Assembly: GCF_039503195.1 (NCBI RefSeq)
Contig: NZ_JBCJKP010000001.1
Span: 2,480,001-2,544,000 of the forward strand
DNA length: 64,000 nucleotides
Direction of reading: 5' to 3'
Origin: Streptomyces mirabilis
GTDB lineage: Bacteria; Actinomycetota; Actinomycetes; Streptomycetales; Streptomycetaceae
The translations under genes and the position numbers were made by a program. This document shows, piece by piece, positions 1 to 64,000 of this stretch. Positions within the stretch are counted from its first letter, which is position 1. Every line of letters begins with the position of its first letter. Below the pieces are notes generated by a model. That model made no database searches. It saw only the letters and a list, made by a program, of their open reading frames with translations, and was not told where the DNA came from.

Positions 1-26
1 AGAATCCCGCCGCCCGCAATGCGAAA

Positions 27-60
27 GCGGCCGGCTGCGCCGCGTGGGCGCCCCGGCCGC
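27..60. terminator. Possible terminator downstream of tatC
   Basis: Eight-base arms GCGGCCGG (27-34) and CCGGCCGC (53-60) enclose an 18-nt loop, about 75 nt past the tatC stop codon. There is no T tract, as is usual in Streptomyces. The left flank is outside the window, so it may belong to a neighbouring gene. Bases 1-134 hold no gene that I can support. Confidence 0.35.
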
Positions 61-134
61 GTCCCGCGGTGGGGTTGACGAAGAGGGTGATCTCGCTGGT
101 CACGGCCCTGACCCTACGAGATCTCCGGCCTTCG

Positions 135-1082
135 TCAGGTCACGTCGTCATAACCGTTGACCCGGTCCGTGCCCGACTGCTCGGGCAGCGCGCGGTGCGC
201 CGACACGCTCTCGACCTCGCCGATGTCCTCGGGCGTGAGGTCCAGGTCGGAGGCCTCGTCGTCCGCCGGACCCTCGGCCTCGCGGAGCCGCTTGCGCCGG
301 TCGTTCATCAGCGAGAAGACGACGGCGCCGAAGTAGAGGACCCAGATGGGTACCGCGAGCGCCAGCATCGTCAGCGGGTCGGTGCTCGGCGTGGCGACGG
401 CCGCGAAGACCGTGATGCCCATGATCATGGCGCGCCACCAGCCGAGCATGCGCCTGCCGGTCAGGATGCCGGTGAGGTTGAGCATGACCAGCAGCAGCGG
501 CAGCTCGAAGGAGAGACCGAAGACGACCACCATGCGGGTGACGAGGTCGAGCAGATCGTCCAGCGGCAGCAGGTTGTTCACACCGTGCGGCGTGAAGGTG
601 ATCAGCACCTTCGCGGTGGTGGGCAGCACCTTGTAGGCGAAGAAGCCACCGGCGAAGAACAGCGGAACGCCCGTCCCGACGAACGCATACGCGTACTTCT
701 TCTCGTTCTGGTGCAGACCGGGCGCGACGAACGCCCACAGCTGGTAGAGCCACACCGGCGAGGCGAAAGCGACGCCGGCCATCAACGAGACCTTCAACGC
801 CAGGGTGAACGGGGCGAGCAGACCGTTGATCGTGATCTGCGCGCACTGCTTGCCCTTGGGCATCCTCGCCAGCTCGGCGAAGCTCGAAGGACACCCGACC
901 GAGTCCAGCACCGGCTTGGTGAAGAAGTTGATGATGTCGTTGTAGTAGAAGGCGGCCACGACCGTGACGATGACGATGGCCAGCATCGCCTTCGCGAGCC
1001 GGTTGCGGAGCTCACGAAGGTGGTCCGCAAGGGGCATCCGTCCCTCGGGATCCTTCTCCTTCTTGCGGGCAGACTTGAGCAA
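135..1082 (-). CDS. tatC: Twin-arginine translocase subunit TatC
   Basis: A 315-residue polytopic inner-membrane protein that recognises the twin-arginine signal of folded export substrates. The N-terminal segment MPLADHLRELRNRL is the classic TatC signature, and about six hydrophobic helices follow. The C-terminal tail of about 60 residues is acidic and hydrophilic, as in other actinobacterial TatC proteins. I chose the TTG at 1082 because a GAGG lies about 8 nt upstream and the N terminus MLKSARKKEKDPEG is typical; the ATG at 1037 is an alternative. It lies 47 nt downstream of tatA on the same strand, giving a tatA-tatC operon. Identification is secure; only the start is uncertain. Confidence 0.95.
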   Translation of the reverse strand: MLKSARKKEKDPEGRMPLADHLRELRNRLAKAMLAIVIVTVVAAFYYNDIINFFTKPVLDSVGCPSSFAELARMPKGKQCAQITINGLLAPFTLALKVSLMAGVAFASPVWLYQLWAFVAPGLHQNEKKYAYAFVGTGVPLFFAGGFFAYKVLPTTAKVLITFTPHGVNNLLPLDDLLDLVTRMVVVFGLSFELPLLLVMLNLTGILTGRRMLGWWRAMIMGITVFAAVATPSTDPLTMLALAVPIWVLYFGAVVFSLMNDRRKRLREAEGPADDEASDLDLTPEDIGEVESVSAHRALPEQSGTDRVNGYDDVT

Positions 1083-1129
1083 CCCACGTCCTCATCTCGT
1101 GCGGCGGACCGGAGGCGTCCGGCCCTGCG

Positions 1130-1414
1130 TCAGCGCTTGGTCGTGTCCGTCGGCTCGGTGACCGGGCGGGAGCTGGTCACATCGCCGGGCGCGGCCTGGA
1201 TCGTGCGCTGAGCCGGGGTCTGCTCGTCGGTGCTGGGCGGACCGGCCGGGGCGGAGGTGCTGCCCTCGTCCTTCATCGCCTTGGCCTCGCTCTTCAGGAT
1301 GCGCGCGGACTTGCCGAGGGAGCGCGCCATGTCCGGAAGCTTCTTCGCGCCGAACAGCAGGATGATGACGACGAGGATGAGAATGATCTCGGGAGCGCCG
1401 AGCCTTCCGAACAT
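1130..1414 (-). CDS. tatA: Sec-independent translocase component TatA
   Basis: A 94-residue protein with one N-terminal transmembrane helix ([20 protein letters not shown]), the FGAKKLPD hinge, an amphipathic helix ([19 protein letters not shown]) and a disordered Ser/Thr/Pro-rich tail. This is the TatA/E layout: TatA oligomers form the conducting element of the Tat translocon, with TatC as receptor. The ATG at 1414 has an AGAAGG ribosome-binding site about 8 nt upstream. No tatB is present in this operon. The 259 bp upstream (1415-1673) hold no gene. Confidence 0.96.
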
Positions 1415-1673
1415 AAGTCTTTACCTTCTCACCGAGGCGGCTGGGTCGGGGTGCTGTCCGATCGGTCGGACATGTGCCCGAACGTCGTGATGACAGCGAT
1501 CGTAACGCTCAGGGGTGAACGCGGGGCAATCCCTGTGCGTACTCCCAGTTCGCGGCCCGCGCCTCGTTCTCCGGACCGCGATCAGAAGCGTACCCGCCCT
1601 CACCGGCAACTTGACAGGTTCAAACGGCTCATTGCGTATACCTCGACGGACTCATACCGGGATCCCTGGAAGG

Positions 1674-1868
1674 TCATACGGCATCCACAGAACGCGCGAC
1701 CCCCACGGCCGCCCGCTCCAGGTCGTCGGCCGCCTGGTTGATCCGGCGCGCGGAGTCCGTCACCTGCTTCCCCAGACGCTCCGCTTCCACGAAGACACGG
1801 ACAGCGAGGACGCCGAGAACGGCGATTCCAAGAAAACCCACCACAATCGCGAACATCGGCCAGAACAT
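1674..1868 (-). CDS. Small single-pass membrane protein
   Basis: A 64-residue protein with an N-terminal hydrophobic helix (MFWPMFAIVVGFLGIAVLGV, residues 1-20) and an amphipathic, coiled-coil-like remainder (AERLGKQVTDSARRINQAAD). It starts 10 nt after the stop of the next upstream gene (1879-2256), so the two are probably co-transcribed behind pafB-pafC. The topology resembles small DUF948-type proteins, but it is too short to assign. No function is claimed. Confidence 0.7.
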   Translation of the reverse strand: MFWPMFAIVVGFLGIAVLGVLAVRVFVEAERLGKQVTDSARRINQAADDLERAAVGVARSVDAV

Positions 1869-1878
1869 GAGGTCGAGC

Positions 1879-2256
1879 CTAAGTCGTGGAGTGCAGACGC
1901 AGTGTGCGCACCCCGCCGCCGGTGAGGAGTTCGACGATGCGCTCGCCCGCGGGCTTGCGGACGGCCGAGCCGCACTCGGTGCAGGTGAAGGAGTAGAACG
2001 TGGTGCGGCTGGTGGCGCCGATGGCCAGCATCAGGGCGTTCGCTCTGAGCTCCAGAGCGGCCCGGCAGTCGGGGCAGCCGGCCTTGAACAGCACGTCGGC
2101 CACTCTCCGCATACCGGCGAACGCGGTGACGGCCGTCATCTCCGCCGCGCCCACGGACGCGCCGGCCCGCTCCGCGCCGCCCGCCTTCACCGACCCGCCG
2201 GTCCTCTGCGAGGTACCGGCCCTCCCCGACGCGCCCGACATCGCCGACGTGGTCAA
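1879..2256 (-). CDS. Small zinc-ribbon-like protein downstream of pafC
   Basis: A 125-residue protein with a low-complexity Gly/Ala/Ser N terminus and two CXXC pairs: CPDC near residue 61 and CTEC near residue 93. The pairs are about 29 residues apart, which suggests a zinc ribbon. The preferred start is the TTG at 2256, whose sequence TTGA overlaps the pafC stop codon and is preceded by AGGAG, implying translational coupling. The ATG at 2241 is an alternative. It may act with PafBC or simply ride in its operon; nothing in the sequence decides this. Confidence 0.7.
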   Translation of the reverse strand: MTTSAMSGASGRAGTSQRTGGSVKAGGAERAGASVGAAEMTAVTAFAGMRRVADVLFKAGCPDCRAALELRANALMLAIGATSRTTFYSFTCTECGSAVRKPAGERIVELLTGGGVRTLRLHSTT

Positions 2257-3269
2257 AGCCCCTGCTCCTGCCTGTCGTACGGTCCGTCCTGATCGCCCTC
2301 GAGCCCGTCGTAGGCCGCGAGTGCCTCCCGAGCCGCCTCACGGGCGCTGTCCGCCAGCTCCGGCGGCGACACGATCCGTCCGTCCCGGCCCAGGCGCAGC
2401 GCCAGCCGTCGCAGCGACGCGGGGTCGGGGGTCCGCAAAGTAATACGCAGCCCGCCCTCCGGCAGCTCATCCGCGCTGTCGTGCGGGTAGTACTCCGCGA
2501 CCCAGCGCCCGCCCGGCCCGACCTCGACGACCACCTCCGGATCCTCGGCCGCGGGCTGCACCAGCCCCTCGGAGAGGTCCCGCAGTTCGATCTCGGGCGG
2601 CGCGGACGGCTCGTCGAGGATGCGGATCTCGGCGACCCGGTCGAGCCGGAAGGTGCGGCGCGCCTCGGAGCGGCGGCACCAGGCCTCCACGTACGTGTGC
2701 CCGACGCTGACCAGGCGGATCGGGTCGATCTCGCGCTCGGTGAGTTCGTCACGCGAGGGCGAGTAGTAGCGGATCCACAGCCGGCGCCGCTCGGAGATCG
2801 CCCGGTCGACGTCCGCGAAGACCCCGCCCTCGGACTCGAAGGTCACCGAGAGGCGGGAGCTGGCGGCCGCCGCCTCGCCCGAGGCGGCCTCCACCTTGGC
2901 GGTGGCGCGCAGCAGCGCCTGCCGGTCGCCCTCACGCAGCCCGGGCAGCGTGGAGACCGCGCGGGCGGCCACCAGGAGCGCGGTCGCCTCGTCCGCGGCG
3001 ATACGGAGGGGTTCGGCGACGAGGTCGGGGTTGTGCCACCAGATGCGGTCGCCGTCGGTGTCGATGTCGAGGAGGTCACCGCCGCGGAAGCTGGTCCCGC
3101 ACAGCGGCAGCACGTCGAGGTCGGAGATCAGCTCGTCCTCGGTGATCCCGAAGGCCCGGGCGACATCACCGACGCGCGCGCCGGGGCGCTCGCGCAGATA
3201 GGTCACCAGGGACAGCATCCGCCGGGTCTGGTCGATCGCGTTCGTGGGCCTGGCCGTTTTTCCTGCCAC
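2253..3269 (-). CDS. pafC: WYL-domain DNA-damage response activator PafC
   Basis: A 338-residue regulator. It has an N-terminal helix-turn-helix (TNAIDQTRRMLSLVTYLRE, then VGDVARAFGITEDELISDLD), a central WYL domain (RRLWIRYYSPSRDELTEREI) and a C-terminal WCX domain. In mycobacteria, PafB and PafC form a heterodimer that activates RecA-NDp promoters in a LexA-independent DNA-damage response. I chose the GTG at 3269 because it is 17 nt past the pafB stop, has GGGGGA upstream and starts the conserved domain; the open frame extends further upstream only inside pafB. Two candidate target promoters occur in this window (20306-20328 and 57735-57757). Confidence 0.93.
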   Translation of the reverse strand: MAGKTARPTNAIDQTRRMLSLVTYLRERPGARVGDVARAFGITEDELISDLDVLPLCGTSFRGGDLLDIDTDGDRIWWHNPDLVAEPLRIAADEATALLVAARAVSTLPGLREGDRQALLRATAKVEAASGEAAAASSRLSVTFESEGGVFADVDRAISERRRLWIRYYSPSRDELTEREIDPIRLVSVGHTYVEAWCRRSEARRTFRLDRVAEIRILDEPSAPPEIELRDLSEGLVQPAAEDPEVVVEVGPGGRWVAEYYPHDSADELPEGGLRITLRTPDPASLRRLALRLGRDGRIVSPPELADSAREAAREALAAYDGLEGDQDGPYDRQEQGL

Positions 3270-3286
3270 GTTCTCTACGTTCCCCC

Positions 3287-4240
3287 TCAGCCCTTGGCCA
3301 CGGCGCGCAGCCGGTCCACTACATCGGCCCGCAGCTCGGCGGGCTCCAGGACCACCACGTCGGGCCCGAACTCGACGAGCCAGGCGTCCAGGCCGTGTCC
3401 GTACGGGATCTCCAACTCGTCCCAGCCGTCGCCGAGTTCCCGTACGGAGACCGCTTTGGCCCGCAGCGGGTAGCCGGAGCCGGTGCGCAGCCGGATCAGC
3501 GCGGAGCGGTCGGCGATCTCGCCCGCCCAGCTCGCCACGGTCTCCCGCACGGTGACGACGTCGGGCACCTCGGCGGTGTACCGCCCGGCGCGGGAGCGGA
3601 CCCTGCCGGTGATCCGCGAGAGCCTGAAGACGCGCTCGGCGCCGCGGTCGCGGTCCCAGCCCGCCAGGTACCAGTGGCCGCGCCAGCACTCCAGCGCCCA
3701 CGGCTCGACCTGCCGGGTCTCGGGGTGCGCGGCGGTGGCCTTGCGGTAGTCGAAGACGACCGGGCGGCGGTCGCGGCAGGCCAGCATCAGCGGCTCGAAG
3801 GCCGCCTCGTGCACGGGGATGTGCGGTTCGAGGGCGCTATGCGCCTCGTAGGGGTCGAAGTCCTCGGGCAGCCCGGCGGCGCGCAGCTTCTGCAACGCAC
3901 CGCTCGCCGCGCCGGCCAGCCGGGCCTGCTGCCAGACCTTGGCGGCGAGGCCGAGGGCGGCGGCCTCCTCGGCGTCGAGGGTGATGGGCGGCAGGCGGTT
4001 GCTGTCGCGGCGGGCGAGATAGCCGACCTCGCCGTCGAGGTTCTCCACCGTCTCGATGACCAGGCCAAGCTCGCGCAGATCGTCCTTGTCGCGCTCGAAC
4101 ATCCGGTTGAAGGAGTCGTCCGACCCGGCTTCCAGATAGGCCTCGATGGACTCGCGGAGTTCGCGCTTGCTGAGCGGCCGCCGCGTCCCGAGCAGACACA
4201 GCGCGAGGTTCATCAGCCGCTCGGCCTTGGCAATGGCCAT
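3287..4240 (-). CDS. pafB: WYL-domain DNA-damage response activator PafB
   Basis: A 317-residue paralogue of PafC and first gene of the pafB-pafC pair. It begins MAIAKAERLMNLALCLLGTR, a winged-helix N terminus, and carries a WYL core (PVVFDYRKATAAHPETRQVE) and a WCX-like C terminus. The ATG at 4240 has AGGAAGG about 9 nt upstream. It heads the leftward unit pafB-pafC-zinc-ribbon gene-small membrane gene. Its position close to the Pup-proteasome genes is conserved in actinobacteria, although in mycobacteria its role is transcriptional and not directly proteolytic. Confidence 0.93.
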   Translation of the reverse strand: MAIAKAERLMNLALCLLGTRRPLSKRELRESIEAYLEAGSDDSFNRMFERDKDDLRELGLVIETVENLDGEVGYLARRDSNRLPPITLDAEEAAALGLAAKVWQQARLAGAASGALQKLRAAGLPEDFDPYEAHSALEPHIPVHEAAFEPLMLACRDRRPVVFDYRKATAAHPETRQVEPWALECWRGHWYLAGWDRDRGAERVFRLSRITGRVRSRAGRYTAEVPDVVTVRETVASWAGEIADRSALIRLRTGSGYPLRAKAVSVRELGDGWDELEIPYGHGLDAWLVEFGPDVVVLEPAELRADVVDRLRAVAKG

Positions 4241-4307
4241 CGACGCCCTTCCTATGGTGCTTCCGACCGTTGACCGTACCGCTCCGAAGTGCCCCGGCAA
4301 AAGCCGA

Positions 4308-4335
4308 GGGCCCATGCCCGGACAGGCATGGGCCC
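4308..4335 (-). terminator. Terminator downstream of the small FKBP gene
   Basis: An 11-bp perfect stem, GGGCCCATGCC / GGCATGGGCCC, with a 6-nt loop. It lies about 100 nt past the stop of the FKBP gene at 4438 and before pafB on the same strand, so it probably separates the two units. Confidence 0.7.
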
Positions 4336-4437
4336 CAGGTGATCGGCTTCGGACGAATCCCGATCACAGAGCGTACGAAGATCGGGCGGGAACCCGGCCT
4401 TCATGATGATCGGATCAAGACCCGATCCCGCTGTGGA

Positions 4438-4809
4438 TCAGACCGCGACCAGGTCGCAGACGAAGATCAGCGTCTCGCCGGGGCCGATTCGGCCACCGGC
4501 GCCACGGTCGCCGTACGCGAGGTGCGCCGGGATGACCAGCTGGCGACGGCCGCCGACCTTCATGCCCTGCACACCCTGGTCCCAGCCGCTGATGACCTGA
4601 CCGACACCGAGCTGGAACTCCAGCGGTGCGCCGCGGTTCCAGGAGGCGTCGAACTCCTCGCCGGTGGAGAACGCCACGCCCACGTAGTGGACCTTGACGA
4701 AGTCGCCGGCCTTGGCGACCTGGCCTTCGCCTTCCCAGATGTCCTTGATCTCGAGGTCCGCCGGGGGCTCGCCGCCCGGGAAGTCGATCTCGGGCTTCTC
4801 GATGCTCAC
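4438..4809 (-). CDS. Cytosolic FKBP-type peptidyl-prolyl isomerase
   Basis: A 123-residue single-domain FKBP. Family hallmarks are visible: VKVHYVGVAFSTGEEFDASW, the PLEFQLGVGQVISGWDQGV strand-helix, MKVGGRRQLVIPAHLAYGDR and the closing ETLIFVCDLVAV. There is no signal peptide, so it acts in the cytoplasm on prolyl bonds of folding proteins. It lies 69 nt downstream of a second, exported FKBP gene on the same strand, and the pair is probably co-transcribed. Identification at family level is secure. Confidence 0.93.
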   Translation of the reverse strand: MSIEKPEIDFPGGEPPADLEIKDIWEGEGQVAKAGDFVKVHYVGVAFSTGEEFDASWNRGAPLEFQLGVGQVISGWDQGVQGMKVGGRRQLVIPAHLAYGDRGAGGRIGPGETLIFVCDLVAV

Positions 4810-4878
4810 GTCTCTAGCTCCTGCTTGTTCGCGTAAAGGCCTTAAAGCAACACCGACAGTCTCACATCCCGCAAGGCG

Positions 4879-5886
4879 TTACATCTTGGCCAGGATGTCC
4901 ACCGAGAACACCAGGGTGGAGTCCTTCTTGATGCCACTGCCGCTCGGCGGGTTGTTGCCGTAGCCCAGCGCCGGCGGAATGACGATGAGGACGCGGCTGC
5001 CCACCTTCTTGCCGGTCAGTCCCTGCGCCCAGCCCTTGACGACCTGCTGCAGCGAGAACGACGCCAGCCGGCCGCTGCTGTACGTCGAGTCGAACTCCTT
5101 GCCGGTGTCCCAGAGCACGCCCTTGTACTGCACCAGGACGCTGCTGTCCGCCTTGACCTCGTCCCCGTCGCCCTCGAGGACGTAGTTCGCCACGAGCTTC
5201 GTCGGGGCCGTCGCCTTCGGCACGTCGATGGAGGGGGCCTTGCCGTCGGTGTTGGTGCCGACCTTCGGGAGGGCGGCGTCGCTCTGCGCGACCTCCTTGC
5301 CCTGGGCGGAGCTCTTCGCGTTGAAGGTGTTCTCGATGTCGACGACGAACACCAGCGTGTCGGTGCCCTTGATGCCCGCCTGCGTGTTGCCCTGCGGGCC
5401 GTAGCCCCAGGTGGGCGGCACGGACATCTCGACGCGGCTGCCGACCTTCTTGCCCACCAGGGCATAGCGCCAGCCGTCGATGATGCCGCCCTGCGCGAGC
5501 TGGATGAGCAGCGGCGTCTTGCGGTCGTAGGAGTTGTCGAAGACCTTGGCGGTGTCCCAGATCTGGCCGAGGTAGTTGGCCTGGATGTAGTCGTTCTCCG
5601 CGACCGTCTTGCCGCCGCCCGCGATGACCGTCTTGACCGCCAGGTCCTTCGACGGGGAGCCGCTGCCCTTGGCCACGGTCGGCTTCTCACCGAACTTCGC
5701 CCCGGCCGTGATCGCCGGCAGCGGACCGTCGACGATCTTCGGCGGCGGCGCCGCCGAGGCGGACGCGGGGGCCGACGGGGACGGGCTGCTGGTACTGGAC
5801 TTGGCCTTGCCCGACTTGTCGTCACCGCATCCGGCGAGCGTGACCAGTCCGGCGGGTACGGCAATCATGAGGGAGCGTCGGCGCAC
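4879..5886 (-). CDS. Exported FKBP-type isomerase lipoprotein with two FKBP domains
   Basis: A 335-residue lipoprotein. A short basic/hydrophobic signal ends in lipobox LAGC (Cys about residue 20), followed by a Ser/Pro/Ala-rich tether. Two FKBP domains follow: domain 1 at about 75-190 (VEMSVPPTWGYGPQGN) and domain 2 at about 225-335 (VLIVIPPALGYGNNPP, ending TLVFSVDILAKM). Both keep the isomerase fold, which fits chaperoning of secreted proteins at the outer membrane face. The first domain lacks the usual tight GEEFDAS signature, having AKVFDNSYDRKTPLL instead, so it may be less active. Confidence 0.9.
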   Translation of the reverse strand: MRRRSLMIAVPAGLVTLAGCGDDKSGKAKSSTSSPSPSAPASASAAPPPKIVDGPLPAITAGAKFGEKPTVAKGSGSPSKDLAVKTVIAGGGKTVAENDYIQANYLGQIWDTAKVFDNSYDRKTPLLIQLAQGGIIDGWRYALVGKKVGSRVEMSVPPTWGYGPQGNTQAGIKGTDTLVFVVDIENTFNAKSSAQGKEVAQSDAALPKVGTNTDGKAPSIDVPKATAPTKLVANYVLEGDGDEVKADSSVLVQYKGVLWDTGKEFDSTYSSGRLASFSLQQVVKGWAQGLTGKKVGSRVLIVIPPALGYGNNPPSGSGIKKDSTLVFSVDILAKM

Positions 5887-5949
5887 GGTGAGGGCCTCGT
5901 ATCGATCGATCTTGGTTGATGGCGTGCGCGCAACTCTACGACGTGAGAA

Positions 5950-5978
5950 GGGCGCCGTACGGAAAACGTACGGCGCCC
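5950..5978 (-). terminator. Strong terminator downstream of pafA
   Basis: A 12-bp perfect stem, GGGCGCCGTACG / CGTACGGCGCCC, with loop GAAAA, 38 nt past the pafA stop codon. It separates pafA from the FKBP pair. Confidence 0.8.
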
Positions 5979-6015
5979 CGCGTTGCGTTCCGCCCTCACA
6001 CCCGGAACTCAGCGC

Positions 6016-7377
6016 TCACATTCCCGCGATCAGCTTCTCCACCCGGTCGTCGACCGAACGGAACGGGTCCTTGCACAACACCGTGCGTTGTGCCTGGTCG
6101 TTGAGCTTGAGGTGGACCCAGTCGACGGTGAAATCGCGTCGCTGCTCCTGAGCGCGCCGGATGAAGTCGCCGCGCAGCCGGGCCCGAGTGGTCTGCGGCG
6201 GCACGGACTTGCCTTCGAAGATCTTCAAATCGTTGCAGATCCGGGTGGCTTGTCCCTTCCTCTCCAGGAGGTAGTACAGACCACGACGCCGGTGGATGTC
6301 GTGATATGCGAGGTCTATCTGCGCGACCCGGGGATGCGACATCGTCATGTTGTGCTTGGCCCGGTACCGCTCGATGAGCTTGTACTTCATCACCCAGTCG
6401 ATTTCGGTACCGATCCGGTCGAGGTCCTCGGCCTCGATCGCGTCGAGCGTGCGGCCCCACAGTTCGAGCACCTGCTCGACCGTGCCGGTGCGGATGCCGC
6501 GGCGCTCGCAGAAGTCCACGGCCTTCTCGAAGTACTCCCGCTGCACTTCCAGCGCGGAGGCCTCCCGGCCGCTGGCCAGACGCACCTTGCGCCGGCCCGT
6601 GATGTCGTGACTGACCTCACGGATCGCCCGAATGGGGTTCTCCAGGGTGAGGTCGCGCATGACCGTACCGGCCTCGATCATGCGCAGTACCAGGTCGGTG
6701 GCGCCGACCTTGAGGAGCATCGTCGTCTCGGACATGTTCGAGTCACCGACGATGACGTGCAGCCGCCGGTAGCGCTCGGCGTCGGCGTGCGGTTCGTCGC
6801 GGGTGTTGATGATCGGCCGGGAGCGGGTCGTCGCCGAGCTGACGCCCTCCCAGATGTGCTCGGCGCGCTGGCTCACGCAGTACACGGCGCCGCGCGGAGT
6901 CTGCAGCACCTTGCCGGCACCGCACAGCAGCTGCCGGGTGACCAGGAAGGGAATGAGAATGTCCGCGAGCCGGGAGAACTCCCCGTGCCGGGCCACCAGA
7001 TAGTTCTCGTGGCACCCGTAGGAGTTGCCCGCCGAGTCGGTGTTGTTCTTGAACAGATAGACGTCGCCCGCGATTCCTTCCTCGTGCAGGCGTCGTTCGG
7101 CGTCGACCAGGAGTCCTTCGAGAATGCGCTCGCCGGCCTTGTCGTGGGTGACGAGTTCCGTCACGTTGTCACATTCGGGTGTCGCGTATTCCGGATGTGA
7201 TCCCACGTCGAGATAGAGGCGGGCACCGTTCCGCAGAAAGACATTGCTGCTGCGGCCCCATGACACGACACGGCGGAAGAGGTACCGCGCCACCTCGTCG
7301 GGAGACAGGCGGCGCTGTCCCCTGAACGTACACGTGACGCCGTACTCGTTCTCCAGCCCGAAAATGCGGCGGTCCAT
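6016..7377 (-). CDS. pafA: Pup--protein ligase PafA
   Basis: A 453-residue ligase of the glutamine-synthetase/carboxylate-amine ligase fold. It phosphorylates the C-terminal glutamate of Pup and joins it to substrate lysines, marking them for the ARC/20S proteasome. Signatures include the start [14 protein letters not shown], the conserved [14 protein letters not shown] segment, the nucleotide-binding [16 protein letters not shown] and the [19 protein letters not shown] block shared with Dop. The ATG at 7377 opens 9 nt after the stop of the MFS gene on the same strand, so read-through from that unit is likely. It is separated from the prc-arc operon by the MFS/lacI pair. Confidence 0.97.
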
Positions 7378-7386
7378 GACTGAACA

Positions 7387-8646
7387 TTACGCCCGATCCC
7401 CCGAGCTGAAACGGGGTTCGACGGCACGGTTTGGATCATTTTCCGATGAGACCGCAACGACCGCACCGTCCCCGGTAGCTGCGAGGACCCGCCCCGTGGC
7501 CAGCAGAACCACCAGTGCGGCGGCACCCGCGACACCCGGCAGGGCGAAGCCCCACACCGCCCCGCCCCACTCGACGACCGGGCCCGCGAGGCCCGTTCCG
7601 ACCGACGCGCCCACGGTGAACGTCGTCACAAGCCAGGAGAACGCCTCGGTGACGGTGCCCTTCGGCGCGTGCCGGTCGACGATGATGAAGGCGCAGGCGA
7701 TGCAGGGCGCCAGGAAGACCCCGGCGAGCGCCGCGAGGGCCGTCATGGCGACCACGCCCGGCATCAGCACGAGTGGCAGATAACACACCGCCAGAAGGGC
7801 GACCAGCACCCGCAGTCGCCGCTCGGGCGCGCCACTCCACCGCCGCGCCCCGTACGCCGTCCCACCGACGAGGGCCCCGAGCCCCACGGCCGCCATCAGC
7901 CAGCCGTACACCGCGTCGCCGCCGTGGTCGTCGGCGTACGACACCGCGGCGACCGTGATCGAGCCGAGCGCGATCCCCACGAACAGGAACGCGCCGAGCA
8001 GCGCCAGCAGCCCGGGGGAACGCAACGCGCCGAGCCAGTGCGCCTCGCGCGGTGCCGAACGCCACGCGCGCGAGGGTGGCGAGAGGACCACGGAGAGGGC
8101 GCCCAGCACCCCGACGACGTTCAGGATCAGCAGCGCCGCCCGGGCGGACCAGAGCGAGGCACACAGGGTCAGCAGCAACGGTCCGACGGTGAACATGACT
8201 TCCTGCGCCACGGCGTCCATCGCGTACGCGGTGTGCACCTGCTCCTCCCGGCGCAGCACGGAGGGCCACAACGCCCGCAGACCGCCCTCCAGGGGCGGCG
8301 TGAAGAGCCCGGCGACGACCATCGAGAGGTACGCCACCGGCAGCGGGTCGGTGCCCGAGAAGGCGAAGACGCCCATCCCGAGGGCCGAGACGAGCGCGGC
8401 CGGCAACTGGACACGCGGCTGCCCGTACAGATCCACGAGCCGCCCGAGCAGCGGCTGCCCCACGGCATTGCCCACCCCGTACACGGCCGCCAGCGCACCG
8501 GCCAGGCTGTACGTCCCGCCCTCCGCCCGGACGAAGAGCACGACGGCGATGGCCGCGGTGGCGTTCGGCAGCCGCCCGGTGAGCGTGCCGGCGAGCAGCC
8601 GTGCGGCGTGCCTCGCCCTGAGGATCTCCAGGTATCCCGCGGCCAT
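7387..8646 (-). CDS. MFS transporter
   Basis: A 419-residue major facilitator superfamily protein with about 12 hydrophobic helices in two halves. The loop motif GRLVDLYGQPRVQL lies between helices 2 and 3 (MFS motif A region). The substrate cannot be read from sequence. The ATG at 8646 is preferred over the upstream start because it has GGAAGGG about 5-6 nt upstream and begins MAAGYLEILRARHAARLLAG. It is divergent from a LacI-family regulator with an operator-like palindrome between them, so it is probably that regulator's target. pafA follows 9 nt later on the same strand and could be partly co-regulated. Confidence 0.9.
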   Translation of the reverse strand: MAAGYLEILRARHAARLLAGTLTGRLPNATAAIAVVLFVRAEGGTYSLAGALAAVYGVGNAVGQPLLGRLVDLYGQPRVQLPAALVSALGMGVFAFSGTDPLPVAYLSMVVAGLFTPPLEGGLRALWPSVLRREEQVHTAYAMDAVAQEVMFTVGPLLLTLCASLWSARAALLILNVVGVLGALSVVLSPPSRAWRSAPREAHWLGALRSPGLLALLGAFLFVGIALGSITVAAVSYADDHGGDAVYGWLMAAVGLGALVGGTAYGARRWSGAPERRLRVLVALLAVCYLPLVLMPGVVAMTALAALAGVFLAPCIACAFIIVDRHAPKGTVTEAFSWLVTTFTVGASVGTGLAGPVVEWGGAVWGFALPGVAGAAALVVLLATGRVLAATGDGAVVAVSSENDPNRAVEPRFSSGDRA

Positions 8647-8698
8647 GTCATGCCCTTCCGGTAACGCGTGACGCCCGATGGTCATGCACACGAGGTTT

Positions 8699-8725
8699 TA
8701 CGTATAACGCCCTGGGTCATACGTA
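8699..8725. promoter_or_regulatory. Candidate LacI-type operator between the MFS and lacI genes
   Basis: A perfect inverted repeat TACGTAT (8699-8705) / ATACGTA (8719-8725) with a 13-bp spacer sits in the 123-bp divergent region. The position, 53 bp before the MFS start and 45 bp before the regulator start, suits simultaneous repression of both. The assignment to the adjacent LacI protein is inferred. Confidence 0.5.
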
Positions 8726-8769
8726 CCATGTGCCCAGTCCGCGAGTCCAGACGAAGGAGCAGGTCGCCG

Positions 8770-9786
8770 GTGGCACGAGGTAGCACCCGCCCGACGAGCC
8801 GTGACGTCGCCCAGGCCGCCGGGGTGTCCCAGGCCGCGGTCTCCCTCGTGCTGGCCGACAAGTGGCGCGGCCGGGTCTCCGAGACGACCGCGGAACGTGT
8901 CCGCGAGGCCGCTCAGGAGCTCGGCTACCGCCCGAACCTGGCCGCCCGCAACCTGCGCCTGGGCCGCACCCGTACGGTCCTCCTGGTGGTCCCGGCACTG
9001 ACCACCGAGTTCTTCGCCGGGGTCTACACCGGCGCGGCCCGCGTCGCGGCGGAACACGGCTTCGGCGTGGTTCTGTACCCCTCCCCCGAAGGCATCGGCC
9101 CCGCGCGTGACCCGTTCGGCTCCGCGGCTGCCGCCCTGGACGGCGTCATCGCCTCCTCCATGGCCGCGGACGCCCTGACCGCCATCCGGGGTGACCAGCT
9201 CCCCCTGGTGATGCTCGACAGCGACCCTGAGGGCAGCCTGGGCGCGGCGACCGTCAACCTCGACATCACGGACGGCGTACGACAGGTGGCCGAGCACCTC
9301 CTGTCCCTGGGCCACCGCCGTTTCCTCCATCTGGCGGCGGACATCCCGTCCTGGACCTTCGAGGTACGCGCCCGGGAACTGGCCGAGCGCCTGTCCGAGG
9401 TCCCCGGCACGGACCTCCGCACGACCCGGGCCCCGATCTCCATCGAGGACGCGGTGGCCGCCGCGGGATCGGCCCTCGCCGCCCCCGGCCCCCGCCCCAC
9501 CGCCCTGGTCTGCGACGACGACAAACTGGCGGCAGGCGCCTACAAGGCCGCCCGCCGCCTGGGCCTGCGCATCCCCGAGGATCTCTCCGTCACGGGCCTG
9601 GACGACCTGGCCCTGGCCCAGGCCATCGACCCGGAGCTGACCACCGTCCGCCTGGACGCGGAGCGCTTCGGCGAACGCGGCATGGAAGCCCTCCTGGCCG
9701 TCCTGGACGGCCGAACACCCCCCGTGGGCGACATCCCGGTGCACCTGGTCGTACGAGGCTCCACAGCCCCACCAGGCGCCCCCTAG
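8770..9786 (+). CDS. LacI-family transcriptional regulator
   Basis: A 338-residue repressor. The N-terminal helix-turn-helix TSRDVAQAAGVSQAAVSLVL is followed by the hinge SETTAERVREAAQELGYRPN and the family signature ending RNLRLGRTRTVLLVVP. The effector domain is of the periplasmic-binding-protein type, about residues 60-335. The GTG at 8770 has GAAGGAG 10 nt upstream and starts exactly at the DNA-binding domain; the upstream in-frame ATG would add a non-homologous tail. It probably controls the divergent MFS gene and itself. The ligand is unknown. Confidence 0.9.
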   Translation: MARGSTRPTSRDVAQAAGVSQAAVSLVLADKWRGRVSETTAERVREAAQELGYRPNLAARNLRLGRTRTVLLVVPALTTEFFAGVYTGAARVAAEHGFGVVLYPSPEGIGPARDPFGSAAAALDGVIASSMAADALTAIRGDQLPLVMLDSDPEGSLGAATVNLDITDGVRQVAEHLLSLGHRRFLHLAADIPSWTFEVRARELAERLSEVPGTDLRTTRAPISIEDAVAAAGSALAAPGPRPTALVCDDDKLAAGAYKAARRLGLRIPEDLSVTGLDDLALAQAIDPELTTVRLDAERFGERGMEALLAVLDGRTPPVGDIPVHLVVRGSTAPPGAP

Positions 9787-9830
9787 ACCACCCACCCCGC
9801 GCGCCCGCGGCCCCCGGCCGACGCACGAAA

Positions 9831-9941
9831 GGGGCCGTGCCGGTACATCAAGGCCCGTCGCTCACGTCCGGATCTGGAAACGACTCCCCATGGGGCAACG
9901 TCCGATCCGGCGGCGACGGGCTGATGTACCGGCACGGCCCC
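9831..9941. repeat. Long nested hairpin between lacI and prcA
   Basis: A 111-nt compound palindrome. The outer arms, 9831-9850 and 9922-9941, are 20 bp and perfect (GGGGCCGTGCCGGTACATCA on the left). Inside, GCCCGTCGC (9853-9861) pairs with GCGACGGGC (9913-9921), CCGGATC (9868-9874) pairs with GATCCGG (9904-9910), and the tip is the palindrome CCCCATGGGG (9886-9895). It sits between convergent genes and could be a bidirectional terminator, but it is much longer and more structured than other terminators here. A small palindromic element or a structured RNA is also possible. Confidence 0.75.
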
Positions 9942-9984
9942 GCCCCACCCACCGGCATCCGGCGGGCGGGGCGAAGACGAACGG

Positions 9985-10731
9985 TCACTCCTCGTCTTCG
10001 GCGTCCTCGGCCTCCGTGGCGGTCTCCGCGCCGCCCTCCTCCAGCAGCCGGCCCAGCTGACGCCCGACGATCCGCCTGAACTTGCGCTGCTGCGGGCGCG
10101 TACGGTCCAGGACCGCGACCTCCAGGCGCTCCGCGGGGATCTCCCGCTCGCCCCCGTTCGGCTCCCGCGACAGCGACTGCACGGCCAGCTTCAGCGCCTC
10201 CGCCAGCGACATCCCGTCCTGGTGGCGCTGGTCCAGGTAACTGCTGATCTGCTCGGCATTGCCACCCACCGCGACGGACCCGTGCTCGTCCACGATGGAC
10301 CCGTCGTGCGGCAGCCGATAGATCTGGTCGCCTTCGGGGGTCTCCCCCACCTCGGCGACGACGAGCTCCACCTCGTACGGCTTCTCGGCGGCCGAGGAGA
10401 AGATCGTGCCCAGCGTCTGTGCGTACACATTCGCCAGACCCCGGGCGGTCACATCATCACGGTCATAGGTGTAACCCCGCAGATCGGCATAGCGCACGCC
10501 GCCGATCCGCAGGTTCTCGTATTCGTTGTACTTGCCGGCGGCCGCGAAGCCGATCCGGTCGTAGATCTCGCTGAACTTGTGCAGGGCACGGGACGGGTTC
10601 TCGCCGACGAACACAATGCCGTCGGCGTACTGCAGCACAACGAGGCTGCGACCGCGGGCGATGCCCTTACGGGCGTATTCCGCCCGGTCGGCCATGGCCT
10701 GCTGGGGTGAGACATAGAACGGCGTCGACAC
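9985..10731 (-). CDS. prcA: 20S proteasome alpha subunit PrcA
   Basis: A 248-residue N-terminal-nucleophile-fold subunit that forms the outer heptameric gating rings. Alpha-type features are the N-terminal helix [20 protein letters not shown] and no catalytic threonine at the mature N terminus. The C terminus is highly acidic ([13 protein letters not shown]), as in other Streptomyces PrcA proteins. The start is 58 nt past the prcB stop. It is the last gene of arc-dop-pup-endonuclease-prcB-prcA. Confidence 0.97.
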
Positions 10732-10789
10732 CGGTTATCCGTCCCTTTCTGTCGAAGTCACTGGGTCACCTTGGCAAAAGGAGCCGGGC

Positions 10790-11635
10790 TCAGAGCAGCG
10801 CGGCCCGCGGACCGTCCGGCTGCTCCAGACGCCGCTCCAGAATCGCGCGGGCGATGTCGGAGGACTCGCCGTCGGTGAGCCTGCGGAAGCCGTCCTCGGT
10901 GATCACGGTGACGATCGGGTAGATCCGGCGGGCGACGTCGGGACCACCGGTCGCCGAGTCGTCGTCGGCCGCGTCGTACAGCGCCTGGATGACGAGGGTC
11001 GTGGCCTGCTCTTCGGTCAGGTCCTCGCGGTAGAGCTTCTTCATGGCACCGCGCGCGAAGATCGAGCCGGAGCCGGTGGAGGCGTAGCCCTGCTCCTCGG
11101 AGCGGCCTCCGGTGACGTCGTAGGAGAAGATGCGGCCCTTGTCGCGGTCCACGTCGAAACCCGCGAAGAGAGGGACCACGGCGAGGCCCTGCATGGCCAT
11201 GCCGAGGTTGGAACGGATCATGGTGGAGAGCCGGTTCGCCTTGCCCTCCAGGGAGAGCGTGGTGCCCTCCACCTTCTCGAAGTGCTCCAGCTCCAGCTGG
11301 AACAGCTTGACCATCTCGACGGCCAGACCGGCCGTACCGGCGATGCCCACCGCCGAGTACTCGTCGGCCGGGAAGACCTTCTCGATGTCGCGCTGGGCGA
11401 TCATGTTGCCCATGGTGGCCCGGCGGTCGCCGGCGAGGACCACTCCGCCGGGGAACGTGACGGCGACGATGGTCGTGCCGTGCGGGGCCTCGATCACGCC
11501 CTGGATGGGCGGCAGCTGCCGCTTGCCCGGCAGCATCTCCGGCTGATGCTCGGACAGGAAGTCCATGAAGGACGACGACCCGGGCGTCAGGAAGGCAGCC
11601 GGTAGACGCCCGGTGCTACGAGTGTTGGCTTCCAC
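10790..11635 (-). CDS. prcB: 20S proteasome beta subunit PrcB
   Basis: A 281-residue proteolytic subunit. Autocleavage in the sequence [18 protein letters not shown] would release a 53-residue propeptide and expose Thr54 as the nucleophile. The core has [20 protein letters not shown] and [20 protein letters not shown]. The GTG at 11635 has GGAAGGA 6 nt upstream. Its first 49 nt overlap the 3' end of the endonuclease VII-like gene in another frame, so the two are probably translationally coupled. Confidence 0.97.
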
Positions 11636-12162
11636 GGGGATCCTTCCAAGTAGGCGGCAGCCCGACGAACAGCGTCGGGATCATCTCCCAACTTGCCGAT
11701 GGCCGAATTGCAGTTGAAGCACAGTACGCCACGGACCCTACCCGTCTCGTGGCAGTGATCCACATGAACTGCAGGAGCTTTCAAACAGATCACACAGAGC
11801 CCCATTTGAGAGGCGATCATCTCGTCCCGTTCGGCTTCGGTCATGCCTAGTGGCGCTTGAGGTGACCTTCTCGCCCCCCGGATGGCCTCGCACGCTTTGC
11901 AGCACGTCGCAAGGCCATCCGATGCGGTGGCATTGCGATGCCACTCGCTATGGGGCTTGATCTCGCCACAGCCCCGACAGAGTTTGTGCCCCTCGGGCAC
12001 GTCCACTGGAGGCCGGACGTTCCACCCCTTGGCGAACTGCCGCTCCTGGTGATGCGCCGCAGCACACGCGCGACGATGAGCTTGAAGTCCGTCGCGCATC
12101 GACTTGTTACTCGCGAAGGCCGTCCGCGGTTTGCACTCCTTACACCGCGAACAGCGCTTCAC
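11587..12162 (-). CDS. Endonuclease VII-like HNH nuclease embedded in the proteasome operon
   Basis: A 191-residue protein. The C-terminal half carries the recombination endonuclease VII (beta-beta-alpha metal) signature: [20 protein letters not shown], then [20 protein letters not shown], with HVDHCHE as the catalytic histidine motif and two CXXC zinc pairs. The N-terminal half has further Cys clusters ([27 protein letters not shown]). The family includes T4 gp49, a Holliday-junction resolvase. I prefer the GTG at 12162 because GGAGGG is 8 nt upstream; the GTG at 12180 has no ribosome-binding site. It lies 53 nt after pup and overlaps prcB by 49 nt. A role in DNA repair or degradation is inferred from family only. 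Confidence 0.88.
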
Positions 12163-12215
12163 GGTGCGGCCCTCCGACACCTAAAGGCCACCGGACCTTC
12201 GATTCAAAGGTAGGG

Positions 12216-12434
12216 TCACTCCCCACCCTTCTGAACGAAGCTTCGCACGAAGTCCTCGGCGTTCTCCTCCAAGACGTCGTCGATTTCGTCCAGAACCGAG
12301 TCGACGTCGTCGCTCAGCTTCTCCTGGCGTTCCTTGAGGTCGTCCGTCACCTGCGCGTCCTGCGCCTGCTCCTCGACCTCCTCGGTGGAACGCGTCGCCT
12401 TCTGCTGTCCGCCGCCGGTGTCCTTGGTCGCCAT
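12216..12434 (-). CDS. pup: Prokaryotic ubiquitin-like protein Pup
   Basis: A 72-residue, mostly disordered, acidic protein. Its helical ARC-binding segment LSDDVDSVLDEIDDVLEENA is followed by EDFVRSFVQKGGE. The ATG at 12434 gives the usual MATKDTGGGQQKATR start. The last codon is GAG (Glu), not CAG (Gln), so this Pup can in principle be ligated by PafA without prior deamidation by Dop. Dop would still be needed to remove Pup from substrates. The gene lies between dop and the endonuclease gene in the proteasome operon. Confidence 0.97.
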   Translation of the reverse strand: MATKDTGGGQQKATRSTEEVEEQAQDAQVTDDLKERQEKLSDDVDSVLDEIDDVLEENAEDFVRSFVQKGGE

Positions 12435-12600
12435 AACCCTCACCCCGCTCGGTTCGACGTTCTTGATCAGACCCTACAAGCAGGGTCCGACATCGGCCCC
12501 GCAGTTGCTACAACGTCCGGGAGCCACCTCGATGATTCCCGGACGTCGCGTCTTTCCACCCCGTTGTGCCGCCCGGGCTCCGATGCCCCTGGCGGCCCGG

Positions 12601-14112
12601 TCAGCCGCCCGACAGGACCCTGACCAGGTCTTCCGCCGTACGGCAGCGGTCGAGGAGCTCCTTGACGTGATTACGCGTTCCGCGAAGCGGCTCCAGGGTT
12701 GGGACGCGCTGGAGCGAGTCCCGGCCCGGCAGATCGAAGATCACCGAGTCCCAGGAGGCCGCCGCCACATCGTCCGCGTACTGCTCCAGACAGCGCCCGC
12801 GGAAGTACGCGCGGGTGTCCTCGGGCGGCTTCGTACGGGCCCGCTCGACGTCCCGCTCGTCCAGGAGCCGCTTCATCTTGCCGCGCGCCGCCAGACGGTT
12901 GTACAGGCCCTTCTCGGCCCGTACGTCGGCGTACTGGAGGTCGACCAGATGCAGCCGTGCCGCGTCCCAGTCGAGGCCGTCACGGCGCCGGTAGCCCTCC
13001 ATGAGCTCCCGCTTGGCGACCCAGTCGAGCTCCCCCGAGAGGCTCATCGGGTCGTTCTCCAGGCGGTTGAGAGTGTCCTCCCAGCGGGCCAGGACGTCCT
13101 TGGTCTGGTCGTCGGCGTCCGCCCCGAAGCGTTCCTCCACGTATTTGCGCGACAGCTCGAAGTACTCCATCTGGAGCTGCACCGCGGTCAGCGTGCGTCC
13201 GCTGCGCAGCGTGACGAGCCGCTTCAGCGTGGGGTCGTGCGAGACCTGGTGCAGCGTGCGCACGGGCTGGTCGACGGCCAGGTCGACGGCGATGAAGCCG
13301 TCCTCGATCATGGACAGGACCAGTGCAGTCGTGCCCAGCTTGAGATAGGTCGAGATCTCCGACAGGTTCGCGTCACCGATGATCACGTGCAGCCTGCGGT
13401 ACTTCTCGGCGTCCGCGTGCGGCTCGTCGCGGGTGTTGATGATGGGGCGCTTGAGCGTGGTCTCGAGGCCCACCTCGACCTCGAAGTAGTCCGCGCGCTG
13501 ACTGAGCTGGAAGCCGTGCTCGTGCCCGTCCTGACCGATACCGACGCGGCCCGCTCCGGTGACGACCTGGCGTGAGACGAAGAACGGCGTGAGGTGGCGC
13601 ACGATGTCCGAGAAGGGGGTCTCCCGCTTCATCAGGTAGTTCTCGTGCGTGCCGTACGAGGCGCCCTTGTTGTCGGTGTTGTTCTTGTAGAGGTGGATCG
13701 GCTGGGCGCCGGGGAGCTGGGCCGCGCGCTCCGCGGCCTCCGCCATGATGCGCTCGCCGGCCTTGTCCCACAGGACGGCGTCCCACGGGTTGGTGACCTC
13801 GGGAGCGCTGTACTCCGGGTGCGCGTGGTCCACGTACAGCCGTGCGCCATTGGTGAGGATGACATTGGCCAGGCCGATGTCCTCGTCGGTGAGCTGGCTG
13901 GAGTCGGCGGCCTCGCGGGCGAGGTCGAAGCCTCGCGCGTCCCGCAGCGGGTTCTCCTCCTCGAAATCCCAGCGGGCGCGGCGCGCCCGGTGCATCGCCG
14001 CCGCGTACGCGTTGACGATCTGGGACGAGGTGAGCATGGCATTGGCGTTGGGGTGGCCGGGGACGGAGATCCCGTACTCCGTCTCGATGCCCATTACTCG
14101 CCGTACGGTCAT
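12601..14112 (-). CDS. dop: Pup depupylase/deamidase Dop
   Basis: A 503-residue paralogue of PafA. It begins [20 protein letters not shown] and includes the Dop-specific loop region around residues 40-80, the conserved [20 protein letters not shown], the [20 protein letters not shown] nucleotide site and [20 protein letters not shown]. Dop removes Pup from conjugates and, where Pup ends in Gln, deamidates it. Because Pup here ends in Glu, the deamidase activity looks dispensable. It lies between arc and pup on the same strand, 235 nt downstream of arc. Confidence 0.97.
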
Positions 14113-14304
14113 GCGGCCCTCCTTGCCCGGCGGCGCCCTCGGTCGGGGGCGCTGCTCAAGTACCGCTGGTGCTCCGGTGCGTGTGCGGTGCCCGTCCCCG
14201 CAACGCGCGACTCGGCGGTACGAAAGAGCCTAGAACGCCTCTGCGCTGGTGGGGAGATCATTTGCGTCATTGCTCTGCTCCAGCCGTGGCCCCGAAAAGC
14301 AGTC

Positions 14305-14337
14305 GGCTGCGGGTACCCGTGGAGGGCACCCGCAGCC
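14305..14337 (-). terminator. Hairpin between arc and dop
   Basis: A 10-bp perfect stem, GGCTGCGGGT / ACCCGCAGCC, 10 nt past the arc stop codon. It suggests that arc transcripts end or are attenuated here, and that dop has its own promoter in the 235-nt gap. Confidence 0.65.
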
Positions 14338-14347
14338 GCCCTGTCTT

Positions 14348-16114
14348 TTACAGGTACTGCCCGGTGTTCGCCACCGTGTCGATGGAGCGTCCGGTGTCCG
14401 CGCCCTGCTTTCCAGTGACGAGCGTACGGATGTAAACGATCCGTTCGCCCTTCTTTCCGGAGATTCGGGCCCAGTCGTCCGGGTTGGTGGTGTTCGGCAG
14501 GTCCTCGTTCTCCTTGAACTCGTCCACGCACGCCTGGAGGAGGTGGGAGACCCGAAGGCCCTTCTGGTTCTGCTCGAGGAAGGCCTTGATCGCTGCCTTC
14601 TTGGCGCGGCCGACGATGTTCTCGATCATGGCGCCCGAGTTGAAGTCCTTGAAGTACAGGACTTCCTTGTCGCCGTTGGCGTAGGTGACCTCGAGGAAGC
14701 GGTTTTCCTCGGACTCGGCGTACATCTGTTCCACGGCGGTCTGGATCATGCCGTGGACGGTGGCCGCCCGGTCCCCGCCGTGCTCTCCGAGGTCGTCGGA
14801 GTGCAGCGGGAGGCGTTGTGTGAGGTACTTGGCGAAGATGTCCTTGGCGGCCTCGGCGTCCGGGCGCTCGATCTTGATCTTCACATCGAGTCGTCCGGGG
14901 CGCAGGATCGCGGGGTCGATCATGTCCTCGCGGTTCGAGGCGCCGATCACGACCACGTTCTCCAGGCCTTCCACGCCGTCGATCTCGGCGAGCAGCTGGG
15001 GGACGATGGTGTTCTCCACGTCCGAGCTGACGCCCGATCCACGGGTGCGGAAGAGGGACTCCATCTCGTCGAAGAAGACGATGACGGGGGTGCCCTCGCT
15101 GGCCTTCTCACGAGCACGCTGGAAGACGAGGCGGATCTGCCGCTCGGTCTCGCCGACGTACTTGTTCAGGAGCTCGGGGCCCTTGATGTTGAGGAAGAAG
15201 CTCTTGCCGGTGGCCTGGCCGGTGACCTCGGCGACCTTCTTGGCCAGCGAGTTGGCGACCGCCTTGGCGATGAGCGTCTTGCCGCATCCGGGAGGCCCGT
15301 AGAGCAGCACACCCTTGGGCGGCCGCAGTTCGTGTTCCTTGAAGAGGTCGGGGTAGAGGTAGGGGAGCTCGACCGCGTCGCGGATCAGTTCGATCTGGTT
15401 TCCCAGGCCGCCGATCTGCTCGTAGCCGATGTCCGGGACCTCTTCGAGGACGAGTTCCTCGACCTCGCTCTTCGGGACAACTTCGTAGACATAGCCGGAA
15501 CGGGGTTCGAGAAGGAGGGCGTCTCCGGGGCGGATGGTGACGTCCAGCAGCGGCTCGGCGAGCCGTACCACCCGTTCCTCGTCTGTGTGCCCCACCACGA
15601 GGGCGCGTTCGCCGTCCTCGAGGATCTCCTTGAGGGTGACGATGTCGCCGACGCTCTCGTACTCCATGGCCTCGACCACGTTGAGGGCTTCGTTGAGCAT
15701 CACTTCCTGGCCGCGCCTGAGCTCTTCGAGCTCCACGCTGGGGCTGACGTTCACCCGGAGCTTGCGGCCCCCGGTGAAGATGTCCGCCGTGCCGTCCTCG
15801 TTCGCCGTGAGGAAGACACCGAAGCCGGCCGGTGGCTGTGCCAGCCGGTCGACCTCTTCCTTGAGGGCCACGATCTGGTCGCGGGCCTCACGGAGCGTGT
15901 TGGCGAGCCGCTCGTTCTGTGCGGACACGCCTGCCAGGTTGGTCTGCAGCTCGACGATCCGCTCTTCGAGAATCCTCGTGTGCCGCGGAGAGTCGGCGAG
16001 CTTGCGTCGCAGGACGGCGATCTCCTGCTCAAGGTAGGCAACCTGCCCGGCAGGGTCATCGGACCCTCGTCCCGGGCGGATGCCGCGGTTCATGTCGTCG
16101 TCGTGGGCTGCCAC
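14348..16114 (-). CDS. arc: Proteasome-associated AAA+ ATPase ARC (Mpa)
   Basis: A 588-residue unfoldase that recognises Pup and threads pupylated proteins into the 20S core. It has an N-terminal coiled coil (about 18-75, [20 protein letters not shown]) that binds Pup, two OB folds (about 80-220), and the AAA domain with Walker A GPPGCGKT and Walker [11 protein letters not shown]. The C terminus is QYL, the motif that docks into the alpha ring. I chose the GTG at 16114 because GGAGGAGG is about 8 nt upstream and the product matches the usual 588-residue length. The divergent ferredoxin gene starts 254 bp away. Confidence 0.97.
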
Positions 16115-16367
16115 GGTCCTCACCTCCTCCAAGGGGAGCTGGACGCTTCCAGACCCTACCTGGGTGGGTGTCGATTGAAACCCCTAGATCACAAAGACTG
16201 TCGAGGTGTGTCCGATCTTCACCCTTGCGCTCTCCCTCACGCCAGGGGAATACCCACCGAACACGGTCGGGAAGCGGGCGGAGGTAGGGTCGACGTGTTC
16301 AACACCCGTCAGAGCTGGCCCGATTCCCCAGTCTTCGGATCGCTCGACGCAGGAAACGGCAGGAGAA

Positions 16368-16673
16368 ATGACCGTGCAGCAGGAGGCCCCAGGCGACAGC
16401 GAGGCTCTCGAGGTCTGGATCGACCAGGATCTCTGTACCGGGGACGGTATCTGCGTCCAGTACGCGCCGGAGGTCTTCGAGCTGGACATCGACGGTCTGG
16501 CCTATGTGAAGAGCGCCCAGGACGAGCTCCTGCAGGCCCCGGGCGCCACAACGCCCGTACCGCTGACGCTTCTGCGGGATGTCGCCGACTCCGCGAAGGA
16601 GTGCCCGGGCGACTGCATCCACGTACGTCGAGTTTCGGACAGGGTCGAGGTCTACGGTCCCGACGCGGAGTGA
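16368..16673 (+). CDS. Ferredoxin divergent from arc
   Basis: A 101-residue single-cluster ferredoxin. The cluster ligands are CTGDGIC near residues 22-28 and ECPGDCI near residues 80-86. The first set has one residue fewer Cys than a 4Fe-4S ferredoxin, which suits a 3Fe-4S or hybrid cluster of the kind that feeds actinobacterial P450s. AGGAG lies only 2 nt before this ATG; the GTG at 16374 would have better spacing (8 nt) and cannot be excluded. Redox partners are not adjacent. The position next to arc is conserved in Streptomyces, from memory. Confidence 0.9.
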   Translation: MTVQQEAPGDSEALEVWIDQDLCTGDGICVQYAPEVFELDIDGLAYVKSAQDELLQAPGATTPVPLTLLRDVADSAKECPGDCIHVRRVSDRVEVYGPDAE

Positions 16674-16693
16674 CCTGAAGGGCACTCCGCGTC
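16662..16693. terminator. Bidirectional terminator overlapping the ferredoxin stop
   Basis: An 11-bp perfect stem, GACGCGGAGTG / CACTCCGCGTC, with a 10-nt loop. It overlaps the ferredoxin stop codon and lies 28 nt past the end of the convergent secreted-protein gene. Confidence 0.75.
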
Positions 16694-16721
16694 ACGAAAT
16701 GTCTCTTTTCTCACATACTTC

Positions 16722-17300
16722 TCATGCGTTCTGCGCCCCGGAGGGTGTCGAGCGGATGAACGTGCCGTTCTTCCACTGCCACTTGGCCTGCTCCTTCACG
16801 TCCGGGCAGCAACTCGGCACGTCGGCAGAGGAGTAGCCGAGCAGGGTCGCCGTGACGGCGCTGTCACGCACCGCGAAGTCGGTGACGTCGAGGCGGTCCT
16901 TCGGGTCGACCAGGGTGGCCACGACACGGGGCTTCCTGGCTCCCGACCCGCCCTGCGTGAGGACGTAGACGCCGTTGGGCGGGGTGCCGATGCCCGCGTC
17001 GCAGCGGACGACGGCCACCGTCTCCGGGCTGCCGTCGCCGTCGAGGTCTCCGGACGCCTTCTTCTGCACGAGGACCTTGACGGGCCCGCACTCGATCGGG
17101 AACGTGACGCCCGCGGGGTCCGGGGGCGCCGTCGCGGCCGGGGCGGACTTGGCCTCGGGGCCGGGCTGGGCCGCCGTCGCGGAGCCGGGCTGGAGGACCG
17201 AGGAGAGGGCGACGACTCCGGCCAGCGCGGTGGCCGTGGCGAGCCAGTGGATGGGGCGGGTGTGGGTGTGTGCCAGTTCCGGGACGACGGATTGCTGCAC
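16722..17300 (-). CDS. Secreted or membrane-anchored protein of unknown function
   Basis: A 192-residue protein. A hydrophobic stretch WLATATALAGVVALSSVLQP near residues 18-37 acts as a signal peptide or anchor and is followed by an Ala/Pro-rich spacer. The mature part has a DLDGDGSPETVAVVRCDAG calcium-binding-like repeat of the FG-GAP/VCBS type and a CCPDVKEQAKWQWKNGTF tail. The family looks like streptomycete-specific exported proteins. I chose the GTG at 17300 because AGGAG lies 9 nt upstream; an upstream GTG (17366) would add a Pro-rich extension. Function is not assigned. Confidence 0.75.
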   Translation of the reverse strand: MQQSVVPELAHTHTRPIHWLATATALAGVVALSSVLQPGSATAAQPGPEAKSAPAATAPPDPAGVTFPIECGPVKVLVQKKASGDLDGDGSPETVAVVRCDAGIGTPPNGVYVLTQGGSGARKPRVVATLVDPKDRLDVTDFAVRDSAVTATLLGYSSADVPSCCPDVKEQAKWQWKNGTFIRSTPSGAQNA

Positions 17301-17565
17301 TAGGAGCGTCTCCTGGGAGGGCCGTGACGGCGGGGGTGGAGTGGCCAGCATGGTGCCACACGTCACAGTGGGGGGAACGGCGGGGTCCGGACTTCTGGCG
17401 GCGCGTCATCGTGGCACGTCAACGGAAAGGGCTTGCGGCGGAGTTGCCCACCTGTTCCGCGGCCCCCGCGCGGGAACGCACCGCGGCCGAGCTCCGGAGT
17501 GCTTCCGGGAACTCGGCCACAGATGTGGTGCGTTGAGTACGTCGACGGCGTGCGCGTCGGTCGGG

Positions 17566-18468
17566 TCAGCGGCCTGAGCCGCCGTCGGCGTTCGGGCCGG
17601 AGTAGTCCTCGCCGTAGGCGCCCTTGGCGGGGCGGCGGCGGCGCATGGGCGGCTCGACGCCGTCCGCGAGGCGGCGGGCGGTGAGCAGGAAGCCGGTGTG
17701 GCCGATCATCCGGTGGTCCGGACGGACCGCGAGGCCCTCCACGTGCCAGTTGCGGATCATCGACTCCCACGCGGTCGGCTCGTTGAAGGAACCGATCTCG
17801 CGGATGGACTCGACGGTCCGTGCGAGCTGGGTGGTGGTGGCGACGTAGCAGCACAGGATGCCGCCGGGGACCAGCGCCTTGGAGACGGCCTCCAGGCACT
17901 CCCAGGGAGCGAGCATGTCGAGGATGACGCGGTCGACATCGGTGTCGGACAGGTTGTCCTGGAGGTCGCCGACGGTGAGCTGCCAGGCGGGGTGCGGGCC
18001 GCCGAAGTAGCGCTCCACGTTCTGCTGGGCGATCTCCGCGAAGTCCTCGCGGCGCTCGTAGGAGTGGAGCATGCCCTGGTCGCCGATGGCCCGCAGCAGG
18101 AAGCTGCTGAGCGAGCCCGAGCCCACACCCGCTTCCACGACGCGCGCGCCGGGGAAGATGTCGGCGAAGGCCAGGATCTGCCCCGCGTCCTTGGGGTAGA
18201 CCACGGCGGCGCCGCGGGGCATGGACAGGACGTAGTCGGGGAGCAGGGGGCGCAGCGCGAGATAGGCGACGTTCCCCGTGGTGCGGACAACGCTGCCCTC
18301 GGGAGCGCCGATCAGCTCGTCGTGGGGGAAGGAACCCTTGTGGGTGTGGAAGTTCTTCCCGGCCTCGAGCGTGAACGTGTAGTGGCGGCCCTTGGGGTCG
18401 GTCAGCTGAACCTGGTCCCCGACCTTGAAGGGCCCGCGCCTGCGGGCGGCACCGGTCGGTTCGGACAT
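17566..18468 (-). CDS. trmI: tRNA (adenine-58-N1)-methyltransferase TrmI
   Basis: A 300-residue SAM-dependent methyltransferase that makes m1A58 in the T-loop of tRNAs. The Rossmann SAM-binding site is VVEAGVGSGSLSSFLLRAIG, the acidic ribose loop is HSYERREDFA and the catalytic-region motif is VILDMLAPWECLEAV. An N-terminal beta domain (VGDQVQLTDPKGRHYTFTLE) is typical of TrmI. Actinobacterial homologues are often encoded near the proteasome ATPase. The ATG at 18468 begins MSEPTGAARRRGPFKVGDQV. Confidence 0.94.
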   Translation of the reverse strand: MSEPTGAARRRGPFKVGDQVQLTDPKGRHYTFTLEAGKNFHTHKGSFPHDELIGAPEGSVVRTTGNVAYLALRPLLPDYVLSMPRGAAVVYPKDAGQILAFADIFPGARVVEAGVGSGSLSSFLLRAIGDQGMLHSYERREDFAEIAQQNVERYFGGPHPAWQLTVGDLQDNLSDTDVDRVILDMLAPWECLEAVSKALVPGGILCCYVATTTQLARTVESIREIGSFNEPTAWESMIRNWHVEGLAVRPDHRMIGHTGFLLTARRLADGVEPPMRRRRPAKGAYGEDYSGPNADGGSGR

Positions 18469-18520
18469 GTGACCAGCCTACCGGTCCCCGCGCGGGGCGC
18501 CGACCACGTTCGGGCCGCGC

Positions 18521-20149
18521 TCAGGACGGGCGGGCCATCGCCTTGACGAAGGCTCGCTCGACGTCTGCCGCCGAGAGGACTCCGTAGATCTCGCCCGAGT
18601 CCTCCACCACCAGGTACTCGGTCGCCGGGGTGGCGCGGAGGGTGTCCAGGAGGGCCTCGCCGGCGAGCTCCGCGGAGACCCGCATGCCGTCGGTGAGGTC
18701 CTGGGCGAGGCCGCTGACGGCGACCCAGGGGCGGCGGTGCTCCGGTACGCCGACGATGGCGGCCTCGCGGACGAGGGAGAGCGGTTCGCCGTCGGCGTCC
18801 ACGACGACCAGGGCGCGGGCGCCGGCTTCGTTGGCACGGCGCAGCGCCTCCGAGAGAGGGGTGCTGGTCTCGACCGGGACCGCGCGCCGGGTGAGCGAGC
18901 GGGCGCGCAGCTCGGGCAGGTGTTCGCGCAGACGGGCCATGCGGAGGCTGTTGCCGGCGCCGGTCCAGATGATCGCGGCGAGGATCGCGGCGAGCAGGGC
19001 GTCGGTGACCGTGTCCATGCCGCCGACGTGGTCCTGGGTGGCGCCGAGCGCTCCGGACTGGGTGAGCAGGGGCAGCCCGATCAGTACGGAGACGGCGAGG
19101 GCGCGGCCGACCCAGGCGGCGGCGATCGTGCCGCTCATCGGCCTGCCGGTGATCTTCCAGACGACGGCGCGGAGCATGCGGCCGCCGTCCAGGGGCAGGC
19201 CGGGGAGCAGGTTGAAGGCGGCCACGATGAGGTTGGAGATCATCAGGCCGGCCAGCAGCACGCCGGGGACCGTGCCGGGCTCGACGGCCAGCATGGCGAG
19301 GTAGAAGAGGCCCGAGAGGACGAGGGAGAGCAGTGGTCCGACGAAGGACAGCACGAACTCACGGCCCGGGGTCTCGGCCTCCTTCTCGATCTCCGAGACG
19401 CCGCCGAAGAACTGCAGCTGAATCCGGCGCACCGGCAGTTTGAAGCGCAGGGCGGCGACCGTGTGGGCCAGCTCGTGGACGAGGACGGAGGCATAGAAGG
19501 CGACCGCGAAGAAGAGGGACACGAGGTAGCGCAGGGCGCCGAGTTCGGGCAGCACGCGGTCGAGCTGGCCGCCGAACACCCAGGTGATCAGCGCGGCCAC
19601 GAGGAACCAGCTGGGCGCCACGTACACGGGGACGCCGAACGGCCGCCCCATCAGCAGCCCGCCACCGGGCTCCCGGCCGCGTCGCGGGGGCTGCGCCTTG
19701 CCGGTACCGGTACCGGTGCCGGCGTGGGCAAGGGTTCGGGGGTGTTCGGGCTCGGGGTGCGGGTGGGCTTCGGCGGAGGGGCCGTGGGGCGCGTCCTGGG
19801 CGGACGGCCCGGCCTCGTCCGGGGAACCGGAACCGGCGGGTGCCCCGGCCTGGTCCGGGGAAGCGCCGGGCGCCTCGGCCCCGTCCTCGGCCCCGCTCGA
19901 AGGGTCGCTGTGCGTCGCGGCCCCGCGGTCGGAGTCGGTGGGGTCGTGGGGTCGGTCGGGGGACGGGGCGGCCTCGGAGGTGCCCGGGGCGGCCGTGGGT
20001 GGTGTCGGCCCGGTGGGGTGCTCGGGGCGCTCCGGTCCGGAGCGCGTGCCACCCGCGACCGGGGCCGAGGAGGCCCGCTGCTCCCCGTGGTGCTCGGTCG
20101 CTTCGTCGGTGCCGGACCGCGGCTGCCCGCTCCCGCCGCTCTCGTCCAC
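18521..20149 (-). CDS. Site-2 protease family metalloprotease with CBS domain
   Basis: A 542-residue M50 intramembrane protease. A disordered Pro/Gly/Ser/Asp-rich cytosolic region of about 150 residues comes first. The membrane core then carries HEXXH (SVLVHELAHTVAALRFKL) and the third zinc ligand motif NLLPGLPLDGGRMLRA, and a C-terminal CBS pair follows (about 415-540). Family members cut membrane anti-sigma factors or other regulators; the substrate is unknown. I prefer the GTG at 20149 (GAGGGGA upstream, begins VDESGGSG) over the ATG at 20188, which lacks a ribosome-binding site. It is divergent from the RecB-family nuclease and 52 bp downstream of trmI's start region. Confidence 0.9.
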   Translation of the reverse strand: MDESGGSGQPRSGTDEATEHHGEQRASSAPVAGGTRSGPERPEHPTGPTPPTAAPGTSEAAPSPDRPHDPTDSDRGAATHSDPSSGAEDGAEAPGASPDQAGAPAGSGSPDEAGPSAQDAPHGPSAEAHPHPEPEHPRTLAHAGTGTGTGKAQPPRRGREPGGGLLMGRPFGVPVYVAPSWFLVAALITWVFGGQLDRVLPELGALRYLVSLFFAVAFYASVLVHELAHTVAALRFKLPVRRIQLQFFGGVSEIEKEAETPGREFVLSFVGPLLSLVLSGLFYLAMLAVEPGTVPGVLLAGLMISNLIVAAFNLLPGLPLDGGRMLRAVVWKITGRPMSGTIAAAWVGRALAVSVLIGLPLLTQSGALGATQDHVGGMDTVTDALLAAILAAIIWTGAGNSLRMARLREHLPELRARSLTRRAVPVETSTPLSEALRRANEAGARALVVVDADGEPLSLVREAAIVGVPEHRRPWVAVSGLAQDLTDGMRVSAELAGEALLDTLRATPATEYLVVEDSGEIYGVLSAADVERAFVKAMARPS

Positions 20150-20305
20150 GATGTCCCCTCGTTCGAAGCGTCTCCCGCTCCCGGTCATGCGGAGCAGGAG
20201 GGTCTGGGTCGATGGTATGCGTCCGTCGCGACGCGTTCCGCCCCGGCACCCCCTCTGTTTTCCGCTCCGTCGCACAAGCGCGCACAAGCCCCGACTGTGC
20301 ACTCA

Positions 20306-20328
20306 CTGTCAGTGGCGGGCCGTAAGGT
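20306..20328 (+). promoter_or_regulatory. RecA-NDp-type (PafBC) promoter of the RecB-family nuclease
   Basis: CTGTCAGTGGC (20306-20316), a 6-nt spacer and TAAGGT (20323-20328) match the actinobacterial DNA-damage promoter TTGTCAGTGGC-N6-TAGNNT (RecA-NDp), except for the first base and one base of the -10. The -10 ends 8 nt before the ATG, so the mRNA would be leaderless. PafB and PafC, which drive such promoters in mycobacteria, are encoded at 2253-4240. Confidence 0.7.
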
Positions 20329-20336
20329 CTGTGGAC

Positions 20337-21314
20337 ATGGAAACCAGCACCGGGGGCGCCGTGCCTCCCGAGCCGACCGAAGCCGTCACGGCCGAAGCCT
20401 CCGTGGCCGAGGCCGCCATGGCCGAAGCGACGGACGCGTCGGCGGTTCCCGCGGCCCGCCCGGCCCTGCCTCCGAGCTCGCTGTCGCCCTCACGGGCGGG
20501 CGACTTCATGCAGTGCCCGTTGCTCTACCGGTTCCGGGTGATCGACAGACTCCCCGAGAAGCCGAGCGAGGCGGCCACCCGCGGCACGCTGGTCCACGCG
20601 GTGCTGGAGCGCCTTTTCGACGCCCCGGCGGCGGAGCGGACGGCTCCGCGCGCCAAGGCGCTCATTCCGGGGCAGTGGGACCGGCTGCGCGAGACGCGGC
20701 CGGAGGTCGTGGAGCTGTTCGCCGACGATCCCGAGGGCGAGCGGTTGACGCGCTGGCTCGGCGAGGCCGAGCAGCTGGTGGAGCGCTGGTTCAGTCTTGA
20801 GGACCCGACGCGGCTGGAGCCCGCCGAGCGTGAGTTGTCCGTCGAGGCCCAACTCGACTCCGGGCTGAAGCTGCGCGGCATCATCGACCGCGTCGACGTG
20901 GCCCCGACGGGCGAGGTCCGGATCGTCGACTACAAGACGGGCAAGGCGCCGCGGCCGGAGTACGCCGAGGGCGCGCTGTTCCAGATGAAGTTCTACGCCC
21001 TGGTGGTGTGGCGGCTGAAGCAGGTGGTCCCGCGCCGGCTCCAGCTCGTCTACCTCGGCAGCGGCGACGTGGTGACGTACGACCCGATGATCGAGGACCT
21101 GGAGCGGGTCGAGCGCAAACTGCTCGCGCTGTGGGAGGCGATCCGGCAGGCTACCGAGACGGGCGACTGGCGACCGAGGCCCACCAAGCTCTGCGGCTGG
21201 TGCGACCACCAAGCGGTATGTCCGGAATTCGGTGGTACTCCCCCGCCCTACCCGCTGCCGGTCAGGGCGCCGGATTCCGCCGTCACCGAGCAGGGCAGAA
21301 TGGGGCGGGACTAG
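20337..21314 (+). CDS. RecB-family PD-(D/E)XK nuclease with Fe-S cluster motif
   Basis: A 325-residue nuclease. After a 50-residue Ala/Glu-rich leader comes SRAGDFMQCPLLYRFRVID with Cys60, then TRGTLVHAVLERLF, the PD-(D/E)XK core LRGIIDRVDVAPTGEVRIVD + YKTGK, and a terminal Cys trio in CGWCDHQAVCPEF. One upstream Cys plus three C-terminal Cys is the 4Fe-4S arrangement of AddB/Cas4-type nucleases. It probably processes DNA ends in repair. The ATG at 20337 is supported by the RecA-NDp promoter placing the transcript start at or next to it. Confidence 0.9.
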   Translation: METSTGGAVPPEPTEAVTAEASVAEAAMAEATDASAVPAARPALPPSSLSPSRAGDFMQCPLLYRFRVIDRLPEKPSEAATRGTLVHAVLERLFDAPAAERTAPRAKALIPGQWDRLRETRPEVVELFADDPEGERLTRWLGEAEQLVERWFSLEDPTRLEPAERELSVEAQLDSGLKLRGIIDRVDVAPTGEVRIVDYKTGKAPRPEYAEGALFQMKFYALVVWRLKQVVPRRLQLVYLGSGDVVTYDPMIEDLERVERKLLALWEAIRQATETGDWRPRPTKLCGWCDHQAVCPEFGGTPPPYPLPVRAPDSAVTEQGRMGRD

Positions 21315-21376
21315 GACCTGTCCGGCGCGTTTTCAGCTCCGGCCCGGTCCGCCGGACAGACTCCAAGGAGACTTGC

Positions 21377-22051
21377 GTGGCCATCCGCGTCCTACTGGTC
21401 GACGACCAGCCGCTGCTGCGTACCGGCTTCCGGATGATTCTGGAGGCGGAGCAGGACATCGCGGTCGTCGGCGAGGCCGGTGACGGTCTGCAGGCACTGG
21501 ATCAGGTACGTGCGCTGCAGCCCGATGTGGTTCTGATGGACATCCGTATGCCGAGGATGGACGGGGTGGAGGCGACCCGGCAGATCACCGGGCCGGGGCG
21601 GGACGGACCGGCCAAGGTGCTCGTCCTGACGACCTTCGACCTCGACGAGTACGTGGTGGAGGCGCTGCGCGCCGGGGCCAGTGGCTTCCTCCTCAAGGAC
21701 GCGCCGGCCAATGAGCTGGTGCAGGCGATCCGGGTGGTCGCGTCGGGCGAGGCGATGCTCGCGCCGAGCATCACCCGCCGGCTGCTCGACAAGTACGCGG
21801 GTCATCTGCCGTCGGGCGACGAGCCGGTGCCCGACACACTGCACACCCTGACCGAGCGGGAGGTCGAGGTGCTGAAGCTCGTGGCGCGCGGCCTGTCGAA
21901 CGCGGAGATCGCCGCCGACCTGTTCGTCAGCGAGACCACCGTCAAGACGCATGTGGGCCACGTGCTCACGAAGTTGGGGCTGCGCGACCGGGTGCAGGCC
22001 GCGGTGTACGCGTACGAGAGCGGGTTGGTGCGCCCCGGCGCACAGCAGTAA
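21377..22051 (+). CDS. Orphan NarL/LuxR-type response regulator
   Basis: A 224-residue two-component regulator. The receiver domain (1-120) has the acidic pair DD in VLLVDDQPLLRTGFRMILE, phospho-acceptor Asp in VVLMDIRMPRMDG, and the switch Thr/Lys in VLTTFDLDEYV and FLLKDAPANEL. The C-terminal LuxR helix-turn-helix is LTEREVEVLKLVARGLSNAE. The GTG at 21377 has AAGGAG 6 nt upstream. No histidine kinase is adjacent, so its partner lies elsewhere. It follows the RecB-family gene by 62 nt. Confidence 0.93.
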   Translation: MAIRVLLVDDQPLLRTGFRMILEAEQDIAVVGEAGDGLQALDQVRALQPDVVLMDIRMPRMDGVEATRQITGPGRDGPAKVLVLTTFDLDEYVVEALRAGASGFLLKDAPANELVQAIRVVASGEAMLAPSITRRLLDKYAGHLPSGDEPVPDTLHTLTEREVEVLKLVARGLSNAEIAADLFVSETTVKTHVGHVLTKLGLRDRVQAAVYAYESGLVRPGAQQ

Positions 22052-22072
22052 CCCCCGGACGCCGTCCACTCC

Positions 22073-22135
22073 CCCAGGAGTTCGGCCGAGGGTCCCAGGA
22101 GATCGACCGAGAGTCCCAGGAGCACGACCGAGGGC
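22073..22135. repeat. Three tandem 21-bp repeats after the response regulator
   Basis: Three consecutive 21-bp units at 22073-22093, 22094-22114 and 22115-22135. Each has the pattern CCCAGGAG-NNCG-NCCGAG-NG with two to four differences between copies. They lie directly after the response-regulator stop codon and run into a terminator stem. The origin is unknown: slippage or a protein-binding array. Confidence 0.8.
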
Positions 22136-22162
22136 GCCCCCTTCCGCGAAGAGGGCGCCCTC
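22130..22162. terminator. Bidirectional terminator between response regulator and peptide-binding protein
   Basis: Ten-base arms GAGGGCGCCC (22130-22139) and GGGCGCCCTC (22153-22162) with a 13-nt loop lie between convergent genes, 79 nt past one stop and 22 nt past the other. Confidence 0.7.
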
Positions 22163-22183
22163 GGCGTCGGTACCGGCGTGGAG

Positions 22184-23761
22184 TCAGTCCTTGCTGATCT
22201 CCCAGAAGCGGAACACCGTCGAGGCGTCGAGGCAGTTCTCGAGGCCGTAGACGTTGTCCCGCACGATCGCGTACTGCTTGGCCTGCCAGATCGGAAGGAC
22301 CGGGAGGTCCTCGGCCACGATGTTCTGGATCTTGCCGTACTCGGTTTCGGTCGAGGAGCGGTTGCTCTGGGCGGCCGTCTTCGGGATGAGCCGCCCGGTG
22401 ATCGTGCTGTTCGTGTAGTGGTTGCTCAGCACGTTGCCCTTGCCGAAGAAGGGGGCCGTGAAGTTGTCGGGGTCCGGGTAGTCGGGCACCCAGCCCTTCA
22501 CGTACACGCCGTACTTGCCCTTGGCGATGTCCTTCTCGTACTGGCCGTACGCGACGGACTTCACGGTCGCGTCGAACAGCCCGCTGGCGTTGAGCTGCTG
22601 GGCGATCGCCCTGAACTCCTGGTCGGTGGCGGGGCCGTAGCGCGAGGGGGTCGACCAGAGCGTGAGCCTGACCTTGCCGGTGATGCCCTCGGCCCGGAGC
22701 GCGGCGGCTGCCTTCGTCCTCGAGGGGCGGGCTCCGTAGCGGTCGAAGAAGGCCGTGTTGTGGCCGGTGACACCGGCCGGGACGATCGAGTACAGCGGCG
22801 TCGCGGTGTCCTCGTAGACCTTGTTGACCAGGGCCTCGCGGTCGAGCAGGTAGGCGATGGCCTTGCGCACGCCGAGCTTGCCGGCGACCGGGTCGTCCAT
22901 GTTGAAGACCATGTGCTGGACCTCGGCGCTGGTGCCCTCGACGACGTTGAGGCCCCTGCCGGTGGAGGTGTCGTTGCTGATGTCCGCGATGTCGTCGGCG
23001 GCGAGACCTCGGTAGGCGATGTCGACCTGGTGGTTCAGCAGCGCCTTCTTCAGGGCGCTCTGGTCGCCGTGGAAGAACTTCAGCGTGATGCCGGAGTTCT
23101 TCACCTTGGCGGTGCCCTTGTAGCTGTCGTTGACCGCGAAGACGGCCTGGTCCTTGCCGAAGGAGTCCAGCTTGTACGGGCCCGAGCCGACCGCCTGGTC
23201 GTCCTTGCGCAGCCCGTTGTCCGCGTACTGCCGGTGGTCCACGATCGAGCCGGCGCCGGAGGCGATCTTGCTGGGGAAGGTGGCGTCGGCGTACTTCAGC
23301 CTGAAGACGACGGTCTTCGCGTCCGGGGTCCGGACCGTGTCGAGCATGGGGAACATGACGGCCGGACCGGAGGCGTCGTCGATCTTCAGAATGCGGTCGA
23401 AGGAGAACTTGACGTCCTCGGAGGTGAGGGCGTCACCGTTGCTGAACTTCAGGCCGTCCTGGAGCGTGCACTTGTAGACCTTGGTCGTGGCGTCCGCGAA
23501 CGCGCACTCCTTGGCCGCCTCGGGAACCGGCTCCGTACCGCCGTTGGGGAAGCTCAGCAACGACTGGAAGACGTTGTTGAACAACAGCCAGGATCCCGGG
23601 TCGTAGCCGGAGGCCGGGTCGGTGGCCAGGACGTCGTCGGACATCCCCATCACCAGGGAGGAGCCGGTGCTGCCGGTGTCGCCCGTCTGCGAGCCGCAGC
23701 CGGCGAGCAGACCGACGGCCAGCCCCGTCGCGACGGACAGGACTGGCCACTGGTTGCGCAT
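22184..23761 (-). CDS. Family 5 peptide-binding lipoprotein (ABC transporter), copy 1
   Basis: A 525-residue extracellular solute-binding protein of the DppA/OppA family. A signal with lipobox LLAGC (Cys about residue 22, LSVATGLAVGLLAGCGSQTG) anchors it to the membrane. Family features include SEDVKFSFDRILKIDD and KYGVYVKGWVPDYPDPDNFT. I chose the ATG at 23761 to give a standard-length signal peptide; the ribosome-binding site is weak. A paralogue lies 103 nt upstream on the same strand. No permease or ATPase gene is nearby, so it must work with a transporter encoded elsewhere or act as a peptide sensor. Confidence 0.9.
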   Translation of the reverse strand: MRNQWPVLSVATGLAVGLLAGCGSQTGDTGSTGSSLVMGMSDDVLATDPASGYDPGSWLLFNNVFQSLLSFPNGGTEPVPEAAKECAFADATTKVYKCTLQDGLKFSNGDALTSEDVKFSFDRILKIDDASGPAVMFPMLDTVRTPDAKTVVFRLKYADATFPSKIASGAGSIVDHRQYADNGLRKDDQAVGSGPYKLDSFGKDQAVFAVNDSYKGTAKVKNSGITLKFFHGDQSALKKALLNHQVDIAYRGLAADDIADISNDTSTGRGLNVVEGTSAEVQHMVFNMDDPVAGKLGVRKAIAYLLDREALVNKVYEDTATPLYSIVPAGVTGHNTAFFDRYGARPSRTKAAAALRAEGITGKVRLTLWSTPSRYGPATDQEFRAIAQQLNASGLFDATVKSVAYGQYEKDIAKGKYGVYVKGWVPDYPDPDNFTAPFFGKGNVLSNHYTNSTITGRLIPKTAAQSNRSSTETEYGKIQNIVAEDLPVLPIWQAKQYAIVRDNVYGLENCLDASTVFRFWEISKD

Positions 23762-23864
23762 GTTCACGAGGAGGTGCCTTGTCGTTGTTTCTCTGGAACG
23801 CCGCATGGAGCGGGCGCCGGGCCGGGCGCCGGGCCCACGGGACCCGGCGCCTGAGGAGGACCGG

Positions 23865-25472
23865 TCAGCCGCCCACACCGCGGCCGAGCTCCCACAGCTG
23901 GAGCGTGGAGGACGAGTTGAGCGCCCACTCGGTGCCCGTGATGTCGTCCCGCGCGGCGATGTACTGCTTGCCCTGCCACAGCGGCAGGAGCGGTACGTCG
24001 TCGGCCACCTTGTCCTGGATCTCGGTGAGGCTCTTCGACGCGGTGAGGCGGTCGGCCTCGCGGCGGGACTCCGGGATCAGCGTGCTGCGGATCGTGGAGT
24101 TCACGTACGGGGAGCCGAGGGTGTTGTCCTTGTCGAGGAACGGCGCCAGGTAGTTGTCGGCGTCCGGGAAGTCGGGGAACCAGCCCATGCCGTAGACCTG
24201 GTACTCGTTCTTCTTCTCGGCCGGACGGAACGTCGTCCAGGGCTCGCCCTTGATCTCGACGCTGAAGAGGCCGCTGGCGTTGAGCTGCTTCTTCAGCACC
24301 TCGAACTCCTGCGCGGTGGCCGAGCCGTAGTGGTCGGTCGTGTAGTGCAGGGTGAGCTTCACCGGGGTGGTGATGCCGGCCTTGTTCAGCGTCGTGGTCG
24401 CCTTGGAGACGCTCGGGTCGCCGTACTTGTTGAAGAACGAGTTGGAGTGACCCGTGATGGTGGCCGGGACCATCGAGAACAGCGGCTCGGCCTGGGAGCC
24501 GTACACCTTGGAGACGAGCTCGCCGCGGTTGATCACCTCGGCCATGGCCTGGCGGACGGCCTTGCTCTTCACCGACGGGTCGTTGGTGTTGAAGCCGAGG
24601 TAGCGGATCTCGAGGCCGGGCATCTCGACCAGGTCGATCTTGCCGGTCGCACCGGCGGCGCCGAGCTTGTTGATCTGCTCCGGCGTCATCGCGCGGGTCA
24701 TGAGGTCGATGTCGCCCTTGTTGAGCGCGGTGCCCATGGCGTCGGCGCTCTCGAAGGAGCGCATCTCGACCTTGTCGTTCTTCGGCTTCAACAGACCCTT
24801 GTAGTTCGGGTTCTTGGTGAAGGTGATCTTGACGGCCTCGTCGTTCTTGACGTCGGCCTGGAGGGTGTACGGACCGGAGCCGTCGACGGAGAAGCCGTCG
24901 CGCAGCTTGCCCTTCTCGTAGTCCTTCGGGTTCACGATGCCGGCGACCGGGGTCGACAGCTTGAACGGGAAGGTGGCGTCCGCGGTCTTCAGGTGGAAGA
25001 TCACCTGGCGGTCGCCCTGCGTCTCCACGGTGTCGACGGTGGACAGCAGCGCGAACACACCACTGTCGGCCTTGAGCGCCATGGCGCGGTCGATCGAGAA
25101 CTTCACGTCCTTGGCGGTGATCGGGTCACCGCTCGCGAACTTCAGTCCGTCGCGCAGCGTGCAGGCGTAGCGCTCGTTGCCGGAGTCGGTGAAACCGCAG
25201 CTCTCGGCAGCCTCGGGCTGGGGGTCGCCGTCACCGCGGGGCTGGACCATCAGCGTCTGCACGGTCTGACGCAGGATGTTCCAGGTGCCGACGTCGTACG
25301 CGTACGCCGGGTCGAGAGGAGCCGGGGCATCCTTCGATGCGGTGAACCGGTCCGTGGTGCCCACGACGATCGCACCGCCGCCGCTCCCCCCGCTGTTGGA
25401 ACCGCCACACGCGGCGAGCACCGGGGCGAGCAGGCCCACAACGGCCGGCAGCACCAAAGTCTTGCGGTTCAT
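23865..25472 (-). CDS. Family 5 peptide-binding lipoprotein (ABC transporter), copy 2
   Basis: A 535-residue paralogue of the protein encoded next to it. Its lipobox is VLAAC (Cys about residue 20), followed by a Gly/Ser tether. The body has AKDVKFSIDRAMALKADSGV and YQVYGMGWFPDFPDADNYLA, matching the equivalent segments of copy 1. The ATG at 25472 has GGAG about 10 nt upstream. The two genes probably form one unit driven from the 445-bp gap upstream. They diverge clearly across the ligand-binding lobes, so different peptides are likely. Confidence 0.92.
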   Translation of the reverse strand: MNRKTLVLPAVVGLLAPVLAACGGSNSGGSGGGAIVVGTTDRFTASKDAPAPLDPAYAYDVGTWNILRQTVQTLMVQPRGDGDPQPEAAESCGFTDSGNERYACTLRDGLKFASGDPITAKDVKFSIDRAMALKADSGVFALLSTVDTVETQGDRQVIFHLKTADATFPFKLSTPVAGIVNPKDYEKGKLRDGFSVDGSGPYTLQADVKNDEAVKITFTKNPNYKGLLKPKNDKVEMRSFESADAMGTALNKGDIDLMTRAMTPEQINKLGAAGATGKIDLVEMPGLEIRYLGFNTNDPSVKSKAVRQAMAEVINRGELVSKVYGSQAEPLFSMVPATITGHSNSFFNKYGDPSVSKATTTLNKAGITTPVKLTLHYTTDHYGSATAQEFEVLKKQLNASGLFSVEIKGEPWTTFRPAEKKNEYQVYGMGWFPDFPDADNYLAPFLDKDNTLGSPYVNSTIRSTLIPESRREADRLTASKSLTEIQDKVADDVPLLPLWQGKQYIAARDDITGTEWALNSSSTLQLWELGRGVGG

Positions 25473-25917
25473 GCTCGAGTTTCTCCAGAGCTGTCGTGTC
25501 CGTGTACTCGCCATGCAGGGGTGGTGCGGGCGAGTCACCGGGGTTATGGCGAGGTTCTCGCGACGACATTAGTCCGCACCACCAGGACGGCCCGCAGAGA
25601 CCGGAGTTGAGCTCCCATCACGCTGCGAAACCGGGCGTGGACGCACCGATAACCCGACAGCGGAAGGATTAGTGCAGCGTTCCACCAATCGGGACACAAG
25701 GGCACGCCCACCACCCCCGAAAGGGGGGTTACTGCACACGACAGGCCGAATGTCGACCCCTCGTCAGGTGACGAACCTCACACTGCCAACTCGGTGGGAG
25801 AGTACCGGAATTCGGCCATCCGGCCCCGGAATCAATTTCCCGTGGCAGGTCCGGGGCCCTTACCTGCGGATACGCAAGGGTTATCGGCACATTCGGTTAT
25901 GCACGCTGGGTGAACGC
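25473..25917. other. Intergenic region with a GAAA-loop hairpin
   Basis: The 445 bp between the peptide-binding gene and the HAD gene hold no convincing ORF. The one clear feature is CCCCC-GAAA-GGGGG at 25715-25729, a GNRA-tetraloop hairpin that could end transcripts of the HAD gene. The promoter of the peptide-binding gene must lie between here and 25472, but I cannot place it confidently. Confidence 0.5.
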
Positions 25918-26619
25918 CTAGCGCATTTCCGTCATCAGACCTCGGAGGAATGGCAGGTCGACCTCTTCCAGGGAGGTCACGACCGTGCGCCGGACGGCGG
26001 GGGCGATCGGTGCGACGGAGGGGACGGCGACCACGTGGCAGCCCGCGGCCTCCGCGGCGGCGACGCCCGTGGCGGTGTCCTCGATGACGGCGCACCGGCC
26101 CGGTTCGGCGCCGAGTCCGGACGCCGCCAGCAGATACGGGTCGGGGAAGGGCTTGGTCCGCTCCACCTCGTCGCCCGCGACGGTCAGCGCGAAGTACTGG
26201 GGGCCCAGGGAGGCCAGAACACGGTCGATGATGCGCCGGTGCGAGGCGGAGACCAGGGCGGTGGGGATCTCGTGCGCGGCGAGCTCCGCGAGGAGTCTGG
26301 CCGCCCCCGGCATCAGCGGCAGCGCCCGGTCGATACGGTCCTCGAAACCGTCGTTGAGCAGCACCGTGAGCTCGCCGAGCGTGATGTCGGCCCCGGTGGC
26401 CTCGATCAGGAAACCCGCGCTGCGGGTCATGGGTCCGCCGACCACCACATGGCGCCAGGAGTCGTCGAGGGTGTGCCCGAGCACCCGGAAGATCTCGACC
26501 TCGACATCCCACCAGAACCCCTCGGTGTCCACCAGGGTGCCGTCCATGTCCAGGAGCACGGCCTGCAGCGCTGAGCCTTCGGCCGTACGGGTACCGAGCG
26601 CGGGAACCGTAGTGGTCAT
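25918..26619 (-). CDS. HAD-superfamily phosphatase (beta-PGM/phosphatase-like)
   Basis: A 233-residue HAD hydrolase. Motif I is VLLDMDGTLVDTEGFWWDVE, motif II TALVSASHRRII, motif III Lys in ERTKPFPDPYL and motif IV VIEDTATGVAAAEAAGCHVV. The helical cap between residues about 35 and 95 is of the C1 type seen in beta-phosphoglucomutase and phosphosugar phosphatases. The substrate is not readable from sequence. It is 116 nt downstream of metH on the same strand. Confidence 0.92.
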   Translation of the reverse strand: MTTTVPALGTRTAEGSALQAVLLDMDGTLVDTEGFWWDVEVEIFRVLGHTLDDSWRHVVVGGPMTRSAGFLIEATGADITLGELTVLLNDGFEDRIDRALPLMPGAARLLAELAAHEIPTALVSASHRRIIDRVLASLGPQYFALTVAGDEVERTKPFPDPYLLAASGLGAEPGRCAVIEDTATGVAAAEAAGCHVVAVPSVAPIAPAVRRTVVTSLEEVDLPFLRGLMTEMR

Positions 26620-26735
26620 CCTGGCGCACCTCCTTGAGGGACGAGAAGGCCGGTTCCCTCAGGGGGAACCGGCCTGCTGTGGACCGTCCAGTGTACGACG
26701 GCGTCAGATGAAACGCCTGTCGGTTGTGAGGGCCC

Positions 26736-29700
26736 TCACCTCGCGTTGAAGTACTTCGCCTCCGGGTGGTGGATGACGATCGCGTCCGTGGACTGCTCGG
26801 GGTGCAGCTGGAACTCCTCCGAGAGGTGGACGCCGATGCGCTCGGGCTCCAGGAGTTCGGCGATCTTGGCGCGATCCTCCAGGTCGGGGCAGGCGCCGTA
26901 GCCGAGGGAGAAACGGGCACCGCGGTACTTGAGGTCGAACATGTCCTCGATGGCCGAGGGGTCCTCACCGGCGAAGCCGAGCTCGGAGCGGACGCGGGCG
27001 TGCCAGTACTCGGCGAGGGCCTCGGCCAGCTGCACGGACAGGCCGTGCAGTTCGAGGTAGTCACGGTAGGAGTTCGCCGCGAAGAGCTCGGCCGTCTCCT
27101 CACCGATGCGGGAGCCGACCGTGACGACCTGGAGGCCGACGACGTCCCGCTCACCGGACTCCTCGGGCCGGAAGAAGTCGGCCAGGCACAGCCGCCGTCC
27201 GCGGCGCTGGCGCGGGAAGGTGAAGCGGGTGCGCTCGTTGCCCTGTTCGTCCAGGATGATCAGGTCGTCGTCCTTGGACACACAGGGGAAGTAGCCGTAG
27301 ACGACGGCCGCTTCGAGCAGGTTGTCGGTCTGGAGCTTGTCCAGCAGTCCGCGCAGCCGGGGCCGGCCCTCGGTCTCGACGAGTTCCTCGTACGTCGGTC
27401 CGTCGCCCACGCGGGCCTGCTTCAGGCCCCACTGGCCCTTGAACAGCGCGCCCTCGTCCAGCCAGGAGGCGTACTCCTTGAGTTGGATGCCCTTGATGAC
27501 ACGGGTGCCCCAGAAGGGCGGGGTGGGCACCGGGTTGTCGACGGATACGTCCGAGCGGACGTGGCCCTCCTCCGGGCGCTCCTCGACGACCGTCGGGGCG
27601 GTGGCCCTCACTCGGCGCTGCTTGAGCTCCGGCAGTACGGCCCCCGGCACGCCCCGCTTGACCCCGATGAGCGCGTCCATCAGGCGCAGGCCCTCGAACG
27701 CGTCCCGGGCGTAGCGGACTTCGCCCTCGTAGATCTCGTACAGGTCCTGCTCGACGTACGCCCTCGTGAGGGCGGCGCCGCCGAGGATGACCGGGTAATC
27801 GGCGGACAGACCCCGCTGGTTGAGCTCCTCCAGGTTCTCCTTCATGATCACCGTGGACTTGACGAGCAGGCCCGACATGCCGATGACGTCGGCCCGGTGC
27901 TCCTCGGCCGCGTCCAGGATCGCGGAGACCGGCTGCTTGATGCCGAGGTTGACGACGTTGTAGCCGTTGTTGGACAGGATGATGTCGACGAGGTTCTTGC
28001 CGATGTCGTGCACGTCGCCGCGCACGGTCGCCAGCACGATGGTGCCCTTGCCCTCGGCGTCCGACTTCTCCATGTGCGGTTCGAGGTAGGCGACCGCGGA
28101 CTTCATGACCTCGGCGGACTGGAGCACGAACGGCAACTGCATCTGGCCGGAGCCGAACAGCTCTCCGACCACCTTCATGCCGTCGAGCAGCGTCTCGTTG
28201 ACGATGTCGAGGGCGGGGCGGGTCTGGAGGGCCTCGGCGAGGTCGGCCTCGAGGCCGTTCTTCTCGCCGTCGATGATGCGCCGCTTGAGTCGCTCGTCCA
28301 GGGGCAGCGCGGCCAGCTCCTCGGCCTTGCCCGCCTTCAGCGACTTGGTGGTGGCGCCCTCGAACAGCGCCATCAGCTTCTGGAGGGGGTCGTAGGCCGG
28401 TTCGTCGCCCTGCTGGGCGATGCGCCGGTCGTAGATCAGGTCGAGGGCGGTGGTGACCTGCTCCTCGTCGAAGCGCGCGATGGGGAGGATCTTCGACGCG
28501 TGCACGATCGCCGAGTCCAGGCCCGCCTTGACGCACTCGTCGAGGAAGACCGAGTTCAGCAGGATGCGCGCGGCCGGGTTGAGTCCGAAGGAGATGTTCG
28601 ACAGGCCCAGCGTGGTCTGCACGTCGGGGCGGCGGCGCTTGAGCTCGCGGATCGCCTCGATGGTGGCGATGCCGTCCTTGCGGGACTCCTCCTGGCCGGT
28701 GCAGATGGTGAAGGTCAGGGTGTCGATGAGGATGTCCGACTCATGGATGCCCCAGTTCGTCGTCAGGTCCTCGATGAGCCGTTCGGCGATGGCCACCTTG
28801 GTCTCGACGGTGCGGGCCTGGCCCTCCTCGTCGATGGTCAGCGCGATCAGCGCCGCGCCGTGCTCCTGCGCCAGCCCGGTGACCTTGGCGAAGCGGGACT
28901 CGGGGCCGTCGCCGTCCTCGTAGTTGACGGAGTTGATGACGGCCCGGCCGCCGAGCTTCTCCAGGCCTGCGCGCAGGACGTCGACCTCGGTGGAGTCCAG
29001 CACGATGGGCAGCGTGGAGGCGGTGGCGAAGCGTCCGGCGAGCTCCCGCATGTCCGCGACGCCGTCCCGGCCCACGTAGTCGACGCACAGGTCGAGCATG
29101 TGGGCGCCCTCGCGGATCTGGTCGCGGGCCATCTCCACACAGTCGTCCCAGCGGGCCTCCAGCATGGCCTCGCGGAACTTCTTCGAGCCGTTGGCGTTGG
29201 TGCGCTCACCGATCGCCATGTACGCGGTGTCCTGGCGGAACGGGACGGTCTGGTAGAGGGAGGCGGCGCCCGGTTCCGGCTGGGGGCGCCGCTCCGCCGG
29301 TGCCATCCCGCGCACGCGCTCGACGACCTGGCGCAGGTGCTCGGGGGTGCTGCCGCAGCAGCCGCCGACCAGGGACAGGCCGTACTGCCGGACGAAGGTC
29401 TCCTGCGCGTCCGCCATCTCGGGCGGGGTCAGCGGGAAGTACGCCCCGTCCTTGGTGAGGATGGGCAGCCCGGCGTTCGGCATGCACAGCAGCGGGATGC
29501 GGGAGTGGCGGGCGAGGTAGCGCAGGTGCTCGCTCATCTCGGCGGGGCCGGTGGAGCAGTTCAGGCCGATCATGTCGATGCCCAGCGGTTCCAGCGCGGT
29601 CAGCGCGGCGCCGATCTCCGAGCCCAGCAGCATCGTGCCGGTCGTCTCGAAGGCGAGGGAGACCAGCAAAGGCAGGTCGGCCCCGAGCGCGTCCAGGGCC

Positions 29701-30281
29701 CGGCGGGCGCCGAGGATGGACGACTTCGTCTGGAGGAGGTCCTGGGTGGTCTCGACGATCAGGGCGTCCGCGCCGCCGGCGATCAGGCCCTCGGCGTTCG
29801 CCTGGAAGCCGTCGCGCAGCGTGTGGAAGCCGATGTGGCCGAGGGTCGGCAGCTTCGTACCGGGGCCGATGGAGCCCAGCACCCACCGCCGGCGGCCGTC
29901 GCGGCCGGCGAACTCGTCGGCCACCTCGCGGGCGATGCGGGCGCCCGCCTCGGACAGCTCGTGCACGCGGTCGGAGATCTCGTACTCGGCCATGGCCGAG
30001 TGGTTGGCGCCGAAGCTGTTCGTCTCCACGCAGTCCACGCCCACCTCGAAGTAGGCCTCGTGGACGGAACGGACGATGTCGGGGCGGGTGATGTTCAGAA
30101 TCTCGTTGCAGCCCTCGAGGTTCTCGAAGTCCTCCAGCGTCGGATCCTGCGCCTGCAGCATCGTGCCCATCGCGCCGTCGGCCACCACGACACGCTCGGC
30201 GAGCGCCTCGCGGAGGGCGGCGATGCGGGTCCGGTTCTCGGCAAGCTCGGACGAAAGGGACGGGTTCGGCAACGAAGCCAT
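26736..30281 (-). CDS. metH: Cobalamin-dependent methionine synthase MetH
   Basis: A 1181-residue modular enzyme that moves a methyl group from methyl-tetrahydrofolate through cobalamin to homocysteine. The domains run in order: homocysteine-binding barrel (about 1-330, with the zinc cysteines in LVGGCCGSTPEHL), pterin-binding barrel (about 345-610), cobalamin-binding module (about 640-880, with DVHDIGKNLVDIILSNNGYN carrying the lower-axial His), and the SAM-dependent reactivation domain (about 910-1181). The length is normal for the family. The methionine-salvage block 5.6 kb to the right shares the same pathway. Confidence 0.97.
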   Translation of the reverse strand: MASLPNPSLSSELAENRTRIAALREALAERVVVADGAMGTMLQAQDPTLEDFENLEGCNEILNITRPDIVRSVHEAYFEVGVDCVETNSFGANHSAMAEYEISDRVHELSEAGARIAREVADEFAGRDGRRRWVLGSIGPGTKLPTLGHIGFHTLRDGFQANAEGLIAGGADALIVETTQDLLQTKSSILGARRALDALGADLPLLVSLAFETTGTMLLGSEIGAALTALEPLGIDMIGLNCSTGPAEMSEHLRYLARHSRIPLLCMPNAGLPILTKDGAYFPLTPPEMADAQETFVRQYGLSLVGGCCGSTPEHLRQVVERVRGMAPAERRPQPEPGAASLYQTVPFRQDTAYMAIGERTNANGSKKFREAMLEARWDDCVEMARDQIREGAHMLDLCVDYVGRDGVADMRELAGRFATASTLPIVLDSTEVDVLRAGLEKLGGRAVINSVNYEDGDGPESRFAKVTGLAQEHGAALIALTIDEEGQARTVETKVAIAERLIEDLTTNWGIHESDILIDTLTFTICTGQEESRKDGIATIEAIRELKRRRPDVQTTLGLSNISFGLNPAARILLNSVFLDECVKAGLDSAIVHASKILPIARFDEEQVTTALDLIYDRRIAQQGDEPAYDPLQKLMALFEGATTKSLKAGKAEELAALPLDERLKRRIIDGEKNGLEADLAEALQTRPALDIVNETLLDGMKVVGELFGSGQMQLPFVLQSAEVMKSAVAYLEPHMEKSDAEGKGTIVLATVRGDVHDIGKNLVDIILSNNGYNVVNLGIKQPVSAILDAAEEHRADVIGMSGLLVKSTVIMKENLEELNQRGLSADYPVILGGAALTRAYVEQDLYEIYEGEVRYARDAFEGLRLMDALIGVKRGVPGAVLPELKQRRVRATAPTVVEERPEEGHVRSDVSVDNPVPTPPFWGTRVIKGIQLKEYASWLDEGALFKGQWGLKQARVGDGPTYEELVETEGRPRLRGLLDKLQTDNLLEAAVVYGYFPCVSKDDDLIILDEQGNERTRFTFPRQRRGRRLCLADFFRPEESGERDVVGLQVVTVGSRIGEETAELFAANSYRDYLELHGLSVQLAEALAEYWHARVRSELGFAGEDPSAIEDMFDLKYRGARFSLGYGACPDLEDRAKIAELLEPERIGVHLSEEFQLHPEQSTDAIVIHHPEAKYFNAR

Positions 30282-30345
30282 GAAGGTGCTCCCTGAAGTG
30301 CGACGGCTGTCGGCTTTGCGCTTCCCATGGAAGGCGCACGCCGTC

Positions 30346-30375
30346 AGGGTAGCCCGAGCACCGTCACGGGGTCAG
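30346..30375 (-). promoter_or_regulatory. Possible metH promoter
   Basis: Read on the minus strand: CTGACC (30375-30370), an 18-nt spacer and TACCCT (30351-30346), about 65 nt before the metH start. I see no cobalamin riboswitch in the 269-bp gap. Confidence 0.3.
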
Positions 30376-30480
30376 GGCCGTCCACGGGGCGGACGGGCGT
30401 GGCGGGTGCGTCCGGGGTGTTAAGACAGATCGAACCTGTTGCGACGACCCATTAGCGGGAGCTCGGCAACGAACGGTAGT

Positions 30481-30497
30481 GTTCGACATTGCCGAAC
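30481..30497. promoter_or_regulatory. Candidate GylR operator upstream of gylR
   Basis: A 17-bp pseudo-palindrome, GTTCGACATTGCCGAAC, with perfect 5-bp arms and only three non-symmetrical positions. It fits the degenerate palindrome GTTCGRCAWTGYCGAAC and lies 54 bp before the gylR start. A nearly identical site precedes glpF. This suggests autoregulation. Confidence 0.6.
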
Positions 30498-30550
30498 GGC
30501 GGTAGCGGAGGCGCACGCTGTCGGTCGAAGGGGACGGAGGCAGCACGGCG

Positions 30551-31315
30551 ATGGCACGGAACATCCAGTCGCTCGAACGGGCGGCGGCGATGCTGCGGCT
30601 CCTCGCGGGCGGCGAGCGGCAGCTCGGCCTGTCCGACATCGCCTCCTCGCTGGGCCTGGCCAAGGGCACGGCCCACGGCATACTGCGCACCCTCCAGCAG
30701 GAGGGCTTCGTCGAACAGGACAGCGTCTCGGGGCGCTACCAGCTCGGCGCCGAGCTGCTGCGGCTCGGCACCACCTATCTCGACGTGCACGAGCTGCGCG
30801 CGCGGGCGCTGGTGTGGACCGACGACCTGGCCCGCTCCAGCGGCGAGAGCGTCTACCTGGGTGTGCTGCACCAACACGGCGTACTGATCGTGCACCACGT
30901 GTTCCGGCCCGACGACAGCCGTCAGGTGCTGGAGGTCGGGGCCATGCAGCCGCTGCACTCCACGGCCCTGGGCAAGGTCCTGTCCGCCTACGACCCGGTG
31001 GCGCACAGCGAGGTCCTGGAGGCCGAGCGGAAGACGTTCACGGCCCGCACGACGGTCGAACCGGAGCAGTTCGAGGGGGTCCTCGACCTGACCCGCGCGC
31101 GCGGGTACGCCGACGACGTCGAGGAGACATGGACGGGCGTCGCCTCGGTCGCGGCACCCATCCACAACCGGCGGCGCATGCCGGTGGGCGCGGTGGGCAT
31201 CGCGGGAGCCGTGGAGCGGATCTGCCGGGACGGCGAGGTGCGCCCCGAGCTGATCGCGGCGGTGCGGGACTGCGCCCGCGCGGTCTCCCGGGACCTGGGA
31301 GCCGGGCGGTTCTGA
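30551..31315 (+). CDS. gylR: IclR-family regulator of the glycerol operon (GylR)
   Basis: A 254-residue IclR-type regulator. The winged helix (residues 5-70) has LSDIASSLGLAKGTAHGILR and VSGRYQLGAELLRLG. The ligand domain contains SVYLGVLHQHGVLIVHHVFR and the family segment MQPLHSTALGKVLSAYDP. It lies 339 bp upstream of glpF-glpK-glpD in the same direction, the arrangement of the S. coelicolor gyl locus, where GylR represses the operon and glycerol-3-phosphate is thought to relieve it. Two matching pseudo-palindromes at 30481 and 31510 are candidate targets. Confidence 0.93.
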   Translation: MARNIQSLERAAAMLRLLAGGERQLGLSDIASSLGLAKGTAHGILRTLQQEGFVEQDSVSGRYQLGAELLRLGTTYLDVHELRARALVWTDDLARSSGESVYLGVLHQHGVLIVHHVFRPDDSRQVLEVGAMQPLHSTALGKVLSAYDPVAHSEVLEAERKTFTARTTVEPEQFEGVLDLTRARGYADDVEETWTGVASVAAPIHNRRRMPVGAVGIAGAVERICRDGEVRPELIAAVRDCARAVSRDLGAGRF

Positions 31316-31351
31316 CGCCCCGAACGACGAGCTGAACCCCGTACGACAACA

Positions 31352-31384
31352 GGCCGGTACGTGTCCCACGTACCGGCCCCTTTT
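31352..31384 (+). terminator. Rho-independent terminator of gylR
   Basis: A 12-bp perfect stem, GGCCGGTACGTG / CACGTACCGGCC, with a 3-nt loop, followed by CC and TTTT. It is the most canonical terminator in the window and separates gylR from the glpFKD transcript. Confidence 0.88.
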
Positions 31385-31419
31385 GGCATGTACGCGCGAG
31401 GTACCCGAGCCGCTCAAGA

Positions 31420-31462
31420 TCGATAACTCACAGCGATCAATAACGATCGTGTTTTCGATAAC
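31420..31462. promoter_or_regulatory. Three phased direct repeats upstream of glpF
   Basis: TCGATAAC (31420-31427), TCAATAAC (31437-31444) and TCGATAAC (31455-31462) recur at 17- and 18-bp intervals between the gylR terminator and the candidate GylR operator. The even phasing suggests a second regulator or an extended GylR array. No protein is assigned. Confidence 0.5.
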
Positions 31463-31509
31463 GGAACTCTTGACGAGCTGGTAACGCCAGGGCAAGACTC
31501 CCGTCCATC

Positions 31510-31526
31510 GGTCGGCATTGTCGAAC
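31510..31526. promoter_or_regulatory. Candidate GylR operator upstream of glpF
   Basis: GGTCGGCATTGTCGAAC matches 16 of 17 positions of the pseudo-palindrome found before gylR. It lies 128 bp before the glpF start, where a repressor could block the operon promoter. Confidence 0.6.
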
Positions 31527-31654
31527 ACCTACCGGCAATACGCGTTAGAGTGTGACAGTGCCATGGGCCGGCATCGCCCTCACCCCCGAGGGCGCGAACC
31601 ACCGGTGGGACCCGGGGTTCGCCTTCCCCTGGACGAAGGACAAAGGAGTCGCGG

Positions 31655-32449
31655 GTGTCCAGCTCCGACATCTTCATCGGCGAGACCATAGGTACCGCCA
31701 TACTCATCCTGCTCGGCGGTGGCGTCTGTGCCGCCGTCACGCTGAAGGCCTCCAAGGCCAGAAACGCCGGCTGGCTCGCCATCGCCTTCGGGTGGGGCTT
31801 CGCGGTCCTCACGGCGGTCTACACCTCCGCGCCGCTGTCCGGCGCACACCTGAACCCGGCCGTGACGCTGGCGCTGACCATCAAGGACGGCGGCTGGAAC
31901 AACCTGCCGGTGTACTGGGGCGGCCAGCTGCTCGGCGCGATGATCGGCGCCACGCTGGTCTGGGTCGTGTACTACGGACAGTTCCACGCGCACCTGACCG
32001 ACCCCGACATCGTGGAGGCTTCGGACGCGCAGGCCGCTGGTTCCAAGGCCGTCGAGGCGGAGGAGAAGGGCGCGGGCCCCGTGCTCGGTATCTTCTCCAC
32101 CGGCCCCGAGATCCGCAACGCGGTGCAGAACCTCGCCACTGAGATCATCGCGACTGTCGTGCTGGTGCTCGCGGTCCTCACGCAGGGTCTCAACGACAAG
32201 GGCAACGGCCTCGGCCCCCTGGGCGCCCTGATCACCGCGCTGGTGGTTGTCTCCATCGGCCTCTCCCTCGGTGGACCCACCGGCTACGCGATCAACCCGG
32301 CCCGTGACCTCGGCCCGCGCATCGTGCACGCGCTGCTCCCCCTGCCGAACAAGGGCGGCTCCGACTGGAGCTACGCCTGGGTTCCGGTCGTCGGTCCGCT
32401 GATCGGCGGCGCGATCGCCGCAGGCCTCTACAACGTCGCCTTTGCTTAA
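31655..32449 (+). CDS. glpF: Glycerol facilitator GlpF (aquaglyceroporin)
   Basis: A 264-residue MIP channel for passive glycerol entry. The two asparagine-proline-alanine loops are [14 protein letters not shown] (first half) and [14 protein letters not shown] (second half), and the Asp after the second NPAR is the glycerol-channel hallmark. Six transmembrane helices are predicted. The loop around residues 110-140 is longer and charged ([20 protein letters not shown]), which is common in streptomycete homologues. It starts with GTG at 31655, preceded by AAAGGAG. First gene of the gyl operon. Confidence 0.95.
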
Positions 32450-32452
32450 ATC

Positions 32453-32474
32453 CCCGAGGCCTTCGGGCCTCGGG
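32453..32474 (+). terminator. Intercistronic UUCG-loop hairpin between glpF and glpK
   Basis: A 9-bp perfect stem, CCCGAGGCC / GGCCTCGGG, closes the tetraloop TTCG just after the glpF stop codon. With no T tract it may attenuate or stabilise the upstream message, giving more glpF than glpK mRNA, and need not be a full stop. Confidence 0.7.
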
Positions 32475-32501
32475 CCCTCCTTGAACCGCAAGGTTTTCCG
32501 A

Positions 32502-32542
32502 GCCGTAAGCAATACGCCGTCAGGCCGTGAGCAATACGCCGT
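32502..32542. repeat. 19-bp direct repeat before glpK
   Basis: GCCGTAAGCAATACGCCGT (32502-32520) is repeated with one change at 32524-32542, the starts 22 bp apart. It lies in the glpF-glpK spacer, 40 bp before the glpK start. It may be a duplication or a binding site. Confidence 0.8.
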
Positions 32543-32581
32543 GAGCCAGCCTCTTTCATACGGAACCTTCAGGAGCACACC

Positions 32582-34120
32582 GTGACCGACGCACACACCG
32601 CCGGCCCCTTCATCGCCGCGATCGACCAGGGCACCACGTCCAGCCGCTGCATCGTCTTCGACCGCGACGGACGCATCGTCTCCGTCGACCAGAAGGAGCA
32701 CGAGCAGATCTTCCCCAAGCCGGGCTGGGTCGAGCACAACGCCGCCGAGATCTGGACCAACGTCCAGGAAGTCGTGGCCGGGGCCATCGAGAAGGCGGGC
32801 ATCACCCGCGACGACATCAAGGCCATCGGCATCACCAACCAGCGCGAGACCACCGTGCTGTGGGACAAGAACACCGGTGAGCCCGTCCACAACGCCATCG
32901 TCTGGCAGGACACCCGCACCGACGCGCTCTGCAAGGAGCTCGGTCGCAATGTCGGCCAGGACCGCTTCCGCCGCGAGACCGGCCTGCCGCTCGCGTCCTA
33001 CTTCGCCGGTCCCAAGGCCCGCTGGCTGCTCGACAACGTCCAGGGCCTGCGCGAGCGCGCCGAGGCCGGGGACATCCTCTTCGGCACCATGGACTCCTGG
33101 GTCATCTGGAACCTGACGGGCGGTGTGAACGGCGGTCACCACGTCACCGACGTCACCAACGCCTCCCGCACCATGCTGATGAACCTGCACACCCTGGCGT
33201 GGGACGAGAAGATCGCCGAGTCCATCGGCGTCCCGCTGGCGATGCTCCCGGAGATCCGCTCCTCCGCCGAGGTCTACGGCGAGGTCACCGGCGGCCCGCT
33301 CGGCGAGCTGCTCGGCGGCATCCCGGTCGCCTCCGCGCTCGGCGACCAGCAGGCGGCCCTGTTCGGCCAGACCTGCTTCTCCGAGGGCGAGGCCAAGTCC
33401 ACGTACGGCACCGGCACGTTCATGCTGATGAACACCGGCGACAAGATCATCAACTCGTACTCGGGCCTGCTCACCACGGTCGGCTACCGCATCGGCGACC
33501 AGGCTCCGGTCTACGCCCTCGAGGGCTCGATCGCCGTCACCGGTTCGCTGGTGCAGTGGATGCGCGACCAGATGGGCCTGATCAAGTCCGCCGCCGAGAT
33601 CGAGACCCTCGCGTCCTCGGTCGAGGACAACGGCGGCGCCTACTTCGTGCCGGCGTTCTCCGGTCTGTTCGCCCCGTACTGGCGTCCCGACGCCCGCGGT
33701 GTGATCGCCGGTCTGACCCGGTACGTCACCAAGGCGCACATCGCGCGCGCCGTCCTGGAGGCCACGGCCTGGCAGACCCGTGACGTCAGCGACGCCATGA
33801 CGAAGGACTCCGGCGTCGAGCTCACGGCCCTCAAGGTCGACGGCGGCATGACCTCCAACAACCTGCTGATGCAGACCCTGGCCGACGTCCTGGACGCCCC
33901 CGTGGTGCGCCCGATGGTCGCCGAGACCACCTGCCTCGGCGCCGCCTACGCCGCCGGTCTCGCCGTCGGCTTCTGGACCAACACCGAGGACCTGCGCGCC
34001 AACTGGCGCCGGGCCGCGGAATGGACCCCCAACATGGACGCGGAGACCCGCGACCGTGAGTACAAGAGCTGGCTCAAGGCCGTCGAGCGGACCATGGGCT
34101 GGCTCGAGGACGAGAACTGA
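32582..34120 (+). CDS. glpK: Glycerol kinase GlpK
   Basis: A 512-residue FGGY-family kinase that makes glycerol-3-phosphate from glycerol and ATP. It has the phosphate-binding [20 protein letters not shown], the substrate segment [17 protein letters not shown], the FGGY signature region around [18 protein letters not shown] and the adenosine motif [19 protein letters not shown]. It starts with GTG at 32582 after AGGAG. It lies 19 nt upstream of glpD, so the pair is clearly co-transcribed. Confidence 0.97.
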
Positions 34121-34139
34121 CGAGGAGTAAGAACCCGCA

Positions 34140-35756
34140 ATGACCAGTCAGTCCACCCTGCAGACCGTGCCTGCCCTCGGTACGCACCCGGCCTCCGGCT
34201 CCAACCCGAGCCGCGCCGAGACCCGGGAGCAGCTCTCCAAGGCGACGTACGACCTTCTCGTGATCGGCGGCGGCATCCTGGGCATCTCCACCGCCTGGCA
34301 CGCCGCGCAGTCCGGTCTGCGGGTGGCTCTGGTCGACGCCGGCGACTTCGCCGGCGCCACCTCCTCCGCCTCCTCCAAGCTGCTCCACGGCGGTCTGCGC
34401 TACCTGCAGACCGGCGCGGTGAAGCTGGTGGCGGAGAACCACTTCGAGCGCCGTGCGGTCTCCCGTCAGGTGGCCCCCCACCTGGCGAACCCGCTCACGT
34501 TCTACCTCCCCGTGTACAAGGGCGGGCCGCACGGCGCGGCGAAGCTCGGGGCGGGCGTCTTCGCCTACTCCGCGCTGTCGGCGTTCGGTGACGGCGTCGG
34601 CCACCTGCTCTCGCCGGCCAAGGCGCAGCAGGACGTGCCGGAGCTGCGCACCGAGAACCTCAAGGCCGTGGCCGTGTACGGCGACGACCAGATGAACGAC
34701 GCGCGCATGGCGCTGATGACGGTCCGCGCGGCCGTCGAGGCGGGCGCCGTCGTGCTCAACCACGCGGAGGTGACCGGACTGCGCTTCACCAAGGGCCGGG
34801 TCACGGGCGCGGACCTCAAGGACGGTACGAACGGCGTGGAGTTCGGCGTCAACGCGCACCTCGTCCTCAACGCCACCGGTCCCTGGGTCGACCACCTGCG
34901 CAAGATGGAGGACCCGAACGCGGCGCCGTCCATCCGCTTGTCCAAGGGCGCGCACCTGGTTCTCAAGCGCACCTCCCCCTGGAAGGCCGCGCTCGCCACC
35001 CCGATCGACAAGTACCGCATCACCTTCGCCCTCCCCTGGGAGGACATGCTGCTGCTCGGCACGACCGACGAGGAGTACGAGGGCGACCCGGCGGACGTCT
35101 CGGTCACCGAGAAGGACATAGCCCAGATCCTGGACGAGGCCGCGTTCTCCATCCGCGACCAGCAGCTCTCCCGTGATCTGATCACGTACTCCTTCGCCGG
35201 TCTGCGGGTGCTGCCCGGCGGCCCCGGCGACACCTCGAAGGCCAAGCGCGAGACGGTCGTCACGGAGGGCCGCGGCGGGATGCTGTCCGTCGCGGGCGGC
35301 AAGTGGACCACCTTCCGGCACATAGGCCGTACGGTCATGAAGAAGCTGGAGTCGCTGCCGGGCCGTCCGCTGGGCGAGGACTTCGAGCCGATCTCCGAGC
35401 TGCCGAAGAAGATGCCGCTGCCGGGTGTCGCCAACCCGCGCGCGGTCGCCCACCGGCTGCTCGTCGACGGCCCGGCGCCCGGCCCCCGTATGGGCGCCGA
35501 CACCGCCAAGCACCTGGCGACGCACTACGGTTCGCTGGCCTTCGACATCGCGCGTCTGGCGAACGAGAACCCGGAGCTCGCCGAGCGCGTCCACCCGGAC
35601 GCCCCGGAGATCTGGGCGCAGGTCGTGTGGGCCCGCGACCACGAGTGGGCCGAGACGACGGACGACGTGTTGCGCCGCCGTACGACGCTGACGATCCGCG
35701 GGCTCGCCACGGACGAGGTCCGCGGCAAGGTGCAGGACCTGCTCGACAAGAAGTGA
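34140..35756 (+). CDS. glpD: Aerobic glycerol-3-phosphate dehydrogenase GlpD
   Basis: A 538-residue FAD enzyme that oxidises glycerol-3-phosphate to dihydroxyacetone phosphate at the membrane and passes electrons to quinone. The dinucleotide fold is DLLVIGGGILGISTAWHAAQ, followed by ASSKLLHGGLRYLQTGAVKL, the family signature. The FAD-domain closing motif GGKWTTFRHIGRTVMKKLES is present. The C-terminal DAO_C-like domain spans about 420-535. Last gene of the gyl operon, 19 nt after glpK. Confidence 0.97.
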   Translation: MTSQSTLQTVPALGTHPASGSNPSRAETREQLSKATYDLLVIGGGILGISTAWHAAQSGLRVALVDAGDFAGATSSASSKLLHGGLRYLQTGAVKLVAENHFERRAVSRQVAPHLANPLTFYLPVYKGGPHGAAKLGAGVFAYSALSAFGDGVGHLLSPAKAQQDVPELRTENLKAVAVYGDDQMNDARMALMTVRAAVEAGAVVLNHAEVTGLRFTKGRVTGADLKDGTNGVEFGVNAHLVLNATGPWVDHLRKMEDPNAAPSIRLSKGAHLVLKRTSPWKAALATPIDKYRITFALPWEDMLLLGTTDEEYEGDPADVSVTEKDIAQILDEAAFSIRDQQLSRDLITYSFAGLRVLPGGPGDTSKAKRETVVTEGRGGMLSVAGGKWTTFRHIGRTVMKKLESLPGRPLGEDFEPISELPKKMPLPGVANPRAVAHRLLVDGPAPGPRMGADTAKHLATHYGSLAFDIARLANENPELAERVHPDAPEIWAQVVWARDHEWAETTDDVLRRRTTLTIRGLATDEVRGKVQDLLDKK

Positions 35757-35801
35757 CCAAGAAGTGATCAGATCCTGAGCGGATGATCGGATCGACTTGA
35801 G

Positions 35802-35827
35802 GGGCGGCTCCCACGGGGGAGCCGCCC
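35802..35827. terminator. Bidirectional terminator between glpD and mtnK
   Basis: An 11-bp perfect stem, GGGCGGCTCCC / GGGAGCCGCCC, with a 4-nt loop, 45 nt past glpD and 31 nt past the convergent mtnK stop. It marks the left border of the methionine-salvage block. Confidence 0.8.
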
Positions 35828-35858
35828 TTCCGCGTGCGCCGCCATGGCCGAGCACCCG

Positions 35859-37019
35859 TCAGCACAGGAGCGCCTCGACGTCCTGGGGTGACGTCAACTC
35901 CGCGCGTCGCACGATCAGTTCACGGCCGAGGAGAAGGGCGCGCCGGGAGGCGGGCACCGGGTCCGGCAGCGTGGTGAGGTCGGTGAGGTGGGCGAAGCCG
36001 ATGATGCGACGGACGATCTCCGCGCCGGCGAAGCCCAGGGACTCTGTCCAGACGCGGTCCAGGAAGCGGTCGAGGAAGGCGTCGTCGAAGAAGGTGTCGA
36101 CACGGGTCGGCCACAGCCGGCGGAACTCCGCCCGGAACGCGTCCCAGGAGAGCCGGAGTTGGCCGCCGTGGTCGCCCTCGACGCCGAGCGCGTCCGCGCG
36201 GGCCGCGGAGACGAGCGTGTTCGCCCAGTACAGGCCGAGGTCGAAGCCGATCGGCCCGACGAAGGAGAACTCGGGGTCGAAGACCCGTACCACCGGGGCG
36301 CCGTCGCGCGTGCCGACCATGATGCTGCCGGTGTGCAGGTCGCCGTGGAGCAGGGCCTGCGCGCCGGTCATGAAGAGGTGGCGCAGTTCGGCGACCTCGG
36401 TGCGCAGTCGCGGGTCGGAGCGGAAGGCGGCGGCGAGGTCGTCGAGGCCGGGGTGCCAGTGGTTGTGCTCGTGCTCGAGGTACGGCTCGCTGAGCACGAC
36501 GTCCTCGGTGATCTTGCACAGCTCGGGGCTGACGGACGCCGCGATCAGGGCCTTGCGCTCGGCGGAGGCCATGCCGAAGTCGCTGGTCGCGAAGGAGAGC
36601 TGGGCGACGAACTCGCCGATGCGGCGGGAGGTGTCCGGGCCGTAGGTGCCGCCCTCGTTGAGGATCGTGCGCAGCACCTCCAGGTCGGACATGTCCTCCA
36701 TGACGAGGGCGTGGTTGTCGGAGTCGTAGCCGTGGATCGCCGGGATCTTGTCCGGGGCGACCTTGGCGACCTGCTCGTAGGCGCGGGCCTCGGCGTCGGC
36801 ACGCTCGGGGCTCATCGGCCAGGAGGGGCCCGCGACCCGCACCCAGGGCAGGGCCTGCTTGACGGCGAGGCCCCGGGTGCCGTCGGTGGCGGTGACGAGG
36901 AAGACGCGGTTCATGTTGCCGTCGGAGACCTCGCGGACCTCCGGCTCGTCGGTGCCCCAGTGGCCGCGCTCACGCAGATAGCCGGCGACGTCCTCGGTCT
37001 CCAGGATGCGGTAGCCCAT
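35859..37019 (-). CDS. mtnK: S-methyl-5-thioribose kinase MtnK
   Basis: A 386-residue kinase of the aminoglycoside-phosphotransferase-like fold that makes methylthioribose-1-phosphate. It has the Brenner-type catalytic motif LLHGDLHTGSIMVG, the metal-binding RVFDPEFSFVGPIGFDLGLY and the N-terminal ATP loop VSDGNMNRVFLVTATDG. The DPEF in place of the common DXD is typical of MtnK. It lies 15 nt after the ABC permease gene, so uptake and phosphorylation are coupled in one transcript. The last gene of the leftward arm. Confidence 0.93.
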   Translation of the reverse strand: MGYRILETEDVAGYLRERGHWGTDEPEVREVSDGNMNRVFLVTATDGTRGLAVKQALPWVRVAGPSWPMSPERADAEARAYEQVAKVAPDKIPAIHGYDSDNHALVMEDMSDLEVLRTILNEGGTYGPDTSRRIGEFVAQLSFATSDFGMASAERKALIAASVSPELCKITEDVVLSEPYLEHEHNHWHPGLDDLAAAFRSDPRLRTEVAELRHLFMTGAQALLHGDLHTGSIMVGTRDGAPVVRVFDPEFSFVGPIGFDLGLYWANTLVSAARADALGVEGDHGGQLRLSWDAFRAEFRRLWPTRVDTFFDDAFLDRFLDRVWTESLGFAGAEIVRRIIGFAHLTDLTTLPDPVPASRRALLLGRELIVRRAELTSPQDVEALLC

Positions 37020-37034
37020 CGACTCGTAACTCCC

Positions 37035-38075
37035 TTATGCGGTGCGGCGCTTGGACAGGGTGAAGCTGAAGACCAGGGCGAGGATGAGGACCGCGCCCTC
37101 GACGACGTCCTGCGTGTAGTAGGGCAGTCCCTCGATGGTCAGACCCGTGGTGATGATCCCGATCAGGACGGCGCCGAGGGCCGTGCCCCAGACGTTGGGG
37201 CGGCCCCGGCCGAGGACGGAGGTGCCGACGAGGGCGACGGCGACGGCTTCGAGCAGCTGGGAGGTACCGGCGGAGACATCGCCCTGGCCGATGCGGGAGG
37301 CCAGGATCAGGCCGCCGATGGAGGCGAGGACGCCGGAGAGGACGTAGGCCAGCGCCCGGTACGCGCCGACGCGGATGCCGGCCAGCCGCGAGGCCTCGGG
37401 GTTGGCGCCGATCGCGTACAGCACGCGCCCCCAGCGGGTGCGGGCCAGGAACACCCAGGCGACGACGGTCAGCGCGCCGAAGATCAGCACCGAGCCGGGT
37501 ACGCCGAGGAAGGTGCCGCGGTCGATGCGCAGGAAGCCCTCGGTGAACCTGCCGGGCGCGGTGGTGCCGTCGGACTGGGTCATGCCGGGGGTGATGGACT
37601 GACCGTCGACCAGGATGAGTTTGGTGCCCTGGATCACGAACATGGTGCCGAGCGTGGCGAGCATGTCGGGGATCTTGAGGACGACGATCAGCAGGGCGTT
37701 CAGCAATCCGGCCAGTGCGCCCGCAGCGACGACCGCGAGGATCGCCACCGTGCCGACCTGGTTGTAGGTGACCATCGTCTTCGCGGCGACCGTGACGCCG
37801 AGGCCGGCGACGGCGCCGACCGACATGTCCATTCCGCCGACGGCCATGGTGAGCGTGACGCCGAGGCCGAGGACGGCGGCGACGGAGACGTACCGGAGGG
37901 TGTCGAGGAGCGTCGCCGAGTCGCGGAAGGACGGCTCGCTGATCGCGAAGTACGCGAAGAGCGTGACGGTGACGAAGATGAAGCCGTACTTGATGACGGC
38001 GTTCTGGATCCGGTGGCCGACGGCGGGTGCGGACGGGGCCGCGGTCGGCACGGTGGTGCTCTGGGTGGTGGTCAT
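37035..38075 (-). CDS. Sugar-type ABC permease, probably for methylthioribose
   Basis: A 346-residue RbsC/BPD_transp_2-family permease with about ten hydrophobic helices. It contains the family segment LGVTLTMAVGGMDMSVGAVA and the loop ALAYVLSGVLASIGGLILAS. Because it forms a homodimer, a single permease gene suffices. It lies 25 nt after the ATPase gene and 15 nt before mtnK. The substrate assignment rests on this context and on the absence of any other sugar gene, not on the sequence of the permease. Confidence 0.88.
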   Translation of the reverse strand: MTTTQSTTVPTAAPSAPAVGHRIQNAVIKYGFIFVTVTLFAYFAISEPSFRDSATLLDTLRYVSVAAVLGLGVTLTMAVGGMDMSVGAVAGLGVTVAAKTMVTYNQVGTVAILAVVAAGALAGLLNALLIVVLKIPDMLATLGTMFVIQGTKLILVDGQSITPGMTQSDGTTAPGRFTEGFLRIDRGTFLGVPGSVLIFGALTVVAWVFLARTRWGRVLYAIGANPEASRLAGIRVGAYRALAYVLSGVLASIGGLILASRIGQGDVSAGTSQLLEAVAVALVGTSVLGRGRPNVWGTALGAVLIGIITTGLTIEGLPYYTQDVVEGAVLILALVFSFTLSKRRTA

Positions 38076-38100
38076 GGCGTACTTCCTGGTGTGCCGGGCA

Positions 38101-39633
38101 TCAGACGGACGCCGAGATGGTCTGGATCACGCGGTCGCGCTCCGCGTCTTCCCCGTACGCGTCGAGGCGGATCTCGCCCGCGGCCAGGACGACGACCCGG
38201 TCGGCGATCTCGAGGATCTCGTCGACGTCGGCGGACAGGACGAGGACGGCTGCCCCTTCGGTGGCCAGGGCGCGGGCGCGGCGGCCGATGTCGCGGCGGG
38301 CGCCGATGTCCACTCCTCGGAACGGCTCGTCCAGGATGAGGACGCGGGGGTTCTCGGCGAGCCAGCGGCCGACGACGACCTTCTGCTGGTTGCCGCCCGA
38401 CAGCTCCTCGACGGTGCTGTGTTCGTCCCGGGCGACGACACCGAGCTGCTCGATGGCGGCGCGGCCGAGCGCGTCCTCCTTGGAGCGGCTCACGAGTCCC
38501 ACCGTGGAGAGCGACCTGAGGAACGGCAGGGAGATGTTCTGGGCCACCGACCAGCCGGGGACCAGCGCGTCCGTGTGCCGGTCCTCCGGGACCAGGTGGA
38601 TGCCGGCGCGGATGGCGTCGGCCGGGCGGCGCGGCTCGTAGGGCTTGCCGTCCAGCTCGACGCCTCCCCCGGTGAAGGGTTCGGCGCCGAAGAGGCCGCG
38701 GGCCAGTTCGGTCTTGCCCGCGCCCAGCAGCCCGACGACACCGGTGACCTCGCCGGCGCGCAGGTCGAGGTCCTGGGGCGGGTGACCCGCCAGGAACGGA
38801 ACGCCGCGCAGGGAGAGGACGACCTCGCCGTGTTCGCCTGTGTGCCGCGGCCGGGCGGTGGTCGTCTCCTGGGCCTGGGCGAGCATGGCACGCAGGGCGC
38901 TGTCCCAGTCGAAGGGCTTGACCTGGTCCTCGGTGAGACGGCCGTCCCGCAGGACGACCAGGCGGTCGGCGAGCGTGTCGATCTCGCCGAGGCGGTGGGA
39001 GACGTAGAGCACCGCGATGCCCTCCGACCGCATCCGCTCGACGAGCGCGAACAGGCGCTCCGCCTCCGCGGCGGAGAGTGCGGAGGTCGGCTCGTCGAGG
39101 ACGAGGAGGCGGGGCCGGGTCGCCAGGGCCCGCGCCAGGATCAGCAACTGACGGTCGGAGATGCCGAGTTCGGTGACGTCCCGCCTGAGCACGGCGTCGC
39201 TCCAGCCGAGGTCGAGGGCCGACTGGATCTCACGGGCGCGGGCCAGCAGCCGGCGTCCGCCCAGGAACGGGTTGCCGCGTGTCTGGGCCAGCTCCTCGAA
39301 GACCAGGTTCTCGGCGACCGAGAGGCCGGGCACGATGCCCTCGCCGATGCGCTGGTGCACCGTCTGGATGCCCAACTGGCGGGCGGCGAGCGGGGAGTGG
39401 AGCGCGGCGGGCACGCCGTTCACGCTCACCTGGCCGCCGTGCTCCGTGTGCACGCCGGACAGGATCTTGATGAGGGTGGACTTGCCCGCGCCGTTCGCGC
39501 CGAGCAGCGCGACGACGCTGCCCGGCGCGATGTCGAGGGAGACGGAGGCGAGCACCGTCTTGCCCCCGAAGGCCATGCTGACGTCGCGGAGGGCGACCGC
39601 CGCGCTCTCCGCCGGTGCGTCAGTGGGCGACAT
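38101..39633 (-). CDS. Sugar-type ABC ATPase (RbsA family), probably for methylthioribose
   Basis: A 510-residue protein with two ABC modules. Module 1 has Walker A GANGAGKST, the signature-like LGISDRQLLILARAL and Walker B LLVLDEPTSAL. Module 2 has a degenerate Walker A (GLLGAGKTELARGLF), the full signature LSGGNQQKVVVGRWL and Walker B VLILDEPFRGVD. This asymmetry is normal in RbsA-type ATPases. The ATG at 39633 overlaps the binding-protein gene by 14 nt, indicating coupling. Confidence 0.92.
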   Translation of the reverse strand: MSPTDAPAESAAVALRDVSMAFGGKTVLASVSLDIAPGSVVALLGANGAGKSTLIKILSGVHTEHGGQVSVNGVPAALHSPLAARQLGIQTVHQRIGEGIVPGLSVAENLVFEELAQTRGNPFLGGRRLLARAREIQSALDLGWSDAVLRRDVTELGISDRQLLILARALATRPRLLVLDEPTSALSAAEAERLFALVERMRSEGIAVLYVSHRLGEIDTLADRLVVLRDGRLTEDQVKPFDWDSALRAMLAQAQETTTARPRHTGEHGEVVLSLRGVPFLAGHPPQDLDLRAGEVTGVVGLLGAGKTELARGLFGAEPFTGGGVELDGKPYEPRRPADAIRAGIHLVPEDRHTDALVPGWSVAQNISLPFLRSLSTVGLVSRSKEDALGRAAIEQLGVVARDEHSTVEELSGGNQQKVVVGRWLAENPRVLILDEPFRGVDIGARRDIGRRARALATEGAAVLVLSADVDEILEIADRVVVLAAGEIRLDAYGEDAERDRVIQTISASV

Positions 39634-40726
39634 TGGGAATCCAGTCCGCGGTGCTGACCTTGGAGACGTTCAGCGCGGGCAGCGCCGTGCGCAGCTGGTC
39701 CATGTTCTCGATCTTGTTCTGCTTCAGGAAGTCCTGGGTGATGGCGACGGCCGGGAACTCGACCGAGGTGGTGTTCAGCTGACCGGCCAGTTCCAGGGCG
39801 GCCGTACGGACCACCGCGGCGCCGACCGCGGACGGGTCGGTGCCCGCCGTGGCGACCCACGGGCTGTCCTTGGCGGTCATGTTCTGGATGTCGGCGTTGG
39901 AGACGTCCGCGCCGAAGACCTTCACCTTGCCCTGGAGCTTCTTGTTCTGGACGGCGAGGACGGTGCCCTTGGCGAGCTCGTCGTAGGGGGCGAAGACGCC
40001 GGTCACGTCGGAGTTCTGGGTGAGCGCGGCGGACACCAGGGGAACGTTGTCGGTGGCGGTGGAGTCGGTGACCTTGCCGACCTTGAACGCCTGCTTCCAG
40101 CCATGGGCGTCGGCGGTCTTCTTCCAGACACTGTCGCGCTTGTCGAGGGCGGCGTACCCGGCGACGTTGACGTAACCGACCTCGGCGTTCTTGCCGAGGT
40201 CCTTAGCCATGACGTCGAGCACGGCCCGCGCCATGCTCGCGTCGTCCTGCTTGGTGCTGACGACGCTCTTGTCGGTGGTCTCGACGTCGTAGACGACGAC
40301 CTTGATGCCCTTCTTCACCGCCTGGTCGATCTCGGGCTGGATCGTGGCCGGGAAGCCATGGTCGACGACGATGGCCTGCGCGCCGGAGTTGATGGCCGAG
40401 GACAGGTCGGTGGCCTGCTTGGCGTTGTCGGCCTGGGCGTCGTACACGGTCAGGTCGATGCCGAGGGCCTTGGCCTGCGCCTTGGCGCCGTTGCCCCACT
40501 GCTCGAAGTAGTCGCCGGCGCCGCTCTGCCGGACCAGGGCCACCTTCACGTCGCCCTTGCTGAACGGCGCGGGCTTCTCGCCGGTCGCGGCGGCGGCCGA
40601 GGCGGCCTGGTCGCCGGTGCTCTGCGAGGCGTTGGAGGACTGGGAGCAGCCCGCGAGGAAGAGCGCGGAGACGGAAGCGAGCGACAGCGCGGCGAGCGGG
40701 ACGCGGGTGCGGGCGGTACGGGACAT
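39620..40726 (-). CDS. Sugar-binding lipoprotein, probably for methylthioribose
   Basis: A 368-residue RbsB/peripla_BP_4-family binding protein. A signal peptide with lipobox FLAGC (LSLASVSALFLAGCSQSS) precedes a Ser/Ala linker and the domain starting PFSKGDVKVALVRQSGAGDY. First structural gene of the leftward operon. The ATG at 40726 has TGGAGC upstream. The 173-nt gap between this gene and a leader ORF contains a possible attenuator hairpin. Ligand inferred from the operon: methylthioribose or a related deoxypentose. Confidence 0.88.
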   Translation of the reverse strand: MSRTARTRVPLAALSLASVSALFLAGCSQSSNASQSTGDQAASAAAATGEKPAPFSKGDVKVALVRQSGAGDYFEQWGNGAKAQAKALGIDLTVYDAQADNAKQATDLSSAINSGAQAIVVDHGFPATIQPEIDQAVKKGIKVVVYDVETTDKSVVSTKQDDASMARAVLDVMAKDLGKNAEVGYVNVAGYAALDKRDSVWKKTADAHGWKQAFKVGKVTDSTATDNVPLVSAALTQNSDVTGVFAPYDELAKGTVLAVQNKKLQGKVKVFGADVSNADIQNMTAKDSPWVATAGTDPSAVGAAVVRTAALELAGQLNTTSVEFPAVAITQDFLKQNKIENMDQLRTALPALNVSKVSTADWIPNVAH

Positions 40727-40839
40727 GAGTGCTCCAGGGCTGGGAAAGCAGAAGTGAGCGGGGCGAAGAGGGAGTGCCGGTCCGGAGCGCCGGGGAGAGG
40801 ACAGGCCGGGGCGGCATACGTCTCGTACACGGGCGGGCG

Positions 40840-40867
40840 CCTCGGGTTCACGGGGAACGCACCGAGG
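40840..40867 (-). promoter_or_regulatory. Possible attenuator hairpin between leader ORF and transporter genes
   Basis: CCTCGG (40840-40845) and CCGAGG (40862-40867) can form a 6-bp stem about 32 nt after the leader ORF stop, upstream of the binding-protein gene. Only the position argues for attenuation; the stem is short. Confidence 0.3.
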
Positions 40868-40898
40868 GCGGGGCGTGGTTGAGCGCTCCGGGAGGAGG

Positions 40899-40970
40899 TC
40901 AGCGACAGCGGGCCGTGCTCGACCGGAGCAAGTCCACGTACAGCCGCCGCACGAGCAGCAGCGTCTTCAT
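40899..40970 (-). CDS. Cys-containing leader peptide upstream of the methylthioribose transporter
   Basis: A 23-residue ORF: an N-terminal MKTLLLV followed by RRLYVDLLRSSTARCR and a TGA stop. The pattern RRLxVDLxRxxxAxCR is, from memory, the shape of short leader peptides that precede sulphur-assimilation operons in streptomycetes. A promoter positioned at 40977-41006 would start transcription at its ATG, making it leaderless. It has a single Cys codon (TGT) next to the stop. Ribosome stalling there could control downstream read-through. Low length makes chance occurrence possible, but the motif fit is good. Confidence 0.6.
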   Translation of the reverse strand: MKTLLLVRRLYVDLLRSSTARCR

Positions 40971-40976
40971 AGGCAG

Positions 40977-41006
40977 ATCATGTGAACGTTTCCAGCCAGC
41001 AGTCAA
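40977..41006 (-). promoter_or_regulatory. Promoter of the methylthioribose transporter operon
   Basis: Read on the minus strand: TTGACT (41006-41001), an 18-nt spacer and CATGAT (40982-40977). Six nt separate the -10 from the leader ORF's ATG at 40970, the spacing of a leaderless transcript. The -35 is strong and the -10 moderate. Confidence 0.5.
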
Positions 41007-41114
41007 AGAATTGGACGTCGTTTCTCATTATGTGGAACGACCGCTTCGTGACACTCGGCCGATCACCGGGCGGGAGTTACCATCGCCGGACGACGTTGGA
41101 CAGTGAGGCTTCCG

Positions 41115-41174
41115 ATGACGACACCATGCGCGACAGCGACGCACCGCTGCACCAGCGCGGCATGTCGCGGCTGA
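41115..41174 (+). CDS. Possible Cys-rich leader peptide upstream of mtnD
   Basis: A 19-residue [22 protein letters not shown], with three Cys codons (41127, 41148, 41163), ending 106 nt before mtnD. GAGG lies 6 nt before the ATG. The end CTSAACR resembles the S-A-x-C-R ending of sulphur-operon leader peptides. The richness in Cys for such a short frame is unusual. The case is weaker than for the minus-strand leader because no clear promoter is visible. Confidence 0.4.
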
Positions 41175-41280
41175 CCACCGGCTCTCCCGCCTCCTGCACG
41201 CCGCCCTCCTCATCTCCGGGCCGGGCACCGATGCCAGTCTCGGTATCCGGACACCCCATCCACCCCTTGGAGTTCCTCCC

Positions 41281-41880
41281 ATGAGCCTGCTGACGACGTG
41301 GCCCGAGTCCGGACCCGAGACCTTGGTCCGCCGTACCTCCGACCCGGCCGAGATCGCCGCCGCGCTCGCGCCGATCGGTGTGCGCTACGAGCAGTGGCCG
41401 GTCCGCGAGGAGGTGCCCGTGGACGCGGACAGCGACACGGTGTTCGCCGCCTACGGTGCCGAGATCGAGAAGCTGAACGCGGAGGAGGGCTTCACGACGG
41501 TCGACGTCCTCGGACTGCACCCGAGCGACGACCCCGAGTACCCGGTCAGGGCGAAGGCCGCGCGCGCGAAGTTCCTCCAGGAGCACACGCACGACGACGA
41601 TGACGAGGTGCGCTTCTTCGTCTCGGGGTCGGGGATCTTCTACCTCCACGTCGGCGGCGAGGTGCACGCCGTGCTGTGCGAGAAGGGCGACCTGCTGGGC
41701 GTGCCGCGCGGTACGACGCACTGGTTCGACATGGGTACGTCGCCGTCGTTCACCGCGATCCGGTTCTTCCACGAGGAGGACGGCTGGGTCGGGAACTTCA
41801 CCGGTGACCGGATCGCGGACCGCTTCCCGGACTTCGACACGATCGACGCGGGGTACCAGCGGGACCGGGCCACGGCGTGA
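41281..41880 (+). CDS. mtnD: Acireductone dioxygenase MtnD
   Basis: A 199-residue cupin that oxidises the acireductone of methionine salvage. With Fe(II) it yields the methionine keto-acid; with Ni(II) it takes an off-pathway route. Metal ligands are visible as [18 protein letters not shown] (HxH and Glu) and GTTHWFDMG (third His). The start has GGAG about 9 nt upstream. Its TGA overlaps the GTG of mtnC by 4 nt (GTGA), so the genes are translationally coupled. Confidence 0.95.
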
Positions 41881-42596
41881 CGCTCCGGTTCGACGTGGAC
41901 GCCGTGGTGCTCGACATCGAGGGCACCACGAGCGCCACGGGGTTCGTCGTGGACGTGCTGTACCCGTACTCCCGCTCTCGATTGGGAGCACTGCTCTCGG
42001 AGCGGAGCGGTGATCCGGCGGTGGCACGGGCGACCGCGCAGGTGCGGGAGTTGATCGCGGAGCCCGACGCGGACGCCGCCCGCGTCGAGAAGGCCCTGAA
42101 CGGCTGGCTCGACGAGGACCGCAAGGCCACCCCGCTCAAGACCCTCCAGGGCATCATCTGGTCCGAGGGCTTCGCGCGCGGCGAGCTCGTCTCGCACTTC
42201 TACGAGGACGTCGTCCCGGCGCTGCGCGCCTGGCACGCGGCGGGCGTACGGCTGCACGTGTACTCGTCGGGGTCCGTGGCGGCGCAGCGGGCGTGGTTCC
42301 GGTCCAGCCCCGAGGGCGACCTGCTGCCGCTCGTCGAGGGGTTGTACGACACGGAGAACGCGGGGCCCAAGCAGGAGCCGGCGTCGTACGAGACGATCGC
42401 GGCGGCGCTGGGCACCGCGCCCGACCGGCTGCTCTTCCTCTCCGACCGGCCGGGCGAGCTGGACGCGGCGCGGGCGGCCGGATGGCGGACCGTGGGGGTA
42501 CGCCGCCCCGGGGAGCCGTACTACGAGCAGGGCGTCGGCGATCACCCGCAGGCGGGGACGTTCGACGAGATCACCATCGCGAGGAGCACCACATGA
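41877..42596 (+). CDS. mtnC: Bifunctional enolase-phosphatase MtnC
   Basis: A 239-residue HAD-fold enzyme that converts diketo-methylthiopentyl-phosphate to acireductone in two steps, replacing separate MtnW and MtnX. Motif I is [20 protein letters not shown], with DxE(G)T typical of MtnC. Later motifs are [15 protein letters not shown] and [18 protein letters not shown]. The GTG start overlaps the mtnD stop, and its stop overlaps the mtnB ATG (ATGA). It is the second gene of mtnDCB. Confidence 0.95.
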
Positions 42597-43201
42597 CCGC
42601 CGAGACGCCGGCCCTCGACCTCAAGGAGGCGGGCGCGGTCCTGGCCGCCGAGTCGGCCCGCTTCGCCTCCTTCGGCTGGATGCGCGGCACGTCCGGCAAC
42701 CTGTCCGTCGTCCTGAGCCGGGACCCGCTGCGGCTCGCCGTCACCGCGAGCGGGCACGACAAGGGCGAACTCACGCCCGACGACGTGGTGCTGGTGGACG
42801 GCTCGGGTGCGGCGGTCGCGGGCGGGAAGCCCTCGGCGGAGGCCGAACTGCACGCGCGCGTGGCCGCGCTCACGGGTGCGGGGGCCGTCGTCCACGTCCA
42901 CACGGTCGCGTCCGTGGCGATGGGACGCCGGGAGCCCGGGGGCATCGTGTTCCGGGACCTGGAGATGCTCAAGGGCGTCGGCCTGCCCGCCCACGACGTC
43001 GAGGTCACCCTCCCCGTCATCGCCAACAGCCAGGACATGAAGGTCCTGGGCGACCGCCTGGAAGCGGCCCGCGAACCCCGCATGCCGGCGGTCGTCGTGG
43101 CAGGCCACGGGCTGTACGTCTGGGGCACGGACCCGCGCCGGGCCCGCCATCACACCGAAGTGGTGGAGTGGCTGCTGGAGTTGGAACTGACGGGCCGCTG
43201 A
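42593..43201 (+). CDS. mtnB: Methylthioribulose-1-phosphate dehydratase MtnB
   Basis: A 202-residue class II aldolase-fold enzyme. The zinc ligands are in AVVHVHTVASVAM (HxH) and VVAGHGLYVWG (third His). The substrate loop GTSGNLSVVLSRDPLRLAVT + ASGHDKGELTPDDVVLVDGS is characteristic. The ATG at 42593 overlaps the mtnC stop by 4 nt, and the longer open frame upstream is just the mtnC shadow. MtnB, rather than a deoxyribose-type aldolase, together with MtnC and MtnD indicates the full aerobic salvage route and not the DHAP shunt. Confidence 0.94.
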   Translation: MTAETPALDLKEAGAVLAAESARFASFGWMRGTSGNLSVVLSRDPLRLAVTASGHDKGELTPDDVVLVDGSGAAVAGGKPSAEAELHARVAALTGAGAVVHVHTVASVAMGRREPGGIVFRDLEMLKGVGLPAHDVEVTLPVIANSQDMKVLGDRLEAAREPRMPAVVVAGHGLYVWGTDPRRARHHTEVVEWLLELELTGR

Positions 43202-43211
43202 GTCACTGCGG

Positions 43212-43227
43212 CGGGTGGACCCACCCG
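43212..43227. terminator. Possible terminator between mtnB and mtnA
   Basis: CGGGTG and CACCCG form a 6-bp stem with a 4-nt loop between the convergent mtnB and mtnA genes. The stem is short, so the assignment is tentative. Confidence 0.35.
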
Positions 43228-43262
43228 GGACGAGAGCACCGTGTGAGTGCGCCCCCCGCCGG

Positions 43263-44294
<1,032 letters not shown>

Positions 44295-44385
44295 GGCGGG
44301 CACTCCTGATGTTCCGAACGTCCGCGACACCGTACAGGAGCCCGGGAAACGCCGACGTTTCTGTCCGTTCGGCCTGGTGACCCCA

Positions 44386-44413
44386 CATAATGGCCCAAGA
44401 CATCGGATGACTC
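44386..44413 (+). promoter_or_regulatory. Promoter and candidate operator of the FadR-type regulator
   Basis: A -10-like CATAAT (44386-44391) is followed by CATCGGATG (44401-44409), a pseudo-palindrome at the expected transcript start. The word TCGGATGACTC (44403-44413) recurs at 45124-45134, just after the gene. The pair suggests an autoregulated FadR/GntR-type site. Confidence 0.45.
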
Positions 44414-44444
44414 AGCGACATCCGGAGTGACAGGGAGGTCGGCC

Positions 44445-45116
44445 ATGGCAGTCACCGATGAGGCGATCGAGAAGATCAAGGGCATGATCGTCTCCGGCAC
44501 GCTGCGCCCCGGCGACCGGCTTCCCAAGGAGAGCGAGCTCGCCGCCGACCTCGGCCTGTCCCGGAACTCCCTGCGGGAGGCGGTGCGCGCGCTCTCGCTG
44601 ATCCGCATCCTGGACGTACGGCAGGGCGACGGCACGTACGTCACCAGCCTGGACCCCCAGCTCCTCCTGGAGGCGCTGAGCTTCGTCGTCGACTTCCACC
44701 GGGACGACACGGTGCTCGAGTTCCTCGCCGTGCGCCGGATCCTGGAGCCCGCCGCGACGGCGATGGCCGCATCGAGGATCAGCGAGCAGCAACTGCACGC
44801 CCTGACCTCCCAGCTGGACGCGCTGGGCGCCGCCCCCTCGGTGGAGGAACTCGTCGCCTGCGACCTGGAGTTCCACCGAGGCATCGTGCAGAGCTCCGGG
44901 AACTCGGTCCTGTGCTCGCTGCTGGACGGCCTCTCGGGGCCCACCACCCGGGCCCGGATCTGGCGCGGCCTCACCCAGGAGGACGCGGTCAGCCGCACCC
45001 TGCACGAGCACCGGGCGATCCTGTCCGCCCTGCGGGACCGCGACGCGGAGGCGGCCCGCTCGTGGGCGACGGTGCACATCGCGAGCGTGGAGCAGTGGCT
45101 GCGCAGCACCCTGTAG
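44445..45116 (+). CDS. FadR-subfamily GntR transcriptional regulator
   Basis: A 223-residue regulator. The winged helix (about 5-70) is typical GntR: IKGMIVSGTLRPGDRLPKES, LAADLGLSRNSLREAVRALS and GDGTYVTSL. The all-helical FCD effector domain follows, with conserved ligand residues in ACDLEFHRGIV and the later RTLHEHRAILSALRDRDAEA. The ATG at 44445 has GGGAGG 6 nt upstream. Target genes are not clear from context: it borders mtnA and parJ but shares no obvious operator with either. Confidence 0.9.
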   Translation: MAVTDEAIEKIKGMIVSGTLRPGDRLPKESELAADLGLSRNSLREAVRALSLIRILDVRQGDGTYVTSLDPQLLLEALSFVVDFHRDDTVLEFLAVRRILEPAATAMAASRISEQQLHALTSQLDALGAAPSVEELVACDLEFHRGIVQSSGNSVLCSLLDGLSGPTTRARIWRGLTQEDAVSRTLHEHRAILSALRDRDAEAARSWATVHIASVEQWLRSTL

Positions 45117-45286
45117 AAACAGCTCGGATGACTCGAGGGGGGTTCATGGTGGCGATCACGCGTGTTTCCGGCCCCTCGGTGGGGCAGTGATCCGTTCACT
45201 CCCCCGTGCAAGGGGGCTGCGGAGGCCCCCTGGGCACGCCGTAAGGTTGGGGCGTACGTAAGGGGCACGTCGGAAGGAGGCGCTGG

Positions 45287-46282
45287 GTGATCGAGCTCGA
45301 GGGGGTTCCCGAGCTGATCGACCCGGTCATGGTGGCCGCGTTCGAGGGCTGGAACGACGCCGGCGACGCCGCCTCCACCGCGGTCGCGCATCTCGACAAG
45401 GAGTGGAAGGGTGAGGTGTTCGCGGCGCTGGACGCCGAGGACTACTACGACTTCCAGGTGAACCGTCCCACGGTGTGGCTGGACGGCGGGGTCCGCAAGA
45501 TCACTTGGCCGACCACGCGCCTGTCGGTGGTCCGGGTCGGCGGCGAGAAGCCGCGCGACCTCGTGCTGGTCCGGGGGATCGAGCCGTCGATGCGGTGGCG
45601 CTCGTTCTGCAACGAGCTGCTCGGCTTCGCGCACGAGCTGGGTGTGGAGCTGGTGGTGATCCTGGGCGCACTGCTCGGTGACACCCCGCACACACGTCCG
45701 GTGCCGGTGAGCGGGGTCACCTCCGACCCGGACCTGGCCCGCACGATGGACCTGGAGGAGACCAAGTACGAGGGCCCCACGGGCATCGTCGGCATCCTCC
45801 AGGAGGCGTGCACACACGCGGGCGTACCGGCGGTGTCACTGTGGGCGGCCGTACCGCACTATGTGTCGCAGCCGCCGAACCCGAAGGCGACGCTGGCGCT
45901 CCTCAACCGCCTGGAGGACCTGATCGACCTGCGGATCCCGCTGGGCGAACTGCCCGAGGACGCGCGCGCCTGGCAGCTGGGCGTGGACCAGCTGGCCGCC
46001 GAGGACAGCGAGGTCGCCGAGTACGTGCAGACGCTGGAGGAGGCCCGGGACACCGCGGAGCTGCCGGAGGCGTCGGGCGAGGCGATCGCGCGCGAGTTCG
46101 AGCGCTATCTGCGGCGGCGGGACGGCGGCGGTCCTGCGGGCCCGGCCCCCGGCGGACATGCCACGGCCGACGGCAGCGACAGCTCCTCGTATCTGCGGGA
46201 CAACCCCGGCGGTCGTCCGAAGCCTCCGAAGCCCCCGCGGCCCGAGACCGGCACCGAGGACGAGGACTCCCCGGAGGACTGA
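45287..46282 (+). CDS. parJ: PAC2-family protein, ParA-interacting ParJ orthologue
   Basis: A 331-residue protein of the PAC2 (proteasome-assembly-chaperone-like) family. It begins IELEGVPELIDPVMVAAFEG and carries the PAC2 segments VVILGALLGDTPHTRPVPVS and GPTGIVGILQEACTHAGVPA. The C-terminal 60 residues are disordered and rich in Gly/Pro/Asp/Glu. In S. coelicolor the equivalent gene encodes ParJ, which binds ParA and affects its assembly during sporulation; the orthology is from memory and position next to mshC. The GTG at 45287 has GGAAGGAGG 6 nt upstream. Confidence 0.85.
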   Translation: MIELEGVPELIDPVMVAAFEGWNDAGDAASTAVAHLDKEWKGEVFAALDAEDYYDFQVNRPTVWLDGGVRKITWPTTRLSVVRVGGEKPRDLVLVRGIEPSMRWRSFCNELLGFAHELGVELVVILGALLGDTPHTRPVPVSGVTSDPDLARTMDLEETKYEGPTGIVGILQEACTHAGVPAVSLWAAVPHYVSQPPNPKATLALLNRLEDLIDLRIPLGELPEDARAWQLGVDQLAAEDSEVAEYVQTLEEARDTAELPEASGEAIAREFERYLRRRDGGGPAGPAPGGHATADGSDSSSYLRDNPGGRPKPPKPPRPETGTEDEDSPED

Positions 46283-46321
46283 GCGGACGGATCGGGCCGG
46301 GCGGAAGCCGGGCCGACGGAA

Positions 46322-46350
46322 GGGGCGGTGCGCACCTGGCGCACCGCCCC
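46322..46350. terminator. Bidirectional terminator between parJ and the SMP-30-like remnant
   Basis: A 12-bp perfect stem, GGGGCGGTGCGC / GCGCACCGCCCC, with a 5-nt loop, 39 nt past parJ and 7 nt past the convergent gene. Confidence 0.8.
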
Positions 46351-46357
46351 TCCGCGT

Positions 46358-46672
46358 TCAGCGCCCCGCGGTCTCCACGCGTCGGCGTGCGACGGCGATC
46401 ACGTCGTACGGGGTGTCCGGCGTCGGCGTGGTCGTGAACCGGGCGTTGGGCAGGTACAGGCGGTCCCCGTACGCGGCCACGGTGGTCGGCACGTGGAGGT
46501 CGTCGATGGCGATGCCCTCCGGGCGGATGCCGTTCGGCAGATGGATGACGGCGGGTAACGAGGTCTGCGCTGCCCAGGCCGGGCCGGCCGAGGACCCGGC
46601 CAGCGCGGCACCGGCGGTGAGCAGTCTTCGGCGGCTGAGACGGCCTGGGAACGAACGGTGCGTGGATGTCAC
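46358..46672 (-). pseudogene. SMP-30/gluconolactonase-like secreted protein with a large internal deletion
   Basis: A 104-residue frame. Its start is a Tat-type signal (RRRLLTAGAALAGSSAGPAW) followed by SLPAVIHLPNGIRPEGIAID, the N-terminal end of streptomycete SMP-30-like beta-propellers. It then jumps, near 46495-46515, to DLHVPTTVAAYGDRLYLPNA and TPTPDTPYDVIAVARR, which are the C-terminal end of the same family. The middle, normally about 200 residues of propeller blades, is missing. The reading frame is intact across the junction, so this is an in-frame deletion. The GTG at 46672 keeps GGAAGGA 8 nt upstream. The product could not fold as a propeller. Family recall is from memory. Confidence 0.7.
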
Positions 46673-46957
46673 GGTGCGTCCTTCCGGGCGGGACCGGGAG
46701 TTGACCGGCCCAGCGATCAACTGTCCCTGCCACCCCACCACATGCCCCCTGACTCCGCAGCCTTTGGCCGGTTTGCTGCGTGACATCTGTTTCAGGACGG
46801 ATTGCACAGGTTTCCCCATTCAACTTGTTTTCAAACCGAGTTGGCGAAGCCGGGGTGGACGAGTCGCCGTCGGCGTGCCAGGTTGTGCCCCGAAGGCGCG
46901 GCCCGGGGACGGGACTTGGCAACACCCGCAGAACCGAACCGAGAGGAGCGGTACGCG

Positions 46958-48715
46958 ATGACCGACCAGGTACAGCCGACGCAGGGCCCGGGAACGGCCG
47001 GGCCGGGACCCGACGGAGCGGGGTTCACCTACCGGGGAGCCGAGCAGGAGCTGATCGTCGTCGCACGCCCCGAGGCCCGGCTGCGCGCCGGGGCCGAGGG
47101 CGTCCGTTCGGCGGCGGGCTCGGACGTGTCGGCCCTCAACATGTTCCTCAGTGACGAACAGCTCGCCCTGGAGCCGCTGTTCGGCAGCGAGGAACGACTG
47201 CGGCAGTCCGAGGTGGCGGACGGCGGGGGCGGAAGCGACCTCGCGCTCTTCTACCGGGTGCGCGGCGTCGAGAGCCGCGCCCAGGAGCTGCGCTCACGGA
47301 TCGCCGCGCTGCCGGAGATCGACACGGCGTACGTGAAGCCCGGCGCCGTCCCCGCCTCGGTGGGGTCGGTCGGGCGGAGCACGAACGGCTCGGCGAGCGC
47401 GGACGACGGCCGACGGACGAAGGAGGGGGCGCCCGTCACTCCGGACTTCACCAGCCGCCAGGGCTATCTGCGGCCGGCGCCCGAGGGCATCGACGCCCAC
47501 TGGGCCTGGCAGCGGCCGGGCGGTACGGGCCAGGGCGTGACGGTGATCGATGTGGAGGGGGCGTGGCAGCTGGGCCACGAGGACCTGGCCGCGAAGCTCG
47601 CGGGCGTGGTCGTCGGCACCCCGCTGACGGACCTCGCCTGGCGCAACCACGGCACCGCCGTCATCGGGGTGATCGGCGGCGACCGCGACGAGCGCGGGAT
47701 CACCGGCATCGCGCCGGACGCGGTGACCGCCGCCGCGTCCTTCCAGGGCATGGGCACGGCGGCCGCGATCCACGCGGCGGCCGACCGGCTGGGCCCCGGT
47801 GACATCATCCTGGTCGAACTGCACGCCCCAGGGCCGCGGTTCGACTTCGAGGAGCGCGACGACCAGCAGGGTTACATCGCGATCGAGTGGTGGCCGGACA
47901 ACTTCGCGGCCATCCGGTACGCGACCGCCAAGGGGGTGCTCGTCGTGGCGGCCGCGGGCAACGGCGCCGAGTCGCTCGACGACGCGGTGTACGAGCGGCG
48001 CCCCGCCGAGTTCCCCGCGTGGTGGCGCAACCCCTTCAACCCCGCCAACCCGTCCTCGGGCGCGGTACTGGTCGGCGCGGGCGCACCGCCGCCCGGCACG
48101 CACGGCCGCGACCACGGCCCGGACCGCTCCCGCCTCGCCTTCTCCAACTACGGGGCGCGGGTGGACGCGCAGGGCTGGGGACGCGAGGTCACGACCACCG
48201 GCGGCTTCTGGGACCGGCCCGGCGACCTGCAGGGCGGTGCCGAGGAGATCGGCTGGTACACGGACACGTTCTCCGGGACCTCCTCCGCCTCCCCGGTGGT
48301 GGTCGGCGCCCTGGCCGCGCTGCAGGGCATGCTCAAGGCGGCGGCCCAGGAACCGATGTCCCCGGAGCGTGCCCGCGCGGTGCTGCGGGCCACCGGCTCC
48401 CCGCAGCAGGACGCGCCGGGCCGGCCCGCCTCCCAGCGGATCGGCAACCGGCCGGACATCAAGGCGGCGGTCACCCGTCTGCTGCCGGAGGCGGTCGGCT
48501 CGGGCCAGGCCGAACGGTACTGGGACGAGCTGCTGCCGTACCCGCGCGAACTCCCGCCCAGACTCCGGCTGTTCGTGGCCGGTGACTGGCGCAACCTCGA
48601 CAACCCCTCCCCCGAGATCCGTCAGGCGGTGCACTCCGCCTTCGCGGGCGGACGGCCCGACGTACGTGTCTGGTTCTCGGACGACGAGATCGTCGGCCTG
48701 GTGGTCACGGGCTGA
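46958..48715 (+). CDS. Subtilisin-like S8 serine protease with a shared C-terminal domain
   Basis: A 585-residue protease with the Asp-His-Ser triad: D198 in GVTVIDVEGAW, H231 in NHGTAVIGVIGG, S442 in SGTSSASPVVVGALAALQG, plus the oxyanion Asn335 in AAAGNGAES. No signal peptide is visible, so it is probably cytoplasmic or released by another route. Residues 1-130 form an unusual prodomain-like region (ELIVVARPEARLRAGAEGVR). The last 65 residues (521-585, from YWDELLPYPRELPPRLRLF) have a clear counterpart in the next gene's product. The ATG at 46958 has GAGAGGAG about 9 nt upstream. It is 60 nt before the Q-rich gene, so the two probably form one operon. Confidence 0.88.
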   Translation: MTDQVQPTQGPGTAGPGPDGAGFTYRGAEQELIVVARPEARLRAGAEGVRSAAGSDVSALNMFLSDEQLALEPLFGSEERLRQSEVADGGGGSDLALFYRVRGVESRAQELRSRIAALPEIDTAYVKPGAVPASVGSVGRSTNGSASADDGRRTKEGAPVTPDFTSRQGYLRPAPEGIDAHWAWQRPGGTGQGVTVIDVEGAWQLGHEDLAAKLAGVVVGTPLTDLAWRNHGTAVIGVIGGDRDERGITGIAPDAVTAAASFQGMGTAAAIHAAADRLGPGDIILVELHAPGPRFDFEERDDQQGYIAIEWWPDNFAAIRYATAKGVLVVAAAGNGAESLDDAVYERRPAEFPAWWRNPFNPANPSSGAVLVGAGAPPPGTHGRDHGPDRSRLAFSNYGARVDAQGWGREVTTTGGFWDRPGDLQGGAEEIGWYTDTFSGTSSASPVVVGALAALQGMLKAAAQEPMSPERARAVLRATGSPQQDAPGRPASQRIGNRPDIKAAVTRLLPEAVGSGQAERYWDELLPYPRELPPRLRLFVAGDWRNLDNPSPEIRQAVHSAFAGGRPDVRVWFSDDEIVGLVVTG

Positions 48716-48775
48716 CGTGTCCGAGGGCGTAGCCGCAAGTCAACGATTCGATGATTCACGGAAGGTGGCACCCGT

Positions 48776-49363
48776 ATGAGCACCACCCCGCAGATGAGTC
48801 AGCAGCAAGGACACCAGCAGGGCATCCAGCAAGGCATCCAGCTGGGGCAGCAGGGACCGAGCACGGCGCCGCCCCAGCAGTTCGGACAGCAGCAGCCCAT
48901 GGCGTTCGGACAGCAGATGCAGCAGCCGTTCGGCCAGCTGCAGAACCCGCAACTCCAGAACCCGCAGCAGCAGAACCCGCTGCACCAGAACCCGCTGCAC
49001 CAGAACCCGCAACCGCAGATCCCGCAGCAGCAGATCCCGCAGCACCTCCAGCAGCAGCTTCAGCAGATGGGGCAGCAACAGCCGTTCCAGCAGCTGCTCC
49101 AGCAGCTCGGCGGGCAGCAGCAACAGCAGCAGGCGCAGGTCCTGACGAGCGGGATCGCCCAGCACTTCTGGGACGTGGTCACCCCGCTCCCGGGCCAGCC
49201 GTCGATCCTCTACCTGTTCATCGACAACGCCTGGCGCCCCCTGGTGAACCCCAACCAGGTCACCCACGACGAGGTCCAGCAGGCCTTCGCCTACGGGCAG
49301 CAGGTCATCGGCCTCTACGACGCCAACAGCAGCGCCGTACAGGCCGTCATCGTGAACAAGTGA
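48776..49363 (+). CDS. Glutamine-rich low-complexity protein sharing a domain with the adjacent protease
   Basis: A 195-residue protein. Residues 5-121 are extremely Gln-rich with Pro/Asn (for example QNPLHQNPLHQNPQPQIPQQ and GQQQQQQAQ), a prion-like composition. Residues 131-195 form a compact domain (FWDVVTPLPGQPSILYLFID, then NAWRPLVNPNQVTHDEVQQA) that aligns with residues 521-585 of the preceding protease: W-D at the start, LF-(I/V), W-R-x-L-x-NP, (E/D)xxQA, V-x-x-x-(Y/F). There is no signal peptide. The ATG at 48776 has GGAAGGTGG upstream. It may be a substrate, inhibitor or scaffold of the protease; this is inference. Confidence 0.85.
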   Translation: MSTTPQMSQQQGHQQGIQQGIQLGQQGPSTAPPQQFGQQQPMAFGQQMQQPFGQLQNPQLQNPQQQNPLHQNPLHQNPQPQIPQQQIPQHLQQQLQQMGQQQPFQQLLQQLGGQQQQQQAQVLTSGIAQHFWDVVTPLPGQPSILYLFIDNAWRPLVNPNQVTHDEVQQAFAYGQQVIGLYDANSSAVQAVIVNK

Positions 49364-49391
49364 CGCTCTGAGAGAGATCTGAGAGAGAAGA

Positions 49392-49420
49392 GGCGCCGGG
49401 CGGTACGACCGCCCGGCGCC
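49392..49420. terminator. Bidirectional terminator between the Q-rich gene and mshC
   Basis: A 13-bp perfect stem, GGCGCCGGGCGGT / ACCGCCCGGCGCC, with loop ACG, between convergent genes and 28 nt past the Q-rich stop. Confidence 0.85.
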
Positions 49421-49437
49421 CCACACGTACGGGAGAA

Positions 49438-50667
49438 CTACAGGGCCACGCCCAGGAGGGCGTCCACGGCACGCGAGACGACGCCGGGGGCGCCCTCGTC
49501 CGTACCGCCCGTCTCGCGCTGGAGCGCCGCCCAGCGGTCGACCGCGGCGAGCGCGGCCGGTGCGTCCAGGTCGTTCGCGAGGGCCTCGCGGATCTCCTCG
49601 ACCAGCGCCTCGGCGGACGGCCCGTCGGGACGCGACACCGCCGCCCGCCAGTTCTCCAGACGGGCGACCGCGTCCGTGAGGACGGTGTCCGTCCACTCCC
49701 AGTCGGCGCGGTAGTGGTGCGCGAGGAGGGCGAGGCGGATGGCGGCCGGGTCGACGCCGTCGCGCCGGAGCTTCGACACGAAGACGAGGTTGCCCTTGGA
49801 CTTCGACATCTTCTCGCCGTCGAGGGCGACCATGCCGGCGTGCACGTACGCCTTGGCCATCGGGAACTCGCCGGTGAGCACCTGGGCGTGCGAGGCGCCC
49901 ATCTCGTGGTGCGGGAAGGCGAGGTCGGAGCCGCCGCCCTGGACGTCGAAGCCCATCCCGAGGTGGTCGAGCGCGATGGCGACGCACTCGATGTGCCAGC
50001 CGGGCCGGCCGCGGCCGAGCGAGCCGCCGTCCCAGCTGGGCTCCCCCTCCCGCGCCGCCATCCAGAGCATCGGGTCGAGCGGGTTCTTCTTGCCCGGACG
50101 GTCCGGGTCACCGCCCCGCTCGGCGGAGAGCAGGCGCATGGCGGCGGCGTCCAGGTTGGACACCTTGCCGAAGTCGGGGTCGGACTCGACGGAGAAGTAG
50201 ACGTCCCCTTCGAGTTCGTACGCCGCGCCCGCGTCCCGCAGCCGCTCGACGAGCGGCACGATGCCGGGTATCGCCTCGACGGCGCCTATGTAGTGCCGCG
50301 GCGGCAGCATCCGCAGGGCGGTCATGTCCTCACGGAAGAGGGCGGTCTCCTTCTCGGCGAGTCCTACCCAGTCGACGCCGTCGCGCTCCGCCCGCTCCAG
50401 GAGCGGGTCGTCGACGTCGGTCACGTTCTGGACGTAGTGAACCTGCCGCTTGGTGTCGAGCCACACGCGCTGAACGAGGTCGAACGCGTTGTAGGTCGCC
50501 GCGTGACCCATGTGGGTCGCGTCGTACGGCGTGATGCCGCAGACGTAGATACGGGCGACGGGACCGGGGTCGAGTGTGACGAGGCCGCCGGTCGCGGTGT
50601 CGTGGATCCGGAGGTCGCGGCCCTCACCAGGCAGGGCGGGGACCTCAGAAGCGGGCCAGGCATGCAT
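49438..50667 (-). CDS. mshC: Mycothiol biosynthesis ligase MshC
   Basis: A 409-residue homologue of cysteinyl-tRNA synthetase that ATP-dependently joins cysteine to GlcN-inositol, the penultimate step in mycothiol synthesis. It has the class I HIGH-like ATYNAFDLV region after [16 protein letters not shown], and [20 protein letters not shown]. The Cys-binding zinc site includes YVCGITPY and [11 protein letters not shown]. The C-terminal anticodon domain of CysRS is absent, which marks MshC and not CysRS. The gene begins with ATG at 50667, with the promoter very close upstream. Confidence 0.96.
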
Positions 50668-50673
50668 GTCATG

Positions 50674-50697
50674 AGCCTAACCGGACGGAACTTCCGT
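50674..50697 (-). promoter_or_regulatory. mshC promoter with palindrome in the spacer
   Basis: On the minus strand, a -10-like TAGGCT (50679-50674) ends 6 nt before the mshC ATG, so the mRNA is probably leaderless. A 13-bp palindrome, ACGGAACTTCCGT (50685-50697), lies just upstream of it, where a repressor or redox regulator could act. No protein is assigned. Confidence 0.45.
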
Positions 50698-50988
50698 ATA
50701 CGAACCGGACCAGCCCCGATGACGCGGAAGGCCCTCTTGCGCGACGCCCGACAGTGTGCGTCACCCGGTCCTCCGGGGGTGAGGGCGCCGTACGACGGCA
50801 CCACCCACCGCGCACACCGCCGAGGACGGCGATCCGCCCCCCTCGCATGCGCCGTGAGCGAGAACGCGAGCCGCCGGGCCGCGCCCCGCCCCACGGGCGT
50901 GTGCGCCGCCGGGACCGGCTACGCGCGAGGCCGGTGAGTGTCGCAAGTCACGGGCCGCGGACCGTTCCCGGACGGGGCCGCTCCCCGG

Positions 50989-51175
50989 CGGGGCCACTTC
51001 CGGGCAGGCCCCCATTGGACGCCACCCGTCAGCCAGAGCCGACCGCGCCCGAATCCGGCCCCGACCACGGGCGCGGCAACGGGCGCCCACCACCAAACCC
51101 GGCGCCCCACGTCCCGCACGTCCGCCACATCACACCCACGACCGCCGCCCGTTGGCCTGCCCAGAAGTGGCCCCG
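50989..51175. repeat. Inverted repeat with 22-bp arms
   Basis: Arms at 50989-51010 (core GGGGCCACTTCCGGGCAGGC) and 51154-51175 differ at one position and are separated by 143 bp. No transposase is in between. It could be the scar of a small element. Confidence 0.7.
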
Positions 51176-51332
51176 CACGGATGTGGCCCCGCACGGGAGC
51201 GGGTCGCCCCGGACGGGGCCCATCCGCTGCCGGGGCGGCGGAATGCGTCCCATGGGTGCCGGTTTTCGTGGGACCCCGTCGGCGTACTCGGTGTGAGGCG
51301 GGCGAGTCCGGCCCCTGGACGGTCGAGGGTGT

Positions 51333-52160
51333 TTACACCGGTGGCCAGGGGATCGCCGGCCACTCCCCGCTCGGCTCCGGGTGTTTCCCCGACGCGAGCA
51401 TCGCCTCGACACGCGCGCGCGTGGCGTCGATTTCTGTGGTGGTGATGAGTTCGGCCAACCGGGTGGCGAGCGGCGCGCCCGGCGCCAGACCGTCCCGCAG
51501 GGAGGTGAGGACCTCGACCGCCTCCGGCGTCAGCGGCTCCCCCGCCCAGCCCCACAGCAGCGTGCGCAGCTTGTTCTCGGCGTTGAAGGTGACCCCGTGG
51601 TCGATGCCGTACAACCGCCCCTCACCGGCGGGCAGCAGATGCCCTCCCTTGCGGTCGGCGTTGTTGATCACGGCGTCGAGCACGGCGAGCCGCCGCAGCC
51701 GCACGTCGTCGGCGTGCACGAGCAGCGCCGTCTCTCCCTCGCCGACCTCGGCGAAGCCGATCGCCTTCCAGCCCGCCGCGGGCTCCTCGGCCTCCACCAG
51801 CGCCAGCAGCCCGTCCCCGTCGGCCTCCGGCAGGGCCTCGATCCACAGCTGGCACATGCCCTCGCCGTAGGGCCCGTCGCGCAGCACGGTGGTGGGGACC
51901 AGCCCCCAGCCCGTGGCCTCGGAGACCTCGTACGCGGCCACCTCACGCTGGGCGAGGGTCCCGTCCGGGAAGTCCCACAGGGGCCGCTCCCCGGCGATCG
52001 GTTTGTAGACGCAGAACGCGTCCCTGCCCTCGTACGAAACGGAGCAGTACAGCACCGCGTTCGAGGCCTCACGGATCCGTCCGCGCACCTTCAGCTCGCC
52101 CAGGGCGAGCAGCTCGGCCGTGGTCACGCTCCGCGGCGGTATCCGTTCTGGCGCGGACAT
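51333..52160 (-). CDS. SCO1664-family PI3/4-kinase-like protein
   Basis: A 275-residue protein of the actinobacterial SCO1664 family, which has a phosphatidylinositol-kinase-like fold. The ATP-binding Lys is in FCVYKPIAGERPLWDFPDG, the catalytic loop is LDAVINNADRKGGHLLPAGE and the metal Asp is in RLYGIDHGVTFNAENKLRTL. The physiological substrate is unknown. I chose the ATG at 52160 because GGAAGGA lies 6 nt upstream. It overlaps the DUF3090 gene by 37 nt and belongs with mshC to a conserved actinobacterial neighbourhood. Confidence 0.88.
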   Translation of the reverse strand: MSAPERIPPRSVTTAELLALGELKVRGRIREASNAVLYCSVSYEGRDAFCVYKPIAGERPLWDFPDGTLAQREVAAYEVSEATGWGLVPTTVLRDGPYGEGMCQLWIEALPEADGDGLLALVEAEEPAAGWKAIGFAEVGEGETALLVHADDVRLRRLAVLDAVINNADRKGGHLLPAGEGRLYGIDHGVTFNAENKLRTLLWGWAGEPLTPEAVEVLTSLRDGLAPGAPLATRLAELITTTEIDATRARVEAMLASGKHPEPSGEWPAIPWPPV

Positions 52161-52714
52161 ACGTGTCCTTCCGGGTCGAGCGGGAGGCTGCACAGCGGGC
52201 AGGGCGGCCGGCCCGCGTTGACGACGTCGAGGGCGCGCTTGGCGAAGGCCCTGGCCTGCGCGCCGGTGAGCCGGACGCGGAGCATCGGCGGGCCGTTCTC
52301 CTCGTCCTGGAGCAACCTTTCCTCGGCCTCGGCGAGGTCCTCGTCGGTGTCGGCGTCGAGCTCCACGAGGGCCTGCGCCTCGACGATCATGCGCTGTTCG
52401 TCACCGTCCCAGGCCAGCGCCATCGTGCCGACCCGGAACTCCTCCTCCACCGGGGTGTCGAGAGGGGCGGTGTCGGAGACCTCGGCGGGGACCATGGCCG
52501 GGACGGGGGCGCTGCCGCCGGTGCGCCGTACGACCTCGTCGAGGAGTTCGTCCATACGTTCGGCGAGCGCGGCGACCTGGGTCTTCTCCAGGGCGACGCT
52601 GGTCACCCTGGGGCCTGAGGAGGCCTGCAGGAAGAAGGTACGGCGCCCGGGCAACCCGACCGTACCGGCCACGAAACGGTCCGGGGGGTCGTAGAGGAAC
52701 ACCTGACGGGACAC
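52124..52714 (-). CDS. DUF3090-family protein with a C-terminal zinc ribbon
   Basis: A 196-residue protein starting with the family hallmark SRQVFLYDPPDRFVAGTVGL + PGRRTFFLQASSG. Its C terminus is a single zinc ribbon, CPLCSLPLDPEGHVCPRQNG. Function is unknown, but it co-occurs with the SCO1664-family kinase-like protein and a histidine phosphatase across actinobacteria. The GTG at 52714 has AGGAC/GGAGACAGG upstream. It overlaps the SCO1664-family gene by 37 nt, so the two are translated together. Confidence 0.88.
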   Translation of the reverse strand: MSRQVFLYDPPDRFVAGTVGLPGRRTFFLQASSGPRVTSVALEKTQVAALAERMDELLDEVVRRTGGSAPVPAMVPAEVSDTAPLDTPVEEEFRVGTMALAWDGDEQRMIVEAQALVELDADTDEDLAEAEERLLQDEENGPPMLRVRLTGAQARAFAKRALDVVNAGRPPCPLCSLPLDPEGHVCPRQNGYRRGA

Positions 52715-52835
52715 GTCCTGTCTCCATTGGAATCGGCATGTGGACCGGCTGACTGCCTCGGCCCTCATCGGCTGCTGACAACTTGCTGACAACTACTGCG
52801 CTGCTTCGACCGCTTCACCCTACTGCGGCCGACGA

Positions 52836-53522
52836 TCACGGTGCGCCCGCACCGCCACCGACCGGGGCGTCCCCGCTGGGGGGTTCCTCGCGCGGCGCCA
52901 GGGAGGCGAGGTCGCCGGTGTCCCCGAGGCGCACAAGGAAGGGACGCAGTCGTGTGTAACGGATCGCGGTGATGGAACACGGTTCTACAGAGATCCGCTG
53001 AAAGAGGTCGAGATGAAGTCCGAGTGCGTCCGCGACAAGGGATTTGATGATGTCGCCGTGCGAGCACATGACGTAGACGGCGTCGCCGCCGTGGTCGCGC
53101 TCCACGCGCGCGTTCCACTCGCGCACCGCTTCGGCGGCCCGCGTCTGCATCGCCCGCATCGATTCTCCGCCGGGGAACGCGGCCGCGGAGGGATGCGCCT
53201 GTACGACCTCCATCAGCGGCTCGTCCTTCAGCTCGGCGAGCTTGCGGCCGGACCAGTCGCCGTAGTGCGCCTCCCCGATCCGCTCGTCGGTGTGCACACG
53301 CAGCTCGGGGCGGGCGTCGAGCAGCGGCTGCACTGTCTCCTGGCAGCGCTGCAGGGGGCTGGTGACGACTTCGGAGATCGGCAGCGCGGCGAGCCGCCCG
53401 GGCAGCGCCGCGGCCTGCTGGGCGCCGCGCTCGTCGAGGGCGACGCCGGGCGTCCAGCCCGCGAGCAGCCCAGCGGTGTTGGCGGTCGAACGTCCGTGCC
53501 GTACGAGAATCAGGGTGGGCAT
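52836..53522 (-). CDS. Histidine phosphatase (MSMEG_4193 family)
   Basis: A 228-residue phosphoglycerate-mutase-like phosphatase. The catalytic RHG is in MPTLILVRHGRSTANTAG and the second His in AVYVMCSHGDIIKSLVAD, with an Arg in VTSPLQRCQETVQPL. The MSMEG_4193 subfamily usually sits with DUF3090 and the SCO1664 family, as here, 121 nt upstream of DUF3090. Together they suggest a phosphate-handling module linked to mycothiol synthesis genes, but no substrate is known to me. The ATG at 53522 gives the standard N terminus. Confidence 0.9.
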   Translation of the reverse strand: MPTLILVRHGRSTANTAGLLAGWTPGVALDERGAQQAAALPGRLAALPISEVVTSPLQRCQETVQPLLDARPELRVHTDERIGEAHYGDWSGRKLAELKDEPLMEVVQAHPSAAAFPGGESMRAMQTRAAEAVREWNARVERDHGGDAVYVMCSHGDIIKSLVADALGLHLDLFQRISVEPCSITAIRYTRLRPFLVRLGDTGDLASLAPREEPPSGDAPVGGGAGAP

Positions 53523-53620
53523 GCGGCCCAGCGTAAACGGGTGACTCGGAGACCCGGAGGGGCCTGTGGACAACGGCGGCCGGAGTGCGGTGACGGCCGG
53601 GCGACGGGAGAATACGCTCC

Positions 53621-54619
53621 GTGATCGTCGACTGCGCCATTTACCAACACGGGCGCCGGGCGGAGGGCCCCGAGGACCTCTCCCACGCCCTGGATCTGGC
53701 ACGCGCCGAGGGCGACGCCTTCATCTGGATCGGGCTGTACGAGCCGACGGAGCAGGAGTTCGACCTCGTCACCGAGGAGTTCGGGCTGCACCCGCTGGCG
53801 GTCGAGGACGCCCTCAAGGCACATCAGCGGCCCAAGCTGGAGATGTACGACGATTCGCTGTTCGTGGTCCTGAAGCCGGTCGAGTACGAGGCGGAGAGCG
53901 ATGTCGTCACCACCGGTGAGGTGATGGTGTTCATCGGGGACGCCTTCGTGGTGACCGTCCGGCACGGCGAGTGCTCGCCTCTCGCGCAGGTGCGCCGCCG
54001 GCTGGAGGAGGACCCCGAGATGCTGCGGCACGGGCCGACGGCCGTGCTCTACTCGATCGCCGACGCCACGGTCGACCACTACCTGGAGGTGGCGACCGAG
54101 CTCCAGACGGACCTGGAGGGGCTGGAGGCGGAGGTCTTCTCGCCGAACGGCGGCGGTTCACGGCACACCGCGTCCAGGATCTACACGTTCAAGCGGCAGA
54201 TCCTGGAGTTCCGGCGGGCCACGGTCCCCCTGACCGTTCCGCTGACCCGGCTCTCGGGCTCGGGCGCAGCCGGCACCCCGGTGCCGTTCGTGAACGAGAA
54301 GGCGCAGCCCTTCTTCCGCGACGTCAACGACCATCTGGCCCGTGTGAACGAGTCGGTGGAGGGCCTGGACCGGCTGGTCTCGGACATCCTCGCGGCGCAT
54401 CTCGCGCAGATGAGCGTGCGCCAGAACGACGACATGCGGAAGATCTCCGCGTGGGCGGCCATGGCCGCGGTTCCCACGATGATCGCCGGCATCTACGGCA
54501 TGAACTTCGACCACATGCCCGAGTTGCACTGGCTCTGGTCGTACCCGGTGGTGATCCTGGCGATGGCGGCGCTGGAGTTCCTGCTGTACCACCTCTTCAA
54601 GCGGCGAGGCTGGCTGTGA
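53621..54619 (+). CDS. corA: CorA-family magnesium/cobalt transporter
   Basis: A 332-residue CorA-type channel. A large N-terminal cytosolic alpha/beta domain (FIWIGLYEPTEQEFDLVTEE; long helices from about residue 130) is followed by the stalk helix and two C-terminal transmembrane helices. The selectivity signature GMN is present in AGIYGMNFDHMPELHWLWSY, and the tail ends KRRGW. It forms pentamers that pass Mg2+. The GTG at 53621 begins MIVDCAIYQHGRRAEGPEDL. It is divergent from the histidine phosphatase, with 98 bp between. Confidence 0.93.
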   Translation: MIVDCAIYQHGRRAEGPEDLSHALDLARAEGDAFIWIGLYEPTEQEFDLVTEEFGLHPLAVEDALKAHQRPKLEMYDDSLFVVLKPVEYEAESDVVTTGEVMVFIGDAFVVTVRHGECSPLAQVRRRLEEDPEMLRHGPTAVLYSIADATVDHYLEVATELQTDLEGLEAEVFSPNGGGSRHTASRIYTFKRQILEFRRATVPLTVPLTRLSGSGAAGTPVPFVNEKAQPFFRDVNDHLARVNESVEGLDRLVSDILAAHLAQMSVRQNDDMRKISAWAAMAAVPTMIAGIYGMNFDHMPELHWLWSYPVVILAMAALEFLLYHLFKRRGWL

Positions 54620-54623
54620 CGGG

Positions 54624-55412
54624 TCACGCCACCTCCGGTGCGGGGGGCGCGGGGCCGCCCAGGGCGTCGGGGTGTTCCGGCATCTTCAGGGACACCATGC
54701 GGCGCCAGCCCGCGGCGCGCTCGTAGGCGTAGACGGTGTGGATGGCCGCGGTGAGCGTCGCCGCCCTGGCCCTCGACCAGCCGAGAATGCCTCCCATGTG
54801 GGCCATCACGGCGAGACTGACGTCCCGGTAGACGCGGATCTCGGCGAGCGCGCACGCGCGCAGCGTCCGCCGGATGGCCGGGCCGTGTCCGGCGGACGCG
54901 AAGCGGAGCAGTTCCTCGTGGCAGTAGGCGAGGTGCCGGTCCTCGTCCTCGGAGATCATCCGGACCGCGCGACCGATGTCGGGATGGTCGGCGAAGTGCC
55001 TGAGCAGCAACTCCATCTGCTCGGAGGCACGCTGCTCGGTGACCCTGCTGTGGGCGAGGTAGGTGACGATGTCCCGTACGGTGAGTGGCTGCCGGCTCTT
55101 CAGCTTGTCGTGGGCGAGGCCGATCCCGTGCCGTTCCAGGAGCATCGTGTAGTCGGTGTCGGCCGGGACCTTGACCGGCGTGAGGCCGCGCCTGTTCATC
55201 AGGGCGTTGAAGATCCGCCCGTGCTTGTCCTCGTCGGCGCCGTGCCGGGTGATCTTCGGGGCGAGTTCGCGTGCGCTCGGCGGAACGAGGGCGGCGATGC
55301 GCGCGTTCTCCCAGCCACCTTGCGACTCCCCGCTGGCGGCGATGGAGCAGAAGAGCCGGAACGACTCGTCGTTGTCGAGGATTTCCTGGAACACGCTCTT
55401 GGCCGAAAGCAT
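54624..55412 (-). CDS. Ferritin-like domain protein
   Basis: A 262-residue all-helical protein with di-iron-like ligands: a first ExxH in HGADEDKHGRIFNAL and a second in ISEDEDRHLAYCHEELLRFA, plus Glu in HSRVTEQRASEQMELLLRHF. That is the ferritin-like/rubrerythrin layout. The biological substrate is unknown; members include iron stores and oxidases. The start is uncertain: I use the ATG at 55412 (begins MLSAKSVFQEILDNDESFRL), but a TTG at 55493 would add 27 residues. The stop is 4 nt from that of convergent corA. Confidence 0.8.
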   Translation of the reverse strand: MLSAKSVFQEILDNDESFRLFCSIAASGESQGGWENARIAALVPPSARELAPKITRHGADEDKHGRIFNALMNRRGLTPVKVPADTDYTMLLERHGIGLAHDKLKSRQPLTVRDIVTYLAHSRVTEQRASEQMELLLRHFADHPDIGRAVRMISEDEDRHLAYCHEELLRFASAGHGPAIRRTLRACALAEIRVYRDVSLAVMAHMGGILGWSRARAATLTAAIHTVYAYERAAGWRRMVSLKMPEHPDALGGPAPPAPEVA

Positions 55413-55649
55413 CGATGACACCACTTTCTGCAGGGTCCGCAGAAAATGAGTCAAATGGGATGCCGGGGGCCCGGCAACCGATGTGTCGGACAAATGCGCC
55501 GAACGAGGGATGACGGGGCGGCCCCTGGCGCGTAACCCGGGACACGCCCGCGCGTTGTTCCCCGTGACGGCCGTGGCGGGGAAGACCCCCGAGCCCCCAC
55601 CACGGCCGCAGAACTTCTTCCGTCCCTCCGGGGAGAGGGTGACGACGCG

Positions 55650-56705
55650 TTACGCCAGACCGGCCCGCTCCAGCGCGTCCGAACCGGCGCGCAGCGAGGC
55701 GATCCGGTCCTCCAGCGTGAAGCCGGCCGGCGACAGCGTGAGCGTGGTGACGCCCGCCGCCGCGTAGGCCTTCATCCGCTCGGCGATGCGGTCCACGGAG
55801 CCGAGCAGGGTGGTCTGGTCGATCAGCGTGTGCGGAACGGCGGCGGCCGCGCCCTCCTTGTCTCCGGACAGGTACTTGTCCTGGATCTCGGCGGCCTCCT
55901 TCTCGTACCCCATGCGCTGGGCGAGCTGGTTGTAGAAGTTCTGCTTGCGGCTGCCCATGCCGCCGACGTACAGCGCGGTGTAGGGGCGAAACATGTCGGC
56001 GAGCGCCGTCACGTCCTTGTCGGCGCCGACGGCGAGCGGCAGCGTCGGACAGACGTCGAAGCCCTCCATGGTCTTGCCGGCCTTCTCACGACCCGCGCGC
56101 AGATGGCGGAGCGCGGTGTCCTCGAGGTGCTCGGCCGAGGGGAAGATCAGCAGGGCGCCGTCGGCGATCTCGCCGGTCTGCTCCAGGTTCTTCGGGCCGA
56201 TGGCGGCGATGTACAGCGGGATGTGCTCGCGCTGCGGGTGCACCGTCAGCTTGATCGGCTTGCCAGGACCGTCCGGCAGCGGCAGCGTCCAGTGCTCACC
56301 CTCGTACGACAGCCGCTCGCGGGTCATCGCCTTGCGTACGATCTCGACGTACTCGCGGGTGCGGGCCAGCGGCTTGTCGAACTTGACGCCGTACCAGCCC
56401 TCGGAGACCTGCGGCCCGGAGACGCCGAGGCCGAGGCGGAAGCGCCCGCCGGAGAGCGAGTCGAGCGTCGCGGCGGTCATCGCGGTCATCGCGGGCTGAC
56501 GGGCCGGGATCTGGAAGATCGCCGAGCCGACGTCGATGCGCTCGGTCTTGGCGGCGACCCAGGTGAGCACGGTGGCCGCGTCCGAGCCGTAGGCCTCGGC
56601 GGCCCAGCACACCGCGTATCCCAGTCGGTCGGCCTCCTGGGCGACGGCGAGATTGTCCGCGTCCATTCCGCCGCCCCAGTAGCCGAGGTTGATCCCGAGC
56701 TGCAT
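55650..56705 (-). CDS. LLM-class F420-dependent oxidoreductase
   Basis: A 351-residue luciferase-like monooxygenase-family TIM barrel. It begins MQLGINLGYWGGGMDADNLA and has VCWAAEAYGSDAATVLTWVA and GRFRLGLGVSGPQVSEGWYG, typical of F420-dependent actinobacterial members. The substrate cannot be deduced. The ATG at 56705 leaves a 150-bp divergent gap to the aldo/keto reductase. The frame is full length, with no internal breaks. Confidence 0.9.
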   Translation of the reverse strand: MQLGINLGYWGGGMDADNLAVAQEADRLGYAVCWAAEAYGSDAATVLTWVAAKTERIDVGSAIFQIPARQPAMTAMTAATLDSLSGGRFRLGLGVSGPQVSEGWYGVKFDKPLARTREYVEIVRKAMTRERLSYEGEHWTLPLPDGPGKPIKLTVHPQREHIPLYIAAIGPKNLEQTGEIADGALLIFPSAEHLEDTALRHLRAGREKAGKTMEGFDVCPTLPLAVGADKDVTALADMFRPYTALYVGGMGSRKQNFYNQLAQRMGYEKEAAEIQDKYLSGDKEGAAAAVPHTLIDQTTLLGSVDRIAERMKAYAAAGVTTLTLSPAGFTLEDRIASLRAGSDALERAGLA

Positions 56706-56841
56706 GGCCGATCCCCTTACCGATCAGTAACGTCCCTTGTGCCGCAGACCCTAGCGCGCTGGTGGGCGCGGTGGCAGGAACGGGTTCAGGTCTGATCATC
56801 CAGGTTGTCCACAGGGCCCCCACGAGGCGAGTTTTGGCCAG

Positions 56842-56847
56842 TAATCT
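56842..56847 (+). promoter_or_regulatory. -10 box of the aldo/keto reductase, leaderless
   Basis: TAATCT ends 8 nt before the aldo/keto reductase ATG at 56856, so transcription would begin at or next to the start codon. I see no convincing -35 hexamer. Confidence 0.4.
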
Positions 56848-56855
56848 CGGCGTCC

Positions 56856-57839
56856 ATGGAGCAGAGGCATCTCGGCCGTACCGGCCTGCGTGTGTCCCGG
56901 ATCGGACTCGGCACCCTCACGTGGGGGCGGGACACCGACGAGCACGACGCCGCGGAGCTGTTGAAGGTGTTCTGGGAAGCGGGCGGGAACCTCGTCGACA
57001 CCGCGGACGTGTACGGGGACGGGGAGTCGGAGTACCTGCTCGGACAACTCATAGAAGGGCTCGTGCCGCGTCGCGACCTGGTCATTTCCACGAAGGCGGG
57101 CAGTGTGCCCGACCCGGACCGGCGGTTCGACGGCTCGCGCGGGCATCTCCTGTCGGCACTCGACGCCTCGCTTCAGCGCCTCGGCACGGACTACGTGGAT
57201 CTGTGGCACGTCCACGCCTTCGACCCGGGCACCCCGCTGGAGGAGACCCTCCAGGCGCTCGACCTCGCGGTCAGCAGCGGTCGCGCGCGGTACGCGGGGG
57301 TGTCCAACTTCTGTGGCTGGCAGCTCGCCAAGGCGGCGACCTGGCAGCTGGCGGCGCCCGGGACACGGACGCGGATCGCGAGTACGCAGATGGAGTACTC
57401 CCTGCTCCAGCGCGGCGTGGAGCGGGAGGTGTTGCCCGCGGCGCTCGACCTGGGCGTGGGCCTGCTGCCGTCCTCCCCGCTCGGGCGGGGGGTGCTCACC
57501 GGGAAGTACCGGGGCGGCACACCGTCGGACTCCCGGGGCGGCTCGGAGCACCTCGCGCCGTTCGTCGCGCCGTACCTGGACGACACGGCGAGCGGCATCG
57601 TGGACGCGGTGACGACGGCGGCGGACGGCCTCGCGGTCACGCCGTTGCAGGTCGCCCTCGCCTGGGTCCGCGACCGGCCCGGTGTCGCCGCCCCGATCGT
57701 CGGCGCGCGCAACGCGCAGCAGCTCACGGCCGCGTTGTCAGTGGAGACCCTTAGTCTTCCTGACGAGATCTGCCGGGCGCTCGACGACGTGTCGGCACCG
57801 GTGCACCACTATCCCGATCACGACTGGAGCACGCTGTGA
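56856..57839 (+). CDS. Aldo/keto reductase
   Basis: A 327-residue NADPH-dependent TIM-barrel reductase. Signatures: EQRHLGRTGLRVSRIGLGTL, the catalytic Asp/Tyr in NLVDTADVYGDGESEYLLGQ, Lys in VISTKAGSVPDPDRRFDG and the NADPH site APIVGARNAQQLTAALSVET. It fits the YghZ/Gfo-type voltage-channel beta-like branch. The ATG at 56856 is chosen for the start of the barrel. Its stop overlaps the GTG of the RecD-like gene by 4 nt, and the damage-type promoter for that gene lies inside its last 110 bp. Confidence 0.92.
   Translation: MEQRHLGRTGLRVSRIGLGTLTWGRDTDEHDAAELLKVFWEAGGNLVDTADVYGDGESEYLLGQLIEGLVPRRDLVISTKAGSVPDPDRRFDGSRGHLLSALDASLQRLGTDYVDLWHVHAFDPGTPLEETLQALDLAVSSGRARYAGVSNFCGWQLAKAATWQLAAPGTRTRIASTQMEYSLLQRGVEREVLPAALDLGVGLLPSSPLGRGVLTGKYRGGTPSDSRGGSEHLAPFVAPYLDDTASGIVDAVTTAADGLAVTPLQVALAWVRDRPGVAAPIVGARNAQQLTAALSVETLSLPDEICRALDDVSAPVHHYPDHDWSTL
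57735..57757 (+). promoter_or_regulatory. RecA-NDp-type (PafBC) promoter inside the aldo/keto reductase gene
   Basis: TTGTCAGTG (57735-57743), an 8-nt spacer and TAGTCT (57752-57757) match TTGTCRGTG-N8-TANNNT at every defined base. It would start a transcript about 70 nt before the RecD-like gene at 57836, inside the 3' end of the aldo/keto reductase gene. Confidence 0.7.
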
Positions 57840-60064
57840 GCACGGAGCCCGAGACCACGGAGGAAGTGGAGCCGGGGACGCCGGGCGCGGGAGCGACCGC
57901 CGACCCGCAGGACGTGGACACGGATACGGACACGGATACGGATACAGACACGGCCGCGGTCACGGACGCGGTCGAGGGCGGTGCGGAAACCGACGGCACG
58001 GCGGACGCCGCGAAGCTGTCCGAGGCAGCGGCCGAGTTGGCGGCGCAGCGGCTGGAGCGGGAGCGGATCGAGCGGCGGAAGGCCGAGAAACAGGGACCCA
58101 TCGCGGCCGGGACCAAGCTCAGCGGGACGGCCGCCGATCTGCTCGCGGCGGTGCGGGCCGTGGAAAGCGGCGAGAAGCCCGTGGCCACCGCGTTCCGCGA
58201 GCCGGGGCCGACGCCGCGCCGGGCGGTCGCCCCGGAGCCCGTGTCGCGCCCGCAGCCGGTGGCCGCCCCGGCCGAGGCCTCGGTGGCCCTCGCACCGGAA
58301 GCCGTCGCCGCCGTGCGCGCCGTACTGGGCGAGGGCGGCGCCCCCGACGCCCTCGCACCGGGGGCCCTCGCGGCACTCGGCGAGGGCGCTGACGACCAGC
58401 TGCGCGAGGACCCCTGGCAGCTGCTGCGGGTCGCCGGGGTGCGGCCCGAGCAGGCCGACGGGTACGCCCGCGCTCTGCTCGGCGCGGAGTGCCGCCCGGA
58501 CGACGAGCGGCGCGGGCGGGCGGTCACCGTATGGCTCCTCGAGCAGGCGGCCCTCGCCGGGCACACCGCTCTCGACGCCCCGGCGCTCACCGCCGCGCTC
58601 GCCCAGCACGCGGTGCCGGATCCGGACGCGGCCGTGCAGAGCGCCCTCGCGGAGGGCGACGCGCTGGTCTTCCAGGACGCCCTCGACACCGCGCCCCCGG
58701 CCCAGGAGGACGGCACCGAGGAGTCCGAGGAGCGTCCGGTCCGCGTCCTCATCGGCCTGGAGCGGTACGCGCTGGCCGAGGAGAGCCTCGCCGACGGATT
58801 GGCCCGGGTCATGAACTCCGTACCGAAGACGGACGGCTCCGCCGACGGATGGGAGCAGGCCGCCACCTCGGCCACCCGCTCCGCCGCGGAGCTGATCCGG
58901 GCGGTCGCCGGCCACGGCCTGGTCCTGCACACCGGCGGGCACGCGTCCCAGGCCGAGGCGGCGGCACTGCTGCACGCCGCGCGCGGTCTCGGCCTGCGCG
59001 CCTGGGCGGCCACCCACACGGCGAGCGGCCGCGACGACTGCACGGCCCGGATGGCGCGGTACGACCTGCCGGCCGGCCCCTCGGGCGACGCCAGGGAGGG
59101 GCCGGTCACCGGGGTCGCCACCGTCGCGGGACTCCTCTCGGGCGCCGAGGGCCCGGGCCGGGACGCGGAAGGCGCCTTCGACCTGGACCTCCTGGTCGTC
59201 CTGGACGCACCGCAGCTGGACGTCGAGACGGCGGCGATGCTCGCCGAGTCGCTGCCGGACGGCGCACGGCTGGTGCTGAGCGGGGACCCGGGAGTGCTGT
59301 GGTCGGCGGGTCCGGGACGGGTCTTCGCCGATCTGCTCGCCGCCCGGGTGTGCCCGCAGGTGGCCTCGCGGACGCCGGACCCCGGCCCCGTCGGGGAGCT
59401 GGTCTCCGGGGTCGGCATCGGCGAGCTGAACCAGGTCGAGGCGCCCGGCAAGGAAGTCGTGATCGTCCCCGTTCGGGACGCCGGCGAGGCGGTGCACCGG
59501 ACCGTGCAGCTGGTCGCGGACTCGGTGCCGCGCGCCATCGGCATCCCGGCCGAGCAGACGCAGGTGATCACCCCGGGACACGGCGGCGCCGTCGGCACCC
59601 GCGCACTCAACAGCGCGCTCAAGGAGCGGCTGAACCCGGGCCCCGGCCGCTTCGGGGGCTTCGACCCCGGGGACCGCGTCGCCCACTCCCCCGCTCCGGG
59701 TCGTACGACGGTGGGGCACGTGGTGAAGGCCGATGCCGACGGGCTGCACCTGGAGTGCTCGGGTCTGCCCGTCGTCGTACCGAAGGAGCGGGTGGAGCAG
59801 TCCGTGCGGCACGGCTGGGCGCTCACGGCGCACCAGGCGGTCGGTCTGCGCTGGCCCGCCGCGGTCGTGGTGCTCCCCGGTGACGCCGCGGGGACCCTGA
59901 CCAGGCCTTGGGTCTACACGGCCTTCGGCCGGGCCGAGCGCCATCTGTCCGTGGTCCATGGGGTGGAGCAGGCCCTGCAGCGAGCCGTGGCCGAGGTCCC
60001 GCAGAAGCCGCGCACCACGCGCCTGCCCGCCCTGCTCAAGGCACAGGTCCCGGCGGCGGCCTGA
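57836..60064 (+). CDS. RecD2-like protein with degenerate helicase motifs
   Basis: A 742-residue protein. An acidic Asp-Thr repeat near 28-39 and a charged helix precede a helix-hairpin-helix region (about 190-220, EDPWQLLRVAGVRPEQADGY) of the RecD2 type. A winged segment follows, and a helicase-like part from 350 has lost motif I: the P-loop position reads GLVLHTGGHASQAEAAALL with no GKT/S. Motif II is VVLDAPQLD, not DE. Near residue 660 a degraded motif VI-like segment reads ALTAHQAVGLRWPAAVVVLP. It probably cannot hydrolyse ATP but may still bind DNA or a partner. It overlaps the aldo/keto reductase gene by 4 nt and has a damage-inducible-type promoter upstream. Confidence 0.75.
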   Translation: MSTEPETTEEVEPGTPGAGATADPQDVDTDTDTDTDTDTAAVTDAVEGGAETDGTADAAKLSEAAAELAAQRLERERIERRKAEKQGPIAAGTKLSGTAADLLAAVRAVESGEKPVATAFREPGPTPRRAVAPEPVSRPQPVAAPAEASVALAPEAVAAVRAVLGEGGAPDALAPGALAALGEGADDQLREDPWQLLRVAGVRPEQADGYARALLGAECRPDDERRGRAVTVWLLEQAALAGHTALDAPALTAALAQHAVPDPDAAVQSALAEGDALVFQDALDTAPPAQEDGTEESEERPVRVLIGLERYALAEESLADGLARVMNSVPKTDGSADGWEQAATSATRSAAELIRAVAGHGLVLHTGGHASQAEAAALLHAARGLGLRAWAATHTASGRDDCTARMARYDLPAGPSGDAREGPVTGVATVAGLLSGAEGPGRDAEGAFDLDLLVVLDAPQLDVETAAMLAESLPDGARLVLSGDPGVLWSAGPGRVFADLLAARVCPQVASRTPDPGPVGELVSGVGIGELNQVEAPGKEVVIVPVRDAGEAVHRTVQLVADSVPRAIGIPAEQTQVITPGHGGAVGTRALNSALKERLNPGPGRFGGFDPGDRVAHSPAPGRTTVGHVVKADADGLHLECSGLPVVVPKERVEQSVRHGWALTAHQAVGLRWPAAVVVLPGDAAGTLTRPWVYTAFGRAERHLSVVHGVEQALQRAVAEVPQKPRTTRLPALLKAQVPAAA

Positions 60065-60140
60065 GCCGCCCGCCCAGGGAGACGGCTCCCGTACGCGGGG
60101 AGGTGGCGGCCACCGGCTTCCGGTGACCGCCACCTCCCTA

Positions 60141-60293
60141 TGACACGGTGCTCAGCGCTTCCACTTCCTGTGACGCGGTGCTCAGCGCTCCCACTTCCTG
60201 TGACGCGGTGCTCAGCGCTCCCACTTCCTGTGACGCGGTGCTCAGCGCTCCCGCGACGGCATGCTCAGGATCCCGCTGACACGGTGCTCAGCG
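60141..60293. repeat. 30-bp tandem repeat array
   Basis: Units of 30 bp start at 60141, 60171 and 60201, with a partial 22-bp copy at 60231. Core: TGACGCGGTGCTCAGCG plus CTCCCACTTCC. A further copy, TGACACGGTGCTCAGCG (60277-60293), covers the last codons and stop of the minus-strand gene at 60288. The array therefore seems to have grown by duplication from that gene's 3' end. Confidence 0.9.
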
Positions 60294-60995
60294 ATCGGCG
60301 TCCAGCGGCTCCAGATCCCCGTCCTCGTCCAGTTCGGAGTCCGGGGCGAGGTCGTCCTCCAGCTCGTCGTCGTCCGACTCGTCGTCGAAGACCGCGCTGA
60401 CGTCGAAACGGCAGACCACGCGCTGCGGGTCGATCGCCTCGAAGGGGGTCTCCAGCCACTCGCCGGGATCGGCCGGTTCGTCGGCGGCCGTGACCCAGAG
60501 GGTCGAGTCGCCCTCCTCCAGGCCGAACTCCTTGTGCCGAGAGGCGATCTCGTCCGGCTCGAACTCGCCGAACAGGACGCCCAGCGCCCCGTGCACGGTG
60601 CCGGACGCCGCGTCGAAGCCCACGGCCGCGGTGGCCCCGTTCTCCTCCACGGCCTCCACCCGCTGGGCCTGCGCCAGCAGTCGCTGCGGCTCCACCACCG
60701 CGTAGTCCCGGCGGATCAGCACGCTCAGCGCGTTCGGCTCCTCGGGGCCGGTGTACGGCGGCAGCGTGTCGTCGCTGCCGGGGATCTCGAAGGGAGTGAC
60801 CTCGTCATAACGGTCGTAGAGCAGCTCGTCGTACTCCTCGGCCGCGGCGGCCAGCTCGTTGAACGCCTCGTATACGGCCGGGTCGTCATCGCCCGACCTG
60901 CGCTCGACCGCGGCCAGGTGGCGGTCGAGTGCGGTCTTGACAGCCTCGGCGGCGGCGCGTACCTCGGCAGCGGTGGGCTGCACAGCATCAGACAT
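60288..60995 (-). CDS. Acidic conserved protein of unknown function
   Basis: A 235-residue protein. The N-terminal half is helical (AAEVRAAAEAVKTALDRHLA), the middle has an Ile/Arg core (NALSVLIRRDYAVVEPQRLL) and the C-terminal 40 residues are almost all Asp/Glu (DDESDDDELEDDLAPDSELD). I do not recognise a catalytic motif. The ATG at 60995 has a -10-like TAGCGT ending 7 nt upstream, so the transcript is likely leaderless, divergent from the DUF5703 gene. From memory it is conserved in Streptomyces at this position. Confidence 0.75.
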   Translation of the reverse strand: MSDAVQPTAAEVRAAAEAVKTALDRHLAAVERRSGDDDPAVYEAFNELAAAAEEYDELLYDRYDEVTPFEIPGSDDTLPPYTGPEEPNALSVLIRRDYAVVEPQRLLAQAQRVEAVEENGATAAVGFDAASGTVHGALGVLFGEFEPDEIASRHKEFGLEEGDSTLWVTAADEPADPGEWLETPFEAIDPQRVVCRFDVSAVFDDESDDDELEDDLAPDSELDEDGDLEPLDADR

Positions 60996-61002
60996 AGTGC
61001 AG

Positions 61003-61035
61003 ACGCTATCCGTACAGGGCCTCTGCCCGCACAAT
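61003..61035. promoter_or_regulatory. Overlapping divergent leaderless promoters
   Basis: Minus strand: TAGCGT (61008-61003) ends 7 nt before the ATG at 60995. Plus strand: CACAAT (61030-61035) ends 7 nt before the ATG at 61043. The start codons are only 47 bp apart, so both transcripts are probably leaderless and their polymerases would compete. Confidence 0.45.
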
Positions 61036-61042
61036 AGATGCG

Positions 61043-61231
61043 ATGCCGGAATACGAATTTGTCGACGTGTACGTGCCGCGCGGGGTGTCCCGCAAGGAGA
61101 CGACACGCCTGCTGACGGACCATGCGGAGTACGGACACTGGGAGTTGGACCGCCTCAGCCTGCACCCCGACGGCAGCCGCAAGGTGCGGCTGCGCCGGCG
61201 GATCATCCGCCAGGTGCGTGCCACGTGGTGA
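61043..61231 (+). CDS. DUF5703-family small protein
   Basis: A 62-residue basic protein starting MPEYEFVDVYVPRGVSRKET and ending with an Arg-rich helix (KVRLRRRIIRQVRATW). It matches the DUF5703 family of actinobacteria. Function is unknown. The arginine-rich tail could bind nucleic acid. It has its own leaderless promoter and is followed by a strong terminator. Confidence 0.75.
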   Translation: MPEYEFVDVYVPRGVSRKETTRLLTDHAEYGHWELDRLSLHPDGSRKVRLRRRIIRQVRATW

Positions 61232-61247
61232 GCGAAAGCGGCTGAAA

Positions 61248-61280
61248 CGGAGCGGGCCCCGCCCGTGCGGGCCCGCTCCG
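61248..61280 (+). terminator. Terminator of the DUF5703 gene
   Basis: A 12-bp perfect stem, CGGAGCGGGCCC / GGGCCCGCTCCG, with a 9-nt loop, 16 nt past the stop. Confidence 0.75.
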
Positions 61281-61281
61281 G

Positions 61282-61316
61282 TCGCTTCGCCACAGGGGAT
61301 GCCTGTGGCGAAGCGA
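61282..61316 (-). terminator. Terminator of chpC
   Basis: A 15-bp perfect stem, TCGCTTCGCCACAGG / CCTGTGGCGAAGCGA, with a 5-nt loop, 54 nt past the chpC stop on the minus strand and directly next to the DUF5703 terminator. Confidence 0.8.
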
Positions 61317-61370
61317 TCCCGTCTGCCCCGACCCCGTTCCAGGCCCGGACACTTCTCTCCGTCCTGCCGA

Positions 61371-62192
61371 CTACGCGCCCGAGCGCGCCCGGCGGTAGAG
61401 CACGGCGCCCGCCAGCAGCGCGCCCGCGCCCGCCGGGATCACCGCGCCGATCGGCAGGTCACTGCCGGTGTGGGCGAGCTGCCCCGCGGCGCTCTGCGGC
61501 TGGGAGACGTTCTGCGTCCCCGGGTGGTGGGGGTGCGAGCTGGGCGGCGTGCCCGGGGTTCCGGGGTGTCCGGGCGTACCCGGGTGTCCGGGGTTGCCGG
61601 GGTGTCCGGGCTGCCCAGGGTGCCCCGGGTTCCCGGGCTGTCCCGGGTAACCGGGGTGACCAGGGTGTCCCGGGTGACCGGGGTGTCCCGGGTGACCGGG
61701 GTGACCGGGGTGACCGGGGTGACCGCCGCCGGGCGGATAGTGAGTGTGGTCGCCGTGTCCGTTCGCGCAGTCGTTGCCCATCGCCGGGTTGCCGACTCCG
61801 ACGACGTTCACGCTGTTGCCGCAGACGTTGACCGGCACGTCGATCGGCACCTGGACGTGGTTGCCGGAGCCGACGCCCGGCGAGCCCGTCGCGTGCCCAC
61901 CGGCGTGGGAGCCGCCGCCCCCGTGCCCCCCGGCGGACGACCCACCGCCGCCGTTGTTGACGCACGTGTTGCCCATCGCCGGGTTGAGCAACCCGACGAC
62001 GTTCACGGTGTTGCCGCAGACGTTGAGCGGTACGTGCACCGGTGCCTGCACCGTGTTGCCCGACAGCACGCCGGGCGAGTTGGAACTGACGCCGCTCGCA
62101 CCCGAGTCGGCGTGTGCGTAGCCTCCGGTCGCGGCGAGTACGCCGGTCGCGGCCGCCACGGTCATCAGGCCCTTGCGGGTGACCTGTCGCAT
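61371..62192 (-). CDS. chpC: Long chaplin ChpC with collagen-like linker and sortase signal
   Basis: A 273-residue cell-wall-anchored chaplin. After a signal peptide (about 1-29) come two chaplin domains, each with a Cys pair (C59/C77 and C124/C142): GNTVQAPVHVPLNVCGNTVN and NHVQVPIDVPVNVCGNSVNV. A Gly-His-Pro repeat region spans about 155-217. A sortase motif LAHTG (239-243), a hydrophobic helix and RRAR tail end the protein. Chaplins assemble into amyloid-like films that coat aerial hyphae. The ATG at 62192 has AGGGA upstream. The neighbouring short chaplin gene matches the chpC-chpH order of S. coelicolor. Confidence 0.92.
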   Translation of the reverse strand: MRQVTRKGLMTVAAATGVLAATGGYAHADSGASGVSSNSPGVLSGNTVQAPVHVPLNVCGNTVNVVGLLNPAMGNTCVNNGGGGSSAGGHGGGGSHAGGHATGSPGVGSGNHVQVPIDVPVNVCGNSVNVVGVGNPAMGNDCANGHGDHTHYPPGGGHPGHPGHPGHPGHPGHPGHPGHPGYPGQPGNPGHPGQPGHPGNPGHPGTPGHPGTPGTPPSSHPHHPGTQNVSQPQSAAGQLAHTGSDLPIGAVIPAGAGALLAGAVLYRRARSGA

Positions 62193-62275
62193 AGCTGAAT
62201 TCCCTGCCTTAGTCCTTGGCTTGGACCCTCCGGAAAGCGCACGCATCCGTCCCGTGCGTGCGCCGAAAGCCGGTC

Positions 62276-62308
62276 GGCCCCGGAGCGCATGGCGCACGCT
62301 CCGGGGCC
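62276..62308 (-). terminator. Terminator of chpH
   Basis: A 12-bp perfect stem, GGCCCCGGAGCG / CGCTCCGGGGCC, with a 9-nt loop, 35 nt past the chpH stop. It separates the two chaplin transcripts. Confidence 0.8.
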
Positions 62309-62343
62309 GACGGGCTCAGACCCTCATGGGGTGAGGCACAACG

Positions 62344-62577
62344 TCACTTGTTGATGCAGGTGTTGCCGAAGGCGGGGTTCAGCAGCCCGATCACGGAGAC
62401 CGTGTTGCCGCAGACGTTCACCGGGACGTGAACAGGCACCTGGATGACGTTGCCGGAGATGACGCCCGGGGAGTGCACAGCGGCACCCTGGGCACCCGAG
62501 TCGGCGACAGCCAGGCCCGCACCCGCGAGAACCAGACCACCAGTGGCAGCCGCAGCAGCGACGACCTTCTTGATCAT
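62344..62577 (-). CDS. chpH: Short chaplin ChpH
   Basis: A 77-residue secreted chaplin: a signal peptide (MIKKVVAAAAATGGLVLAGA, cleaved near residue 25) and one 52-residue chaplin domain with its two Cys in VNVCGNTVSVIGLLNPAFGN and TCINK. Short chaplins are surface-active and form amyloid fibrils; ChpH is among the main ones in S. coelicolor. The start has GGAGG upstream. It is transcribed toward chpC but ended by a hairpin. Confidence 0.95.
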   Translation of the reverse strand: MIKKVVAAAAATGGLVLAGAGLAVADSGAQGAAVHSPGVISGNVIQVPVHVPVNVCGNTVSVIGLLNPAFGNTCINK

Positions 62578-62724
62578 TATTCCTCCTTGTAGGCAAATGC
62601 GATCCCCAAGTAGCGGATCACATCACCTGTAACGAGGAAGAAGTACTTGAGCTACGAGCTTATGGTCCCATTCACCCGTCCCGGGCGATCTCCGCACGTA
62701 CGGGCGATTGCGGGCGTCAACGCG

Positions 62725-64000
62725 TCATGACGCCTCGATGAAGCGGTCGAGTACGCGGACGCCGAACTTCAGCGCATCCACCGGCACCCGCTCGTCGACC
62801 CCGTGGAACATGCCCGCGAAGTCCAGCTCCGGCGGCAGCTTGAGCGGGGCGAAGCCGAAGCAGCGGATGCCGAGGTCGGCGAAGGACTTGGCGTCGGTGC
62901 CGGCCGAGAGCATGTAGGGCACGGCCCGCGCGATCGGGTCCTCGGCGGACAGCGCGGTCTGCATGGCGTCGACCAGCGCCCCGTCGAAGGTGGTCTCCAG
63001 CGCCTTGTCCGCGTGCACGTCCTCACGCTTGACCCTCGGTCCGAGAATCCGGTCCAGGTCGGCGAGGAACTCCTCCTCGTACCCCGGCAGGTAACGCCCG
63101 TCGACGTGCGCGGTCGCCTGCCCCGGAATCACGTTGACCTTGTATCCGGCACCGAGCTGGGTCGGGTTGGCGGTGTTCTGCAGGGAGGCGCCGATGAGCT
63201 TGGCGATGCCGCCGAGCTTGGCGAGCGTCTCGTCCATGTTCTCCGGGTCGAGCTCGGTGCCGAGCGCGTCGCCGAGCTCGTCGAGGAAGTGCCGCAGCGT
63301 CTTCGTCACCCGGACCGGGAACCTGTGCCGCCCGAGCCGTCCGACGGCCTCGGACAGCTCGGTGATCGCGTTGTCCTTGTGGATCATCGAACCGTGCCCG
63401 GCGGTGCCGTCCACGGTGAGCTTCATCCAGTGCATGCCCTTCTGGGCGGTCTCGACGAGGTACAGCCGCAGCTTCTCGTTGACCGTGAAGGAGAACCCGC
63501 CGACCTCGCCGATCGCCTCGGTCACGCCCTCGAAGAGGTCGGGGTGCTTGTCGACGAGGTGCCGCGCGCCCCACGTACCGCCGGCCTCCTCGTCGGCGAG
63601 GAACGCGAGGACGATGTCACGCGGCGGCTTGCGCCCGCTGCGCAGCCGGTCCCGGACGACCGCCAGCGTCATGGCGTCCATGTCCTTCATGTCGACCGCG
63701 CCGCGGCCCCACACCATCCCGTCCGCGATCTCGCCGGAGAAGGGGTGATGGGTCCAGTCCGCCGCGTTGGCCGGTACGACGTCGGTGTGGCCGTGGATGA
63801 GCAGCGCGGGGCGCGAGCGGTCCTCGCCCTCGATACGGGCCACGGTCGACGCGCGTCCCTTGTGCGACTCGAAGATCTGCGGCTCGAGCCCGACCTCGGC
63901 GAGCTTCTCGGCCACGTACTCCGCGGCCTTGCGCTCACCCGGTCCGGAGTGGTCCCCGTAGTTGCTGGTGTCGATCTGGATCAGCTCGCGACAGAGGTCC
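62725..64000 (-). CDS. Peptidase M20-family hydrolase, 5' end beyond the window
   Basis: At least 424 residues of an M20/M25/M40 peptidase (dipeptidase/acetylornithine-deacetylase-like). The zinc-site motifs are LLIHGHTDVVPANAADWTHH (His-Asp), DMKDMDAMTLAVVRDRL (Asp), ADEEAGGTWGARHLVDKHPD (Glu-Glu) and HGVDERVPVDALKFGVRVLD (last His). The dimerisation domain is in the middle. The frame stays open to the right edge (ends about DLCRELIQIDTSNYGDHSGP in reverse order), so the first codons lie outside. The shorter start at 63915 is an internal GTG. Confidence 0.92.
   Translation of the reverse strand, partial: DLCRELIQIDTSNYGDHSGPGERKAAEYVAEKLAEVGLEPQIFESHKGRASTVARIEGEDRSRPALLIHGHTDVVPANAADWTHHPFSGEIADGMVWGRGAVDMKDMDAMTLAVVRDRLRSGRKPPRDIVLAFLADEEAGGTWGARHLVDKHPDLFEGVTEAIGEVGGFSFTVNEKLRLYLVETAQKGMHWMKLTVDGTAGHGSMIHKDNAITELSEAVGRLGRHRFPVRVTKTLRHFLDELGDALGTELDPENMDETLAKLGGIAKLIGASLQNTANPTQLGAGYKVNVIPGQATAHVDGRYLPGYEEEFLADLDRILGPRVKREDVHADKALETTFDGALVDAMQTALSAEDPIARAVPYMLSAGTDAKSFADLGIRCFGFAPLKLPPELDFAGMFHGVDERVPVDALKFGVRVLDRFIEAS

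Follow-up and report, generated by a model that had tools for sequence, protein, structure and literature searches.

The subtilase cytotoxin SubAB is encoded by the gene of a subtilisin-like protease, which is followed by the gene of an OB-fold binding subunit. In phage endolysins, extra free cell-wall-binding subunits arise from internal starts. In bacterial amyloid signalling motif pairs, an NLR and a Bell effector are encoded by adjacent genes, and a shared sequence with prion-like behaviour probably couples them. For NTP-dependent bacterial conflict systems, Kaur et al. (2020) describe effector-associated domains (EADs), which are adaptor domains common to a peptidase and its operon partner and for which homotypic binding has been proposed (doi 10.7554/eLife.52696). 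According to this study, EAD systems are frequent in multicellular actinobacteria, S8 peptidases are mentioned beside trypsin and NucA domains in the EAD context, and the Death-like and comparable EADs are alpha-helical (doi 10.7554/eLife.52696). The principle of a domain common to a peptidase and its operon partner is thus already described for EADs (doi 10.7554/eLife.52696), and to say that systems of this kind are undescribed, as the sequence-only reading suggested, goes too far.

In this study, we analysed an S8 (subtilisin-like) protease, here called P, and a glutamine-rich protein, here called Q, which are encoded side by side in a window of 64,000 nucleotides (the whole stretch analysed) of Streptomyces mirabilis and carry the same type of C-terminal domain. 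We believe, with a probability of roughly one in three, that Q may be a self-associating scaffold that clusters or positions the protease zymogen through a common barrel contact.

The P and Q genes and their distribution

P (585 aa) is encoded at 46958..48715 and Q (195 aa) at 48776..49363, both on the forward strand with a gap of 60 nt, in agreement with the sequence-only reading of this DNA. The match of P to Pfam Peptidase_S8 (PF00082) covers residues 226-480 with an E value of 4.8e-15 and 56.1 bits, compared with a cut-off of 21.8. Asp198 (DVEGAW, 47549..47551), which we take to be catalytic from knowledge of the S8 family, His231 (NHGTA, 47648..47650), the oxyanion Asn335 and Ser442 (GTSSASP, 48281..48283) are invariant across all 80 orthologous loci. 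Structure comparison showed that residues 30-128 (47045..47341) align with pro-subtilisin propeptides; the source model of whole P is poor outside these residues (mean pLDDT 46), and the region has no match to a Pfam propeptide model. By a simple hydropathy scan, neither P nor Q has a hydrophobic stretch at its N-terminus. P resembles a pro-subtilisin, and a signal peptide is not evident in it. Its score with the T7SS mycosin model TIGR03921, 41.2 bits, is below the NCBIfam cut-off of 278.75, and P is the sole member of its own subfamily in the source genome at E <= 1e-10. A protease of a second lineage at another locus (L132:5743-7629) keeps the C-terminal barrel and has Ala at the position of the catalytic Asp.

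The segment just upstream of the Q gene (48761..48775) is conserved and contains a likely ribosome-binding site, GAAGGT, which recurs 5' of the Q start in most of the orthologues listed. No terminator was found by a scan of the gap between P and Q. A hairpin that resembles a terminator lies between Q and mshC, which is convergent to it (49390..49422, no strand assigned), but the evidence is weak, because one was found and 0.9 were expected by chance. By family search, the direct neighbours are PAC2, mshC, a GntR-type regulator and mtnA. PAC2 lies upstream and mshC downstream of the pair wherever they are present on the stretch in the 80 loci, which indicates one common site; one sequence (L019) stops short of mshC, and in part of the loci mshC is approximately 3 kb more distant from the pair. 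In L067, the gap between Q and mshC holds a GH31 glycosidase with NPCBM domains on the opposite strand (L067:8553-11642), and similar inserts occur in approximately 15 of the 80 loci, the family identity (GH31) being taken from the L067 copy only. A third operon member in this insert was considered and rejected, since the L067 insert is encoded on the other strand and therefore lies outside the P-Q unit. A minus-strand ORF 5' of P (46358-46819 of the window) resembled, by eye, a truncated exported protein and had no family match.

A contig scan with P found 107 relatives, and the best 80 of the 107, all titled Streptomyces, were analysed. The sequence-only reading had made the presence of the Q gene beside orthologous proteases a test of its proposal, and the gene lies directly 3' of the protease in 78 of these best 80 loci, the exceptions being L097 and L098. 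Among the matches listed for 392 Streptomyces genomes, the shared domain is present in 64, with two copies in 58, three in one (G944, where the third copy sits in a second protease) and one in five; the scan scored 14 of the first-look candidates per genome, and singles and absences are perhaps under-called. P and Q are adjacent in 59 of these 64 genomes, and in all 59 multi-match genomes listed the P and Q matches lie on one contig and one strand, with 532-857 nt between their starts. A sample across the phylum (396 genomes, 236 genera) contained the domain in three genomes only, all of the genus Streptomyces, and the source genome has exactly two copies, those of P and Q. No plasmid copy of Q was found. 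We regard the P and Q genes as one unit. Among the matches listed for the 392 genomes, a Q-type match never occurs without a protease match, while the reverse does occur, so Q seems to depend on P.

The sequence-only reading had also offered a propeptide-like inhibitor as a role for the partner. Q would then be an inhibitor or an antitoxin-like guard of P, and, since it carries a copy of a domain of P, it could compete for the binding site of the latter. However, P itself already has a propeptide-like domain, and the proteases of three genomes with a single domain match (G011, G755 and G902) retain all four catalytic residues, by which the obligatory form of this role is disfavoured; we regard the inhibitor as very improbable. 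Direct reading of the downstream sequence, which showed that Q is absent, covered L097, L098 and G018. In G018, the protease has lost the catalytic Asp, and in G814 it is truncated by the contig end. A decay of Q-less proteases was considered and rejected, because only one of the four assessable single-match proteases has lost the Asp and three are intact.

The N-terminal part of Q (residues 1-120, 48776..49135) is of glutamine-rich low complexity, as the sequence-only reading had described it. In 78 orthologues, the content of Q+N in this part has a median of 44% (range 34-51%) with a median of 3 charged residues, and the nearest orthologue has 44% Q. Start codons were set by an ad hoc rule, which is wrong for L045 at least, and give a length of 82-183 aa. 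CAG accounts for 4,127 of the 4,414 Gln codons. The N-terminus MSTTPQ is found in 64 of the 78 orthologues, and a short motif, Q[PL][FYN]..[LM]L.Q (for example, QPFQQLLQQ), is found in 73. This motif is the best conserved stretch of the segment. The glutamine-rich composition suggests self-association of Q. It could also mean that Q is a dedicated substrate, which P recognises via the barrel and cuts in the glutamine-rich part, so that a Q assembly is freed or dissolved. Exposed low-complexity stretches of such length are readily cut by proteases, and the one-sided dependence of Q on P fits this explanation. However, conservation in the segment is highest in a short motif; we consider a substrate role rather unlikely.

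The shared barrel and its divergence in Q

Pairwise and profile-profile comparison showed that P residues 515-585 (48500..48712) and Q residues 121-195 (49136..49360) are homologous. Local alignment of the two C-terminal pieces gave a BLOSUM62 score of 95, compared with a mean of 22, a standard deviation of 4 and a maximum of 47 in 5,000 shuffles, and the comparison of the two domain profiles gave a probability of 98.3 (E 2e-14). The common C-terminal domain noticed from the letters of the sequence was thereby confirmed. The profile search in both directions that had been proposed as its test gave the same result, as each set of segments retrieves the other: the Q-domain profile matched 80/80 proteases (median E 8.6e-8, with the database size set nominally to 200,000 sequences), and the P-domain profile matched 77/78 Q proteins (median E 3e-4, weakest 2.2). 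The barrels of P and Q are approximately 30% identical, and among the positions with more than 80% conservation in P as well as in Q are G, A, D, P, L, R and P and an AFA..G segment.

The domain is modelled as a small OB-like barrel, with a pLDDT of 93 for the barrel of Q. Structure comparison placed AB5 B subunits among its best matches, which are no better than those to unrelated OB proteins. Neither the Pfam nor the NCBIfam models matched the shared domain, and Q had no match in Pfam, NCBIfam, PADLOC or PHROGs, libraries that may not hold every EAD model. None of the PADLOC anti-phage families was found for P or Q at E <= 0.01, and a sequence search of solved structures found no relative (best E 1).

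The two barrels differ greatly in their divergence. The mean amino acid distance over 77 loci was 0.058 for PAC2, 0.175 for the P core, 0.121 for the P barrel, 0.455 for the Q barrel and 0.089 for mshC. Between L088 and L090, the P core differs by 1.8% and the Q barrel by 53%, and third positions differ by 9% and 32%, respectively. The identity of these two loci is 93-99% up to the Q start, 80-88% in the glutamine-rich part, 71-68% in the barrel and 97-100% in mshC, so that the Q barrel appears as a divergent island. Four further pairs show the same dip of lesser or similar size, weakest in L077/L079; all five pairs were chosen for contrast. Under a codon model with correction for codon bias, run on the first 34 taxa of a list thinned at 5% distance, omega was 0.158 (Q barrel), 0.089 (P barrel), 0.110 (P core) and 0.072 (mshC), which indicates that both barrels are under purifying selection. 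The median pairwise NG86 dN/dS was 0.87, 0.15 and 0.24 for the Q barrel, P barrel and P core, respectively. Positive selection on the Q barrel was rejected because of the conflict between NG86 (0.87) and the codon model (0.158), and we claim only high divergence. In the swapped pairs the third positions rise too, which fits an exchange of old alleles; judged from these comparisons, the divergent Q-barrel alleles look constrained and exchanged. The trees of other genes were rejected for the Q barrel, but the same was found for the P core against mshC with 2,000 resamplings (the program asks for 10,000), and tree incongruence is given no weight.

Own-genome P and Q barrels have an identity of 0.3039, compared with 0.3033 for shuffled pairs, and 32% of permutations reach this value. 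Cognate barrels do not exceed random pairs in similarity, which argues against allele-matched recognition; so does the pair L088/L090, in which the Q barrel is swapped and P is changed by approximately 2%. From the shared domain, the sequence-only reading had expected mutual recognition of the two proteins. The shared domain, the conserved pair (adjacent in 59/64 genomes) and the dependence of Q on P stand, whereas recognition of an allele-specific kind was not borne out. Any direct contact between a conserved P barrel and a divergent Q barrel must use a conserved face, and the sharp divergence of the Q barrel beside a conserved P barrel points to an outside pressure on Q.

The same data could be explained by an old duplication of the P barrel, after which the copy in Q took an unrelated role and the adjacency was simply inherited. 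The low identity of the barrels, their lack of co-variation and the inheritance of the locus at one site, from PAC2 to mshC, agree with this. However, the pair has been maintained in 59 of 64 genomes, and Haloferax, a separate lineage, retains a similar pair with an unrelated domain; we believe that such a duplicate with an unrelated role is quite unlikely.

Haloferax and the wider protease subfamily

The plasmid pHME505 of Haloferax mediterranei (L105) encodes a protease with 55.6% identity to P over residues 29-509. The last 80-odd residues of this protease recur in an 84-aa gene 62 nt downstream, and the repeated domain has 64 of 82 residues identical, a DNA identity of 70% and a dN/dS of 0.18. 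As in Streptomyces, a protease of one subfamily has a C-terminal domain that is repeated next door. In contrast to Streptomyces, the small protein has no glutamine-rich part and the repeated domain is unrelated; homology to the Streptomyces barrel was rejected (hhalign probability 0.1). This layout with another domain hints at a repeated way of coupling proteases to a partner.

Twenty-nine non-Streptomyces loci were examined, Haloferax included, and in 14 the protease is extended by 35 aa or more at its C-terminus. In 13 of these 14 the extension was not shared with a nearby frame, Haloferax being the only positive; the comparison with the neighbours covered just the final 140 aa in the case of L126. 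In a Nocardia/Rhodococcus-like genus (the label is a guess), relatives occur in 8 of 251 genomes, and the seven loci read have no extension. The C-terminal modules above cut-off in the subfamily were ricin lectin, fn3, CBM_5_12 and DUF346, and PKD and FG-GAP were below it; recognisable modules in this position tend to be of the binding type. Lectin-type and carbohydrate-binding-type modules in the C-terminal slot favour an external ligand rather than contact between the two proteins. Both barrels may bind the same type of external ligand, be it a glycan, a peptide or a surface, and so bring P and Q to one place with no contact between them, which would make Q a partner that supplies a binding domain only. 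We hold this parallel targeting to be tentatively possible and a close rival of the scaffold, which we favour.

Two scans for viral relatives gave no confirmed match, and one protein encoded by a Paenibacillus phage belongs to the wider subfamily (L115:3776-5866); it is annotated as GlcNAc-binding protein A and is an S8 protease with fn3 and ricin-lectin modules. On a Paenibacillus plasmid (L108:4582-6080), a relative is split into a propeptide-like and a catalytic part, whose two frames overlap and adjoin a trypsin-like gene and another S8 gene. On a Rhizobium plasmid, a short frame that matches the N-terminal region of P only (L152:3857-4453) lies between the gene of a DNA/RNA non-specific endonuclease and SIR2 and ATPase genes.

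A possible scaffold compared with known systems

In the favoured scaffold reading, P would be a subtilisin-like zymogen, in which a complete catalytic site lies between a propeptide-like domain and the small OB-like barrel at the C-terminus. The prion-like, almost uncharged glutamine-rich segment may drive the self-association of Q, and the barrel family would be the common contact for P and Q, either mutual or via a shared partner. Q would then cluster or position P, perhaps inside the cell, and a high local concentration may promote propeptide removal. The scaffold is supported by the barrel homology, the adjacency in 78/80 loci and 59/64 genomes, the P-Q gap in which no terminator was found, the Q+N content of approximately 44% with few charges, the propeptide-like domain, the purifying selection on both barrels and the Haloferax layout. 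Counting against it are the cognate barrels that are not more alike than random pairs, the Q barrel that is half changed beside a P changed by 2%, the three intact proteases with a single domain match, the lectin-type modules elsewhere and the 13 of 14 extended loci without a shared neighbour.

By analogy with adaptor filaments and caspases, we also speculated on a proximity-activated module, in which Q would be a prion-like adaptor with a diversifying, horizontally exchanged barrel. Sensing a variable partner, or challenged by it, Q would assemble and recruit the pro-subtilisin with its conserved barrel; the design of a protease beside a free copy of its own C-terminal domain would have arisen separately in haloarchaea with another module. 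We consider this extension doubtful. If the barrel does couple P and Q, it would be a beta-barrel counterpart to the homotypic adaptor domains of apoptosis-like systems, and Q would be a natural glutamine-rich bacterial protein whose self-association is directly testable in a bacterium. The archaeal case of Haloferax offers a second, independent test of the principle.

Compared with the EAD systems, P and Q are alike in having a small domain on a peptidase and on a protein of the same operon. They differ in that the Death-like and comparable EADs are alpha-helical whereas the barrel of P and Q is a modelled beta barrel, in that P and Q form a two-gene unit without an NTPase or MoxR-vWA gene, and in the glutamine-rich segment of Q. 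SubAB, one of the AB5 toxins, shares with this locus a subtilisin-like protease gene followed by the gene of a partner, which for Q has a putative OB-like barrel, and AB5 B subunits are among the top structural matches of the barrel. However, P itself bears the barrel, an export signal is not evident, half of Q is glutamine-rich and the structural match is no better than that of unrelated OB proteins. The likeness to AB5 implies no host target for P and Q. In phage endolysins, an enzyme with a C-terminal binding domain also works with free copies of that domain, but at the P-Q locus the free copy has a gene of its own, has diverged and is joined to a long extra segment. The bacterial amyloid motif pairs resemble this locus in the sequence common to adjacent genes and in the prion-like character, whereas P and Q share a folded barrel and the prion-like composition is found on Q alone.
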